Assembly: GCA_030697825.1 (NCBI GenBank)
Contig: JAUYOW010000329.1
Location: 1-53,453, forward strand
Direction of reading: 5' to 3'
From: Gemmatimonadales bacterium
GTDB lineage: Bacteria > Gemmatimonadota > Gemmatimonadetes > Gemmatimonadales > JACORV01
Length of the DNA stretch: 53,453 nt
Shown: positions 1 through 53,453 of the stretch, piece after piece
How positions within the stretch are numbered: position 1 is the stretch's first letter
Layout of the letters: each line of letters opens with the position of its first letter
Position numbers and translations under genes: made by a program
Notes under the pieces: model-generated
What the model was told of the DNA's origin: nothing
Seen by the model: only the letters and a program-made list of their open reading frames with translations
The model's database searches: none

Positions 1-1281
1 GGCGGGTTCGGGGGGTTCTATACTGCGCTCGGGCTGGAGCGGCGGCTGCGCGGGCGCGCGCACCAAGTCACGCTCGTTTCCCGCGAGAACTACATGCTAT
101 ACACGCCGCTGCTCCCCGAGGCCGCCGCCGGGGCGCTGGAGCCGCGGCACCTCGTCGTGCCGCTGCGCACCGCGCTCCGGCGGACGAACATTGTGGTCGG
201 CGCCGTCGTCGCGCTCGACGTCGGGAATCGGTCGGTCACGGTACGGCCGGCCGAAGGCGCGGACCGCGCGTTGACGTTCGATCACCTCGTCTTCGCGCTC
301 GGGAGTGCCACCCGCATGCCGGCGAGCGTGCCCGGCCTCGCTCAGCATGCGATCGGATTCAAGAGCCTGGCCGAAGCGATCTACCTTCGGAACCGTCTCC
401 TCGCGCACCTGGAGTTGGCCGACGGGACGCCTGACGATGCGACGCGGCGCAAGCTCCTGACGTTCGTCTTCATCGGCGGCGGATACGCGGGCGTCGAGGC
501 GGCGGCCGAGCTGCACGCGATGGCGAACGACGCCCTTCGCTTCTACCCGAACCTGCGCCCGGAGATGACGCGGTTCGTGATACTCGAGGCGTTGCCGTCG
601 ATCCTGCGCGACCTCGGCGACGCATTCGCGCTCCGGGTGCAGCGGCGGCTGATCGAGAAGGGGATCGAGATCCGGGTCGGCACGACGCTGCGCGAGGTGC
701 GCGCCGACGCGGTCGTGCTCTCGAACGACGAGGTCGTGCCGACGGATACGGTGGTCTGGACGGCGGGGGTGGTCGCGAACCCGCTGGTGGCCGGCATCCC
801 GGGCGAGAAGGACCCCAAGGGACGCATCGTCACCGCCCCGGACCTTCGCGTGCCCGGTACCGACGGCCTATGGGCGCTCGGCGACAGCGCCGCGGTGCCC
901 GATGACAAGGCGGGCGGGCAGGCGGCGCCGGCCACCGCGCAGCACGCCCTGCGCCAGGCTCGCACGCTCGCCCACAACATCGCGGCGACCCTGGACGGCG
1001 GAACGACGCGCCGCTTCGCGCACGGCAACCTCGGCATGCTCGCCGCGCTCGGCAACTACGACGGCGCCGGGCGGCTGCTCGGCGTACCGGTGCGAGGGTT
1101 CCTGGCGTGGTGGCTGGTGCGCACCTATCACCTGCTCCAACTCCCGACGCTCGCGCGCAAGGCTCGCGTGGTCATCGACTGGACGATTGCGCTCTTCTTT
1201 CCCCGCGACCTCGCGCAGCTCGGGAGCCTCGGAAGCGTGCGGCCGGAGGCGCGAAGCGATAGCTTCGAGCCCAGGGAATGA
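1..1281 (+). CDS. ndh: Type II NADH:quinone oxidoreductase (NDH-2), 5' end cut by window edge
   Basis: The reading frame is open from base 1 and reads GGFGGF, the end of the first FAD-binding Rossmann motif, so only a few N-terminal residues are missing (426 codons seen; the family is about 400-450). A second dinucleotide motif, FIGGGYAGVEAA, lies near nt 470-505 and should bind NADH. ALGDSAAV near nt 880-900 is the usual C-terminal FAD contact. The tail, with FLAWWLVRTYHLLQLP and a hydrophobic amphipathic end, is the typical membrane-docking region. The enzyme passes electrons from cytosolic NADH to the quinone pool without pumping protons. Its stop overlaps the next start (ATGA at 1278), so the two genes are translationally coupled. 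Family assignment is firm; the true start is outside the window. Confidence 0.93.
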   Translation, partial: GGFGGFYTALGLERRLRGRAHQVTLVSRENYMLYTPLLPEAAAGALEPRHLVVPLRTALRRTNIVVGAVVALDVGNRSVTVRPAEGADRALTFDHLVFALGSATRMPASVPGLAQHAIGFKSLAEAIYLRNRLLAHLELADGTPDDATRRKLLTFVFIGGGYAGVEAAAELHAMANDALRFYPNLRPEMTRFVILEALPSILRDLGDAFALRVQRRLIEKGIEIRVGTTLREVRADAVVLSNDEVVPTDTVVWTAGVVANPLVAGIPGEKDPKGRIVTAPDLRVPGTDGLWALGDSAAVPDDKAGGQAAPATAQHALRQARTLAHNIAATLDGGTTRRFAHGNLGMLAALGNYDGAGRLLGVPVRGFLAWWLVRTYHLLQLPTLARKARVVIDWTIALFFPRDLAQLGSLGSVRPEARSDSFEPRE

Positions 1282-1955
1282 GCGACCAGCCGAACGTTCC
1301 AGCCTCCAGGCCGCCGACGGCGGAGCGCCGAGACATCACGATCGAGGCGCTGTCGTCGCTCTTCGCGGTGGGCCGGCTCGAGCTGGAGGAGTTCGAGGCG
1401 CGGGTAGACCGTGCCATCCGGGCCGAGACGGTGGCCGACCTCGACCAGCTCGTCGCCGACCTCGCGCCGACGGGAGAGCACCGGACGGCGCCGGTGCCGG
1501 CGCCGCCGCGCGAGCCGATGGGCCAGGATCTCCCGCGAGGGAGCCGCGCCACCATCGCGGTGTGGAGCGGCACGCAGCGCAATGGCCGCTGGTTCCCCGC
1601 CCCGCGCCACGTCGGCATCGCCCTCATGGGTGGGTTCGAGCTCGACTTCCGCGAGGCGGAGCTGGGACCCGGGACAACCAACGTCTACCTCTACGCGCTA
1701 TTTGGCGGGATCGGCGTGATCGTGCCGCCGGACCTGGATGTCGAAGTGAGCGGCATGGCGATCATGGGCGGGCTGACGCACCTCGCGTCGCACCCCGAGC
1801 GCCTGGAGTCGCAGCGGCCGCGCTTGCGCATCCACGCCTACGCGCTCATGGCCGGGGTCGATGTGAAGGTGCGGTTGCCAGGCGAGACGGCCAAGGAGGC
1901 GCGCCAGCGCCGGCGCAGTGAGCAGCGCCGGCTGCGCGGCGGAGACGAGGAGTAG
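1278..1955 (+). CDS. DUF1707 (SHOCT-like) plus LiaF-like C-terminal domain protein
   Basis: A 225-residue protein. Residues about 17-65 (RDITIEALSSLFAVGRLELE, then EEFEARVDRAIRAET) match the DUF1707 pattern of a short helical hairpin. Residues about 105-180 (ALMGGFELDFREAELG, LFGGIGVIVPPDLDVE, MAIMGGL) match the repeated glycine-rich beta strands of the LiaF/cell-wall-active-antibiotic-response domain. There is no transmembrane segment or signal peptide, so it is probably cytosolic or membrane-peripheral. LiaF relatives restrain envelope-stress kinases, but no partner kinase is adjacent, so the role is unknown. The start codon overlaps the stop of the NDH-2 gene (ATGA), placing it in the same operon. 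The tail is rich in Arg (QRRRSEQRRLR). Confidence 0.8.
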   Translation: MSDQPNVPASRPPTAERRDITIEALSSLFAVGRLELEEFEARVDRAIRAETVADLDQLVADLAPTGEHRTAPVPAPPREPMGQDLPRGSRATIAVWSGTQRNGRWFPAPRHVGIALMGGFELDFREAELGPGTTNVYLYALFGGIGVIVPPDLDVEVSGMAIMGGLTHLASHPERLESQRPRLRIHAYALMAGVDVKVRLPGETAKEARQRRRSEQRRLRGGDEE

Positions 1956-2040
1956 GCGTTAGGCTGCGAGGAAGGCTGTGAGGCTTCGCCCCTCACGGCA
2001 CACCGATCATGTCCACCTCGGGTTCCGGTCTCAGGCGCGC

Positions 2041-2080
2041 GGCCAACGGCTAACGCCTAACGGCCAACGGCCAACGGCTA
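2041..2080. repeat. Heptanucleotide tandem repeat, consensus GGCYAAC
   Basis: Five and a half consecutive 7-mers: GGCCAAC, GGCTAAC, GCCTAAC, GGCCAAC, GGCCAAC, GGCTA. The array lies in the 122-bp gap between two converging genes and runs into the stop codon (2078-2080) of the S9 peptidase. A single GTTAGGC sits at 1958-1964, on the far side of the gap. The words resemble integron core sites, but the strict tandem arrangement is that of a short satellite. Confidence 0.8.
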
Positions 2081-4285
2081 TCTCTCCGCTACCGCGGTCC
2101 CCAGCCTCGTCGCGAAGAACTCCGCCGCCGCGCGATACGCCGCCAGCCAGTGTTCGTGCCTGAGGAAGTCGTGTACGTCATCCGGGAAGACCAGCTGCTC
2201 GACGCTCACGCCCCGCCGGCGCAGCCGCTGGACCAGATCCACCGTCTGAGAGAAGTCCACGTTGCGGTCGTCGTCGCCGTGGATGAGGAGCACCGGCGAG
2301 CGCCACCGTTCGATGCTGCCCACCGGCGATGCCTGCCGCATCCGCGCGACCATCGAATCGGGAAGCTGCATCGGCCGCGCGTCGGGGTTCCCGCTCCGCG
2401 ACCAGTCGTGGACGCCGTGCAGGTCCACGCCCGCGGCGAACAGGTCCGAGTTACGCGCCAAGCCGAGAGCGGTGAGGTAGCCGCCGTACGACCCGCCCCA
2501 CAGGCCGACGCGCGCCGGGTCCACGTCCGTTCGTGACCGCAGGTACGCCGCCGCGGCCAGCACGTCCGAGTATTCCGAGGCCCCGTCGCGCCCCGTTCGC
2601 GGCGCCTGCCGGAAGGCCCGCCCGTAGCCGGTGCCGGACCGGTAGTTCACCGAGACGACGACGAACCCGCGGCTCGCCAGGTACTGATTGAAGGCGTAAC
2701 TGTTGTGGTAGTAGTACCGGTAGTGCCAGCCCAGCAGCATCTGCCGCCGCGGACCGCCATGGAAGAACATCACGGCGGGACGCCGCCCCCCCTCCGTCCC
2801 GCGCTCAGGCGGAAGGAACAACTGAAGATGGACCTCGGTCGAGTCGGATGCGCGGACGATGACCTGCTGTGGCTCAACCAGCTGCTCGGCGGGGAACGCC
2901 GTGGGCGCCCGCCATCCCGCCATCGGCTCGGGGCCTGCTCCGGCCGGCATGATGGATGGAGTGGCGGGAAGGCGCGCGTCCGATCTGAGGAGCGCGAGCG
3001 TGCTGTCCGCGAGCGGCCTCGGGCTCCATTCGATGGCGTCGCCCGACGTCACGTTGTCCACCGGACCGCCCGACGTAGCCACGCGCTGGATGTGCCGCCG
3101 GTCGATGTCACCGCAGTTGGTCGTCAGGTACGCGAGGCGCCGGTCCCCGGTCAATGCGACGTCCTCGACCTCGCAGCCTTGAGGAGTGAGGCGCGTCGCC
3201 TCGCCGCCCGCCGCGCCCATCGAGTACAGACCTAGCCAACCGCCGAGTTCCGCGGCGAAGAGCAGTCGGTCGTCCGCGGCCCATTGCAGCACCCATTCGC
3301 CGGAGTTGCCGGGCAGCGCGCCGTCGGGCGTGGCCGGTGCGCGCCAGGCCTCGCGGGTGGTGCCGGTCGCGGCATCCGCGACCATGATGGTCCAGGGCGG
3401 CACGGTGGTGTCCGAGGCCGCGGGCGTGGCGGGACCCGAAGCCGACGTGGACCCGGGACGCCTGACGAACGCGAGCCTCGAGCCGTCCGGCGACCAGCGG
3501 GGGAAGTCGTCGCGGTCCACCGTAGGCGCGATCCAGCGGAGTGCGTTCCGCCGCACCTCGTACACGCCGATGAAGCTGTGGTCGTCGCGCCCGCTGACGA
3601 AGGCGAGCGATCGGCCGTCCGGCGACCAGACCGGCCGGGCGCTCTGGCCTCGCGCCCGGAAGAGCACCCGCGGCGGGCCGGCCGCTCTGAGCGGAGCGAC
3701 CCGCATGGTGTCGCGCAGCACGAACGCGACGAGGTCTCCCGCGGGCGAGGCCGCAGGGTGGGCGCCGTCGCCCAGGCGCCGAGGCGCGCCGCCCGCGACC
3801 GGCACGAGCCACACCGCCTGGTCCGAGCCGCCCGGATCACTGGTCGGATTGACGGGGACGTCGGCGGACCAGTTGGAGCCGGGCGCGCCACCGCGGACGT
3901 ACAGCAGCGCGCGGCCGTCAAAGGTCCAGGTGAGGCCGGACAGTTCCTGCCCGTCGTCGGCGGTGTAGCGGGTGAGCCGGCGGGCGCGGAACGCGGGCGC
4001 CTCCGCCACCCAGACATTGCGCCGCCCTTCCTCGTCCCCGATCCACGCCACGCGCGCGCCGTGCGGCGCCGCGACCATATCGGACGGGAACGGTGCGCTG
4101 AGGATGTCGGCGAGGGTGAACACTCCAGGATCGGCACGCCCGCGCTGGGCGAACGCCGCGCGTGGATCGAGAGCGATGCCGATGGCCATCGCGACGATCG
4201 TCAGCGCCGCTCCGCCCGCCAGGCCGGTCAGCAGCGTGCGGGCCGAAACCCGCCCCATCAGGACGCCGCGTTTACTCGCGCTCAT
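2078..4285 (-). CDS. S9 family peptidase (prolyl oligopeptidase / dipeptidyl-aminopeptidase type)
   Basis: 735 residues. The N-terminus has a basic stretch then a hydrophobic segment ending AAFAQ, so it is exported or membrane-anchored. Residues about 60-470 are TolB/WD40-like beta-propeller repeats (VWSPDGRSLAFVSG, RWSPDGSRLAFVR). The C-terminal alpha/beta hydrolase carries GGSYGG with Ser599 as nucleophile, Asp673 in HGDDDRNV and His705 in DDVHDF, a complete S9 triad. It is expected to cleave short peptides in the periplasm. It overlaps the upstream porin-like gene by 14 nt and is last in a coupled run with the histidine kinase and PilT-like genes. Confidence 0.9.
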   Translation of the reverse strand: MSASKRGVLMGRVSARTLLTGLAGGAALTIVAMAIGIALDPRAAFAQRGRADPGVFTLADILSAPFPSDMVAAPHGARVAWIGDEEGRRNVWVAEAPAFRARRLTRYTADDGQELSGLTWTFDGRALLYVRGGAPGSNWSADVPVNPTSDPGGSDQAVWLVPVAGGAPRRLGDGAHPAASPAGDLVAFVLRDTMRVAPLRAAGPPRVLFRARGQSARPVWSPDGRSLAFVSGRDDHSFIGVYEVRRNALRWIAPTVDRDDFPRWSPDGSRLAFVRRPGSTSASGPATPAASDTTVPPWTIMVADAATGTTREAWRAPATPDGALPGNSGEWVLQWAADDRLLFAAELGGWLGLYSMGAAGGEATRLTPQGCEVEDVALTGDRRLAYLTTNCGDIDRRHIQRVATSGGPVDNVTSGDAIEWSPRPLADSTLALLRSDARLPATPSIMPAGAGPEPMAGWRAPTAFPAEQLVEPQQVIVRASDSTEVHLQLFLPPERGTEGGRRPAVMFFHGGPRRQMLLGWHYRYYYHNSYAFNQYLASRGFVVVSVNYRSGTGYGRAFRQAPRTGRDGASEYSDVLAAAAYLRSRTDVDPARVGLWGGSYGGYLTALGLARNSDLFAAGVDLHGVHDWSRSGNPDARPMQLPDSMVARMRQASPVGSIERWRSPVLLIHGDDDRNVDFSQTVDLVQRLRRRGVSVEQLVFPDDVHDFLRHEHWLAAYRAAAEFFATRLGTAVAER

Positions 4286-5080
4286 ACACCACGCCCGCCG
4301 CGGCCCATGGCAGCACCCTGCGCGCGGAGCCGCCGGCGGCCCCGTTCGAGCCCCGCACGTAGCCGGACGGCACGACGGTCAGGTAGCCGGCGAGCTGGAG
4401 GCGCACCGCGCCTAACTGCCGGTAGACCGGCACACCGATCTCCACCCCGGACATCCGGTCGCCGAAGCCGCTCGGCGGCCCGTACTCGTCGAGGTAGTCC
4501 ACCTGGACGTAGGGCTCCGCCGACCACCGTCCCCCCGCCCAGGCGAGCGTGTGCTGCACCCAGAGATTGACGCTGTTCCCCACGCCGGACCCGTGGCCGC
4601 GCGCGTACGTGAGCGTCGCGTAGCCTCCGCTCCAGTTCCGCGTAACCGAGGCGACGAACTCGCCCGACATCGCGGGCGACAGTGAGTCCGGGCCTTCGGG
4701 CGACGGCTCCGTCTGGGTGCCTGGCATGACGTACAGGAGGTACCCGAACCCGACTTCCCACGCGCCGCGCACCTCGCGGCGGAAGGTCAGGCCGAGCTGC
4801 GCCTCGTCCAGCTCGGTCTGACGGTCGAGCGCGCTGGTGGTGAAGGCGTTGAACCCGAGACCGGAGGGAAGCGTCACCTCGACGTAGGGCTGGAAGGCCG
4901 GCTTGGCGCGCGACAGGTCGTAGCCACGCCAGGCGTAGCGCGAGACGACCCGCGCTTCGGCATAGACCTCGAGCTTCGGCGCCGAATCGGCCTCGGCCGC
5001 CGCCTGGGCGTGCAGACGCGGCACGATGGCGAGGAGCGCGCCGCCGACGAGCGCGGGCCGAAGCCGGCGGATGCCGAGGC

Positions 5081-5084
<4 letters not shown>
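4272..5084 (-). CDS. Putative outer-membrane porin-like beta-barrel protein (TorF-like)
   Basis: 270 residues, GTG start overlapping the kinase stop (GTGA). There is an N-terminal signal peptide ending at RLHAQA. The body has alternating hydrophobic/polar strands with aromatic girdles (RYAWRGYDLSRAKPAFQPYV, LEVYAEARVVSR, EVGFGYLLY), as in small porin families of the TorF/DUF type, and finishes on a strand AAGVVYERE. The opening VSRYAWRGYDLS is characteristic of TorF-like putative porins. The substrate is unknown. Position between a membrane sensor kinase and an exported peptidase suggests a shared envelope or nutrient function. Barrel assignment is fairly safe; the family name is from motif memory only. 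Confidence 0.7.
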
Positions 5085-7626
<2,542 letters not shown>

Positions 7627-7630
<4 letters not shown>

Positions 7631-9150
7631 TGCTGGACGTTCTTCAGAAAGCTGAGGTCGTGTCCCTTGGCCTTGAGCATCGCCTCCAGAGCGCTCTTGT
7701 CCACGGATTTTATCCACGCCTCGTGCGGCTCCACGAGCTTCTTCTCCACGGCGTCGAGCAGCGCGTCGTTCAGCGTCACCATGCCGATCTTCTTGTTGGT
7801 CTGCATCATGGACTGGATCTGGAAGGTCTTTCCCTCGCGGATCAGGTTCGCGATAGCTGGGATGTTGAGCAGTATCTCCCGCACCGCCACGCGCCCGCCG
7901 CCGATCTTCTTGCAGAGGATCTGCGCGACCACCCCCTTCAGGGACTCCGAGAGCATGACGCGGATCTGGCTCTGCCGGTCGGCGGGGAACTGGTCGATGA
8001 TGCGGTCCACGGTGGACGGGGCGGTCGTGGTGTGCAGCGTCCCGAAGACGAGGTGTCCGGTCTCGGCGGTCTCGATCGCGATGGCCACGGTCTCGAGGTC
8101 GCGCATCTCGCCCACCAGCACGATGTCCGGGTCCTCGCGCAGCGCGGCGCGCAGCGCCCGCTTGAACGAGTCGGTGTGCAGCGACACCTGCCGCTGCGTG
8201 ATAACGCAGCTCTTGTTGGGGTGCACGAACTCGATCGGGTCTTCGATCGTGATGATATGATCGGTGCGCTTGCGGTTGACGAGGTCGATCATCGCCGCGA
8301 GCGTCGTGGACTTGCCGGAGCCGGTGGGGCCGGTCACCACCACCAGGCCCTTGCTCAGGAAGCAGAGCTTCTGCACGTCCTCGGAGAGGCCCAGCTCCTC
8401 CACGGTCATGATCTTGGTCGGGATGACGCGGAAGGCGGCGGCCGGACCCTTGCGGTCGCGGAGCACGTTGGCCCGGAAGCGCGCCAGGTCCAGGATCTCG
8501 TACGCGAAATCGCTGTCGTTGGTCTCCGCGAATTCCTTCCGGTTCCGCTCCGGCATTATGGAGAGGAGGAGGGCCTGCACCTCGTCCACGGTGAGAGGCT
8601 CGTAGCCCTCCAGCCGCTCCATCACGCCCGACTTGCGGATGATGGGCGGCTCGCCGACGCGCAGGTGCAGGTCGGACGAGCCCGACTTGACCAGCCTCTG
8701 GAGCATCTCCTGGATGCGCTCTTCCGCGGCGTCGGAGGCCTCGACCGCCTGGCGGGTCGGCGCGGGCGCGGACTGCATCGGCGGCAGGTTGCCCTCCACG
8801 CCCATCCGCGCTTCCATCGGCATCGAGATCGCGGCTGACGAGCGGCGGGCGCGCGCCGGCGACACCCTCACCCGCACGTCCTCTCCGGCGTGCAGGATCT
8901 CCACGTCCACCCGCTGGCCTTCGAGCGCGTAGCCGAACGCCATCCGCGACTCGGCGTCGAGGTGGTCCTTCATCCCCTCCGGCGCGATCTCCCGCACCAG
9001 CGCCATGACCTTGGGTCTGGTCAGGACCTCCTTGGTGACGGGCCGGTCCGCGCCGTCCACCTCGAGGACGACCGCCGCTCCGCTCTCGAGGCGCACGCAG
9101 CCGGCGCCGTGCTCGAACATCACCTGGATGAACTTGTCGAGAATGGCCAT
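7627..9150 (-). CDS. pilT: PilT-family type IV pilus retraction ATPase with extra N-terminal domain
   Basis: 507 residues from the ATG at 9150. From about residue 135 it is a canonical PilT: SSDLHLRVGEPPIIRKSG, Walker A GPTGSGKST, the Asp box IITIEDPIEFVH, Walker B IVLVGEMRDLETV, and the His box FGTLHTTTA, ending with the PilT-type IREGKTFQIQSMMQ. PilT hexamers depolymerise the pilus. The usual length is about 350 residues. The extra 130 N-terminal residues look like a divergent second copy of the PilT N-terminal (PAS-like) domain (GAGCVRLESGAAVVLEVDG), linked by a Pro-rich stretch. The gene follows a small K/E-tailed protein and precedes a hybrid kinase, suggesting surface or chemosensory control of motility. 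No other pilus genes are in the window. Confidence 0.9.
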
Positions 9151-9176
9151 CGGTGGGTGGATCCCCGGGTTCGCGA

Positions 9177-9593
9177 CTAGTGGCTGCCGGACGCCGCTTG
9201 CTTCTCCTTCTCCTTCTCCTTCTCCTTCTCCTTCTCCTTCTCGCCCTTCTCCCGCTTGTCCGTTTCGACGATCGCTTTCATCGTGCGCTCGATCAGCTGC
9301 TTCAGCGCGATCGAGCCCTCGCGGATGGTGCGGGACCGCTGCATCTGGTTCCCGCGCCCCGCGGCCACTCCCAGCATCCCGGCATGATCGGCGACGAAGC
9401 CGAGGTTCTTGATCATGGCCTGCTGACGGATCTGGCCCAGCGTGCGCGTCATCTGCGACAGGTACATGTCGGCGCCCTTGTTGGCCTTCGCGTACTGCTC
9501 CACCAGGGCCGTGATGTGGTCGCACCTCTTGAGCACGCTCTCCAGGAACTCGTATTCCTCGGCCGCCTTCGCGGACAGCTTGATTCCAGCCAT
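9177..9593 (-). CDS. Small helical protein with Lys/Glu-repeat tail
   Basis: 138 residues from the ATG at 9593 (a TTG two codons upstream is possible). The body is mainly alpha-helical (KAAEEYEFLESVLKRCDHIT, TLGQIRQQAMIKNLGFVADH). Near the C-terminus is a charged KEKEKEKEKEKEK run encoded by a 6-nt tandem repeat, followed by QAASGSH. No family recognised. It directly precedes the PilT-like ATPase with a 26-nt gap on the same strand, so it may be a pilus or motility accessory protein; this is inference. No Shine-Dalgarno is visible, but a TAGGAT box sits 5 nt before the ATG, consistent with a leaderless start. Confidence 0.72.
   Translation of the reverse strand: MAGIKLSAKAAEEYEFLESVLKRCDHITALVEQYAKANKGADMYLSQMTRTLGQIRQQAMIKNLGFVADHAGMLGVAAGRGNQMQRSRTIREGSIALKQLIERTMKAIVETDKREKGEKEKEKEKEKEKEKQAASGSH
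9201..9242. repeat. Hexanucleotide tandem repeat CTTCTC x7 inside a gene
   Basis: Seven perfect CTTCTC units (read on +) encode the alternating Lys-Glu tail of the small protein at 9177-9593. Because the unit is 6 nt, slippage would change tail length by two residues without breaking the frame. Confidence 0.9.
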
Positions 9594-9598
9594 CCACA

Positions 9599-9604
9599 AT
9601 CCTA
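9599..9604 (-). promoter_or_regulatory. Candidate -10 box (TAGGAT) for a leaderless start
   Basis: On the minus strand TAGGAT lies 5 nt before the ATG at 9593, and no ribosome-binding site is present. A TANNNT box at this distance would place the transcript start at or next to the start codon. There is no clear -35. Confidence 0.3.
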
Positions 9605-9711
9605 CTGCGCCCGCGCGGCTACGTCCAACGCGGAATGACGGAAGAGGAGAGGAAAGAGGGGAGTGGGCAGCGGGGGGAGCGAGACCGGATCGCGAGCCGT
9701 CAGGAAACCTC

Positions 9712-9828
9712 CTAGCAGACCAGCCGGTAGGCGAAGGGACGGAAACCGGTGCCCTGCACCGCCCCGGAAACGGTGATGCGGGCCGCGACGGCGCGCGGCA
9801 CGTTCACCGACTCCGGAACCGCGCTCAC
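9712..9828 (-). pseudogene. hypF: Truncated hypF (acylphosphatase-like N-terminus only)
   Basis: A GTG start overlaps the hypB stop (GTGA), exactly as expected for the next gene of a hyp operon. The 38 codons contain ITVSGAVQGTGFRPFAYRL, the hallmark start of the HypF acylphosphatase domain (consensus R.V.G.VQG.GFRPF.YRL). They then end at a TAG at 9712-9714. HypF is normally about 750 residues and makes the thiocarbamate that becomes the cyanide ligands of [NiFe] hydrogenases. The rest of the protein (zinc fingers, YrdC-like and carbamoyltransferase domains) is not in the 118 bp before the next gene nor elsewhere in the window. This is either a genuine truncation or rearrangement, or an assembly join. 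Confidence 0.75.
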
Positions 9829-10511
9829 AGCGCCGCTCGCACGTGATGGTGCCCCGCGGTCTTCGCCCTGACCCGCCGCTCGATCCACTCGACGACGCGG
9901 GCAACCCCTTCGCCAGTGCGGCACGACACTGGGAAGATGTCCACGCCCGGGTGCACGTCACGGGCGGCGGCCACCGCCTCGTTGTAGTCGAAGTTGGTGA
10001 AGCCGAGGAGGTCCACCTTGCTGACGACGATGAGGTCGGCGCGCCGGAACATGAGCGGGTACTTCTTGGGCTTGTCGTGCCCCTCGGCGACGGACAAGAG
10101 CATCACCGCGTCGTCCTCTCCGAGGTCGAATTCGGCCGGGCAGACCAGGTTGCCGACATTCTCGATCAGCAGCACGTCGATGCCGTCGCGCACCACGTGG
10201 TGGATGGCGTGGTGCACCATGCGCGCGTCCAGGTGGCACGCGCCGCCGGTGTTGATCTGCTGCACCGGCACGCCGAGCCGCGCGATGCGCTCGGCGTCGG
10301 CACTGCCGACGATGTCACCCTCGATCACGGCCACGCGGAGGTGCCGGGCGAGCGCCGGCACCAGCCGCTCCAGCAGCGACGTCTTTCCCGCGCCGGGGCC
10401 GCTCATCAGGTTCACCGCGTAGGTGCCGCACGAGGCCAGGACGTCGCGGTTCTCCTTCGCGAGCTCCGAGTTCGGCTCGAGGAGCCCGGACTTCAGGTCG
10501 ATCTCATGCAT
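9825..10511 (-). CDS. hypB: Hydrogenase nickel incorporation GTPase HypB
   Basis: 228 residues from the ATG at 10511, overlapping the hypA stop by 8 nt. P-loop GPGAGKTSLL near residue 37-46; GDIVGSADAERI switch region; the metal-site motif GGACHLDARMVHHA (Cys and His ligands); IENVGNLVCPAEFDLGE; and the NKxD-type base motif VSKVDLL. HypB with HypA delivers nickel to the hydrogenase large subunit after the Fe(CN)2CO group is installed. There is no N-terminal His-rich nickel store; a short His run (GHHHVRAAL) is at the C-terminus. The hypF stump follows directly. Confidence 0.96.
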   Translation of the reverse strand: MHEIDLKSGLLEPNSELAKENRDVLASCGTYAVNLMSGPGAGKTSLLERLVPALARHLRVAVIEGDIVGSADAERIARLGVPVQQINTGGACHLDARMVHHAIHHVVRDGIDVLLIENVGNLVCPAEFDLGEDDAVMLLSVAEGHDKPKKYPLMFRRADLIVVSKVDLLGFTNFDYNEAVAAARDVHPGVDIFPVSCRTGEGVARVVEWIERRVRAKTAGHHHVRAAL

Positions 10512-10869
10512 GGCAGGGCACCTCCACATCCTCGACCTCGAGCTTCCGGACTTCCAGCTCCCGGCCGCTAGCGATCTCGGTACGCTCCGACCCACAGGCC
10601 GGGCACCGGAAAACGTACTCCTCCACCGGGTTCGTCGCGCCGCAGGCCGCACAGGCGACGGTGAGCGGCACGACCTCGAAAACCAGACGGGCGGCCTCCA
10701 GCCCCGTGCCGCGGGCCAGGCACCCGAACGCGAAATCGAGGGCGTCGGCGCACACGCCGGACATCGCACCGATTCGAACGTGGATCTGGCGCACCGGGCC
10801 GTGCGGCACGGTCTCGAGACGATCGATCACACACTCGATGAGCTGCAGAGCTATGCCGGCTTCGTGCAT
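10504..10869 (-). CDS. hypA: Hydrogenase maturation nickel metallochaperone HypA
   Basis: 121 residues from the ATG at 10869, which has a strong Shine-Dalgarno (GAGGAGG). It starts MHEAGIA; the MHE N-terminus with His2 and Glu3 binds nickel. The zinc domain is CAACG and CPACG (two CxxC pairs). HypA hands nickel to the large subunit together with HypB. The start lies within the end of the protease gene and the stop within hypB, so the three are translationally coupled. The length is normal for the family (about 113-120). Confidence 0.95.
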   Translation of the reverse strand: MHEAGIALQLIECVIDRLETVPHGPVRQIHVRIGAMSGVCADALDFAFGCLARGTGLEAARLVFEVVPLTVACAACGATNPVEEYVFRCPACGSERTEIASGRELEVRKLEVEDVEVPCHA

Positions 10870-11366
10870 GCGGCCTCCTCTATCACACCCCACTGCACCA
10901 ACTGGGCCTCGACGCGGCTCACGACTTCCGGAACCGCGTCCTCGACGGCCGGGGTGGGTCGCTCGTCGAACGTGCGGGTATCGGACGCCTCGACGGCGAA
11001 GAAGACGATCTCGCCGGGGAGCGGCAGGCCCACGGCGCGGCCGAAGTCGAGCGCCGAACCGAGGCTGATGTCGTGGTAGCCGGCGGCGCGCAGGGTGGGG
11101 ATGGCCCGGTCGGGACTCAGGCGGTAGACCGTGCCGGGCGGCCCGTGCCGCCACTCGATGGCGTCGATGATGATCGCGCGCGCGAAGCCCGCGAGCAGGT
11201 CCAGGAACCGGATCCCGCCCCACGAGCTCTCCCGCACCTCCACCGGCGCGCCGGCGAGGCGCTCGGCCAGCACCCGCGCGGCGAGCACGCCTACGGCGTC
11301 GTCGCGCAGGATCGGATTGCCGAGCCCGACGACGACCACCTGGTGAGCGGGGTCCGGTCCGGTCAC
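10851..11366 (-). CDS. [NiFe] hydrogenase maturation endopeptidase (HycI/HyaD family)
   Basis: 171 residues from the GTG at 11366, preceded by AGGAGG with good spacing. It opens VVVVGLGNPILRDDAVG, the family signature, with the acidic nickel-sensing residue in LRDD. A second acidic residue is in IIIDAIEW, and a His lies in YHDISLG. These proteases clip the C-terminal tail of the large subunit once nickel is inserted. The adjacent large subunit ends with such a tail (26 residues after its last ligand motif), a direct functional match. The start overlaps the large-subunit end closely (gap 20 nt), so it is co-transcribed. Confidence 0.93.
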   Translation of the reverse strand: MTGPDPAHQVVVVGLGNPILRDDAVGVLAARVLAERLAGAPVEVRESSWGGIRFLDLLAGFARAIIIDAIEWRHGPPGTVYRLSPDRAIPTLRAAGYHDISLGSALDFGRAVGLPLPGEIVFFAVEASDTRTFDERPTPAVEDAVPEVVSRVEAQLVQWGVIEEAACTKPA

Positions 11367-11386
11367 GCGCTCCTCCTGCGCCGGCG

Positions 11387-12850
11387 CTACGGTCGGCGCA
11401 GCACCTGAACCACCCGGCCGTCCGGGTCGCGGATGCGCAGCTCCAGCGGCATCTGCCCGGGGAGGCTGTGCGTCGCGCACCCGAAGCACGGATCGTAGGC
11501 GCGGAAGGCCATCTCGACCATGTTGAGGACGCCGTCGCTGGCCTCGACACCCTTCCGGATCAGCTTCGACGCCGCCCGCTTGACCGCCATCGAGATGGCC
11601 GCGTGGTTGTTGGTCGTCCCGACGATCAGGTTCACCTTGCGGACGATCCCCCGGTCGTCCGTCTGGTAGTGGTGGTACAGCGTGCCCCGTGGCGCCTCTA
11701 CGGATCCCACCCCCTCCGTTGGGATCTCGGTCGGGATGGTGCGGTACTCGGCGCTCGTTATCTCGGGGTCCGTCGCCAGCTCGAGGGTGCGCTCGGCCGC
11801 GTACATGATCTCGATCACGCGCGCCCAGTGGGTTGCCAGCGTGGCGTGGACCGGCTTGCCGCCGAGCGTCTGGTACATCCGCTCGTAGGCCTCCTGGGCC
11901 TTCGGCGTCGCCATGCCGTCCGCGGCGTTGAGCCGCGCGAGCGGGGTGGCCCGGTAAACGCCCGAATCGGGACCGTCCACGAAGCCCTTCCAGCCGACTC
12001 GCTTCAGGTACGGGTACTTCAGGTACGACCACGGCTCGACGTGCTCGGCGATGTGGTCGAGGTAGTCCCTGGCCGGGAACTTCGCGAATTCCTTGCCTTC
12101 CTGGTCCACGACCCGGATGAGGCCGTCGTAGAAGTTCACCCGGTTGTTGGCGTCCACCGTCCCCATCGAATAGAGGCGGTGGTTGTACACGTCACCGAGG
12201 ATGAGGTCCACGTACTCCTGGTTCTTGAGCACGATCGCGTCGAACACGCCGAGCGTGAACTCGGCGAACTCGACGAACTCGCGGGCGAGCTGCTCGATGC
12301 GCTGGCGCTCCGGCTCGGTGAGGCCCTTGCTCACCCCGCCGGGGATCGAGGTGACGGGGTGGATGGCCTTGCCGCCCAGGATCTTCACCACCTCCTGCGC
12401 GCCCGCCCGCTGGCGGATCACCCGCTTCCCCGCCTCCAGGCCGACCTTCGCGATCACGCCGAGGATGTTCCGCTCGGCCGCGGGCGCGGTGGGCCCGACC
12501 ACGAAGTCGGGCCCGCCCAGCGCGTAAAAGTGGGTGGTGTGGTCGCCGGTGTAGAACGCGGCGTACAGCAGCTCGCGGAGCTTCTTGGCTGCGGGGGGCG
12601 GCTCGACATGGAAGACGGCGTCGCACGCCTTGGCCGACGCCATGTGGTGCGCTTCGGGACACACGCCACAGATCCGCGTCATAATGCGGGGCAGCTCTTC
12701 CACCGGCCGCCCCTCGCAGAACTTCTCGAAGCCCCGGAGCTCGGGGATCTGAAGGTAGGTTTCGGCGACCTCTCCCTCGTCGGTGAGGAAGATGTCGATC
12801 TTCCCGTGCCCTTCGAGCCGGGTGATGGGATCGATCGAGATGGTCTTCAT
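11387..12850 (-). CDS. mvhA: Group 3 [NiFe] hydrogenase large subunit (MvhA-like)
   Basis: 487 residues. The N-terminal nickel motif is RICGVC (Cys61, Cys64), and the C-terminal motif is DPCFGCATH (Cys455, Cys458, His461), giving the four Cys ligands of the Ni-Fe centre. A 26-residue tail follows His461 and should be removed by the adjacent endopeptidase. Length and spacing are those of the MvhA/FrhA/HoxH branch (group 3) rather than the membrane-bound group 1. Neighbours mvhG, mvhD and hdrABC point to the Mvh (3c) type, where H2 oxidation is coupled to heterodisulfide-reductase-like flavin bifurcation. The start overlaps the small subunit stop (ATGA). The subgroup call is from context and needs a phylogeny. 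Confidence 0.94.
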   Translation of the reverse strand: MKTISIDPITRLEGHGKIDIFLTDEGEVAETYLQIPELRGFEKFCEGRPVEELPRIMTRICGVCPEAHHMASAKACDAVFHVEPPPAAKKLRELLYAAFYTGDHTTHFYALGGPDFVVGPTAPAAERNILGVIAKVGLEAGKRVIRQRAGAQEVVKILGGKAIHPVTSIPGGVSKGLTEPERQRIEQLAREFVEFAEFTLGVFDAIVLKNQEYVDLILGDVYNHRLYSMGTVDANNRVNFYDGLIRVVDQEGKEFAKFPARDYLDHIAEHVEPWSYLKYPYLKRVGWKGFVDGPDSGVYRATPLARLNAADGMATPKAQEAYERMYQTLGGKPVHATLATHWARVIEIMYAAERTLELATDPEITSAEYRTIPTEIPTEGVGSVEAPRGTLYHHYQTDDRGIVRKVNLIVGTTNNHAAISMAVKRAASKLIRKGVEASDGVLNMVEMAFRAYDPCFGCATHSLPGQMPLELRIRDPDGRVVQVLRRP

Positions 12851-13806
12851 TTCGCCATCCCCCTGACCGGCGAGACCGGGAGGCTAAACCGGTAGAAGGT
12901 GCCGATGGGGTCCTCGATGCCGGAGAGTATCGCCTCGATCTCCGCCGGGTCCTGCGAGTCGATGACCGACGCGAGGGCGCTGATCATCTTCGCGCCCTGG
13001 TCCTTGGAGCCCGGCGGCGGGCCGTAGCAGCCGCGGCACGGCATCCCGACGGCCGGGCACAGCGCCCCGCACCCGCTGCGCGTCGCCGGCCCCATGCAGA
13101 CGATGCACTGGTCGAGGAGGCAGCGGCTCGGGTCGGTGACGACCTCGTGCGGCCGGACGAACTTCCGGATGCGCTTCTCCTCACGCACCCGCGGGCACTC
13201 GTCGCAGCAGGTCTTCTCGCCCGCGCCGAGGACCGAGCCCTTGGGCGGCAGCGGCTTGCCCTGCATTATGTGCTCGAGCACCGCCCAGATCTGCACGGCC
13301 TGCGGCGGGCAGCCGGGGATGTAATAGTCCACGTCGACCACCTGGCCCAGCGTGCGCACGCTGTCCTGGAACACCGGCAGGTCGAGGTGGCCTTCGGGCA
13401 CCGCCGTCCGCGCCTGCGGCAGCGTGCCTTCGGGATTCACGGTAGACGGGGTCTCGCGGTACACGCGGGAGAAGATCTCGTCCCTGGTGAACTGGTTGGC
13501 GAGGCCGGGGATGCACCCCTCGTGCGCGCACGACCCGAACGCGACCAGCACCTTGCTGGTGCGCCGCAGCAGCCTCGCCATGTGCTCGTTCTCGGACGTG
13601 CGGATAGCGCCGCTGAAGAGGCACAGGTCGATCGCGCCGTCCGGCAGCGCCTCGATGTCCTTGTACTTGAAGTCGGTGGCCACCGGCCACAGCACGAGGT
13701 CGAACGCCGCCGCGACGTCGAGGATGTGTGCCTCGATGTCGAGGATGGCGATGTCGCACCCGCCACAGGCAGCCGCCCAGTAGATCGCCAGCTTCGGCTT
13801 GCTCAT
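12847..13806 (-). CDS. mvhG: Group 3 [NiFe] hydrogenase small subunit (MvhG-like)
   Basis: 319 residues from the ATG at 13806. The proximal [4Fe-4S] site is formed by CGGCDIA (Cys14, Cys17), GSCAHEGC and the later CxP motif IPGCPP. The C-terminal half has further Cys clusters (CCDECP, CIVCMGPATRSGCGALCP, CRGCYGP) for the other iron-sulfur centres. It relays electrons from the Ni-Fe centre towards MvhD and HdrA. There is no Tat signal peptide, so the enzyme is cytosolic, as in group 3. It overlaps mvhA by 4 nt and follows mvhD with a 23-nt gap. Confidence 0.94.
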   Translation of the reverse strand: MSKPKLAIYWAAACGGCDIAILDIEAHILDVAAAFDLVLWPVATDFKYKDIEALPDGAIDLCLFSGAIRTSENEHMARLLRRTSKVLVAFGSCAHEGCIPGLANQFTRDEIFSRVYRETPSTVNPEGTLPQARTAVPEGHLDLPVFQDSVRTLGQVVDVDYYIPGCPPQAVQIWAVLEHIMQGKPLPPKGSVLGAGEKTCCDECPRVREEKRIRKFVRPHEVVTDPSRCLLDQCIVCMGPATRSGCGALCPAVGMPCRGCYGPPPGSKDQGAKMISALASVIDSQDPAEIEAILSGIEDPIGTFYRFSLPVSPVRGMAK

Positions 13807-13829
13807 CGCTCGCGCTCCTCGCCGCCCCG

Positions 13830-14267
13830 TCAGTCCGCCGCGGCGGCGGCCGGGGCCGGCGCCTCCACGGGATGCAGGGGGCCCAGGCTCCGGATCTCCT
13901 CGGTCATCTCGTTCACGACCCGCGCGTACTTCTCGCCCTCGGCCGCCGAGATCCACTCGACGCGGAGCCGGCGCGGATCGATGCCCTGTGCCTTGAGGAG
14001 CATCTTCAGTGCCACGCCGCGGCGCATCGCCTTGTAGTTGCCCTCGGCGTAGTGGCAGTCGCCCGGGTGGCAGCCGGCGATCAGCACGCCGTCCGCGCCC
14101 AGCTGGAGCGCGCGCAGGACGAACGTCGGATCCACGCGGCCGGTGCACATCACCCGGACGCTGCGCACGTTGGGCGCCGACTGGATGCGTGAGACCCCCG
14201 CCAGGTCCGCCCCAGAGTAGGCGCACCAGTTGCAGAGGAACCCGACGATCCGTGGCTCGAACTCCAT
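13830..14267 (-). CDS. mvhD: Hydrogenase iron-sulfur subunit MvhD (links hydrogenase to HdrA)
   Basis: 145 residues from the ATG at 14267, with GGAGGGAG upstream. Conserved Cys motifs FLCNWCAYSGADLAG, VMCTGRVDP and GCHPGDCHYAEGN are those of the MvhD/FrhD-delta family, which carries a [2Fe-2S] cluster and docks the hydrogenase on HdrA. The tail is Ala-rich low complexity (APAPAAAAAD). It lies between hdrA and mvhG in one operon; in methanogens and many bacteria the same trio supports flavin-based electron bifurcation. Confidence 0.94.
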   Translation of the reverse strand: MEFEPRIVGFLCNWCAYSGADLAGVSRIQSAPNVRSVRVMCTGRVDPTFVLRALQLGADGVLIAGCHPGDCHYAEGNYKAMRRGVALKMLLKAQGIDPRRLRVEWISAAEGEKYARVVNEMTEEIRSLGPLHPVEAPAPAAAAAD

Positions 14268-14280
14268 GGCCGCTCCCTCC

Positions 14281-17200
14281 TCAGGCCACGAACAGGCCCT
14301 CGAGCTCCGCGAGGACCTGCTCGTCCGTGAATCCCGCGCCCGTGATCGCGCCCGCCGGGCATGCCGCCACGCACGTCCCGCAGCCCTTGCACAGCGCGGT
14401 GTTGACCCGGGAGACCTTCTGGTCCGCCACGAAGTCGATGGCGAAGTACGGGCACAGGTTGTTGCAGATCCGGCACCCACTGCACCGTGCCTCGTCGATC
14501 GACGCGCGCATCGGGTCGATCGCCACCTGGCCCTTCGCGATCACGCCCATCATGCGCGCTGCCGCTCCGCTCGCCTGCGCCACCGTGTCCGGAATGTCCT
14601 TCGGCCCCTGGCACGTCCCGGCGATGTAGATGCCTTCGGTGAAGGTGGACATGGGATCGAGCTTCGGGTGCCGCTCCAGGAAGAACCCGTCCGGGCTCCG
14701 GCTGATCGAGAACAGCTTCTTGACCCGGTCGGCGTCGGCCTGCGGCTCGATGGCGGTGCAGAGGATCACCATGTCCACCGGGATCTCCCGGAACGCCCCG
14801 ATGAGAGTGTCCTCGCTCCGTACCAGCATGGTGCCGTGCTGGGCCATCTCGCCCCGGGCCTCGACGACCTCCGCGGCCCGGCCGCGTATCACGTTCGTGC
14901 CTTCCTCCAGCACGCGCCCGTAGAACTCCTCGAACCCTTTCCCGTAGGCCCGCATGTCGATGTAGAACTGGTATACGTGCGCGTCGGTCCGGTCGCGCAC
15001 CAGGTGCGCGAACTTGAGCGCGTACATACAGCAGACCCGCGAGCAGTAGCGGTGGTAGTCCTCGTGGCGCGAGCCGACGCAGTGCAGGATCGCGATGGCG
15101 CGCGGCGCGCGGCCGTCCTTGCAGGTGATCCGCCCCAGCGTCGGGCCGGCCGAGTTGAGCAGCCGCTCGAACTCCAGCCCGTTGTACACCTCCGGCAGCC
15201 GGCCGTAGCCGTACTGCTTGATCGTGCGCGCATCGAACAGCTGGTACCCGGTGGCCAGCAGCACCTGGCCAACCTTGACGTCCACCAGCTCGTCCTTCAT
15301 CCCGAGCACCACCGCCTCCGGCTCGCACACCCGCTCGCACTCCAGGCATTCGACGCAGACACCGCAGTTGAGGCACCGCTGCGCCTCGCGAACCGCCTGC
15401 TCCTCGCTGAAGCCCAACTCCACCTCGCGGAAGTCGGCCACCCGCTCCTGGGGCGGCGCCTTGGGCATGGCAACCCGCGGCGCTCGCGGCGTGTCCTTGT
15501 ACATCGGCGCGTAGGAATGCGGCCGGAACGTCTCGCCTTTGGTGGACCGCTGCCGCACGAGGTGCGTGGTGAAGTCGGCCAGCGGCCGGCCGTTCAGGTA
15601 CTTGTCGATCGCCTCGGCGGCGCGACGGCCGTTGCCCATCGCCGCGATCACCGTGGACGGCCCGAGCGCGACATCTCCACCGGCGAACACACCCGGGATC
15701 GACGTCTGTTTGCTCTCCGGGTCGATCTCCACCGTCCCCCACTTCGTGACCTTCAGCCCGTTCCCATTCCCTTGCTTCCCATTCCCCGTGAGCGCCGCTA
15801 CGTCGGGCGCCTGGCTGATCGCCACGATCACCGTGTCGAACTCGAGCACGTGCTCGCTGCCTTCAATCGGGATCGGACGGCGCCGCCCGCTGGCGTCGGG
15901 CTCGCCCAGCCGCATCGTCACGCACTTGACCGCGCTCACCTTGCCCCGCTCGCCGAGGACTTCGACCGGCGCGATCAGGTAGCGGATCATGACGCCTTCC
16001 GCCTCGGCGTCGTCGACCTCGTGCGCCGCGGCCGGCATCTCGGCGCGGGTGCGGCGATAGAGGATGGTGACCGGCGACCCGAGCCGGAGCGCCGTCCGCG
16101 CCGCGTCGATGGCGGTGTTCCCGCCGCCGATGACCGCCACCCGCCGGCCGACGTGGCCATTGACCCGCAGGTTGACCAGGCGCAGGAACTCGATGCCGGA
16201 CACCACGCCCTCGAGGCTCTCCCCGGGCACGTCGAGCCGCACATTCTCGTGGGCGCCGATCGCGAGGAAGACCGCCTGGAAGCCCTGATCGCGCAGCTGC
16301 TCCAGCGTGAAGTCGCGCCCTAGCTGGACGCCCGTCTTGAATTGCACGCCGAGCGACCGGATGTAGTCGATCTCCTCGTGGAGCAGCAGCCGCGGCAGCC
16401 GGTACTCGGGGATGCCGAGGGCCAGCATGCCCCCCAGCTCCTGGAACTTCTCGAAGACCGTGACCTGGTAGCCCCTGGTGGCGAGATCGTGCGCCGCCGT
16501 AAGGCCCGCCGGGCCCGAGCCGATGACCGCGACCTTCTCCGGCCGCGGCTCGATCTTCGGCGGCTTCACGGTCACCTTATGCTCGCGCGCCCAATCCAGC
16601 GCGAAGCGTTTGAGGTGCTGGATGGCGATGGGCTGGTCCACCAGGCCGCGGTTGCATTCCCCCTCACAGGGGTGATAGCACACCCTGCCGCACACCACGG
16701 CGAGGGGGTTGCGCTGCCGGATGAGCCGCGCCGCCTCCTTGAACTTCCGGTTCCTGATGAGCGCGATGTAGCCCGCGGCCTCCTGGCGGATGGGGCACCC
16801 CTCGATGCAGGGCGGCCGTTCCTGCTTCTCGATCACGTAGGTGTTGGGCACCGCCTGCGCGAAGGCCTTGTGGATCGCGGTGCGCTGGCCGAGGAGTTGG
16901 TCGAACGGGCTCGGCACGCTCACCGGGCAGACCTTGGTGCAGGCACCGCACGAGGTGCAGTCGGGCGTGACGTAGCGGGCGCGCTTGCGCAGGGTGACGG
17001 TGAAGTCGCCGAACGAGCCGGAGACCTTTTCGATGTCCGTCATCGTCATCAGGTGGATGTTCTTGCGATGGCTGACGGACACCATCTTCGGCGTCAGGAT
17101 GCACGCGGCGCAGTCGAGGGTGGGGAAGGTCTTGTCGAACTTCGCCATCGCCCCGCCGATCGTAGACTCACGCTCGACCAGGTGGATGTCGTTGCCCGTC

Positions 17201-17688
17201 TCGGCCAGCTCAAGCGCCGCCTGGATCCCCGCGATCCCGCCCCCGACTATCAGCGTCGCCGGGTTGAGGGGGGCGTACGATATCTCGAGGGGCTGGTTCA
17301 GCGCCACGCGGTTGATCGCCGCCACCACCAGGCCCTTGGCCTTGGCGGTGGCCGCCGCGCGGTCGCGGTGCACCCACGAGCACTGCTCCCGGATGTTGGC
17401 GATCTGGCAGAGGTAGCCGTTCAGGCCGGCCTGCGCGCAGGCATTGCGGAACGTCAGCTCGTGCATCTGCGGCGAGCACGCCGCCACCACCACGCGGTTG
17501 ACCCCGAACTTCTCGATGTCCTTCTGGATCCGCTCCTGCCCCGGTTGCGAGCACATGAACTTGTAGTCGCGGGAGACGACGACGTTGGGCCTCGTCCCCG
17601 CTAACTTCGCGACCTCCTCCACGTCCACCGTCGCCGAGATGTTGGTGCCGCAGTGGCAGACGTAGACACCCGTCTTGATCTCAGACAT
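14281..17688 (-). CDS. hdrA: HdrA flavoprotein with internal GltD-like NAD(P)H module (1135 aa fusion)
   Basis: HdrA is normally about 650 residues; this one is 1135. Order: N-terminal HdrA domain with Cys (YVCHCGTNIS; Cys46, Cys71); FAD motif LIVGGGIAGIQAALE at about 146-160; ferredoxin site CTSCGACTKVC (244-254). From about 290 to 790 there is an inserted glutamate-synthase-small-subunit-like module: Cys294/298 and 333-345, FAD site VAVIGSGPAG (386-395), NAD(P)H site VAVIGGGNTA (517-526), and a Cys-rich patch at 772-788. HdrA then resumes: VLLATGYQLFD; Cys870 with YCSRVCC (882-887), the atypical cluster motif; and two C-terminal [4Fe-4S] sites (1069-1079, 1100-1110). HdrA is the bifurcating flavin hub, and the insert could add NAD(P)H as an electron partner. 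The gene overlaps hdrB by 8 nt. Confidence 0.93.
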   Translation of the reverse strand: MSEIKTGVYVCHCGTNISATVDVEEVAKLAGTRPNVVVSRDYKFMCSQPGQERIQKDIEKFGVNRVVVAACSPQMHELTFRNACAQAGLNGYLCQIANIREQCSWVHRDRAAATAKAKGLVVAAINRVALNQPLEISYAPLNPATLIVGGGIAGIQAALELAETGNDIHLVERESTIGGAMAKFDKTFPTLDCAACILTPKMVSVSHRKNIHLMTMTDIEKVSGSFGDFTVTLRKRARYVTPDCTSCGACTKVCPVSVPSPFDQLLGQRTAIHKAFAQAVPNTYVIEKQERPPCIEGCPIRQEAAGYIALIRNRKFKEAARLIRQRNPLAVVCGRVCYHPCEGECNRGLVDQPIAIQHLKRFALDWAREHKVTVKPPKIEPRPEKVAVIGSGPAGLTAAHDLATRGYQVTVFEKFQELGGMLALGIPEYRLPRLLLHEEIDYIRSLGVQFKTGVQLGRDFTLEQLRDQGFQAVFLAIGAHENVRLDVPGESLEGVVSGIEFLRLVNLRVNGHVGRRVAVIGGGNTAIDAARTALRLGSPVTILYRRTRAEMPAAAHEVDDAEAEGVMIRYLIAPVEVLGERGKVSAVKCVTMRLGEPDASGRRRPIPIEGSEHVLEFDTVIVAISQAPDVAALTGNGKQGNGNGLKVTKWGTVEIDPESKQTSIPGVFAGGDVALGPSTVIAAMGNGRRAAEAIDKYLNGRPLADFTTHLVRQRSTKGETFRPHSYAPMYKDTPRAPRVAMPKAPPQERVADFREVELGFSEEQAVREAQRCLNCGVCVECLECERVCEPEAVVLGMKDELVDVKVGQVLLATGYQLFDARTIKQYGYGRLPEVYNGLEFERLLNSAGPTLGRITCKDGRAPRAIAILHCVGSRHEDYHRYCSRVCCMYALKFAHLVRDRTDAHVYQFYIDMRAYGKGFEEFYGRVLEEGTNVIRGRAAEVVEARGEMAQHGTMLVRSEDTLIGAFREIPVDMVILCTAIEPQADADRVKKLFSISRSPDGFFLERHPKLDPMSTFTEGIYIAGTCQGPKDIPDTVAQASGAAARMMGVIAKGQVAIDPMRASIDEARCSGCRICNNLCPYFAIDFVADQKVSRVNTALCKGCGTCVAACPAGAITGAGFTDEQVLAELEGLFVA

Positions 17689-18568
17689 GGGCGGCCTCCG
17701 CGAGCGTGGCCAGCTCCGGGCCCAAAGGCACCAGGTTCATCGGCAGCCCCAGCTCGTCGGCGCCCGCGCCAAGCGCCAGCCCCAGCAGCTGGGTGAAGAA
17801 GACGATGGGAACCTCGACCCGTCGGCGCAGGGCCCGGCCGATCTCGCCCTGATACGCTTCGAGGTTGATCTGGCACATCGGGCACGTCGTCACGACCACG
17901 TTGGCGCCCGCGTCCATCGCGCAGGCGAGGATGTCGCCGGAGAGCCGCAGGCCCACGTCCTCCGCGGTCGTCATCAGCATCCCGCCGCAGCAGCGGACCT
18001 TCATGGGGAAGTCCACCACCTCGGCGCCGAGGCGGCGGAACAGGTGGTCCAGCCACATCGGCACCTCGCGGTCATCGAAACCCCGCTCGGGGCGAACGAT
18101 CTGGCAGCCGTAGTATGGCGCGACCCTGGCGCCCTCCAGGCTCCGCACCGCCTTGGCCGCGATCGCCTCGAGCCCCACGTCGTTCACCAGCACGTCGAGC
18201 GGATGGCGGATGCGCAGCGTGCCGCGGTAGGCCAGGTCGCCCTCGGCCAGCGCCTCCCCCACCCGCTGGCGCAGCCCCGGCTGCTCGGCCAGGTAGCGGT
18301 GGGTCTTGTGGAGCACCAGGTAGCAGGCGCTGCACGGAGCCACCAGATCGGCGCCGGCGCCCTCCCGCTCGGCCAGCGCCAGGTTGCGGGCCGAGACCGC
18401 CAGGGCCATCGTCTCCGCGACCGACATATAGGCCGTCGCGCCACAGCAGTTCCAGTCGTCCAGCTCGCGCAGGTCGAGGCTGAGCCGGCGGAAGACGGCA
18501 CGCAGCGATAGGTCGTAGCCCCTGGCCGTCGACTCGAGCGAGCACCCCGGGAAGTACGTGTAGCGCAT
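17681..18568 (-). CDS. hdrB: Heterodisulfide reductase subunit B (HdrB)
   Basis: 295 residues from the ATG at 18568. There are two CCG domains: the first with Cys9 (YFPGCSLES), NCCGA at about 40 and CSACY; the second with YYGCQI, VRCCGGM and CPMCQIN. In methanogens these ligate two non-cubane [4Fe-4S] clusters that split a disulfide. In bacteria without coenzyme M the substrate of HdrBC is usually unknown, and other disulfides are proposed. No transmembrane segment is visible, so it belongs to the soluble HdrABC type. It sits between hdrC and hdrA in the order hdrC-hdrB-hdrA. Confidence 0.93.
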   Translation of the reverse strand: MRYTYFPGCSLESTARGYDLSLRAVFRRLSLDLRELDDWNCCGATAYMSVAETMALAVSARNLALAEREGAGADLVAPCSACYLVLHKTHRYLAEQPGLRQRVGEALAEGDLAYRGTLRIRHPLDVLVNDVGLEAIAAKAVRSLEGARVAPYYGCQIVRPERGFDDREVPMWLDHLFRRLGAEVVDFPMKVRCCGGMLMTTAEDVGLRLSGDILACAMDAGANVVVTTCPMCQINLEAYQGEIGRALRRRVEVPIVFFTQLLGLALGAGADELGLPMNLVPLGPELATLAEAAHV

Positions 18569-18585
18569 CGGTTCGCTCCCGTTCC

Positions 18586-19290
18586 TCAGGTGGCTGCCCG
18601 CGCGGAGGCAACGGGCCCCGGGCGCGGCGGCACGCCACTCACCACGCCGTACCCCACCGGCGCCGTCGCGCCCGCGATCTCGTGCTGCACCTGGAGCTCC
18701 AGCGCTTCGGCCCGGCGCAGGATCTTCCGCAGGCCCTCGAGTCCCCGGATGCGCCTGGCGCGGAGCGGCAGGCGGCCCTTTCTGAGCAGCCGCAGGGCAA
18801 GACCGACATGCTTCAACGCCCTCAAGATCCCGGCGCGGCTGTAGTAGAGCGCCATCAGTCGGGACTCGTTGTTCCGCCCATAGCGCTTCACCACCGTGAC
18901 GAACGACTCGGCGAGCGCGAAGACGGGATAGCGCGACGGCCGCAGGCCGCGCGCCATCGCCATCCGCTTCAGGGCGTAGATGATGTCGGTGATCTTGATG
19001 CCGACCGGGCAGCGTGCCGTGCAGGCGTAGCACGACGCGCACAGCCAGATGGTGCGGCTCCGCAGGATCGTGCCGATGTCTCCCGCGCGGAACCTCGCGA
19101 TCAACTCCCGCGGCGAGATGTCCATCGCGTAGGACACCGGGCAGGAGCCGGTGCACGTACCGCATTGGAGGCAGCGGCTGATTCGCCGCCCGCCGGGGAT
19201 CGACTCGACCTCCGCGAGAAACGCGCGGCGCAACTCGTGCTCCGCCGTGCTCATCCCGCGAACGTCGCCCACTACGTGAGCCGTCGTCAC
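18586..19290 (-). CDS. hdrC: Heterodisulfide reductase subunit C (HdrC)
   Basis: 234 residues from a GTG at 19290, chosen because AGGAGG lies 5 nt upstream; an in-frame ATG 12 codons later (19254) lacks such a site. There are two [4Fe-4S] ferredoxin motifs, CLQCGTCTGSCPV and CASCYACTARCPV, in the N-terminal 90 residues, then a basic helical C-terminus (RLLRKGRLPLRARRIRGLEG) and a Pro/Gly tail. HdrC relays electrons between HdrA and HdrB. It has no membrane cytochrome partner (HdrE), supporting a soluble complex. The gap to hdrB is 17 nt. Confidence 0.92.
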   Translation of the reverse strand: MTTAHVVGDVRGMSTAEHELRRAFLAEVESIPGGRRISRCLQCGTCTGSCPVSYAMDISPRELIARFRAGDIGTILRSRTIWLCASCYACTARCPVGIKITDIIYALKRMAMARGLRPSRYPVFALAESFVTVVKRYGRNNESRLMALYYSRAGILRALKHVGLALRLLRKGRLPLRARRIRGLEGLRKILRRAEALELQVQHEIAGATAPVGYGVVSGVPPRPGPVASARAAT

Positions 19291-19325
19291 CTTTCCCTCC
19301 TGGAGCGCGGGCCCGGGGCCCGCCC

Positions 19326-19832
19326 CTACTGGCGCAGACGGACCTCGGGCCGCCAGGGGGCCTGAAGGTCGTCGAAGGCGTGCGGGTACTGGAGGATCAC
19401 GGCGTACTCGGCCTCGAGCTCGGACTGGTGGCGCGCGTGGATCTCGGCGAGATACCGAAACATCGACTGGCCGGTCAGGTCGGTTGCAGCGTTCGCGGCG
19501 TCGAGATAGAACTCCCGAGCCTGCCGCTCCGCGTCGGCCGCGAAACGGAGTGCCGCGCGCAATCCCTCGCACCGGTCGGGGCCGGTCGGAGGACCGGGCG
19601 GCGGAACGAGCGACGGCGGAACGACCAGCGGCACGGCGGGAAAGAGCGCGTCGTAACGGTCGCGGAGCAACTGCTCCAGCTGGGCGGACTCCCGCGCCAG
19701 CAACAAGAACCGATCTGTGGCCAGCGGGTTGCTACAACCCGAGGCGAGGCTGCGGAATACTTGACCGGCGTCGATCTCCCGGCGTATGCCGACGCCGAGT
19801 GCTTCGAGCGAGGTGAGCTCGGACGTGATCAC
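19326..19832 (-). CDS. Ferritin-like (rubrerythrin-type) domain protein
   Basis: 168 residues from the GTG at 19832, with AAAGGAG 8 nt upstream. Four-helix pattern with carboxylate/His motifs: ARESAQLEQLLRDRY, AADAERQAREFYLDAAN, and MFRYLAEIHARHQSELEAEY (an ExxH pair). A Pro-rich loop (VVPPSLVPPPGPPTGP) separates the two helix pairs. There is no C-terminal rubredoxin CxxC. Such proteins usually bind a di-iron site and act in peroxide or oxygen defence. The first ExxH is ESAQ here, so metal binding is uncertain. It leads the hdr-mvh operon (gap 35 nt), where an O2-protective role for an oxygen-sensitive complex would make sense; that role is inference. Confidence 0.7.
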   Translation of the reverse strand: MITSELTSLEALGVGIRREIDAGQVFRSLASGCSNPLATDRFLLLARESAQLEQLLRDRYDALFPAVPLVVPPSLVPPPGPPTGPDRCEGLRAALRFAADAERQAREFYLDAANAATDLTGQSMFRYLAEIHARHQSELEAEYAVILQYPHAFDDLQAPWRPEVRLRQ

Positions 19833-20040
19833 GGTACCGGCTCCTTTGCGGGTCGATGGCAGGCCCCCGCAACACCCAAACGGCTGCAACGCGCGTACCA
19901 CCGGGTTTCGGTACCGGAGTCATCGTGTCAGTCGGGTCGGCGCTCGCGGCGCGGACCGTTCCCCGGCCCGAACTCCATATGGAACCGACTCTCCGGCGGC
20001 TCGTCCGCGCGATGCCGCGCGGTTTTTCGAACGATTTCCG

Positions 20041-20069
20041 GGGGCTTTCCCATGGCCGGCGAAAGCCCC
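20041..20069 (-). other. Inverted repeat (9-bp arms, 11-nt loop) upstream of hydrogenase operon
   Basis: GGGGCTTTC at 20041-20049 pairs with GAAAGCCCC at 20061-20069. It is not followed by a T-tract on either strand, so it looks more like an mRNA leader hairpin or an operator than an intrinsic terminator. Confidence 0.5.
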
Positions 20070-20109
20070 GCAAGAACGCCCCAAAAGCACCGGATCGGTG
20101 GAGGTGGGA

Positions 20110-20141
20110 ATGCCGGTGCCCCGAAAGGCGAGCACCGGCAT
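20110..20141 (-). terminator. Hairpin after the cPGS-like GTPase gene
   Basis: Perfect 10-bp arms (20110-20119 and 20132-20141, word ATGCCGGTGC and its complement) around a 12-nt loop start 9 nt beyond the GTPase stop. There is no run of T after the stem, so it may end transcription only partly or protect the 3' end. Confidence 0.5.
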
Positions 20142-20150
20142 CGGGTTGGC

Positions 20151-21485
20151 CTACGCGCGCTGCTTGAGCACCGGAAGCACCGGGGCCAACATGTCCTCGA
20201 GGGTGACGCCGTCCCGGAGCGCGATCTCGTATCGCACGCGGGTCGAGGGCACGGGGATCTTCACGAGTTTGGCGAGATCGATCGGCGTGCCGACCGCCAC
20301 CGCTTCCACGCCGCCCGCGACCGCGCGGGAGATCGTCTCCTCGAGGTCCCGGATTTGGCGGTCGCCGTAGCCGAGGGCCGGCAGCGCCTCGCGGACGTGC
20401 GGATAGTGCGCCAGCGTTTCAGCGATCTCGCCCACCGCGAAGGGCCGCGGGCCCACCAGCTCGCTCGCGCCCGCCGCGCGCGCCGCCAGCACCGCCGCTC
20501 CGAAGGCCATCCCGCCGTGCGTGAGCGTGGGACCGTCGTCGATGGCGAGCACGCGGCGACCGGCTAGCACGCTGGGGTCGTCGGCGCGCACCGGGCAGTC
20601 GGCCACCACGATCCGCGCGCTCGGGTTGAGTCGCTGCACGGTGCTCCGCACCACGGTCACCGCTCCCGGCGGCGCGGTGTCGGCCTTGTTGATCACGACT
20701 ACGTCCGCCAGGCGGACGTTGGTCTCGCCCGGATAGTACGACGCCTCGTGACCGGCGCGGTGCGGATCCACCACCGTGACGTAGAGGTCGGCCTCGAGGA
20801 ACGAGGTGTCGTTGTTGCCGCCGTCCCAGACGATGACGTCGGCCTCGCGCTCCGCCGCCGCGAGGATCGCCGCGTAGTCCACGCCGGCGAAGACCACCGA
20901 GCCTGTGGCGATGTGCGGCTCGTACTCCTCGCGCTCCTCGACCGTCACGTGCTGCGCCACGAGGTCCGCCGCCGTCGCGAACCGCTGCACCCGCTCGGCG
21001 AGCAGATCGCCGTACGGCATCGGGTGACGGATCACGGCCACGTGAAGCCCGCGCGCCCGGAGCCACGGCACGATGGCGCGCGAAAGGGGGCTCTTCCCCG
21101 CTCCGGTGCGGGAGGCGCAGACGGCGATCACCGGCTTGGTGGACTCGAGGACGTGCTGCGCGCCGAGCATCACGAAGTCCGCGCCCGCCGACGTGGCCCG
21201 CGCCACCAGGTGCAGCACGTCCACGGCTGAGAGGTCCGAGTACGACAGCACGCACTTGTCCACGCCCAGGTGCCGAACCAGCTCCTCGAGGCGCGTTTCC
21301 GGATAGATGGGGATGCCCTCGGGATACCGCGGACCTGCCAGCTCCGCCGGGAACCGCCGCTCTTCGATGTGGGGGATTTGCTGCGCCGTGAACGCCACGA
21401 CCTCGCTGTCGGGATCGTCGCGATACACCGTGAGAAAATTGAAGAAATCCCGGCCCGCAGCGCCAAGAATGAGGACGCGCTTCAT
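20151..21485 (-). CDS. Cyclic 2,3-diphosphoglycerate synthetase-like P-loop GTPase
   Basis: 444 residues, ATG at 21485 with an excellent GGAGGTGACCT site. It starts KRVLILGAAGRDFFNFLTVY and has VVAFTAQQIPHIEERRFP and YPEGIPIYPE, the N-terminal domain of the archaeal cyclic 2,3-diphosphoglycerate synthetase (cPGS) family. It then has a P-loop ASRTGAGKSPLSR, WDGGNNDTSF, and VVINKADTA, an NKxD guanine motif. cPGS makes the thermoprotectant cyclic 2,3-DPG in some methanogens; bacterial homologues are widespread and mostly uncharacterised. It is 318 bp upstream of the hdr-mvh operon on the same strand. The family call is firm; the substrate is not. Confidence 0.85.
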   Translation of the reverse strand: MKRVLILGAAGRDFFNFLTVYRDDPDSEVVAFTAQQIPHIEERRFPAELAGPRYPEGIPIYPETRLEELVRHLGVDKCVLSYSDLSAVDVLHLVARATSAGADFVMLGAQHVLESTKPVIAVCASRTGAGKSPLSRAIVPWLRARGLHVAVIRHPMPYGDLLAERVQRFATAADLVAQHVTVEEREEYEPHIATGSVVFAGVDYAAILAAAEREADVIVWDGGNNDTSFLEADLYVTVVDPHRAGHEASYYPGETNVRLADVVVINKADTAPPGAVTVVRSTVQRLNPSARIVVADCPVRADDPSVLAGRRVLAIDDGPTLTHGGMAFGAAVLAARAAGASELVGPRPFAVGEIAETLAHYPHVREALPALGYGDRQIRDLEETISRAVAGGVEAVAVGTPIDLAKLVKIPVPSTRVRYEIALRDGVTLEDMLAPVLPVLKQRA

Positions 21486-21604
21486 AGGTCACCTCCACCG
21501 GGACGGACCCGCAACCTCCGTGCCCGCGGCGGAGGGGAAGGCGCCGTCAGGCAGGCTTCCCTAAGTCGTTTTCACTCTGTCACTTCCAGACGGCGGCGTC
21601 GCCC

Positions 21605-22588
21605 TCACGCCCAGTTCAGGACCAGCTTCCCGAAGTGCGCGTCCGCCTCCATGCGGCGATGGGCCTCGGCGGCCTCCGCCATCGGGAAGACGCGGTCCAC
21701 GATCGGACGAAGCCGCTCCCCCGCCAACAGCGGCAGCACGTCCCGCGCGAAGTCCGCGGTGAGCGCGATCTTCTCGGCGAGCGGGCGCGCCCGGAGCGTG
21801 GTGCCGACGATAGACAGGCGCTTGCCGAGTATCACGCCGAGGTCCACCTCCGCGCTGCGGCCTGCGGTGAGGCCGATGAGGATCAGCCGCCCTCGCGGCG
21901 CGAGCGTCCCCAGCGTCTCGCTCCACAACGCGCCGCCGATCAGGTCGACGACCACGTCCACGCCCCGGCCCGCCGTGGCTCGCGCCACCGCGTCGCCGAA
22001 GCGCTCCCGCGACGTATCGACGGCCACGTCCAGGCCGAGCGGGAGAGCGTTCTTGAGCTTCGTGGCGCTCCGGCTCGTGCCGATCACCGTGGCGCCAAAG
22101 GCCTTGGCGATCTGGAGTGCCGCGGTGCCGACCCCGCTGCCCACCGCGTGGATCAGGACCACGTCGCCCGCCGCAAGATGAACCTGGCGGATCAGCGCGT
22201 CGTAGGCGGTGAGGAAGACTTCGGGGACCGCGCCGGCGGCGTCGTACGACCAGCCCCGCGGGATCGCCAGCGCCGTGTCCTCGTGCGTGACCACGTACTC
22301 GGCGTATGCGCCACCCGCCACCAGCCCCATCACGCGATCGTCCGCCTTCCACCGCGTGACGCCGGCGCCCAGCGCCGTGACCTCGCCGGCGTACTCGAGT
22401 CCCGGGATGTCCGCCGGCACGCCCGGCGGCGCCGGATACTTGCCCATCCGTTGAAGCACGTCGGCCCGGTTGACGCCCGCGGCGTGCACGCGCACCAGGA
22501 TCTCGCCTTCGGCCGGCGCCGGCTGCTCGGCGTCGCGGAGCTCGAGCACCTCCGGCCCGCCGGCCTTCGCGATGAAGATGGCTCGCAT
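21605..22588 (-). CDS. NAD(P)H:quinone oxidoreductase of the zinc-free MDR family (PIG3/QOR type)
   Basis: 327 residues from the ATG at 22588; the frame extends upstream to 22630 but into a repeat, so the shorter start is chosen. It starts MRAIFIAKAGGPEVLEL, then AAGVNRADVLQRMGKYPAPP, nucleotide-binding HAVGSGVGTAALQIAKAFGA, and GTTLRARPLAEK. It lacks the catalytic-zinc Cys/His and the structural-zinc Cys set, as expected for quinone reductases of the PIG3/QOR subgroup. It likely reduces quinones or enals with NADPH in the cytosol. Next on the strand comes a nitroreductase, so the pair may handle redox-active compounds. Confidence 0.9.
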   Translation of the reverse strand: MRAIFIAKAGGPEVLELRDAEQPAPAEGEILVRVHAAGVNRADVLQRMGKYPAPPGVPADIPGLEYAGEVTALGAGVTRWKADDRVMGLVAGGAYAEYVVTHEDTALAIPRGWSYDAAGAVPEVFLTAYDALIRQVHLAAGDVVLIHAVGSGVGTAALQIAKAFGATVIGTSRSATKLKNALPLGLDVAVDTSRERFGDAVARATAGRGVDVVVDLIGGALWSETLGTLAPRGRLILIGLTAGRSAEVDLGVILGKRLSIVGTTLRARPLAEKIALTADFARDVLPLLAGERLRPIVDRVFPMAEAAEAHRRMEADAHFGKLVLNWA

Positions 22589-22618
22589 CACCCTGTCCCC
22601 TGTACCCTGCCGGCCGCT

Positions 22619-22642
22619 GCAACACTGCAACGCTGCAACTCT
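22619..22642. repeat. Octanucleotide tandem repeat GCAACNCT x3
   Basis: Units GCAACACT, GCAACGCT and GCAACTCT fill the gap between the quinone oxidoreductase and the nitroreductase. The reverse complement AGAGTTGC is exactly the unit repeated three times at 48624-48647, 26 kb away. Confidence 0.8.
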
Positions 22643-22652
22643 GTCTGGCGAC

Positions 22653-23336
22653 TCATTCGCCGTTCCACTTGAGGATTTCGCTCAACGGCTTGCGCGTGAT
22701 GTCCGGCACTCTCGCCCCCTCAGCCGGATACCCGACCGGCATCACCAAATACGGCCTCTCGCTCGAGGGCCGCTTCAAGATCTCGCTGAGGAACCCCATC
22801 GGGCTCGGCGTGTGCGTCAGCGTCACCAGGCCCATGCAGTGCACCGCCGCGACGAACAACCCCGCGGCGATCCCGCAGCTCTCGCTCACGTAGTAGTGGT
22901 TGCGCCGGGAGCCGTCGGGCCGTACGCCATACCTTTGTTCGAACAGCACGACGACGTACGGGGCATCAGTCAGGTGCGGCTTGTGCTCGTCCGTGCCGAG
23001 CGGTGCGAGCGCCTCCAGCCAGTCCGGCGGCATGCGGCCCGAGTAGTTGATCCGCTCCTCTTCCTCGGCGGCTTCGCGGATCTTCCGCTTGATCTCTGGA
23101 TCGTCCACGACGACGAACGTCCACGGCTGCTGGTGCGCGCCCGAGGGCGCCGTGCCCGCGGTCTGGATCGCCAGCTCGATCAGCTCACGCGCCACCGGCT
23201 CGGCCGAGAAGTGGCGTGTGGTGCGGCGGCGGTTCATTTCGTCGTAGAAGGCTCGGGCCCGGGCCAGCATCTCGTCCGGCGTCCGCCGCGCGTATTCCAG
23301 CGACACGAACCGCGGCTCCCCACTCACTCGCCACAC
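22653..23336 (-). CDS. Nitroreductase-family flavoprotein (iodotyrosine-deiodinase/BluB-like branch)
   Basis: 227 residues from a GTG at 23336 with GAGGAAGG upstream; an ATG at 23354 in the same frame would add six residues but lies next to a repeat tract. FMN-binding motifs: RRRTTRHFSAEPV near the N-terminus, QTAGTAPSGAHQQPWTFVVV, and the C-terminal GYPAEGARVPDITRKPLSEI. The APSGAHQQPWTFVVV wording is close to the IYD-like branch. The enzyme should use NAD(P)H through FMN to reduce nitro, halogenated or similar substrates; the true substrate is unknown. Confidence 0.9.
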   Translation of the reverse strand: MWRVSGEPRFVSLEYARRTPDEMLARARAFYDEMNRRRTTRHFSAEPVARELIELAIQTAGTAPSGAHQQPWTFVVVDDPEIKRKIREAAEEEERINYSGRMPPDWLEALAPLGTDEHKPHLTDAPYVVVLFEQRYGVRPDGSRRNHYYVSESCGIAAGLFVAAVHCMGLVTLTHTPSPMGFLSEILKRPSSERPYLVMPVGYPAEGARVPDITRKPLSEILKWNGE

Positions 23337-23340
23337 CCCT

Positions 23341-23407
23341 TCCTCACCTCTCACTCATCACCTCTCACCTCATCACCTCCTCACCTCATCACCTATCACT
23401 CATCACC
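23341..23407. repeat. Degenerate octamer array (TCATCACC / TCCTCACC)
   Basis: Consecutive words TCCTCACC, TCATCACC, TCTCACC and TATCAC fill the space between the HAD phosphatase stop and the nitroreductase start, about eight units. Reverse complement GGTGATGA. This is low-complexity intergenic sequence; no gene or CRISPR spacer structure. Confidence 0.75.
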
Positions 23408-24140
23408 TATCGCGTCTTCTAGTCACCCGTCGTTCCCACCCCCCATACATGGGGTCGGGCAGCAGAAAGTAGCGGACGCCGAAGGCCGCGTCATTGCCGG
23501 CGTCCGGATCGGTCTCGCCCGCGGCCGGGAAATCGCCCACCTGGTCCCCGACGAAGCCGAGCACCGTCATCGGCTCCCTGTTCCACGCGCACTGTCCTGA
23601 ACCCGACCGGACCTCGGCGCGGCGGGCCGCCTTGGTGTAAGCCGTGTCGGAGGTGGGCAGACACAGCAGGTCGCCGTCGCTCCACGCGCCGAGCTTGCCC
23701 AGGTTCGCGCGGATGTGGTCGCTGGTGGACGCCTGGTCGTTGCTGATCCACGCCACGCGGCCCCCGATCCTGCGAACTCCCGCGACGAACTCCACGACGC
23801 CCGGGACGGCATCCGCGTCCTCGCGCGCGCGCCACGCACCCCAGACGAGCGTGTCGTGCGGCACGCCGTAGGCCAGGCGCTCGAGCTGGTAAACGGCGTC
23901 GTCGAGGGCCGTCTGGGCCACGTCCAGGACCACGGCCCAGGCGCGGCCACGGGGCAGCGCGTCTCGCGCGGCGGTCACTTGCCGCAGTGCGACGCGGTAG
24001 ACCTGGCGGGTCAGCGTCGCGTACTCCTCGCTGTCACGGACCCATTTCACTTCGAGCCCGCTGCGGGCGGCCGGCGTCTGCGCGGCTGCGGGCACGGCCA
24101 ACGGCATCAGCGCGAACAGCGCGACCAAGCTCCATCTCAT
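23403..24140 (-). CDS. Exported HAD-superfamily acid phosphatase homologue (class IIIB), one catalytic Asp missing
   Basis: 245 residues with a signal peptide (ends PAAAQT), ATG at 24140 with GGAGAG upstream. The core matches lipoprotein e(P4)/acid phosphatase: hydrophobic AVVLD at about 69-73, WISNDQ (motif II), a conserved Lys region, and GFVGDQVGDF (motif IV). The HAD motif I is normally DxDxT. Here it reads DVAQT, with nucleophile Asp73 kept but the second Asp (general acid) replaced by Ala75. Family members hydrolyse periplasmic nucleotide monophosphates. Activity here may be weak or altered. The next gene downstream is the nitroreductase. Confidence 0.83.
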   Translation of the reverse strand: MRWSLVALFALMPLAVPAAAQTPAARSGLEVKWVRDSEEYATLTRQVYRVALRQVTAARDALPRGRAWAVVLDVAQTALDDAVYQLERLAYGVPHDTLVWGAWRAREDADAVPGVVEFVAGVRRIGGRVAWISNDQASTSDHIRANLGKLGAWSDGDLLCLPTSDTAYTKAARRAEVRSGSGQCAWNREPMTVLGFVGDQVGDFPAAGETDPDAGNDAAFGVRYFLLPDPMYGGWERRVTRRRDR

Positions 24141-24189
24141 GGAACATCTCTCCGTTCAAAGGCGATTCGAGAGAACCGGCTGAATCCCC

Positions 24190-25797
24190 TCACCGAGACG
24201 CTCCGGCGACACCGCGTCGGGCGAGCGCCTCACTGAGAACGCGCCCGTCCACGCGCTCCAGCGGGCTCACGCCCAGGAGCCGGGCCAGCGTGGGGGCGAG
24301 ATCGACGACGCTGACCCGCCCCGGGTAGCGCCCGGCGGTTACGCCGGGGCCTGCGATGACGAGCGGCACGTGCGTGTCGTCGTCGGTGGGCTGGCCGTGC
24401 CTGCCACCGCCCATCGGCGCGCCCCATTGGTAGTGCGGCCGCAGCGTGATCATCAGCTCGCCCAGCGCGTCGGCCGGGAGCAGGTTGCGCCACCGGCGTC
24501 CGATCGTGTCGCGCACCGTGTCCACCGCTGCCAGCGTCCGCCGGGTGTCCACGCGCACCACACCGGGGACGCGCAGCGCCGCCTCGCGCATCGCTTCCAC
24601 GACCGAATCCACATTGACGCCTCGCTGCGCCAGCCCGGCTCGGTCCATCGCCACCAGCCCTACCTCGGCGTATCGGATCCACCGTCCCGGCCCCGCCCGC
24701 TCAACCAGTTCGCCCTGCACGCGCCGAGCGAGAGTGTCCACGCGGGCGAACCCGGTCGCCGTGTCGCCGTTGGCGCGCAGGAACTCCGGGGCGGCAGTGA
24801 CGCCGTGATCCGCGGTGAGCGCAACGACGATCCGCCCCGGCCCGATCGCGCGGTCCAGGGAATCGAGGAACATGCCGAGCCAGCGATCGAGTCGCAGTAT
24901 CTGGTCGTGCACCTCGCGCGAGCCCGGACCGTAGGAGTGCCCGATCTCGTCGGTGGCGGTGAGGCCCACGGCGAGTAGATCCGGCCCGGGTCCGCGCCCC
25001 AGGCCCAGCTCCCGGACGCCCACCAGCGCGAATGCCAGGGTGAGAGAGTCGAGCCAGGGCGAGTGGGCGAAGAAGTTCACCGCCCCTGCCGTATCGGCCG
25101 GCGAACGGTGCGGGAAGCTGAAGTTCCGGCCGCGGTTCTCGAACGGCATCGAATCCGGCTCGGGGTACGACGACGGCGGCAGGAGCAGATCCCACACGTA
25201 ACGTGGCGCGCGCTCACTTACCGCAGCCTCGGCGTTGAAGCGCCGCACCCACTCGGGCAGGGTGTCGGCGTAATAGCGGCTGGTCGTGAACCGCGACCCG
25301 GCGATCCAGTAGACATGCTGGCGCGCGCGCCCGATCGGGAGGATCGCGCTCCGATCCTTGTAGGACATGGACAGCGCCCGCGCCGACGGGTACTGGTTCG
25401 CGATCCAATCGAATAGCGCCGTACCTCGGAACCGCCGGGGCGAAGCCCCGGGGCCGTTCGACTCCAGCAGCGGCGCCGTCGAGTCGGGCACGCCCTCGTC
25501 GTTCCGCACGATGCCGGTGGACCACGGGTTGCGCCCCGAGCCTACGGTCGCGTGGCCTGGTGCGGTTTCGGTGACCGCGTGGTCCTGGTAGGCCCCGGTG
25601 AAGACCGCGCCGTTCCGGAGCAACCGCTCCAGGCCGCCGGTGAACTGGGGCCGGAAGCGCACCAGGTAGTCCGGGCTCAACTGGTCCACCGTGATCAGCA
25701 CCACCAGGCGAGGTACCGGCGGCGCCTGAGGCCGCGCGACCAGCGGTGCGTTGAACGGCAACCAGACCAGGGCAACGCGGACCAACCCTTCGACCAT
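24190..25797 (-). CDS. PafA-like alkaline phosphatase / type I phosphodiesterase family, exported
   Basis: 535 residues, ATG at 25797 with GGAGAGCGC upstream, and an N-terminal hydrophobic segment. LVVLITVDQLSPDYLVRF provides the first metal Asp. TETAPGHATVGSGRNPWSTG holds the Thr nucleophile and flanking residues, as in PafA. Later metal motifs are LTADHGVTAAPEF (Asp, His) and HGQPTDDDTHVPLVIAGPG (His near the C-terminus). These enzymes release phosphate from phosphomonoesters in the periplasm. It precedes the HAD phosphatase on the same strand with a gap of about 50 nt, so the two form a phosphate-scavenging pair. Divergent from the transporter fusion at 25890. Confidence 0.9.
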   Translation of the reverse strand: MVEGLVRVALVWLPFNAPLVARPQAPPVPRLVVLITVDQLSPDYLVRFRPQFTGGLERLLRNGAVFTGAYQDHAVTETAPGHATVGSGRNPWSTGIVRNDEGVPDSTAPLLESNGPGASPRRFRGTALFDWIANQYPSARALSMSYKDRSAILPIGRARQHVYWIAGSRFTTSRYYADTLPEWVRRFNAEAAVSERAPRYVWDLLLPPSSYPEPDSMPFENRGRNFSFPHRSPADTAGAVNFFAHSPWLDSLTLAFALVGVRELGLGRGPGPDLLAVGLTATDEIGHSYGPGSREVHDQILRLDRWLGMFLDSLDRAIGPGRIVVALTADHGVTAAPEFLRANGDTATGFARVDTLARRVQGELVERAGPGRWIRYAEVGLVAMDRAGLAQRGVNVDSVVEAMREAALRVPGVVRVDTRRTLAAVDTVRDTIGRRWRNLLPADALGELMITLRPHYQWGAPMGGGRHGQPTDDDTHVPLVIAGPGVTAGRYPGRVSVVDLAPTLARLLGVSPLERVDGRVLSEALARRGVAGASR

Positions 25798-25875
25798 GCG
25801 CTCTCCGGCTGGTGACGAGAAGTGGCCCGCAATATCGTCAGGACCGGACGCTGGCGCGATGCCTCCGACGCGGTA

Positions 25876-25881
25876 TATGAT
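25876..25881 (+). promoter_or_regulatory. Candidate -10 box TATGAT for a leaderless transcript
   Basis: TATGAT (5 of 6 to TATAAT) ends 8 nt before the ATG at 25890, which has no Shine-Dalgarno. A -10 at this distance places the transcript start at the initiation codon. There is no convincing -35. Confidence 0.4.
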
Positions 25882-25889
25882 TGCGCCCC

Positions 25890-28800
25890 ATGCAGACCGG
25901 CCGTTCCTGGTCCTTGCGGCGCATAGTGGATATCCGCTCTGGTGAGGTCACGCCGGTCCTCGCCATGGCGGCGCTGTACTTCTTCGTCATCGGCGCGGCG
26001 AGTCTCGTCAAACCGGTGCGGCAGGCTGCGTTCCTCGACGCCGCGGGCGCCAACGCCTACCCGTTCGTGCTGCTGGGCACCGCCGTGGTCGTGGCCCTGC
26101 TCATGGGCGGCTACGCCCGCCTCGCCGAGCAGGTGCGCGTCTCGCGGCTCCTCCTCGGCACCTACGTCTTCCTCGCGCTGAACCTCGTAGGGTTCTGGTG
26201 GCTTTTCCGGTCGCCGATCGCCCAGGCGACGTGCGTGCGCACGCCTGATAGCGCTTGCCCGCTGCTGTCGGCCCCGGTCCTGATCAGCGCGGCATTCTTC
26301 ATCTGGGCCGCGATCTACTCGGTGCTCACGGTCTCGCAGTTCTGGCTGCTCGCCAACCTCGGCTACGACGCGCGGCAGGCCAAGCGCCTGTTCGGGTTCA
26401 TCGGCGCCGGGGGCATCGTCGGCGGGATCGTCGGAAGCTGGGCGGCCAGCGTCCTCGCCAAGGTCCCGGGCATCGGTCGGGTCAACATCGTGCTGCTCTC
26501 CGCCGCCGCGCTCCTCCTCGCGGCCGCGCTCGCGGCCTGGATCCTGGCGCGAACGCCCGCCGCCTTGCCCGCCGAAGAGCGGAAGAAGAAAGGCGCGGCG
26601 GTCGTCCGGGCCGGCGCCGCGGCGCTGGTGCGGGAGTCGCCCCATCTGCGCGCGGTGGCCGCGATTCTCCTCGTCATCATCGTGGTCTCCGCGATCGCCG
26701 ACCAACAGCTCAACAGCGCGGTCGAAGCCTACGTCCCGCAGGGCGACGCCCGCACCGCCTTCTTCGGGCAGTACTTCGCCGTGACGAACGTCATCTCGCT
26801 GTTCGTGCAGCTATTCGTGACCAGCTTCGTGCTCCGGCGTTTCGGCGTTGGCGTGGCGCTGCTCCTCCTCCCGATCGCGATGCTGGGCACGTCCGTCGCG
26901 CTCCTGGTGGCGCCGTCGCTCCTCGCCGCCGCGGTCGTCCGCGGCGCCGACCAGTCGCTGCGCTATTCGCTCGATCAGTCTACCCGCGAGCTGCTCTTCC
27001 TGCCGGTCCCCGCGGAGATCAAGGGCCGCGTCAAGCCGTTCATCGACGTCGCCGTGCAACGGTCTGGCAAGGGCCTTTCCGCGATCCTGATCCTGGTGCT
27101 GCTTACCTGGCTCAAGGTCCCGTTCCAGTACCTGAGCGTGGCGGCCATCTTCGTGATCGGCATCTGGTTGGCGTGCGTGTGGATCGTGAAGCGCGAGTAC
27201 GTCGCCGCGATCAAGCGGATGATCAGCGTGCGCGACGTGCAGGTGGACGAGCTGGTGGTGCGGGCGCTCGACGCCGACAGCCGCCGCGAGCTGGCGACCG
27301 CCGCCGTCTCGGGCGACCCGGCCGCCCAGCGCTTCGCGCTGGAGCTGCTGCGCGTCGCGGGAGAAGCGCCCGAGGGCGAGACCGCTGCGAAGCTGCAGTA
27401 CCCGTCCATTGTGGACGTCGAGTCCCGCGCCGAGCAGGTGCGCGCCGAGATCGCGCGCGGCGTCACGCCCGCCCAGGCGGAGGCGTATCTCGCGGACCCG
27501 CTGCCTCGGGTCAGGGCCGGTGCGGTGGCGGCGTTGAGCGGAAGCTCCGACGCCGGGATCCGGGCGCTGGCCGAGGACGCGCTCCGACGCATGGCGGAGG
27601 CCGATGGTCCACTGGCCGCGACGCTCCGTCGCGAGGCTGCACTCGTCGTCGCGAGCCTCCCCGCCTCGGATGCCACGACGGACGTGCTGCGGCGGCTCCT
27701 CTCGGACGATACGCCCGCGGTGCGGAAGGCGGCGTGCGTCGCGGCCGGCCGCCTCGGCAAGCGTGAGTTCGTTCCGCGGTTGCTCGCCGCGCTTCTGGAG
27801 CCCGAGCTGCGCGACGACGCTCGTGACGCTCTCCACGCGGTCGGCGGCCGCGCGGCCGGCAGCATCGGCGACACGCTCCGCGACGCGTCTGAGCCGCGCG
27901 AGATCAGGATCCAGGCGGCGCGCGTCCTCGCCGGAATCCCGGGGGCCCTCACCGCGGCCGTCCTGGTCGCGGCGCTCGATGACGCCGATGCCGAGATCCG
28001 ATACCACGCGCTCAAGTCGCTCAACCGGCTCCGACGCGACCATCCGGACACGGTCGTGGACGCCGCCGCGGCCGAGCGCGCCCTGGAGCGCGAACTGGCA
28101 AGCCTGCGCACCGTCGCCGCGGCCAAGATCGATCTGGCTCCGCTCATCACCGGCGACGGACCCGGTCTCCTCGCCGTAGCCGTCGCCGAGCGTCGTGACG
28201 ACGGGATCGAGCGGGTCGCGCGCGCTCTCGGACTCGTCTATCCGCTGAGCGACATGGTGCACGCATACCGCGCGGTCGCCTCCGGTGATGCGTCCGCTCG
28301 GACCAGCGGCCTCGAGCTGCTGGAGAACGTGCTCTCCGCGACCCACCGTCGCGTCGTTATCCCCGCGCTGGACGTGGACGCCCTGGCCTCGGTCGCACGC
28401 GAGGCACCGCCCTGGCGCGCCGACACCTGGCTGGTCACCTGTGCCGCGCACGCGGCCACCCGCACCCCGCACGGCGAGTCCGCTCCGCCGATCGGGCTCC
28501 CGACGTTGGAGGCAAAGATGATGTCGATCCTTGACCGGGCGGAGTTCCTGCGCAACGTCGAGTTCCTCTCGCTCGTGCGCACCGAGTACCTCGCCAAGAT
28601 CGCGGCCGTGATGACCGAGCGCGCCGTCAACGCCGGTGACGAGGTCGTCGCGCAGGGCGCCACCGTGGACCAGGTGTACCTCGTGGCGAGCGGCAAGCTG
28701 GTCGCGCGGCGCGATGGTCAGGTGCTCTTCATGGCCGGCAGGGGCGACGCGGTCGGCGCGCTCTCCGTGCTCGACGGCAAGCCCAGCCCCTTCGCGGCGG

Positions 28801-28970
28801 TAGCCCTCGAGAAAGCCACCGTCCTTTCGGTGGGCTCGGAGGAGTTCAGCGACCTGATGCACGACAACAACGCCATCATGCTCGGCCTGCTGCGCTACCT
28901 CGCGGGGCAGGTGCGCGAGCTCTCGAGCATGGCGCGTCAGACCGGTAAGGCCGCGACGACCATCTCGTGA
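25890..28970 (+). CDS. Nucleotide-transporter-like (Npt1/Npt2, ADP/ATP carrier-type) protein fused to HEAT repeats and a cNMP-binding domain
   Basis: 1026 residues from the ATG at 25890 (a TTG three codons upstream is possible). Residues about 20-430 hold about 12 hydrophobic segments with ADP/ATP-carrier-type features (FFVIGAASLVKPVRQAAFLD, SLDQSTRELLFLPV, EIKGRVKPFIDV). Residues about 440-800 are HEAT-like helical repeats (LAEDALRRMAEADGPLAATL, AVRKAACVAAGRLGKREFVP). Residues about 890-1000 are a cyclic-nucleotide-binding domain (VVAQGATVDQVYLVASGKLV, GDAVGALSVLDGKPSPFAA). Energy-parasite relatives exchange ATP/ADP, but in free-living bacteria the cargo is unknown. The cytoplasmic tail looks like a ligand-gated regulatory arm. 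It is coupled to the next gene by GTGA. Confidence 0.85.
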   Translation: MQTGRSWSLRRIVDIRSGEVTPVLAMAALYFFVIGAASLVKPVRQAAFLDAAGANAYPFVLLGTAVVVALLMGGYARLAEQVRVSRLLLGTYVFLALNLVGFWWLFRSPIAQATCVRTPDSACPLLSAPVLISAAFFIWAAIYSVLTVSQFWLLANLGYDARQAKRLFGFIGAGGIVGGIVGSWAASVLAKVPGIGRVNIVLLSAAALLLAAALAAWILARTPAALPAEERKKKGAAVVRAGAAALVRESPHLRAVAAILLVIIVVSAIADQQLNSAVEAYVPQGDARTAFFGQYFAVTNVISLFVQLFVTSFVLRRFGVGVALLLLPIAMLGTSVALLVAPSLLAAAVVRGADQSLRYSLDQSTRELLFLPVPAEIKGRVKPFIDVAVQRSGKGLSAILILVLLTWLKVPFQYLSVAAIFVIGIWLACVWIVKREYVAAIKRMISVRDVQVDELVVRALDADSRRELATAAVSGDPAAQRFALELLRVAGEAPEGETAAKLQYPSIVDVESRAEQVRAEIARGVTPAQAEAYLADPLPRVRAGAVAALSGSSDAGIRALAEDALRRMAEADGPLAATLRREAALVVASLPASDATTDVLRRLLSDDTPAVRKAACVAAGRLGKREFVPRLLAALLEPELRDDARDALHAVGGRAAGSIGDTLRDASEPREIRIQAARVLAGIPGALTAAVLVAALDDADAEIRYHALKSLNRLRRDHPDTVVDAAAAERALERELASLRTVAAAKIDLAPLITGDGPGLLAVAVAERRDDGIERVARALGLVYPLSDMVHAYRAVASGDASARTSGLELLENVLSATHRRVVIPALDVDALASVAREAPPWRADTWLVTCAAHAATRTPHGESAPPIGLPTLEAKMMSILDRAEFLRNVEFLSLVRTEYLAKIAAVMTERAVNAGDEVVAQGATVDQVYLVASGKLVARRDGQVLFMAGRGDAVGALSVLDGKPSPFAAVALEKATVLSVGSEEFSDLMHDNNAIMLGLLRYLAGQVRELSSMARQTGKAATTIS

Positions 28971-30244
28971 CCCGTCCGCTCGCCGGCTTAGCGCTCGCCG
29001 CCGCGCTCGCGGCATCCGCCCCGCCGCTCCGGGCCCAGGACAGCGCGCTGGTCGTTCTGGAGACCCACGGCAACGGCCTTTCACTGGCCAAAGCGATCAG
29101 CCTCCCCTTCGAGATCGCGTTGTTCCCGGTTGATCTCCTCGGCCACGGCGTCAACCAGGGTCTCAAGTGGGTCGAGGACCGCCGGGTGATCGCCAAGGTG
29201 GCGGTGACGATGGCGCGCATCGCGCCGTTCTCCGTGCGCGTCGGCGGTCTCGGAGAGCACTCGGGCTTGGGACCGGGACTCGCCGTGGCCTTCGGGGACG
29301 ACGGCGACAGGCGCTGGTCGGCGGGCGCCGCGGCCAACATCACGACACCGGGCTACCAGCTCCACACCGCCGTGCTGAGGTATCGCACCTCCCACGCGCT
29401 GGCGATGACCGCGTTCGCCGAATACAAGGTGGACACGCAGGACGAGTTCTACGGCACGGGCGCGACGTCCGCGGTGGGCGACCGATCCGACTACCGATAC
29501 CGCCGGGCTTCGGCCGGCGTCGGCGTCGAGTGGCGTCCGGCGGCGCGCGTCATGGTCGAGGCGCGCGCGGAATCCCGCCGCGAGGAAACGGAGGGGTCGG
29601 CGCGCAACTCACTCATTCTCGACCTCGAGGACCGGTTCGTAGACCGGTTTCCCGCCGGGTTCCTCGCCACATACCCGTCATTCCGACCCGCCGTGCGAGT
29701 GGGGTGGGACGGGACGCGCCGCACGGCGCGCGGGCCGCTCGGTGCGTTGGGGATGCTCACTTACGGCTACAATCGTGGGGCCCGCAATACCGACCCGAGC
29801 TTCCACGAGGTGGACGTCGAGGCGCGGGGCTACGTCCCGCTCGGCGGCCTGCGGCGAACGCTGGCGCTGCGGGCCCGCGTGGAACTGCGGCGCGCCGATC
29901 GCGGCGCGATTCCCTTCTACCGACTGGCGGCCGTCGGCGGCAGCCGGGACCTGCGCGCCTTCCGCGCCAACCGGTTCCGCGACACCGACGGCGTCCTGGT
30001 CACGGCGGAGTACCGCTACCGCGTCTGGCAGGACGACCGCGCCGGCAAAGGGCTCGACATGGTGCTCTTCGCCGATGACGGCGCCGTAGTGTCGGACATC
30101 TTCTTGGGGCTCGGGGCGAGCGACTTCCACGGCGGATACGGCGCCGGCATCCGCCTCACGGCGCGGGACGTGCTGGGCCGGATCGAGGTGGCGCACGGGC
30201 GCGAGGGGACCCGCATCCAGGTGCGCGCGGGGCCGCTGTTCTGA
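28967..30244 (+). CDS. BamA/TamA-family (surface antigen D15-like) outer-membrane barrel
   Basis: 425 residues, GTG start overlapping the transporter stop (GTGA). There is a signal peptide (LAASAPPLRAQ). Beta-strand-rich with barrel features: RYRTSHALAMTAFAEYK, YGTGATS, RRASAGVGVEWRP, AVGGSRDLRAFRANRFRD (a G-rich loop and RxFR-like motif as in the D15 L6 region), VLVTAEYRYRVW, and a terminal strand RIQVRAGPLF ending in Phe, typical of BAM substrates. There are no POTRA repeats, so it is a short barrel-only member. Function is unknown. It is operonic with the transporter upstream and the lipoprotein downstream (ATG overlap at 30244). Confidence 0.82.
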   Translation: MTRPLAGLALAAALAASAPPLRAQDSALVVLETHGNGLSLAKAISLPFEIALFPVDLLGHGVNQGLKWVEDRRVIAKVAVTMARIAPFSVRVGGLGEHSGLGPGLAVAFGDDGDRRWSAGAAANITTPGYQLHTAVLRYRTSHALAMTAFAEYKVDTQDEFYGTGATSAVGDRSDYRYRRASAGVGVEWRPAARVMVEARAESRREETEGSARNSLILDLEDRFVDRFPAGFLATYPSFRPAVRVGWDGTRRTARGPLGALGMLTYGYNRGARNTDPSFHEVDVEARGYVPLGGLRRTLALRARVELRRADRGAIPFYRLAAVGGSRDLRAFRANRFRDTDGVLVTAEYRYRVWQDDRAGKGLDMVLFADDGAVVSDIFLGLGASDFHGGYGAGIRLTARDVLGRIEVAHGREGTRIQVRAGPLF

Positions 30245-31923
30245 TGAGGCGTGGTCCGTTCGTCCTGGCGCTATGTCTTCTCGCCGCCGCCTGCTCGCGA
30301 GGCCCGCATCTGGTCCTGACCGCTCCGCCGCGAGCCTACGACGACACCACCCACATCCCAAGGCCGCCGTTCAAAACCTTCAGCGAATACGCCGACATGC
30401 TGGAGACCACGGTAGTCGAGCCCGCCGAGCGTTTCTTGAACCCGGCGCGGCGGGTTCGGCGCGCTGGCCACGCGCGCGAGGCGCGGAACTACGACGCCTG
30501 GGACGACGTGGTTAATTCGTCATGGTTCGAGCACCGCAACGGCCGCAGTCCGATGACGCCGGCCCAGGTCCGGCGCGGCCCCAACGAGGAGGCCGGTCCG
30601 TCCCCCACCGGGCCGCTGACGATCGTCGCGCCCAAGCGCACGGGCGTCACGCCCGGCTTGAGGGTCCTCGACACGAACGGCAACACGTATCTGCTCAAGT
30701 TCGATCCGGCGGACTCGCCGGAGTTGGCGAGCGCCGCCGAAGCGATCGCGACGAAGCTGGTGCATGCGGCAGGCTACAACGCTTCGCGCGCGTACATCTA
30801 CAGCTTCGATCCCGCACGCCTCGTCGTCGGTCCCCGGGCGCGTATGCGCAACCCCGACGGCAGCGAACGCCCGATGACGATGGCCGACGTGAATGCGGTC
30901 CTCGCGCGCGCGGCACGCCTGAGCGACGGCCGCATCCGCGCACTCGCGAGCTGGTGGATCCCGGACGCCGTGGGGCCCTTCAACTGGGAGGGGAGGCGCG
31001 AGGACGACCCCAACGACCGCATCCCACACCAGCACCGTCGTGAGCTGCGTGGGTTCTACGTCTTCGCGGCGTGGATCAACCACGTGGACTCGCGCCGCGG
31101 GAACACCTTCGACCAGTTCGTCGGCGACTCCACCGGCGGCTACATACGGCACATCATGCAGGACGTCAGCTCGACCCTCGGCTCCGGGTCGGATCGCATC
31201 CAGACCCCGTACGACGGCGCCGAGACCACGCTCGACTACCCGCACATCGCGGCGCGGGCGCTGTCCCTCGGCCTCTATCGCGTGCCGTGGGAGCGGCTCG
31301 ACACCGGGCGCGCCGACTCCGCGACCGGATACTTCTCCGTCCGCAACTTCGATCCCGGCGGCTGGATGCCGCTCCGCCCGAACGCGGCCTTCGAGGAGCG
31401 CACCGACCGCGACGGGTACTGGGGCGCGAAGATCGTGGCCTCGTTCAGCGATGAACAGCTGCGCGCCGCGGTGAGTGCCGGCGAGTACAGCAGGCCGGCG
31501 GCAGCCCAAGCGATCGTGCGCGCGCTGATCGAGCGTCGCGACGCGACGGTGCGCTACTGGTTCGTGCGGGTGACGCCGATCGAGCACCCGGTGGTGCGGT
31601 GCGACGGCGCGGATGTCTGGCTCACGTTCGAGGACTACGGAATCCGCCCTGCCGTGGCGGGCGCGGCGGAAACAGCCTACCGCGCCTATCTCGAGTACGC
31701 TTCCGCGGGCATCGGCGTCTCGACCTTGGCCCGGGCCGGCGAGACGCTCCGGTTCGCGGCGGGCCTGCCCCGCGGCGACTTCGCGCCGGACCGCGACCAG
31801 GACCGTATCGCCCGCATCACGGTTCGCGCCGAGCGGGACGGCCGGGCAGCCCCTGCGGCGACCGTCTATCTACTTTATGAGCCGGCGGTGCGTTGCTACC
31901 GGGTGGCCGGGCTGGCTCACTAG
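30244..31923 (+). CDS. Lipoprotein with protein-kinase-like catalytic motifs (unrecognised family)
   Basis: 559 residues, overlapping the barrel gene by 1 nt. The signal peptide ends in AAAC, with Cys17 the likely lipidation site. The middle has the layout of a kinase-like fold: a beta-strand lysine in NTYLLKFDP (Lys152), a helix with Glu161 and Glu166, WINHVDSRRGNTFD (Asp282, Asn287, like the HxDxxxxN catalytic loop), and HIMQDVSSTLGSGS (Asp307, like a DFG metal site). Such patterns occur in CotH-, HipA- and Fam20-like atypical kinases. I do not recognise a named family, and activity is conjecture. The C-terminal part (about 440-559) looks like a separate beta domain. It is the last gene of the transporter-barrel-lipoprotein set and borders the cassette-like island. 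Confidence 0.6.
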   Translation: MRRGPFVLALCLLAAACSRGPHLVLTAPPRAYDDTTHIPRPPFKTFSEYADMLETTVVEPAERFLNPARRVRRAGHAREARNYDAWDDVVNSSWFEHRNGRSPMTPAQVRRGPNEEAGPSPTGPLTIVAPKRTGVTPGLRVLDTNGNTYLLKFDPADSPELASAAEAIATKLVHAAGYNASRAYIYSFDPARLVVGPRARMRNPDGSERPMTMADVNAVLARAARLSDGRIRALASWWIPDAVGPFNWEGRREDDPNDRIPHQHRRELRGFYVFAAWINHVDSRRGNTFDQFVGDSTGGYIRHIMQDVSSTLGSGSDRIQTPYDGAETTLDYPHIAARALSLGLYRVPWERLDTGRADSATGYFSVRNFDPGGWMPLRPNAAFEERTDRDGYWGAKIVASFSDEQLRAAVSAGEYSRPAAAQAIVRALIERRDATVRYWFVRVTPIEHPVVRCDGADVWLTFEDYGIRPAVAGAAETAYRAYLEYASAGIGVSTLARAGETLRFAAGLPRGDFAPDRDQDRIARITVRAERDGRAAPAATVYLLYEPAVRCYRVAGLAH

Positions 31924-32062
31924 AGGGGTGAGGGCCTGCCACCGGGCGGCCCCAAGGTGCGGCATGGAGGTCGGCGGCGCTGGGGTAGTGACTAGCGGGA
32001 TCCGCACCGCGGCTGCGAGGTTATCCTGGCGAGTCGGGGTGCTTGTGATCGCGTATTTCGCA

Positions 32063-32093
32063 GGCTAACTCGGCGCTGGGGCCGAGTTATGCC
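32063..32093 (+). terminator. Strong hairpin, possible terminator at left edge of cassette island
   Basis: GGC-TAACTCGGC pairs with GCCGAGTTA-T-GCC (32063-32074 with 32081-32093), 12 bp with one bulge and a 6-nt loop. It begins with GGCTAAC and ends with GTTATGCC, words like integron core sites, but is far too short for a normal attC. There is no T-tract. It may be a terminator of the lipoprotein gene or a collapsed recombination site. The 139 bp before it (31924-32062) hold nothing I can name. Confidence 0.45.
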
Positions 32094-32166
32094 GCGTATC
32101 TCGCAGTGTAAGTCCGATTGACAAACACTGCGGGGATGGGCGCCCAATGCTTGTAAACACCCATAC

Positions 32167-32173
32167 GTTAGGC
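32167..32173 (+). repeat. Core-site-like GTTAGGC before first cassette ORF
   Basis: GTTAGGC matches the integron insertion core GTTRRRY and lies 8 nt before the ATG of the next ORF. The upstream arm that should pair with it is not clear; GGCTAAC at 32063-32069 is the only candidate. Confidence 0.4.
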
Positions 32174-32181
32174 TGCAACCG

Positions 32182-32706
32182 ATGCTTGCTCGGTCAGCGA
32201 TCTGTGCTCTCGCGGCGACACTCGCCCTGCTGTGCGACCCAGCCTCTGTGGCTGCGCAACGGCACGCCGCGTATCTCGTGCCGGTGCGCGACTCGACTCG
32301 TGCCGCCCAGCAAGTGTACCGGCCCACCTACTGGGCGGAGGGCGCGACGGTCGGGGCGGCGATCGTCGGCACCACTGGCGCGTGGATCGCATACGGGTTC
32401 CGGTGCGAGTTCTCCGAGATTCCGTCGGACTGTGCGGTGGGCCCGATTCTCGCGACCGGTGTGCTTGGGGCCCTGCTTGGCGGTACCGTAGGCGGTCTGA
32501 TCGGCGGTGCCTTTCCAGCCGCGAAGACCCGTCCGCTTCAAGGGCACCCGGTCCGATCGACGGCGATCGGGACTGCCGCAGGCGCTCTCTGGAGCTTTGG
32601 GCTCTTCTGGCAGTTTTGCCTGAACGGCTGTCGTTCCGACGAGGTCGCGTTCGGACTTTCGACCGCCGCTGTCGGCGCGCTCGCCGGCCTGCTCGTGGGT
32701 CGCTAA
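32182..32706 (+). CDS. Small exported glycine-zipper membrane protein (cassette ORF 1)
   Basis: 174 residues. There is an N-terminal signal peptide (ICALAATLALLCDPASVAAQ), then Gly/Ala-rich hydrophobic segments (GATVGAAIVGTTGAWIAYGF, GVLGALLGGTVGGLIGGAF, AIGTAAGALWSFGLFWQFC, STAAVGALAGLLVG) with GxxxG-type zipper spacing, and Cys residues that could pair in the periplasm. No family recognised. It starts 8 nt after GTTAGGC and stops 17 nt before GCCTAAC, as a cassette gene would. No Shine-Dalgarno. Exported small membrane proteins are common among cassette genes of unknown function; the role here is unknown. Confidence 0.7.
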   Translation: MLARSAICALAATLALLCDPASVAAQRHAAYLVPVRDSTRAAQQVYRPTYWAEGATVGAAIVGTTGAWIAYGFRCEFSEIPSDCAVGPILATGVLGALLGGTVGGLIGGAFPAAKTRPLQGHPVRSTAIGTAAGALWSFGLFWQFCLNGCRSDEVAFGLSTAAVGALAGLLVGR

Positions 32707-32723
32707 CCCTGGCAGCCGTTGCA

Positions 32724-32824
32724 GCCTAACTTGGTGAAGCTGCCGGTCTGCGCGCTGTACATTCAGCCGTATCCGCTGTCGCGGGCCGCGCGCGCGGCCC
32801 GCAGCTATGCACTAGTCGTTAGCA
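32724..32824 (+). repeat. attC-like site 1 (GCCTAAC ... GTTAGCA)
   Basis: 101 bp from GCCTAAC (32724-32730) to GTTAGCA (32818-32824). The inner arms GAAGCTGC and GCAGCTATGC pair through AGCTGC/GCAGCT, with unpaired bases as in attC L boxes. A perfect 20-nt palindrome (32782-32801) lies inside. The last 25 bp match those of the site ending at 33674. Confidence 0.5.
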
Positions 32825-32917
32825 TCGGCAGCACAGAACACGCTCCACCGGGAGGAGCTGCCGCCTAACAGTGGCTCATCTTTGATGTCGCCGTTGGCAT
32901 TCGGAAGTGACGCGGCT
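32825..32917. other. Gene-less spacer with an extra GCCTAAC word
   Basis: This 93-bp stretch between two attC-like sites has no credible ORF. It carries a 7-bp inverted repeat (CGGCAGC / GCTGCCG) and GCCTAAC at 32863-32869, plus GTTGGCAT at 32893-32900. It could be the remains of an emptied or decayed cassette. Confidence 0.35.
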
Positions 32918-33015
32918 GCCTAACGGGATGAAGCCGCCAGCGCGGCCCACCGGCGCGGCGCGGCGTTTGCTGTCGGCATGGCCTCGCCTCGCAGCTTACG
33001 CGCCGCCCGTTAGGC
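32918..33015 (+). repeat. attC-like site 2, best formed (GCCTAACGGG ... CCCGTTAGGC)
   Basis: 98 bp. The outer arms are a perfect 10-bp inverted repeat (32918-32927 with 33006-33015) containing both core words. Inner arms GATGAAGC and GCTTACGC pair through AAGC/GCTT, the usual L-box words. The centre is GC-rich and only loosely paired, as in attC. Confidence 0.6.
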
Positions 33016-33089
33016 GCCCTTATGCGATGTAGGACATGCGCCCCACGCGTCCCTGCGCCGGATCGCCGGCAATTGCACAAGGAGGAGCA

Positions 33090-33398
33090 GTGGCTAAAGC
33101 GACACAGAACCTGATCATCGGAGTTGGTGGCCACGCCGTAGCAATCGACCACGCGACAGGAGCCGAGCTTTGGCGGACCAAGCTGAAGTCGAACAGCTAC
33201 GTCACCACGGTCTGGTCGTCCGCCGGGCGCGTCTATGCCGGGGCGGCGGGAGAGCTCTTCTGCCTCGACGCTCATACCGGCGCAGTCCTGTGGCACAATC
33301 GCTTGAAGGGTCTAGGGACGGGTATCGTTGCCTTCAGCACCAGCAGCGACATCGTGTCCGGCGCCGCGGCGGCGGCGGCAGTTGCCGCTACCGGTTGA
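33090..33398 (+). CDS. Single-unit PQQ/BamB-like beta-propeller-repeat protein (cassette ORF 2)
   Basis: 102 residues from a GTG at 33090 with AAGGAGG upstream; an ATG at 33036 in frame is less likely. Repeats of the PQQ/quinoprotein-like blade are visible: VGGHAVAIDHATGAELWRTK, VYAGAAGELFCLDAHTGAVL and WHNRL. Only one and a half to two blades are present, whereas a full propeller has six to eight, so it may self-assemble or cap another protein. There is no signal peptide. It sits between GTTAGGC (33009) and GCCTAAC (33432), the position of a cassette gene. The C-terminus ends in an Ala-rich tail. Confidence 0.7.
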   Translation: MAKATQNLIIGVGGHAVAIDHATGAELWRTKLKSNSYVTTVWSSAGRVYAGAAGELFCLDAHTGAVLWHNRLKGLGTGIVAFSTSSDIVSGAAAAAAVAATG

Positions 33399-33431
33399 CG
33401 CGCGCCGTCGCGCCCGTCAGACCGGCAGGGC

Positions 33432-33559
33432 GCCTAACCAGCGCTGAGCCCGTGTGAAAACTCGCACCGGTGATGGCCTCTGAGAATTCCGACGCTCACA
33501 TCTCGCTCAGGAGCCAGGATCTCGACCCAGTCAGAAGTCGGAAGACCCTCTCGTTATGC
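33432..33559 (+). repeat. attC-like site 3, degenerate (GCCTAAC ... GTTATGC)
   Basis: GCCTAAC (33432-33438) lies 33 nt after the stop of cassette ORF 2; GTTATGC (33553-33559) is an imperfect core. Inside, GCTGAGC pairs loosely with GCTCAG near 33505. A second pairing links CCGTGTGAAAACTC (33450-33463) with GAGTTGTCACACCGG, which runs to 33582 beyond the core. Confidence 0.35.
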
Positions 33560-33580
33560 ACATCCGAGAGTTGTCACACC

Positions 33581-33674
33581 GGCTCCGCGTGAAGCTGACG
33601 AGCCGCGGCCCGCCGTCAACGCGGTGGCTCGAGTGCTCGGCGGCCGCGCCGCAGCTATGCGCGAGTCGTTAGCC
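33581..33674 (+). repeat. attC-like site 4 (GGCTC... ... GTTAGCC)
   Basis: 94 bp. The 3' half GCAGCTATGC then AGTCGTTAGC repeats that of site 1 with the same spacing. The 5' side has GTGAAGCTGACG as the matching inner arm, but its outer arm (GGCTCCGCG) looks like GGCTAACGACTCGCG with a small deletion. Confidence 0.45.
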
Positions 33675-33726
33675 GCCACAGGGTCCCAACTGGCGCATAC
33701 GGGCGGCATCGGGGTAGAATGCACCT

Positions 33727-33813
33727 ATGACCAAGGCCCTGCAGAAGGTTCTCGACGTTGTCTCGCGCCTGCCGGATCAGGACCAGGACGCGCTGGCCGC
33801 GGCAAGTTGCTGA
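33727..33813 (+). pseudogene. Truncated antitoxin-like ORF start (28 codons)
   Basis: The ATG at 33727 opens MTKALQKVLDVVSRLPDQDQ, which resembles the short helical start of small antitoxin-like proteins with LPxxxQDALAA. It stops at a TGA at 33811-33813 after DALAAASC, where the family would continue with a longer helix. The break coincides with the start of DinB-like sequence in another frame, so it is a fusion or deletion junction. A TAGAAT box (33715-33720) 6 nt upstream could give a leaderless transcript. Confidence 0.4.
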
Positions 33814-34069
33814 CGCGCAGCGGACCCTTGTCGGGTTGTTGAGCGCCGCGGACTTGGAGCGGGCAATCACGTACGACAACCCACCCGGAGTTCGTTGGAG
33901 GTATTCGCTTGGGCAGGTGATGCAGCACGTCGTCAATCACTCTACCTACCATCGTGGCCAAACCACCAGCTTGCTGCGCCCGCCAGGCTTCCCAGCGGTG
34001 CCGACGGATTTCCTGGTCTATTTTGACGAGGTGACCGCCGCGGCCCGCGTGGTGGACGCTACGCACTAG
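33803..34069 (+). pseudogene. C-terminal fragment of a DinB-family protein
   Basis: About 88 codons with TLVGLLSAADLERAITYDNP, YSLGQVMQHVVNHSTYHRGQ (the HxxxHR metal-binding pattern) and a closing TDFLVYFDEVTAA. These are the C-terminal helices of DinB-like four-helix metalloproteins (usually about 150-160 residues). The N-terminal half, including the first metal His, is absent, replaced by the antitoxin-like start in a different frame. No convincing start codon of its own. It ends 2 nt before the next ATG. Confidence 0.65.
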
Positions 34070-34071
34070 AC

Positions 34072-34815
34072 ATGCGCCTCTCCGAACATCAGACGCACTC
34101 GGGCCGGTTCCTCTTCAGGTGGAGGAGCTACCTGCCGCTCGCGCTCCTGCCGGTCTTCGCCCTCAGCCTCGCCGACTACCGCTATCCGCTCGGCTCGCCC
34201 AAGCTGGGACTGGCGTGGGAGATCGTCTGCCTCGCGGTCGCTCTGGTGGGACTCGCGATCCGCGTGGCCGTAGTGGGGACCGTCCCGGCGGGGACTTCCG
34301 GCCGCAACATGAGCGCGCAGCAGGCGGAGGCGCTCAACACGACCGGCATCTACTCCGTCGTGCGCCATCCCCTCTACCTGGCCAACTACCTGATCTTCCT
34401 CGGCCTCGCCCTCCTGCCGTTCACCTGGTATCTCCCGGTCATCGTCACGCTCTCCACGGCCCTCTACTACGAGCGGATCATCCTCGTGGAGGAGGAGTTC
34501 CTCGACCAGCGCTACGGCGAGGCGTTCCGTTCGTGGGCCGCCCGCACGCCCGCGGTCATCCCGCGGTCGAAGGGCTGGGTCACCTCGTCGCTGCCCTTCT
34601 CGTGGCGCATCGCGCTCAAGGGAGAGATATACGCCGCGTTCGCGATCGTGGCGGGAGTCTTCGCGATCGACTTGGTCGAGCGTTCCCTGGTCGAGCGCGA
34701 GCTCCGAATGGACCCCGTCTGGACGGCACTATTCGCCGCGGGAGCGGTGGCCTTCTACGTGGTGCGGGGGCTCAAGAAGAAGACGTCGCTGCTGACCGTG
34801 GAGGGGAGGCCATGA
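34072..34815 (+). CDS. Membrane methyltransferase of the isoprenylcysteine/phospholipid methyltransferase type
   Basis: 247 residues, ATG at 34072. Several hydrophobic segments (YLPLALLPVFALSLADYRY, IVCLAVALVGLAIRVAVVG, LIFLGLALLPFTWYLPVIVT). The catalytic signature YSVVRHPLYLANYL and later YYERIILVEEEFLDQRYGEA contain the RHPxY and EExxL motifs of ICMT/PEMT-like enzymes, which use S-adenosylmethionine at the membrane face. An extra C-terminal pair of hydrophobic segments is present. The acceptor is unknown. It follows the DinB fragment by 2 nt and converges with the DUF2520 gene; the 76-bp gap between them holds no clear gene. Confidence 0.85.
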   Translation: MRLSEHQTHSGRFLFRWRSYLPLALLPVFALSLADYRYPLGSPKLGLAWEIVCLAVALVGLAIRVAVVGTVPAGTSGRNMSAQQAEALNTTGIYSVVRHPLYLANYLIFLGLALLPFTWYLPVIVTLSTALYYERIILVEEEFLDQRYGEAFRSWAARTPAVIPRSKGWVTSSLPFSWRIALKGEIYAAFAIVAGVFAIDLVERSLVERELRMDPVWTALFAAGAVAFYVVRGLKKKTSLLTVEGRP

Positions 34816-34891
34816 GCCGGCGACGCGGGCACGACGCTCGGCGAAGCGACGGACTACCTGGCCGAGGCCGCGTAGCCAGCGAGGGCGCGGC

Positions 34892-35794
34892 TCACCCGTC
34901 GGCCTCGCGCTGCACCGACGCGGCCCGCACGCCGAGCGCTCGCCCCACGGTCTCAGCTCTTCCCGCATCCAGGCCCGCCCGCCGCGCGATCGCGATCGTG
35001 GCGCGGCCCAGCGCCTCGTAGAGTGCCGCGACCTCCGGAGGCACGGCGCGAAGATGCTTGCGGACGGTCTCGACGTCCCCCCGCGCGATAGGCCCTGTCA
35101 GCGCCGCCTCCGGCCCCAGCCGCCCGACGTTGTCCACCGTCGCCCGCGCGATGGGTAGCAGGGCCGCGCGCGCGGTCTCAGGCGTCATTCCCGCTTCCTC
35201 CAGCAGATCCTGGGCGGTCGAAAGGCAGGTGAGCAGGTAGTTCGACGCGAAGACCGCTCCCGCGTGATACGCCGCTTTTGATTCCGGCGCGATGAAGGCG
35301 GGCATCCCGCCCAGGCGGCGCGTGAGTGCGTCAGCCGCTGCTACGGCCTCGAGGTCACCCTCGAGCGCGAAGCACGCGCCCTTGAAGTGCGCCGAGGCGC
35401 GGCCGGGCTCTTCGCCCACCGTCATCAACGGATGCATGGAGCCCAGCGCCGCGCCCTCCGCGGCCAGCGGCTCGAGGACGTCGTGCGTGAGGGCGCCGGA
35501 CAGGTGTAGCGCCACCTGCCCGTGCGCCAGCCCGCCGGCCTCCAGCAGCTCCGCCACGAGCGGGCGGAGCGCATCGTCCCGCACCGCGAGGATCACGACC
35601 CCCGCTTGGCGAAGCCAGGGCGGCGCTCCTCCGGCGGTGAGCTTGAGGCCGCGGGGCGCCGCCTTCGCGCGCCGCCCGTGCACGCCGAGGACCCGCACTC
35701 CCGCGCGCTTGAGCGCCAGCGCGAGCCCCAGCCCCGCCCTGCCGGGTCCGATGATTCCCACCGATGGAACGGCCGCCCCGCCCTTCTTCCTCAC
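34892..35794 (-). CDS. DUF2520 Rossmann-fold oxidoreductase-like protein (ProC/F420-oxidoreductase type)
   Basis: 300 residues from a GTG at 35794 overlapping the upstream stop (GTGA). The N-terminal Rossmann domain has VGIIGPGRAGLGLALALKRA and ILAVRDDALRPL. GSMHPLMTVGE and the helical second half (AAYHAGAVFASNYLLTCLST) match the DUF2520 family, which resembles pyrroline-5-carboxylate reductase and ketopantoate reductase. The substrate is unknown; relatives often sit near pantoate or folate genes, but here it closes a translation/replication operon. Normal length for the family (about 290). Confidence 0.88.
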   Translation of the reverse strand: MRKKGGAAVPSVGIIGPGRAGLGLALALKRAGVRVLGVHGRRAKAAPRGLKLTAGGAPPWLRQAGVVILAVRDDALRPLVAELLEAGGLAHGQVALHLSGALTHDVLEPLAAEGAALGSMHPLMTVGEEPGRASAHFKGACFALEGDLEAVAAADALTRRLGGMPAFIAPESKAAYHAGAVFASNYLLTCLSTAQDLLEEAGMTPETARAALLPIARATVDNVGRLGPEAALTGPIARGDVETVRKHLRAVPPEVAALYEALGRATIAIARRAGLDAGRAETVGRALGVRAASVQREADG

Positions 35795-36597
35795 AGTAGA
35801 TTCTCTATCACCAGGTCCGTCCCTATCGCCGCCAGCAGCACTCCGAAAACCCGCCGCAGCGTCATCACCGGCAGGCGGCGGTTGAGCCACACGCCGAGCG
35901 GCGCGGCGATCACCGCGCCCACGGCCAGCGGCAGTCCGTGAAGCAGGTCCACATGGCCGACCACCCACCCGAACGGCACCGCTGGCGTGGGGGTGAAGAG
36001 ATAGCTCGCCGTGCCGCCGAACGCCGTGACCACGATGACCGCGAGAGAGGTGGGCGCGAGCACCTCGAATGGAAGGTGGAGGACGTAGTACAGCCCCATC
36101 GTCGCCGGGACCCCACCCCCGATGCCGAGCGCCGCCGAGAGCGCCCCGACCGGGACGCCGAGGAGCGCGGCGCCGATGGTGGGCGCGCGGCCCGTCGCCG
36201 GTGCGCCCTTCCGGTGGTCCCGGCGGAGAACCAAGTCGGTCGCCACGGCGAGGAGGAAGAGGCCGAAGCCCACGCGGAGCATGGGGTGCGGCACGCGGGT
36301 CGCGAACGGCGCGGTGGCCGCCGCCGCGACGGCCGAGACGACGGCGAGCGGGAGCGAGGCGCGCCACTTCACGACCTTGAGGCCGCGATACCCGTAGAGC
36401 CCGCGGATCGCCGTGGGCACGATGACCGCCAGGCTGGTCGCGTGGGCCAGCACCGTGGCGTCGCCCGCGGGGACGTGCAGGCGTCCATAAAGCACGTAGA
36501 GGAACGGCACCATGAGCACCCCTCCTCCAATGCCGGTCAGCCCCGAAACGAAGCCGACCAGAGCGCCGACCGCCAGCGCGGCGGCGACGACCGGCAC
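35791..36597 (-). CDS. TauE/SafE-family membrane transporter (putative sulfite/organosulfonate exporter)
   Basis: 268 residues, GTG start overlapping the peptidase stop (TAGTG). About eight hydrophobic segments and the family's paired Gly-rich motifs: VGFVSGLTGIGGGVLMVPFL near the N-terminus and its repeat GALSAALGIGGGVPATMGLY in the second half, an internal duplication. TauE/SafE proteins move sulfite, sulfoacetate or similar anions; the substrate here is not predictable. It is the seventh gene of the coupled operon starting at rpmE. Confidence 0.9.
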   Translation of the reverse strand: MPVVAAALAVGALVGFVSGLTGIGGGVLMVPFLYVLYGRLHVPAGDATVLAHATSLAVIVPTAIRGLYGYRGLKVVKWRASLPLAVVSAVAAAATAPFATRVPHPMLRVGFGLFLLAVATDLVLRRDHRKGAPATGRAPTIGAALLGVPVGALSAALGIGGGVPATMGLYYVLHLPFEVLAPTSLAVIVVTAFGGTASYLFTPTPAVPFGWVVGHVDLLHGLPLAVGAVIAAPLGVWLNRRLPVMTLRRVFGVLLAAIGTDLVIENLL

Positions 36598-38282
36598 TAG
36601 GGGCGCGGCGCCGGAGCCGGCGTCCCGGGTCGGCCGGCGATCGTGAACAGCTCGGTCGGGGTGCGAGCGCGACCAGCGAGCCTCGTCGCCTCGGCGAGCA
36701 CCGGGTCCTCGGTCGCGAGGCGGCGGATCTCACCCGCCCGGCCGAAAGCGAACCGCGCCACCTGCGAGCCGATCTGCCGGTCGATGAAGCCCCCGGTCGC
36801 CGCGAGCGCGCCATCGTCCAGGCGCACGCCCCGCCGCGCCAGAATGCCCAGGAACTGCTGCCTCATCTCGGGCGTCACGCGGAAGGTCGGGCTCGTGACC
36901 GAGTGCCGCGCGCGGGCGTCGAGCGCGAAGGCCGCGAGCGCGTCGGTGTACTTCGCCACGTCGGAGCCGAGCGCCTGCTGGAGCCGCCGCCCGACCGCCG
37001 CCTGCTCGCTGTCCGCCCGCACGATCACGTCCGGCGCGATCCCGCCGCCGCCGCCGATCACGCGGCCGCGGTCGGTGCGGTACGTCTCCACGCGCGTGGT
37101 GTCCCTCCGCGCCGTGGTGTCCCTCCCTGCCGTCGTGTCCCTCCGTGCCGTGGTGTCTATCCGCACCGTTGAGTCGCGCACCGCCGTCTCGTCGTCCGGA
37201 TCGCGCTCCTCGTCGGCGGGTCCGGGGCGCTGGATGCTCCGACCGCTGGGCGTATACCAGCGACCCGTCGTGATCTTGAGCGACGCGTCGTTCGAGAGGG
37301 TGAAGACCGACTGCACCAGCCCCTTGCCGAACGTCGTCGTGCCGACGAGCAGCGCGCGATCGTGGTCCTGGAGAGCGCCGGCCACGATCTCGGACGCGGA
37401 CGCCGAGGCGCCGTTCACGAGCACGACCAGCGGCAGCTCCGGATAGCGCTGGGGCCGGCGGTCGGTGAAGCGGCGGGTGGCCCCGGGCGCGCGGCCGCGC
37501 GTCGCGACGATCTCCTGCCCCGGATTCAGGAACACCTCGGAGACCGCGATGCCCTCGTCGAGCAGGCCGCCGGGGTTGTACCGGAGGTCGAGCACCAGCG
37601 ACCGCATTCCGGCCCCGCGCAGCGAGTCGATCGCCGCCCCGAGCTCCGCCGCCGTCGCCTGGCTGAAGGTGCTCACCTCGATGTAGCCGACGCCGCCGTC
37701 CAGCAGCATCGAGAGCCGTACCGAGCGCGCGTGGATCTGCGCGCGGGTGAGCGTGTAGGTGATGAGGTCGGTGACGCCGGGACGCTCGATCTTGATGGTC
37801 ACCTGCGTCCCCACCGGCCCGCGCAGCGTGCGCACGGCCTCGTCCTGGTTCAGGCGGGCCGTGCTCTGCCCGTTCACCTCGACGATGCGATCGCCGGTCG
37901 TGATGCCGGCCCGCTCGGCCGGCGTCTCCGGCAGCGGCGCCACTACGACGATCGCCCCGTCCCGCACCTCGATCTGGATGCCGAGACCGCCGTAGTTGCC
38001 CGTGGTCTGCTCGGACAGGCTCCGCATATCGCGCCGGTCGAGGAAAACGGTGTATGGGTCACGCAGCTCGCGCAACATCCCGTCGATCGCCATCCGGTAG
38101 AGCTGCCGCTCGTCCAGGGAATCCACGTAGTAATCGGAGACATGCGACAGCACGTCGTCGAAGAGCCGCGCGCTCTGATACACGGTTTCGTCGCGGCGGG
38201 TGCCCTGCTGCATGAACCAGCCGCCCGAGAGGAATGCGGCGACCGCGACGGCGGTGGTGACGATGACACGCTTGCGTGACAT
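36597..38282 (-). CDS. ctp: S41 C-terminal processing peptidase (Ctp)
   Basis: 561 residues from the ATG at 38282 with AGGAAGG upstream. N-terminal TM/signal anchor (about 5-22), Ctp N-terminal helical region, PDZ domain at about 95-180 (NYGGLGIQIEVRDGAIVV, ERAGITTGDRIVEVNGQ), then the protease: LVLDLRYNPGGLLDEG, VLVNGASASASEIVAGAL (Ser295) and TTFGKGLVQ (Lys320), the Ser/Lys dyad. Such periplasmic proteases trim or degrade exported proteins. Between residues about 367 and 400 is an insertion of RRDTTA-type repeats encoded by four 18-bp units. The C-terminal 160 residues are a family extension. Confidence 0.94.
   Translation of the reverse strand: MSRKRVIVTTAVAVAAFLSGGWFMQQGTRRDETVYQSARLFDDVLSHVSDYYVDSLDERQLYRMAIDGMLRELRDPYTVFLDRRDMRSLSEQTTGNYGGLGIQIEVRDGAIVVVAPLPETPAERAGITTGDRIVEVNGQSTARLNQDEAVRTLRGPVGTQVTIKIERPGVTDLITYTLTRAQIHARSVRLSMLLDGGVGYIEVSTFSQATAAELGAAIDSLRGAGMRSLVLDLRYNPGGLLDEGIAVSEVFLNPGQEIVATRGRAPGATRRFTDRRPQRYPELPLVVLVNGASASASEIVAGALQDHDRALLVGTTTFGKGLVQSVFTLSNDASLKITTGRWYTPSGRSIQRPGPADEERDPDDETAVRDSTVRIDTTARRDTTAGRDTTARRDTTRVETYRTDRGRVIGGGGGIAPDVIVRADSEQAAVGRRLQQALGSDVAKYTDALAAFALDARARHSVTSPTFRVTPEMRQQFLGILARRGVRLDDGALAATGGFIDRQIGSQVARFAFGRAGEIRRLATEDPVLAEATRLAGRARTPTELFTIAGRPGTPAPAPRP
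37096..37167. repeat. 18-bp tandem repeat x4 within ctp
   Basis: Four copies of a unit like GTGGTGTCCCTCCGCGCC encode repeated A-R-R-D-T-T in the peptidase, in a loop before the C-terminal part. In-frame unit length means copy-number change would keep the reading frame. Confidence 0.75.
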
Positions 38283-38310
38283 GGACCCTTCCTGGCGGGA
38301 CTGCGGGATG

Positions 38311-38988
38311 TTACCCCGCGACCCGGGAAAACGTTTGCGGAAACCGGCCGGCGAGCGCGTCCCACAGCTCATCGTGGACGGCGCCGAAGGGCCGGTCGGC
38401 CGATAGATGAAGGATGTTCGGGGCGGCGGCGTTGCGAAAGGCCTCCGCCACCCTGCGATGGAACCCGGTGTCGGCCCGCTCGATCTTGTCGGGCGCCTTG
38501 CCCTCGGCCGCCTGCCTTGCCTGCCCCGCCTCTACCGGGATGTCCAACACGACGTACAGATCTGGCTGAAGTCCCCCCGTGGCAAGAGCGATGGCCCCTT
38601 CGACCCTGGCCAGGTCCAGCCCGCGCCCGGCGGCCTGGTAGCACCGCGTGGACAGCTCGAACCGGTCGGCCAGCACCACCTGCCCGCTCTCCAGCGCCGG
38701 ACGGATCACCCGCTGCACCAGGTCGGCGCGGGCAGTGAGGAAGAGGAACAGCTCCGACGCCGCGGAAAGGTCGTGCGGGGCGTGCAGGATTAGCTGCCGC
38801 GCCGCTTCGGCGACGGGCGTCCCTCCCGGCTCGCGCACCACCACAGGCTCCCGCCCAAGCCCGCGAAGCCGCTCAGCAAGCCTCATTAGTTGGGACGTCT
38901 TCCCGGCGCCCTCGATGCCCTCGAGGGCCACGAAGATGCCGCTGCTCGCGCTGCCACTACCCAAGGGAGATGATCCTGCTGTCAACAC
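38311..38988 (-). CDS. tmk: Thymidylate kinase
   Basis: 225 residues from a GTG at 38988 preceded by GAGGAAGG; the first 16 residues are a Ser/Gly-rich leader, so a later start is possible. P-loop FVALEGIEGAGKTSQL, the DR(Y/F)-type motif ADRFELSTRCYQ (substrate site), and the LID region DIPVEAGQARQAAEGKAPDK. The enzyme phosphorylates dTMP to dTDP. It overlaps the YlbF-like gene by 32 nt and precedes ctp. Confidence 0.92.
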   Translation of the reverse strand: MLTAGSSPLGSGSASSGIFVALEGIEGAGKTSQLMRLAERLRGLGREPVVVREPGGTPVAEAARQLILHAPHDLSAASELFLFLTARADLVQRVIRPALESGQVVLADRFELSTRCYQAAGRGLDLARVEGAIALATGGLQPDLYVVLDIPVEAGQARQAAEGKAPDKIERADTGFHRRVAEAFRNAAAPNILHLSADRPFGAVHDELWDALAGRFPQTFSRVAG

Positions 38989-39310
38989 CCTTCCTCATCC
39001 CTTCGAGTATCTGCTCGTTGACCTTGTACATCAGCTTGTCGAAGTTCGCCTGGGCAGCCACCACGCCCTGATACAGCGGATGCCCCTGCACCCCGCTGAT
39101 CACCTGGTCCAGCTCCGTCTGCTGCTCCGGCTTGGGCGCCTCGCCGCGGTCGGCCTGATCCGCCAGGGCCAACTGCAACCCGCGCAGCTTGTCCAGTGCG
39201 ATGCGCAGCTCGGCCTCACCCATCATGCGCTCGTTGGCGCGCTTCAGCCCCTGGTACTCGTCGCTCTGGCCGAGCAGTCGGCCCAGCTCCAGCGCCCGCT
39301 CAACGATCAT
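38957..39310 (-). CDS. YlbF/YmcA-family protein
   Basis: 117 residues from the ATG at 39310, overlapping the prmC end by 11 nt. All-helical: ALELGRLLGQSDEYQGLKRA, ALDKLRGLQLALADQA, and VVAAQANFDKLMYKVNEQIL, the conserved C-terminal helix pattern of YlbF/YmcA proteins. In Bacillus these form a complex with YaaT that helps RNase Y mature mRNAs and affects competence and sporulation. In diderms the role is not established. Operonic with prfA, prmC and tmk. Confidence 0.82.
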   Translation of the reverse strand: MIVERALELGRLLGQSDEYQGLKRANERMMGEAELRIALDKLRGLQLALADQADRGEAPKPEQQTELDQVISGVQGHPLYQGVVAAQANFDKLMYKVNEQILEGMRKGVDSRIISLG

Positions 39311-40196
39311 CGGAATGTCCCGGTTGGCGGCCCTGCACGTAGCGCGGGCGCCCGAAAAGGTCCGTTCCGACCTCGACGCATTCGAAGCCGGCCATGCTTG
39401 CCACATCCGCCGTGTCGGTCGCGCGACGGGAATCCACTTCGAGCGCGAGCAATCCGCCCGGCAGGAGCGCGTCCCTGGCCTGAGCGATCAGCTCGCGCAT
39501 CAATCCCATGCCGTCCGGCCCGCCGTGGAGCGCGAGCATCGGCTCGTACTCGCGTACCGAGGGATCAAGCCCCTCCCATTCATCCGTGGCGACATAGGGC
39601 GGGTTGCTCACCACGACGTCCACCGGCTCGCCGAACAACGGCTCGAGCAGGTGGCCTCGGCGGAAGCTGATGCGCTCCTTCGCGCCCAGGGCCGCGGCGT
39701 TCTCGATGGCGAGGCTGAGCGCCTCGTTCGACTGGTCGATGGCGATGATGCCCGACACCGGCGCCTCCAGCGCTAGCGCGATGGCGATGGCGCCGGAGCC
39801 GGTCCCGACGTCGGCGACGAGGGGCGGTACGGCGTTACGGCGGTGCGGCGGTGCGACGGCGCCGGGCGAAGCACGCTCCACCCATCGAACCACCAGCTCC
39901 ACCAGCCCCTCCGTCTCCGGCCGCGGGATCAGTACCCGCCGGTCTACCCTCAGCCAGTGACCACGGAAGTTGGCGCGGCCGGCGGCATATGCCTGGGGCC
40001 AACCCTCAGCCCTTCGCGCCGCCGCTTCCCTGAACCGCGTCCGCACCGACGGCGCGACCGGCCGCTCGCGGTCGAGCCACGCCGCGCTGGTCGCCCCGCA
40101 GACGACGGCGGCGTACAGCTCCTCCGCTTCGCGCCGCGGATCGGCAACGCCGGCGGCCTGGAGCACGGCGCAGGCGTCGTCGAAGGCGTCACCCAT
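39300..40196 (-). CDS. prmC: Peptide chain release factor N5-glutamine methyltransferase PrmC
   Basis: 298 residues, ATG at 40196 overlapping prfA by 8 nt. N-terminal helical domain, then a SAM-binding Rossmann fold with VADVGTGSGAIAIALALEAP and the catalytic NPPYVA motif (VVSNPPYVATDEW), which binds the Gln of the GGQ loop. It methylates that Gln in release factors RF1/RF2. Its substrate RF1 (prfA) is the adjacent gene, the classical pairing. Confidence 0.95.
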   Translation of the reverse strand: MGDAFDDACAVLQAAGVADPRREAEELYAAVVCGATSAAWLDRERPVAPSVRTRFREAAARRAEGWPQAYAAGRANFRGHWLRVDRRVLIPRPETEGLVELVVRWVERASPGAVAPPHRRNAVPPLVADVGTGSGAIAIALALEAPVSGIIAIDQSNEALSLAIENAAALGAKERISFRRGHLLEPLFGEPVDVVVSNPPYVATDEWEGLDPSVREYEPMLALHGGPDGMGLMRELIAQARDALLPGGLLALEVDSRRATDTADVASMAGFECVEVGTDLFGRPRYVQGRQPGHSDDR

Positions 40197-41277
40197 CGAG
40201 CTCTTCCTGCCGCTGCGCCTTCAGCGCCAGCACGACTTCCGTCAACTCACCGTCCAGCACTCCCTGGAGGTTGTGCACCGACAGCCCGATCCGATGATCG
40301 GTCACCCGGCTCTGCGGGAAGTTGTAGGTGCGGATCTTGGCCGACCGGTCACCGGTGCCCACCATGGCGCGCCGCTCGCGCGACCGCGCCGCCTCCTGGT
40401 CCGAGATCATCTTGTCGAGCAGGCGCGACCGCAGGACCTCCATAGCCTTGACCTTGTTCTGGAGCTGGGACTTCTGGTCCTGGCACTGCACCACGAGCCC
40501 GGTAGGCAGATGCGTGATGCGGACTGCGCTGTCCGTCGTGTTGACGCTCTGCCCTCCCGGACCGCCCGAGCGGAAAACGTCGATGCGCAGGTCCTTGTCC
40601 TCGATCTTGACGTCGATCTCCTCGGCTTCCGGAAGGACGGCGACCGTGGCGGCCGAGGTGTGGATCCGCCCCGCGGACTCGGTGGCCGGCACCCGCTGGA
40701 CCCGATGCACGCCCGATTCACTGCGCAGGTCGCCGAAGGCGTTGGACCCCCGGACGGCGAAGATCGCTTCCTTTATCCCCCCCACGTTGCCCTGCGACAG
40801 CGAGATGATCTCGACCTGGTGGCCCCGCCGCTCGGCGTACCGGGTGTACATGCGGAAGAGGTCGGAGGCGAAGAGCGACGCTTCGTCTCCCCCGGTTCCA
40901 GCGCGTATCTCCACGATGGCATCGCGGTCGTCGAGAGGGTCGCGTAGGGTGAGCAGGTCGGTCAGCTCGGCCTCGAGCTTGGTCACCTGCGGCTCGAGCG
41001 CAGCCACCTCCTGGCGCGCCAGCGCCCCCATCTCGGGGTCGCCGGAATCGGCCAGCTCTCGGGCGGCGGACAGCTCTTCCTGGAGCTTCATGAAAAACCG
41101 CCCCGAGCGCACTATGGGCTCGAAGCGGGCGTTCTCACGTCCCAGTGATTTGAGCTTGGAGGAATCCCGCGCCGTGGCAGGGTCCGCCAGCTCGGCGGCG
41201 ACCTGCTCGGCGCGAGCTAGCGCGGCCGCGAGGCGGCCGCGCAAATCAGCTTTCGGCCGAGCTCCGGTACTTAGCAC
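40189..41277 (-). CDS. prfA: Peptide chain release factor 1
   Basis: 362 residues with a GTG start at 41277, inside the rpmE 3' end; the true start may be a few codons later as no Shine-Dalgarno is clear. Class I release factor: the catalytic GGQ in [20 protein letters not shown], the codon-recognition region with [12 protein letters not shown], and [15 protein letters not shown] near the C-terminus. PxT (PAT here, RF1-type) in the anticodon loop supports RF1, reading UAA and UAG. Paired with prmC and rpmE in a common bacterial order. Confidence 0.95.
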
Positions 41278-41455
41278 GGAACCGCTCGACGCGGCCCGCG
41301 GTGTCCACCAGCCTCTGCTTGCCCGTGAAGAAGGGGTGGCACTTGGCGCAGATCTCGAGGTGAATCGACTTGGCAGTCGAGCGCGTCTTCCAGGAGTTCC
41401 CGCAGGCGCACACCACGGTCACGGTATGATAGTCGGGATGAATGGCTGCTTTCAC
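41246..41455 (-). CDS. rpmE: 50S ribosomal protein L31
   Basis: 69 residues from a GTG at 41455, giving [20 protein letters not shown], the normal L31 start; a longer frame to 41548 is spurious. The zinc form is shown by CACGNSW and CAKCHPFF (CxC and CxxC). It sits at the top of the eight-gene coupled operon through prfA, prmC, ylbF-like, tmk, ctp, tauE-like and DUF2520. A 163-bp divergent spacer to the Crp/Fnr gene holds the promoter(s). Confidence 0.94.
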
Positions 41456-41618
41456 GAACTCCGTCTCCACCCGCTGAAGGTCGGTCGAACCGGCCGCAAA
41501 TATAACCGGGACCGCGACTTGGCGACAAGGTGAGTCGGGTCCGGCCATTTGACACCCGCCGAACCGAACGGTAAACTTCGCGCAAACACGTACTTAGCCC
41601 CTCTCGCGCCGGAACAGC

Positions 41619-42293
41619 ATGTCAGCGACCGACGTCTTGCAACGGGTTCCGCTATTCACCGACCTCAACGAGGCTGAGCTGGCTCGCTTCGCCGAGGTGA
41701 CGCGGGAGCGGGAGTACCCCAAGAACAGCGTTATCCTCTTCGAGGATGACCCCGGCGACGCGCTGTACATCGTCTCCACCGGCCAGGTAAAAGTCGTGCT
41801 CATCGGCGAGGACGGACGGGAGGTCATCCTCTCCGTCCTGAGCGACGGCGATTTCTTCGGGGAAATGGCCATCATCGACGACGAGCCCCGCAGCGCGCAC
41901 GTCATCGCCATGAAGGACTCCCACCTGCTCGTGCTCCGTCGCGAGGCTTTCCAGGCCCAGCTCGAGCAAAATCCCAAGATCGCGCTGAAACTGCTCCGGG
42001 TGCTGGTCCAGCGGCTCCGCCGTGCCGACGAGAAGATCGGCGGCCTGGTGCTGCTGGACGTGAACGGCCGCGTGGCGCAGCTTCTCCTCGACCTGGCGGA
42101 GGAGAGTGGCGGGCCCAAGATCACCCGACGCCTCACCCACCACACGATCGCACAGATGATCGGCAGCTCTCGCGAGACGGTCTCGCGCGCGATGCGGGAG
42201 TTGGTGGAGCGCGGCTTCATCGAGGTGAGCCGGCGCGAGATCACGATCAGGCAGCGCGATTCCCTGCACTCCCTGGCCGGCTCGAAAGCGTGA
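41619..42293 (+). CDS. Crp/Fnr-family transcription regulator
   Basis: 224 residues. The N-terminal cyclic-nucleotide-binding beta-roll has ILFEDDPGDALYIVSTGQVK and a phosphate-binding cassette GEMAIIDDEPRSAHVIA (Gly, Glu, Arg, Ser/Ala positions kept), then a dimer helix. The C-terminal winged helix has THHTIAQMIGSSRETVSRAM, the Crp recognition helix with the conserved RETVSR. No Cys cluster, so it is not an Fnr-type oxygen sensor; the ligand may be cAMP or another nucleotide. Divergent from rpmE. A cNMP-domain protein is also present at 25890. Confidence 0.93.
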   Translation: MSATDVLQRVPLFTDLNEAELARFAEVTREREYPKNSVILFEDDPGDALYIVSTGQVKVVLIGEDGREVILSVLSDGDFFGEMAIIDDEPRSAHVIAMKDSHLLVLRREAFQAQLEQNPKIALKLLRVLVQRLRRADEKIGGLVLLDVNGRVAQLLLDLAEESGGPKITRRLTHHTIAQMIGSSRETVSRAMRELVERGFIEVSRREITIRQRDSLHSLAGSKA

Positions 42294-42383
42294 GGAGCGT
42301 CACGACGTGCGAGTGACCCGTTTCCTAGTCCCAGAAGCCCCCTTTCGGGTAGCTTTCGGCGTGCGCGTGGCGTCGACCCGGAG

Positions 42384-43250
42384 ATGAGCGCTTCTGTCAC
42401 CTTCTGGGGCACGCGCGGAACGGTGCCTACCCCCGGCGCGCAGACGGCGCGACTGGGCGGCAACACCGCGTGCGTCGAGGTGCAGGACGGGGACGGTAAC
42501 CTCGTCATCCTGGATGCCGGCACGGGCATCCGGGGTCTCGGCAAGCAGCTGCTGAGCCGGATCGGGACCAACGGGGTGCGGGCCGACATCATCCTGTCGC
42601 ACGCGCACTGGGACCACATCCAGGGGCTCCCCTATTTCGCCCCGCTGTTCCTCAAGGGGAACGTGCTCCGGGTGTGGGGACCCAAGCAGGGCGACGTGGC
42701 GATGGAGACGATCCTGCGGCAGCTGATGCAGCCGGTCGTCTTCCCGGTGCCGCTCGACGCGCTGGCAGCTACGCTCGAGGTGCAGCACGTGGGCGCCGAC
42801 CCGATCATCACGGCCGGCTGCACCATCACCTCGATGCGCGTACGCCACCCCGCGGTGACTCTGGGGTACAAGCTTGCGATGCCAGGCGGCCGCACGGTGG
42901 TGTACGTGACGGACGACGAGCTTGGCCCCGCGGGCGAGTACGACGTCGGATCGAACTGGCGGAAGCGGTTCGTGGACTTCATAGGCGGGGCGGACCTGCT
43001 GATCCACGACGCGATGTACACGCCGGAGGAGTACGACGCCCACGCCGGCTGGGGGCACTCGACCTTCGTCGAGGCGGTGGACTTGGCGCATGAGGCCGGC
43101 GTGAAGCGGCTGGCGCTCTTCCACCACGAGCCCGAGCACAGCGACGACGCGATGGACGTGATCGTGTCGCGGGCGCGGGAAGTAGCCGGGAAGCAACGCG
43201 GAGCGCTGGAGGTATGCGCTGCCGCCGAAGGATTGACGATCGAGCTGTAG
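42384..43250 (+). CDS. MBL-fold metallo-hydrolase
   Basis: 288 residues. The N-terminal beta strand VTFWGTRGTVPTPGAQTARLGGNT is typical of the phosphodiesterase/RNase Z-related MBL group. The metal motif is HAHWDH (the HxHxDH form), followed by later ligands: DDEL, a Ser/Gly loop VIYVTDDELGPAG-type, and HSTFVEAVDLA, HHEPEHSDD. It probably cleaves a phosphodiester or nucleotide-derived signal, but the substrate is not known. It follows the Crp/Fnr gene by 90 bp on the same strand. The start ATG is close to a GGAG site. Confidence 0.85.
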   Translation: MSASVTFWGTRGTVPTPGAQTARLGGNTACVEVQDGDGNLVILDAGTGIRGLGKQLLSRIGTNGVRADIILSHAHWDHIQGLPYFAPLFLKGNVLRVWGPKQGDVAMETILRQLMQPVVFPVPLDALAATLEVQHVGADPIITAGCTITSMRVRHPAVTLGYKLAMPGGRTVVYVTDDELGPAGEYDVGSNWRKRFVDFIGGADLLIHDAMYTPEEYDAHAGWGHSTFVEAVDLAHEAGVKRLALFHHEPEHSDDAMDVIVSRAREVAGKQRGALEVCAAAEGLTIEL

Positions 43251-43300
43251 CGCGCCGGCGCGTTGGCGCGTCAATAGGTCTCTCACCGGAGGTCGCACGT

Positions 43301-44044
43301 ATGAAGCGGTTGGCAGCGGGAACCTCAGCCTTGGCGCTGGCCGCGCTGTTCGTGGCGATGCCGGCCCGGGCGCAGCAGCGGCCTCCGGCACCGGCCGCCG
43401 GCCAGCAGGACGCGCGGCCGGGGATGGCCGTGCTCGATTTCGACATCGGCGCGACTATCGGCCAGGACCCGGACGACTACCAGGCCCTCAGGCGCGGACT
43501 CGCTTCGATGACCATCGGCGAGATCGCGGTGAACCCCGCGGTCCGCGTGGTCGAGCGCGCTCAGCTCCAGCAGATCCTCCAGGAGCAGAACCTGGGGCGC
43601 GAGGGGCGGGTCGAAGCTAACACGATCGTCCAGATCGGCCGGCTGATCGGCGCCAGGTACATGGTCACCGGCACGCTGTACGACGTGCGCGGATCGTTCC
43701 GCATCGACGCGCGGCTCTTCGACGCGGAGACGGGTCAGATCCTGCGCACCCAGCGGGTCACGGGCCGGCTCGACAACGTCTTCGAGCTGGTCTCGCAACT
43801 CGCGACGCAGCTCATGCGAGACGCCAACCTCCCGCCCCTGGAGCGGCGGGTGCAGGAGGAGCGCCAGCGCCAGGGCAATCCGCCCACCCAGGCGGTGATG
43901 GCCTACTCGCGCGGGGTGCTCTACGCCGACCGCGGCGACACGAACCGGGCGGTGGAGCAGTACCGGGCGGCGCTCACGGCGTTCCCCAACTACACCCAAG
44001 CCCGCACTGATTGCAACCGCTTGCAGCAGGGCGCCTGTGCGTGA
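43301..44044 (+). CDS. CsgG/HfaB-like exported protein with C-terminal TPR-like unit
   Basis: 247 residues from the ATG at 43301 with GGAGG 8 nt upstream. Signal peptide (ALAALFVAMPARAQQ). The core is AVLDFDIGATIGQDPDDYQA, NPAVRVVERAQLQQILQEQN, IGARYMVTGTLYDVRGSFRI and TGQILRTQRVTGRLDNVFEL, the alpha/beta fold of CsgG/HfaB-like proteins (TolB/FlgO-related). The C-terminal YSRGVLYADRGDTNRAVEQY is one TPR-like helix pair. There is no lipobox Cys, so it is a soluble periplasmic form rather than a CsgG pore. It precedes mlaE by 12 nt. Confidence 0.8.
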   Translation: MKRLAAGTSALALAALFVAMPARAQQRPPAPAAGQQDARPGMAVLDFDIGATIGQDPDDYQALRRGLASMTIGEIAVNPAVRVVERAQLQQILQEQNLGREGRVEANTIVQIGRLIGARYMVTGTLYDVRGSFRIDARLFDAETGQILRTQRVTGRLDNVFELVSQLATQLMRDANLPPLERRVQEERQRQGNPPTQAVMAYSRGVLYADRGDTNRAVEQYRAALTAFPNYTQARTDCNRLQQGACA

Positions 44045-44050
44045 TATGCT
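44045..44050 (+). promoter_or_regulatory. Candidate -10-like box TATGCT before mlaE
   Basis: TATGCT lies 6 nt before the GTG start at 44057, at the stop codon of the CsgG-like gene, where no Shine-Dalgarno is seen. It could provide an internal, leaderless promoter; with a coupled operon upstream it may also be chance. Confidence 0.25.
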
Positions 44051-44056
44051 GAGGCC

Positions 44057-44842
44057 GTGACGGCGGTCGTCGCGGCAATCGGACAATCGGGAGCGCGCCG
44101 GCTTTCCGTTCTCGGAGGGCTGGCGCGCTTCGCATTGAGGGCCATGTCGGCCGCGGCCCGGCTCAGCCGGGCCGGCCGCTGGGTCACGCTACGCGTGCTC
44201 GTCAACCAGATCCGCTTCACCGGCATCCAGGCCATCGGCCTGGTCGCACTCCTCTCGGCGATCCTCTCGTTCCTGGTCATCGCGCAAACCAGCAGCCAGC
44301 TGGGGGCGGTCGCGCCCAACTTCATCGGCACCATCATGGTCGTGGCGGTGATCCGGGAGCTGGGCCCGCTCCTGACAGCGCTCATCGTCGTGAGCCGCTC
44401 GGGGACCGCGATCGCGGCCGAGATGGCGACCAACCGGGTATTGGGAGAGGTCACCGCTCTCGAGGCGATGGGGATCGACCCGTACATCTACCTGGTGCTA
44501 CCCCGCATGCTCGGCGCGATCGTGTCGGTCGCATGCCTGATGATCGTGTTCGACGGGGTGGCGCTCGTTTCGGGCTACATCGGCGCCAGCTTCGGCTCGG
44601 GCGGCATGCGGATCAGCCGCTACGCCGACATCGTGTTGAGCACCCTGTCGGCCAAGGACGTCTGGCTGACCGTCGCCAAGGGGATCACGTTTGGGGCCGC
44701 GGTGGCGCTCTTCTGCAGCTACCACGGCCTCGCGGTAAAGGCGGGCCCGACCGAGATCCCGCAGGCCGTGACGCGTGGAGTCGTGGGGACGATCGTGGCG
44801 ATCTTCATCATGTCCGCGGCGTTCGTAGCCATCGCGGCATGA
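44057..44842 (+). CDS. mlaE: MlaE-family ABC transporter permease (lipid/toluene-tolerance type)
   Basis: 261 residues, GTG start. Hydrophobic segments and the MlaE signature with TSSQLGAVAPNFIGTIMVVA, VIRELGPLLTALIVVSRSGT, AIAAEMATNRVLGEVTALEA and MGIDPYIYLVLPRMLGAIVS, closing with AVTRGVVGTIVAIFIMSA. MlaE is the inner-membrane permease of the phospholipid-trafficking MCE system. It is coupled to the ATPase-like gene (ATGA). Confidence 0.94.
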   Translation: MTAVVAAIGQSGARRLSVLGGLARFALRAMSAAARLSRAGRWVTLRVLVNQIRFTGIQAIGLVALLSAILSFLVIAQTSSQLGAVAPNFIGTIMVVAVIRELGPLLTALIVVSRSGTAIAAEMATNRVLGEVTALEAMGIDPYIYLVLPRMLGAIVSVACLMIVFDGVALVSGYIGASFGSGGMRISRYADIVLSTLSAKDVWLTVAKGITFGAAVALFCSYHGLAVKAGPTEIPQAVTRGVVGTIVAIFIMSAAFVAIAA

Positions 44843-45570
44843 GCCCGGAGCGCCGCTCGTTCCTAGCCCAGGCATACAGGTTCGGCGTGGAGACGGCGGC
44901 GGCGCTCGTCTTCAAGGACATTGACCTTCGCGACCGGCCCGACCACCCCGACCACCGGTTCGACGTGACGGTCGAGGCGGGGGAGGTCGTGGCGGTGGTG
45001 GGCGACGAGGACAGCGGCGTGGGCGACCTGGGGAGCTACGCGCTGGGCCTTCGGCGACCGCCCAGCGGCCAGACGATCGTGTTCGGCGCGCCGATAGCCG
45101 ACCTTCCCTACTACGATCTGCTCGTCTTCCGGCGGAGGCTGGGCTACCTTCAACTCGGCGACGGTCTCTTGCAGAATCTCACTCTGCACGACAACGTGGC
45201 GCTACCGCTGCGCTTCGCGTCAGACCATCGGCTGGCCGAGGTGGATGGTCGCGTGACGCAGCTGATGGACGACCTCCACCTCAGGGCGGTGGCCGGACTC
45301 CGCCCCGCGCAGGCGAACGAGGAAGACCGGCGCCGCACCGCCGTCGCTCGCGCCATCTCGCTCGATCCGGACCTGGTGGTGCTCGAAGCGCCGTTCGACG
45401 GGCTCACCGGCCGGGCCGCCGTGGACCTGATCGAACACGCGAGCCGCCGCGATGATGGCTCGCGCCGCACCGTATTCCTCACGGCGCAGGACCTGGTGCC
45501 GGCGATCCGGCGGCTGCTGACGCGCGTCGTGAAGGTCGTGGATGGCGAGGCCGTGGACGAGACGCCGTGA
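44839..45570 (+). CDS. MlaF-position ABC ATPase homologue with degenerate catalytic motifs
   Basis: 243 residues, ATG overlapping the mlaE stop. The fold is that of an ABC ATPase (FDVTVEAGEVVAVVGDEDSG, RRRLGYLQLGDGLLQNLTLHDNVALPLRF, RRRTAVARAISLDPDLVVL), but the key residues are replaced. Walker A GxxGxGK[S/T] reads GDEDSGVGDL (55-64), with no Lys. The LSGGQ signature reads QANEED (158-163). Walker B LLDEP reads VLEAP (181-185), losing the Asp and catalytic Glu. The H-loop His is missing (LTAQD). So it probably cannot hydrolyse ATP alone. It lies between mlaE and mlaD, where MlaF normally is. It may pair with another ATPase or regulate the permease. Confidence 0.85.
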   Translation: MSPERRSFLAQAYRFGVETAAALVFKDIDLRDRPDHPDHRFDVTVEAGEVVAVVGDEDSGVGDLGSYALGLRRPPSGQTIVFGAPIADLPYYDLLVFRRRLGYLQLGDGLLQNLTLHDNVALPLRFASDHRLAEVDGRVTQLMDDLHLRAVAGLRPAQANEEDRRRTAVARAISLDPDLVVLEAPFDGLTGRAAVDLIEHASRRDDGSRRTVFLTAQDLVPAIRRLLTRVVKVVDGEAVDETP

Positions 45571-46603
45571 CCCGAACCCGAACCCCAGACTCGTGAACGT
45601 TCAGCGCAGCGACCTTTACGTCGGCATGTTCCTCATTGGCACCGTCGCCCTCGTGGTGGCGGCTCTCGTCGCCACCAGCGGCTGGGGGATCAAGCGCTAC
45701 GACGTGTACGTGCGCACCGACGATGCCAAGGACATCGCGGTCGACACCAAGATCTTCATGCAGGGCCTGGAAGTCGGTCGCGTGGCCGCGATATCACCAC
45801 GGCCGGCGGCGGGCTCGGCGGGCCGGCTCGAATTCGTCCTCAAGCTCTCGCTGCTCGACGCATTCGCCGACGGCACCCCCCTGCGCCTCCCCCGCGGCAC
45901 CGATGCGGAGGTCGAAAGCGGCCTCCTGGGCGGCTCCACCCTGCTGCTGGTGATCCACTCCGACAGCGGCGGAACGCTGGGCCCCGGTGACACTATCGAC
46001 ATGCACCGCAGTCCCGCGGCCATGGAGGCCTTCGGCGCGCTGGCCAACGACCTCAAGGGCACCATCCAGGCGGCGCTGGTCGCCGCCACCGGCACCTTGG
46101 ACGCGACCCGCCGCCTCGCCGACAGCCTCGCCGCCGCCTCAGGGACCGCACGCCACTTCCTAATGGGCGTCGAGCCCGAAACGCACAAGCTCATGGGCGG
46201 CGTGGCGGCGAACCTCGACCGGCTCCGGCTCATCATGGACAGCAGCAACGTCAGGACGGGCGTTACTTTCCGCCAGGTGGACTCGACGATCGTGCAGTCT
46301 CGGCGGCTCCTTATCAGCGTTGATTCGCTCACCCGCCTCTTCATCGCGATGGGAGGGGAGAACCGGCCGGAGATCGCCGCCATCATCGCGAACCTCCGGC
46401 AGCTCACGCAGCAGCTACAGTTCGTACTCGAGCAGGTGGGCCGGCGCCCCATGCGGCTCATCACCGGCGTCAAGATGCCCGACTCGCTCGCCGCGTGGCG
46501 GCGCGACTCCGCGCGCGCCGCGACCCCGCCGGTCCGGCCCGACACGACACGCCCCACCCCCGCCGCGCGCGATACCACCCCGCGCCCCAGGGACCAGCGA
46601 TGA
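45542..46603 (+). CDS. mlaD: MlaD/MCE-domain lipid-binding protein
   Basis: 353 residues from the ATG at 45542, which has AAGG about 8 nt upstream and overlaps the ATPase-like gene by 29 nt; a GTG at 45593 is an alternative and would start closer to the conserved RSDLYVGMF. One N-terminal TM anchor (FLIGTVALVVAALVATSG). MCE domain: DDAKDIAVDTKIFMQGLEVG, RLEFVLKLSLLDAFADGTPL and ESGLLGGSTLLLVIHSD. The long helical C-terminus (KGTIQAALVAATGTLDATRR) forms the shuttle tunnel, then a Pro/Arg/Thr-rich tail. MlaD binds lipids in the periplasm. It is coupled to the HD-GYP gene (ATGA). Confidence 0.9.
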   Translation: MARPWTRRRDPNPNPRLVNVQRSDLYVGMFLIGTVALVVAALVATSGWGIKRYDVYVRTDDAKDIAVDTKIFMQGLEVGRVAAISPRPAAGSAGRLEFVLKLSLLDAFADGTPLRLPRGTDAEVESGLLGGSTLLLVIHSDSGGTLGPGDTIDMHRSPAAMEAFGALANDLKGTIQAALVAATGTLDATRRLADSLAAASGTARHFLMGVEPETHKLMGGVAANLDRLRLIMDSSNVRTGVTFRQVDSTIVQSRRLLISVDSLTRLFIAMGGENRPEIAAIIANLRQLTQQLQFVLEQVGRRPMRLITGVKMPDSLAAWRRDSARAATPPVRPDTTRPTPAARDTTPRPRDQR

Positions 46604-48540
46604 AGTTCGTCCTGCTCCACGGGCCGACCTGGGACCCGGGCGAGGCGCGGGCCGCGCTCGACGCCGAGCAGATAGAGCGCAAGGCGATCAACGCCCTCGG
46701 CCCCGGCACCATCGACGAGCGGCCTACGGTCCTGCTGCTCGACGAGCCGCTGCGGCGGATCCTGGGCCTGGGGGGAGTGCGGAGCGCCGCGAACGCGGGT
46801 GCGAGCGTGGTCGGCCTCGGCGCCCCCGGCGAGGCCGACATGCCCGCCGACCTGCCCGGCGCGGACTTGGTCTCCGCCTTCCTCACGCACCCCGCCGGAC
46901 CGCGCCAGCTCTTGACGGCGCTGAGGGCGGCGTACCGCGAGGCGGCCATGCGGATCGACGCGCACCGTGCCCGAGCGGAAATAGCGGCGCGCTCGAAGGA
47001 GATCACCGACCTCACCCGCATCGGCGTCGCGCTCAGCACCGAGCGCAACTACGACGTCCTTCTGGACCTGATCCTCACCCAGGCGCGACAAATCACCCAG
47101 TCCGACGGCGGCTCGCTCTACCTCGTCGAGGGGCGCGACACTCCCGCCCCGCAACTCCGGTTCAAGCTGACGCAAGGCGATACCCTTCAGAACGCGGGCT
47201 TCGTCGAGTTCGCGATGGCGCTCGACAACCGGAGCCTCGCGGGCTACGTCTGCTCCACCGGCGAGCCGCTGGTCATCGACGACGTGTACTTCCTGCCGCC
47301 CGACGTGGAGTACTCGTTCAACCGCAGCTTCGACGAACGCAACAACTACCGGTCCAAGTCCATGCTCACCGTCCCGATGCGGAACCACCGGGACGAAGTG
47401 ATCGGCGCGCTCCAGCTCATCAACCGGAAGCGCGACCCGGCTGTGAAGCTGGTCTCGCCGGAGCTGGTGGACGGGCAGGTAGTTCCCTACTCGCGGCGCA
47501 CCGTCGAGATCGTGACCGCGCTCGCCGGGCAGGCCGCGGTATCCATAGAGAACAGCCTGCTATATGAGAACATCGAGCGCCTGTTCGAGGGATTCGTCAC
47601 CGCGGCCGTCACCGCGATCGAGCAGCGAGACCCGACCACGTTCGGCCACTCCGGCCGCGTGGCTACCATGACCGTGGGGCTCGCGGAAGTCGTGGACCGC
47701 GCCTCGGACGGCCAGTACCGGCACATCAACTTCTCGCGCGAGCAGGTCAAGGAGATCCGCTATGCCGGGCTCCTGCACGACTTCGGCAAGGTCGGGGTGC
47801 GCGAGCAGGTGCTCGTCAAGGCCAAGAAGCTCTACCCGCCGGACCTCTCGCTCGTGAAGTCCCGGTGCGCCTTCATCAAGCGCACCGCGGAGCTCGAGTA
47901 TCACCGCCGGCGCGCGGACTACCTCACCGGGCACGGCACGCAGGGCTACGGAGAGTTCATCGCCGAACTGGACCGGACCCACTTCAAGGAGATCGACGCC
48001 CTGGATTCGTTCCTCAAGACGGTGCTGTCGGCCAACGAGCCTTCGCTGCTGCCCGAGGGGAGCTTCGAGGAGTTGCTGGCCCTGGCCGAGAGGCGGTTCA
48101 CCGACATCGACGGCCACGACCAGGCGTACTTGTCGGACGACGAGGTTCGGTTTCTGACTATCCGGAAGGGGAGCCTGGACGAGGCGGAGCGGCTGGAAAT
48201 AGAGAGCCACGTCACGCACACGTACCAGTTCCTGCTCCAGATCCCATGGACGAAGGAGCTGTCGCAGATCCCGCTCATCGCCTACGGGCACCACGAGAAG
48301 CTGGACGGGCGCGGCTACCCCAGAAAGGTGGCGGCCGCCCACATCCCGATCCAGACCCGGATGATGACGATCAGCGACATCTTCGACGCGCTGACGGCGG
48401 CGGACCGGCCGTACAAGAGGGCGGTGCCGTTGCAGAGGGCGCTGGATATCATGTCGTCCGAGGTGAAAGAAGGGATGCTGGATCCCGAGTTGTTCAGGTT
48501 GTTCACCGAGGGGAAGGTGTTCGAGACGTTGGCGGGCTAG
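46600..48540 (+). CDS. GAF plus HD-GYP protein with a ~100-residue insert, coupled to the Mla operon
   Basis: 646 residues. Residues 1-115 form a receiver-like fold (FVLLHGPTWD, VLLLDEP, FLTHPAGPRQLLTALRAAYR) lacking the usual phospho-Asp context. GAF at about 150-320 (STERNYDVLLDLILTQARQI, SLAGYVCSTGEPLVIDDVYF). HD-GYP from about 330: GHSGRVATMT, LLHDFGKVGV (HD) and YGHHEKLDGRGYP, then TISDIFDALTAADRPYK. HD-GYP enzymes hydrolyse cyclic di-GMP. Between HD and HHExxDGxGYP there are about 185 residues rather than about 75, so about 100 residues (KKLYPPDLSLVK to TIRKGSLDEAE) are inserted. It shares ATGA with mlaD, an unusual operon partner. Confidence 0.9.
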   Translation: MKFVLLHGPTWDPGEARAALDAEQIERKAINALGPGTIDERPTVLLLDEPLRRILGLGGVRSAANAGASVVGLGAPGEADMPADLPGADLVSAFLTHPAGPRQLLTALRAAYREAAMRIDAHRARAEIAARSKEITDLTRIGVALSTERNYDVLLDLILTQARQITQSDGGSLYLVEGRDTPAPQLRFKLTQGDTLQNAGFVEFAMALDNRSLAGYVCSTGEPLVIDDVYFLPPDVEYSFNRSFDERNNYRSKSMLTVPMRNHRDEVIGALQLINRKRDPAVKLVSPELVDGQVVPYSRRTVEIVTALAGQAAVSIENSLLYENIERLFEGFVTAAVTAIEQRDPTTFGHSGRVATMTVGLAEVVDRASDGQYRHINFSREQVKEIRYAGLLHDFGKVGVREQVLVKAKKLYPPDLSLVKSRCAFIKRTAELEYHRRRADYLTGHGTQGYGEFIAELDRTHFKEIDALDSFLKTVLSANEPSLLPEGSFEELLALAERRFTDIDGHDQAYLSDDEVRFLTIRKGSLDEAERLEIESHVTHTYQFLLQIPWTKELSQIPLIAYGHHEKLDGRGYPRKVAAAHIPIQTRMMTISDIFDALTAADRPYKRAVPLQRALDIMSSEVKEGMLDPELFRLFTEGKVFETLAG

Positions 48541-48686
48541 GAGAGCCGTCTTCGCCGCGACCGGGCAACGGATACGTCGGCTGCCGATCAGGATGACAGG
48601 ATGACGGGATTACAGGGGGCGGTAGAGTTGCAGAGTTGCAGAGTTGCAGCGGTGGACAGGCGGACGGGTTTCAGGACTGAGGGCCC
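48541..48686. other. Intergenic spacer before xdhC
   Basis: This 146-bp gap holds the octamer repeat at 48624-48647 and no supported ORF or hairpin terminator. The HD-GYP operon ends here and xdhC starts with a GTG at 48687, without a clear Shine-Dalgarno. Confidence 0.5.
48624..48647. repeat. Octanucleotide tandem repeat AGAGTTGC x3
   Basis: Three perfect AGAGTTGC units. The same unit in reverse complement (GCAACTCT and two one-base variants) is repeated three times at 22619-22642, so this is a dispersed, tandemly arranged intergenic word. Confidence 0.85.
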
Positions 48687-49742
48687 GTGACCGAGCTCCA
48701 GACCATCATCACCGCCATCCAGAGGGCAGGAGTCAGGGGAAAGCCAGCCGTGCTGGCCACCCTCATGAAGGTGGCGGGTTCGGCGTACCGGGGTCCCGGC
48801 GCGCGAATGGTCGTGCTGCCTGACGGCACGAGCGTGGGCGCCATCAGCGGCGGGTGCCTCGAGAAGGACGTGGTCGCGCACGCTGAACGGGTGCAGACGA
48901 GCGGCAAGGCCGTAGCGGTCGAGTACGATCTCACCCGGGACGATGACGCGCCGTGGGGACTGGGCATGGGGTGCGCGGCGAAGCTCGACGTGCTCCTTGA
49001 GCCGGTGGCCGCCGGGCGCGCGCCTGCTCACCTGGAGTTCATGGAAGCGGTGATGCGGGACCGGGTACCGGCCGCCGTGGCCACGTTGTTCCGCGCGCCG
49101 GAGGGCGCCGGGTCGGTCGGCGCCCGGCTCGTTGTCCGGGCGGACGGCGATGCCATCGGCGACCTGGTCGGCGGCGAGTTGGGCGGCTCGGTCGTGACCG
49201 ACGCCGAGAGGGTCATGCGTGAGGAGCGATCGGACGCGGTCGAGTACCGGACGGCGGGCGGCGTGGCGGAAGTGCTGATCGAGTATGTTCCCCGCCCCAT
49301 CGCGCTCGTCGTCTGCGGCGACGGGAACGACACCGGTCCGCTTGCTCAGCTCGGCCTCGAGCTGGGCTGGCAGGTGCGCATCGTGACGAAGGACGATCCC
49401 GTCGGGGTGCTCGACGACCGGACGGCGGCGGTGGTCATGACACACAACTATCCTCGTGACGCCGTCCTGCTGGAGACCCTTCTGAAGTCGCACACCCGCT
49501 ACATCGGCCTGCTTGGCCCGCGGTCCAGGACCGAGCGGCTGCTGGGCGAGCTGAAGCAGCGCGGCGAAGAGCCCAATCTCGTCCAGCTCGCCAAGCTCCA
49601 TGCACCGGTCGGCCTCGACCTCGGCGCCGAGACGCCGGGCGAGATCGCGCTGTCGATAGCGGGAGAGATCCGCGCCGTGATGGGCGGGCGCGCCGGCGGG
49701 ATGCTGCGCGAGCGGAAAGGGCCGATCCACGACCGGCGCTGA
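48687..49742 (+). CDS. xdhC: XdhC/CoxI-family molybdoenzyme accessory protein
   Basis: 351 residues, GTG start. The N-terminal XdhC/CoxI domain has VAGSAYRGPGARMVVLPDGT and VGAISGGCLEKDVVAHAE (Cys site), then GMGCAAKLDVLLEP. The C-terminal Rossmann-type domain has GNDTGPLAQLGLELGWQVRI, VMTHNYPRDAVLLETLLKS and YIGLLGPRSRTERLL. XdhC inserts sulfurated molybdenum cofactor into xanthine dehydrogenase-type enzymes. No molybdenum hydroxylase is in the window. It is followed by a MocA-like gene 16 nt away, a common pairing. Confidence 0.92.
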   Translation: MTELQTIITAIQRAGVRGKPAVLATLMKVAGSAYRGPGARMVVLPDGTSVGAISGGCLEKDVVAHAERVQTSGKAVAVEYDLTRDDDAPWGLGMGCAAKLDVLLEPVAAGRAPAHLEFMEAVMRDRVPAAVATLFRAPEGAGSVGARLVVRADGDAIGDLVGGELGGSVVTDAERVMREERSDAVEYRTAGGVAEVLIEYVPRPIALVVCGDGNDTGPLAQLGLELGWQVRIVTKDDPVGVLDDRTAAVVMTHNYPRDAVLLETLLKSHTRYIGLLGPRSRTERLLGELKQRGEEPNLVQLAKLHAPVGLDLGAETPGEIALSIAGEIRAVMGGRAGGMLRERKGPIHDRR

Positions 49743-49758
49743 GCGGCGTACCGCGCCG

Positions 49759-50364
49759 GTGGTCGGCGTGATCGTTCTCGCCGCGGGCGGCTCCACGCGG
49801 CTCGGTCATCCCAAGCAACTGCTGCCGCACCTGGGGCGCACGCTGCTCCGCCACGCGGCGGACGTCGCCGTGCAGGCGGCGACCGGCCCGGTCGTGGTGG
49901 TCCTCGGCGCGCAGGCGGATCTCCTGCGGGGTCAGGTGTCCAGGCTGATGCTCGAGGTCATAGTCAACCGCGATTGGCGCACCGGCATCGCGACGTCGAT
50001 CCAGGCCGGCCTCGGATCCCTGGGCAGGGACCGGGAGCCCGACGCCGTGATCCTCATGACCTGCGACCAGCCGCACGTTTCAGCGGAACTGCTCCGCCGC
50101 CTGGTGGACAGGTACGCGGACGCCCGCCCGCCCGCGGTCGCGTGCGCCTACGCCGGCACGCTGGGCACGCCCGCGCTGTTCGACCGGTCGCTCTTCGGCG
50201 AGCTCTTCCTGCTCACCGGCGACAACGGCGCGAAAAAGGTGATCGAAAAGCACAAGAGCGGAGCCATTCGTGTCACGTTCGAGGAGGGCGTTGTGGACAT
50301 CGATACCCCGGAAGACCTGCGCAAGCTCGGCATCCGGCGCTCGGGCGCGAGGGAGAGGTTGTGA
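49759..50364 (+). CDS. mocA: Molybdenum cofactor cytidylyltransferase-like NTP transferase (MocA-like)
   Basis: 201 residues, GTG start. The N-terminal nucleotide-binding motif is VIVLAAGGSTRLGHPKQLLP (the LAAGxSxRxGxxKxL signature). LMTCDQPHVSAELLRRLVD holds the metal-binding CDxP. GDNGAKKVIEKHKS and VDIDTPEDLRKL are also typical. MocA-type enzymes transfer CMP or GMP to molybdopterin. The neighbour xdhC supports a role in xanthine-dehydrogenase maturation. It ends GTGA-coupled to the peptidase gene. Confidence 0.88.
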   Translation: MVGVIVLAAGGSTRLGHPKQLLPHLGRTLLRHAADVAVQAATGPVVVVLGAQADLLRGQVSRLMLEVIVNRDWRTGIATSIQAGLGSLGRDREPDAVILMTCDQPHVSAELLRRLVDRYADARPPAVACAYAGTLGTPALFDRSLFGELFLLTGDNGAKKVIEKHKSGAIRVTFEEGVVDIDTPEDLRKLGIRRSGARERL

Positions 50365-51971
50365 AGAACGCGGTGCGTGGTGCGTGGGTCGCGATGGTGA
50401 CGGTCTGCCTGGCGGCGGTCGCCCCGGCGGCGGCGCAGGCCCCGGCCGAGGGGTGGTGGCGTCACGTGTCGGCCCTCGCCGACGACTCCATGCGCGGCCG
50501 CGAGACCGGGAGCGTGGAGCACCGCAAGGCAGCCGCTTACGTAGCCGACCTGTTCCGGGGCGCCGGCCTCCGGCCCGGCGGCACTCAGGGCTACATCCAG
50601 ACCGTCCGCTTCCGCACCCGACGCGTGGTGGAGGAGCGTTCGAGCCTCGCATTGGTGCGCGCGGGTGGCGCGGTCGAGCCCATCCTCCTGGGCGACGAGG
50701 CGACGCTGGGAATGCGTATCAACCCGGCGCCTAACACCGAAGTGCCGCTGGCCTTCATCGGATTCGGGCTCACCGTCCCCGAGCTTTCCTACGACGATCT
50801 CGAGGGTCTCGACGTCCGCGGCAAGGTCGTCGTCCTGATGTCGGGCGGCCCCCCCACGATCCCGGGCCCCGTGCTGGCGCACTCCCAGTCGGTGCGCTGG
50901 GAAGCGCTCCGGCGCGCGGGCGCCGTCGGCGTCATCACCATCCCGAACCCGCGCGGCCAGGACATACCGTGGGCGCGGTCGATGCTGTCGCGCTTCGCGC
51001 CCTCGATGACGCTAGCCGACTCGACGCTCGACGAGACGGCCGGCCAGCGGCTCGCCGTGACGTTCAACCCCGAGCGCGCGCAGAAGCTCTTCGCGGGTTC
51101 CGGTCACACCTTCGCGGAAATGCTGAGCCTGGCCAACGCCGACCAGCGGTTGCCGAGGTTCCCGCTGGCCGCGTCGATTCGCGCCACGGTCGCAACTGAG
51201 ACCGCCGATGTCGAGTCGCAGAACGTGGTCGGGATCCTTCCCGGGACCGATCCCGTGCTGCGGAACGAGTACGTCGTCATCAGCGCCCACCTCGACCACG
51301 TCGGCGTCGGGCGGCCCATCAACGGCGACAGCATCTACAACGGAGCGATGGACAACGCCTCCGGCACCGCGACGCTTCTGGAGACGGCGCTCACGCTCGC
51401 GCGCACGCGCACCAGGTTCCGCCGATCCATCATCTTCCTCGCCTGCACCGCCGAGGAGAAGGGCCTCCTGGGCTCACGCTACTTCGCGGCGCACCCGACG
51501 GTGCCCGCGGCCGCCATCGTCGCGGACGTCAACGTGGACATGTTCCTTCCACTCTTCCCGCTCCGCAGCCTCATCGTCAACGGACTCGAGGAGTCGGACC
51601 TCGCCTCCGATGTTCGCGCGGCCGCCGAGCCGTTAGGCATCATGGTGCTGTCCGACCCGGAGCCGTTGCGCAATGCGTTCACCCGGAGCGACCAGTACAG
51701 CTTCATTCGCCGAGGCGTGACGTCCATTTCGCTGAAGAACGGCTTCGACGCGGGGTCCCCGGAACACGCGATCGTCCGGCGCTTCCGCGCGGAACGCTAC
51801 CACGCCCCCGCCGACGATCTCGCCCAGCCGGTGGACCTCCAGGCCGCCACCGACTTCAACCGGGTGTACCTGGCCGTGCTCGAACAGGTCGCGAACCGAC
51901 CCACGAGGCCGGCGTGGAACGCGGACAGCTTCTTTAGGCGTTTCGCGCGGAACCAGGCCGCGACGCCCTAG
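50361..51971 (+). CDS. M28-family aminopeptidase, exported
   Basis: 536 residues from a GTG overlapping the previous stop (GTGA), with GGGAGAGG upstream. Signal peptide (CLAAVAPAAAQAPA). PA-like domain about 130-260. Catalytic M28 region with zinc ligands ISAHLDHVG (His, Asp), IYNGAMDNASGTATLLE (Asp), CTAEEKGLLGS (Glu Glu) and VNVDMF (Asp), with the last His in ERYHAPADD near the C-terminus. It should trim peptides or amino acids in the periplasm. The three genes xdhC-mocA-peptidase lie close together, but functional linkage is unclear. Confidence 0.9.
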   Translation: MKNAVRGAWVAMVTVCLAAVAPAAAQAPAEGWWRHVSALADDSMRGRETGSVEHRKAAAYVADLFRGAGLRPGGTQGYIQTVRFRTRRVVEERSSLALVRAGGAVEPILLGDEATLGMRINPAPNTEVPLAFIGFGLTVPELSYDDLEGLDVRGKVVVLMSGGPPTIPGPVLAHSQSVRWEALRRAGAVGVITIPNPRGQDIPWARSMLSRFAPSMTLADSTLDETAGQRLAVTFNPERAQKLFAGSGHTFAEMLSLANADQRLPRFPLAASIRATVATETADVESQNVVGILPGTDPVLRNEYVVISAHLDHVGVGRPINGDSIYNGAMDNASGTATLLETALTLARTRTRFRRSIIFLACTAEEKGLLGSRYFAAHPTVPAAAIVADVNVDMFLPLFPLRSLIVNGLEESDLASDVRAAAEPLGIMVLSDPEPLRNAFTRSDQYSFIRRGVTSISLKNGFDAGSPEHAIVRRFRAERYHAPADDLAQPVDLQAATDFNRVYLAVLEQVANRPTRPAWNADSFFRRFARNQAATP

Positions 51972-52023
51972 CAGGGTGCTGAAAAACCTCTGAAGCGAGC
52001 CGCTTGAGCGGCGAGGAGGATGT

Positions 52024-53070
52024 ATGGCGCGGCGGCGTCTGTTGGCGATCGTGGCGATGGGTGCGGGGCTCTGCGGCTTGGCCGGTTGCGGCAAGTCGTC
52101 CGGCGATGCGGTGTGCCGCGACGGAGAGGCCACGGAGACGGGGCTCCGCGTGACCGCGGGCACCGACGAGTACTTCTACGCGGTGGACGGCGGCGGCCGT
52201 CAGGTGGGATACCAGCGCGCCGGTCAGGTCCTCGCGCTCCCGCCCGGCGACTACCGGGTCAAGATCAACAACTCGCAGAGGGGCGTTACCGTGCGGGCGG
52301 GGCGCGTCACCACGTGCACGGCGGGCGACGTCCGGGTGACCGGCGGCACCGACGCCTACTTCTACATCCTGGACACCCTCGGCACCCAGCTCTCGTACCA
52401 GAGGATCGGCGGGCTCCTGTCCGTGCTGCCGGGCCGCTACCTGGTCAAGGTGAACAACTCCCGATCGGGCTTCGAGGTGCACGGCGGCGACACCGTTACG
52501 CTGCCGGCGGGCACGGTGTCGGTGGCCGGCACCACGGACGAGTACTACTACGTCCTTGACACGCTGGGAACTCAGCTTGCCTACGAGAGACTGGGGCGGC
52601 TGCTCGACGTGTTCCCGGGCGGGTACGTCCTCAAGCTGAATAACGCCACCGCGCGGACCGCCGTGAGCGCGTCCGACACCATGATGCTTCGCTCGGGGAC
52701 GCTGTCGGCCCTGGGGACCACCGACGAGTATTACTACGTCCTGGACACGGCGGGGACGCAACTGGGTTACGCCCGGCTCGGGAGCGCGACCTCGTACCTT
52801 CCAGGGCGGTATCGAGTGAAGGTCAATAACGCGGATACCCTGGTTGCCGTGCCTGCGGACAGCTCTACCCGAGTCGCAACCGGGACCGTGGTCGTGCATG
52901 GGGCCGGCACGGAGTATTACTACGTCAACGACGCGACCGGCCGACAGCTGAGCTACAGCCGTCTCGGCGCGCCCCTGGCGCTCCTGCCCGGCAGCTACTC
53001 GGTCAAACTGGGCCAGCGCATGACCACCGTGAGCGTCGCGGCCGGCGCCACGGTGATCGCGCGGCCGTGA
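52024..53070 (+). CDS. Lipoprotein built of five 62-residue repeats
   Basis: 348 residues from the ATG at 52024 with GAGGAGG upstream. Signal peptide with lipobox LAGC (Cys22). Residues 40-348 are five tandem repeats: 40-100 (61 aa), 101-162, 163-224, 225-286 and 287-348. Consensus start GTVxVxGTTDEYYYVLDT, then GTQLxYxRLG and a closing LPGRYxVKVNN. The end of each unit resembles PEGA-type beta-sandwich repeats (PGxYxVKV). Aromatic EYYYV clusters recur in each. No enzyme motif is seen; a structural, adhesive or glycan-binding cell-surface role is possible but unproven. No family recognised. The next gene converges from the right. Confidence 0.82.
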   Translation: MARRRLLAIVAMGAGLCGLAGCGKSSGDAVCRDGEATETGLRVTAGTDEYFYAVDGGGRQVGYQRAGQVLALPPGDYRVKINNSQRGVTVRAGRVTTCTAGDVRVTGGTDAYFYILDTLGTQLSYQRIGGLLSVLPGRYLVKVNNSRSGFEVHGGDTVTLPAGTVSVAGTTDEYYYVLDTLGTQLAYERLGRLLDVFPGGYVLKLNNATARTAVSASDTMMLRSGTLSALGTTDEYYYVLDTAGTQLGYARLGSATSYLPGRYRVKVNNADTLVAVPADSSTRVATGTVVVHGAGTEYYYVNDATGRQLSYSRLGAPLALLPGSYSVKLGQRMTTVSVAAGATVIARP

Positions 53071-53127
53071 GACTCGCCGTAGACCCGGGTGCGCAAACGC
53101 GTCGGACGCCCTGAGTCGGATGAGCGG

Positions 53128-53453
53128 CTAGCGGAATTGGATCGAGAGGACCGGGTGCAGCTCGATGAAGTTGGGGGCCGCACCGGTCTGGCCGTGGTTC
53201 CGATCGAAGAACCCGACGCCGGTCACGATCGCGACCGCCTCCTCTGATCGATCGGGATCGTTGACCCAGGTCTCGAACGCCTGACGGGCCCGCGCATACC
53301 GTTCGGCGAACCCCGATCGGCAGGAACCCGAGCATTCCGGGTCGCGGATCTCGGCGATCATCGTGGCCGAGCGGTCTTGAAGCCCCCCCCTCGCGCAACC
53401 AGAATCAAGATGGCGTGACGGCGCGGACGTGGCGATGCGGCGCCTCGCGCGGC
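53128..53453 (-). CDS. C-terminal part of an unnamed protein with TGVGFFDxxHGQTGxAPN motif (partial)
   Basis: The frame stays open to the right edge of the window, so the start lies outside or was lost by a frameshift in a run of eight C at 53383-53390. A 77-codon stretch from an internal ATG at 53361 reads ARARQAFETWVNDPD, IVTGVGFFDRNHGQTGAAPN and FIELHPVLSIQFR. The last two segments match a motif I remember from several exported uncharacterised proteins (HGQTG.APN.IELHPVL), but I cannot name the family. It converges with the repeat lipoprotein. Confidence 0.5.
   Translation of the reverse strand, partial: RARRRIATSAPSRHLDSGCARGGLQDRSATMIAEIRDPECSGSCRSGFAERYARARQAFETWVNDPDRSEEAVAIVTGVGFFDRNHGQTGAAPNFIELHPVLSIQFR

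Follow-up and report, generated by a model that had tools for sequence, protein, structure and literature searches.

The cluster analysed here is a CALIN, and is most probably what remains of a chromosomal integron that lay between lolA and the DUF2520 gene and whose own intI has decayed or been separated from it by rearrangement. The term CALIN denotes two or more attC sites lying together with no intI nearby. The integrase IntI recognises the bottom strand of attC in its folded form and recombines it at G^TT, and cassettes are thereby excised or inserted. The window, meaning the whole 53,453 bp stretch that was analysed, is the complete contig C329 of a 3.37 Mb draft genome (333 contigs, 2.24% contamination). 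The relatives recovered by contig search were Gemmatimonadota MAGs, and two genomes of the same genus matched groundwater MAGs. A preliminary description made from the sequence alone had already read the locus as a CALIN. This reading is supported by two attC sites recognised by independent covariance models, by a third, probable site similar to attC sites of the same genome and of a congener, and by the lack of an intI on the contig.

The seven GTTAGGC, GTTAGC and GCCTAAC words on which that description was built were all confirmed in place, and an additional GCCTAAC was found at 32863. Eight words of the form GCCTAAC, GTTAGGC or GTTAGC followed by A, C or T fell within 1.6 kb (32167–33674), whereas 300 Markov-simulated versions of the window reached three at most. 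The clustering of core words in this section far exceeds chance. A search of the full window at the Rfam gathering thresholds gave no match. A plain scan for R and L boxes reached comparable single values on part of the simulated sequences and is, alone, too weak to split signal from chance.

Two covariance models were built from attC sites, both with the window sequence excluded. Model R1 was made from 17 attC sites of the order, mostly near integron integrases, and model R2 from 73 sites. In the 17-site alignment the R and L helices were paired in 97.7% of cells, against 19–42% when the partners were slid by 1–3 columns. The covariance-model check suggested in the preliminary description, run with R1 and R2, gave two clear sites and a weak third. 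Site 1 scored 27.9 bits with R1 (E 6.8e-5) and 26.5 bits with R2 (E 3.4e-4); site 2 scored 26.4 bits (E 1.6e-4) and 32.1 bits (E 1.5e-5) respectively. The best unrelated matches in the window reached 13–14 bits with either model. Sites 1 and 2 (26–32 bits) scored below other attC sites of the same genome (40–70 bits), and site 1 had an E-value of 0.02 when the whole genome was searched. Both are members of the attC family. The attC architecture of R and L boxes, an extra base in L'' and a bottom-strand stem was seen in the model alignments and folds, and the attC sub-type is common to the window, the integron on contig C103 and the congener G001.

Folding of the bottom strand, also put forward earlier as a check, gave the expected pairing of both the R boxes and the L boxes in site 1 and of the expected arms, in a long stem, in site 3. 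The best fold of site 2 (z-score -2.9) paired the R arms but branched inside. The imperfect palindromes of about 95–130 bp that had been described as spacers thus stand in part: two of 98–100 bp (32724–32823 and 32918–33015) are attC-like by the covariance models, but the first proposed site is unsupported.

It is extremely improbable that the locus consists of ordinary intergenic palindromes and small genes that carry attC-like words by chance. Stems form easily in GC-rich DNA, the cassette ORFs are short and the box scan found comparable single scores in some simulations, but against this reading stand eight clustered words where simulation gave at most three, two same-strand covariance matches about 95 bp apart with E-values of about 1e-4 or better when the next unrelated match has 13–14 bits, and the related attC sites that a congener carries at the same locus.

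Site 3 scored 12.3 bits with R1 (match at 33581–33674) and 15.7 bits with R2, which is not above noise on score alone; the score is weak because R'' is degenerate. Its L'' and right half aligned with attC sites of contigs C103 and C78 of the same genome and with an attC of G001. The second attC of the C103 integron, which site 3 matches, likewise has a degenerate R''. Judged from these alignments, site 3 is probably a member of the attC family. The preliminary description had instead taken the GCCTAAC at 33432 as the left core partner of 33668. This was not borne out, as the site would then span 243 bp and the L'' at 33589 is the proper partner of the right half. As an attC, the section 33432–33559 is unsupported by its R1 and R2 scores; the orphan pair is possibly a relic.

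The site proposed at the left edge (32063–32173) scored 9.0 bits with R2 (E 4.7), which is noise level, and a shorter form (32107–32173) had no attC-like fold. It is a decayed site or a chance likeness, and a palindromic attC there is unsupported. R1 and R2 searches found no recognisable site left of 32167. An attI at the left edge was also considered and set aside, since by eye the sequence had no likeness to the spacers that follow intI on contigs C103 and C246.

Table 1. Features of the cassette cluster and its right-hand flank (positions in the window)
Feature	Position	Strand	Description
Left edge	32063–32173	+	GTTAGGC at 32167 opens cassette 1
Cassette 1	32168–32818	+	Core words and attC site 1
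Cassette 1 ORF	32182–32706	+	174 aa; weak glycine-zipper match; third-position GC 0.75
attC site 1	32724–32824	+	R'' GCCTAAC, L'' GTGAAGCTGC, L' GCAGCTATGC, R' GTTAGCA
Cassette 2	32819–33009	+	No ORF; contains attC site 2
attC site 2	32918–33015	+	R'' GCCTAAC, L'' TGAAGC, L' GCTTA, R' GTTAGGC
Cassette 3	33010–33668	+	Contains probable attC site 3
Cassette 3 ORF	33090–33398	+	GTG start after AAGGAGGAG; 102 aa; PQQ/BamB-like beta-propeller fragment
Orphan GCCTAAC ... GTTATGC pair	33432–33559	+	R2 10.9 bits, E 1.7; R1 5.0 bits
attC site 3 (probable)	33579–33674	+	R'' degenerate, L'' GTGAAGCTGAC at 33589, R' GTTAGCC
DinB-family fragment	33758–34045	+	C-terminal half only; Pfam DinB positions 94–158 of 165, E 1.7e-10
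lolA 3'-end copy	34046–34067	+	22 bp (CGCGTGGTGGACGCTACGCACT); identical to lolA end on C73 of the same genome
DUF2520 gene	34892–35788	-	PF10728; first gene of the conserved block right of the insertion

When cassette boundaries were placed by cutting at G^TT, three cassettes resulted, all in one common orientation and each with a terminal attC. Small plus-strand ORFs had been described between the sites, and these were found in cassettes 1 and 3; cassette 2 has none, and 33758–34069 holds no cassette gene. The protein of cassette 1 had distant relatives (30–44% identity) in five other genomes of the order, and no attC was found beside them in those five genomes. The third-position GC of the small ORFs was 0.71–0.78, against 0.88–0.94 in most neighbouring genes, which suggests a foreign origin. 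The low attC scores, the degenerate R'' and the truncated ORFs together suggest partial decay, as had been proposed for this cluster. Downstream of cassette 3, a short frame (33727–33815) starting MTKALQKVLDVVSRLPDQDQDALAAA resembles the start of a small antitoxin that is cut short; its 28 residues had no Pfam match.

A TIGR02249 search of the genome revealed no intI on C329, in agreement with the earlier view that the cluster has no integrase. The same genome, where it had been proposed to look for intI, did encode an intact copy on contig C103 and decayed copies on other contigs. The C103 gene scored 412 bits (cut-off 265) and is followed on the same strand by cassettes and attC sites (6780–9224), the second attC being at 9100–9224. 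On C246 (9798–10960) intI matched only in its C-terminal part, corresponding to residues 193–317 of the C103 IntI, and this was followed by a GTTAGGC and one strong attC. Other intI fragments were on C34, where the gene is cut by the contig end, C322 and C73. About 30 further attC matches were scattered over many contigs. C78 (2489–13647) carried an extended one-strand array with some ten or more attC matches. The search for intI gave no match on C78, and the array may itself be a larger CALIN or else belong to an integron that has its intI past the start of the contig. Across the order, 96 of 201 sampled genomes had an intI over the family cut-off. Integrons of Gemmatimonadota are already known (PMC8618304), among them the large array of Gemmatirosa kalamazoonensis (PMC9024848). 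Because its gene is intact, the C103 IntI could plausibly act in trans on the sites of the window and mobilise the cassettes.

The genome is a draft of 333 contigs, integron arrays break assemblies (PMC9024848) and several of the intI-bearing contigs end close to intI, all of which speak for the cluster being one end of a complete integron that only the assembly has split. The cassettes, however, are internal to the 53-kb contig, and other genes fill 32 kb on the expected integrase side, so there is no contig break between them and an intI, and we regard this explanation as highly improbable.

As the genes at 30244–31923 and 34072–34815 were not shared with close relatives, the block containing the S41 peptidase and DUF2520 genes was taken as the synteny anchor. 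This conserved right-hand block runs DUF2520, TauE (in some genomes), S41 peptidase, thymidylate kinase, prmC and prfA. In other genomes it comes after a series that begins with SMC and ends with aroF and lolA, with lolA and DUF2520 convergent. Among 23 distinct loci with lolA and DUF2520 both on one contig, the gap between the two genes was at most 60 bp in 18 and 1–4 kb in five; an attC between them was found in none of the 23. The congener G001 carried two strong attC sites (53 and 50 bits) beside DUF2520, on the same side and in the same orientation as those of the window. They accompany a UPF0158 cassette followed by MBL-fold, glyoxalase-like and molybdopterin-oxidoreductase genes, and no gene content was common to this locus and the window. 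In G001 the gene after lolA is another gene, not intI. The ORFs and spacers of the window are thus not fixed at this locus in relatives, a possibility that had been raised against the cassette reading. The comparison shows the cluster to occupy an inserted, fast-changing spot.

Two neighbouring genes were of note in their own right. The gene at 34072–34815 resembles LmtA of Leptospira, a lipid A Kdo2 1-phosphate O-methyltransferase, with a score of 191 bits that is below the cut-off of 325. None of the genomes searched from the same genus or the same family had this gene. As it sits outside the repeat described below, it was pre-existing or separately acquired. On the other side of the cluster, 25881–28970 encodes a protein in which a TLC ATP/ADP transporter domain is fused with HEAT repeats and a domain for cyclic-nucleotide binding; genome G002 has a copy of it with 69% identity and different neighbours.

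The ORF at 33758–34069 was rejected as a cassette gene, as it consists of the C-terminal DinB fragment joined to 22 bp from the very end of lolA. This 22-bp copy marks the right edge of the insertion. Its counterpart is on C73, which encodes aroF and lolA, and there a C-terminal remnant of intI abuts lolA without a gap. The remnant comprises the last 46 residues and is 76% identical to the IntI of C103, with C73 ending 38 bp past the match; no intact integrase was present beside lolA on C73. The lolA end forms a direct repeat with copies on two unlinked contigs (C73 and C329). At a base where the lolA genes of G001 and G002 have a G, both copies carry a T, so both derive from the lolA of this lineage. 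The lolA end GCTACGCACTAG (34052–34069) also agrees at 11 of 12 bases with GCTATGCACTAG, which lies within the L' region of attC site 1 (32802–32823), possibly by chance.

Since the two sides sit on different contigs, we can only infer that C73, with lolA and the intI remnant, and C329 are the two ends of one insertion. In this lineage the 3' end of lolA was probably the entry point of an insertion that carried intI and cassettes; intI would later have been reduced to the remnant, and the cassettes near DUF2520 would persist as a CALIN. On C329 the cassettes have 32 kb of other genes to their left, so a rearrangement or a large insertion is also needed. The insertion was therefore not simple, and two unlinked contigs do not separate these two routes.

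Off-target insertion, intI loss and rearrangement have all been proposed as origins of CALINs (PMC8618304). The first would here mean that the IntI encoded by C103 inserted the cassettes and that the cluster never had an intI of its own. We consider this unlikely, yet it is the most serious of the alternatives: besides having been proposed as a CALIN origin (PMC8618304), it fits an intact intI elsewhere in the genome and attC sites dispersed over many contigs. Three serial cassettes in the same orientation, the intI remnant after lolA and the lolA repeat at the right edge are better fitted by loss of intI. The remnant and the repeat thus favour intI loss or rearrangement over off-target insertion. 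A further, rather doubtful suggestion is that the integron platform of this genus is a mobile island integrating at the 3' end of lolA, which would explain the 22-bp repeat; the gap between lolA and DUF2520 would then be a recurrent entry point for integrons, with CALINs forming there on loss of intI.

CALINs are common, and it is rarely possible to see how one formed. For this cluster, the unoccupied locus of relatives, the differing cassettes of a congener at that locus, the intI remnant and the duplicated gene end together favour loss of the integrase from an integron over scattered off-target insertion. The cluster also adds detail on integrons in Gemmatimonadota. With sedentary chromosomal integrons, such as the Gemmatirosa kalamazoonensis array and the C103 integron, it shares the attC architecture and the cassette orientation, and an intI remnant follows lolA on what is probably the other side of the insertion. 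It differs from them in having only three cassettes, and neither an intI nor a recognisable attI, both of which adjoin the array in a complete integron, was present at this locus. The 22-bp repeat of the lolA 3' end and the fragment of a tyrosine-recombinase gene at its other copy recall genomic islands that a tyrosine recombinase inserts at the 3' end of a gene, but the copies are on separate contigs, neither is accompanied by an intact integrase and the fragment is of integron type. From a CALIN nothing essential differs, although the window sites score weakly and one of them has a degenerate R'': there is no intI on the contig, and two confident attC sites and one probable attC lie in the same orientation with cassettes between them. 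In sum, this is a CALIN of an ordinary kind, for which the evidence of its history is unusually good.
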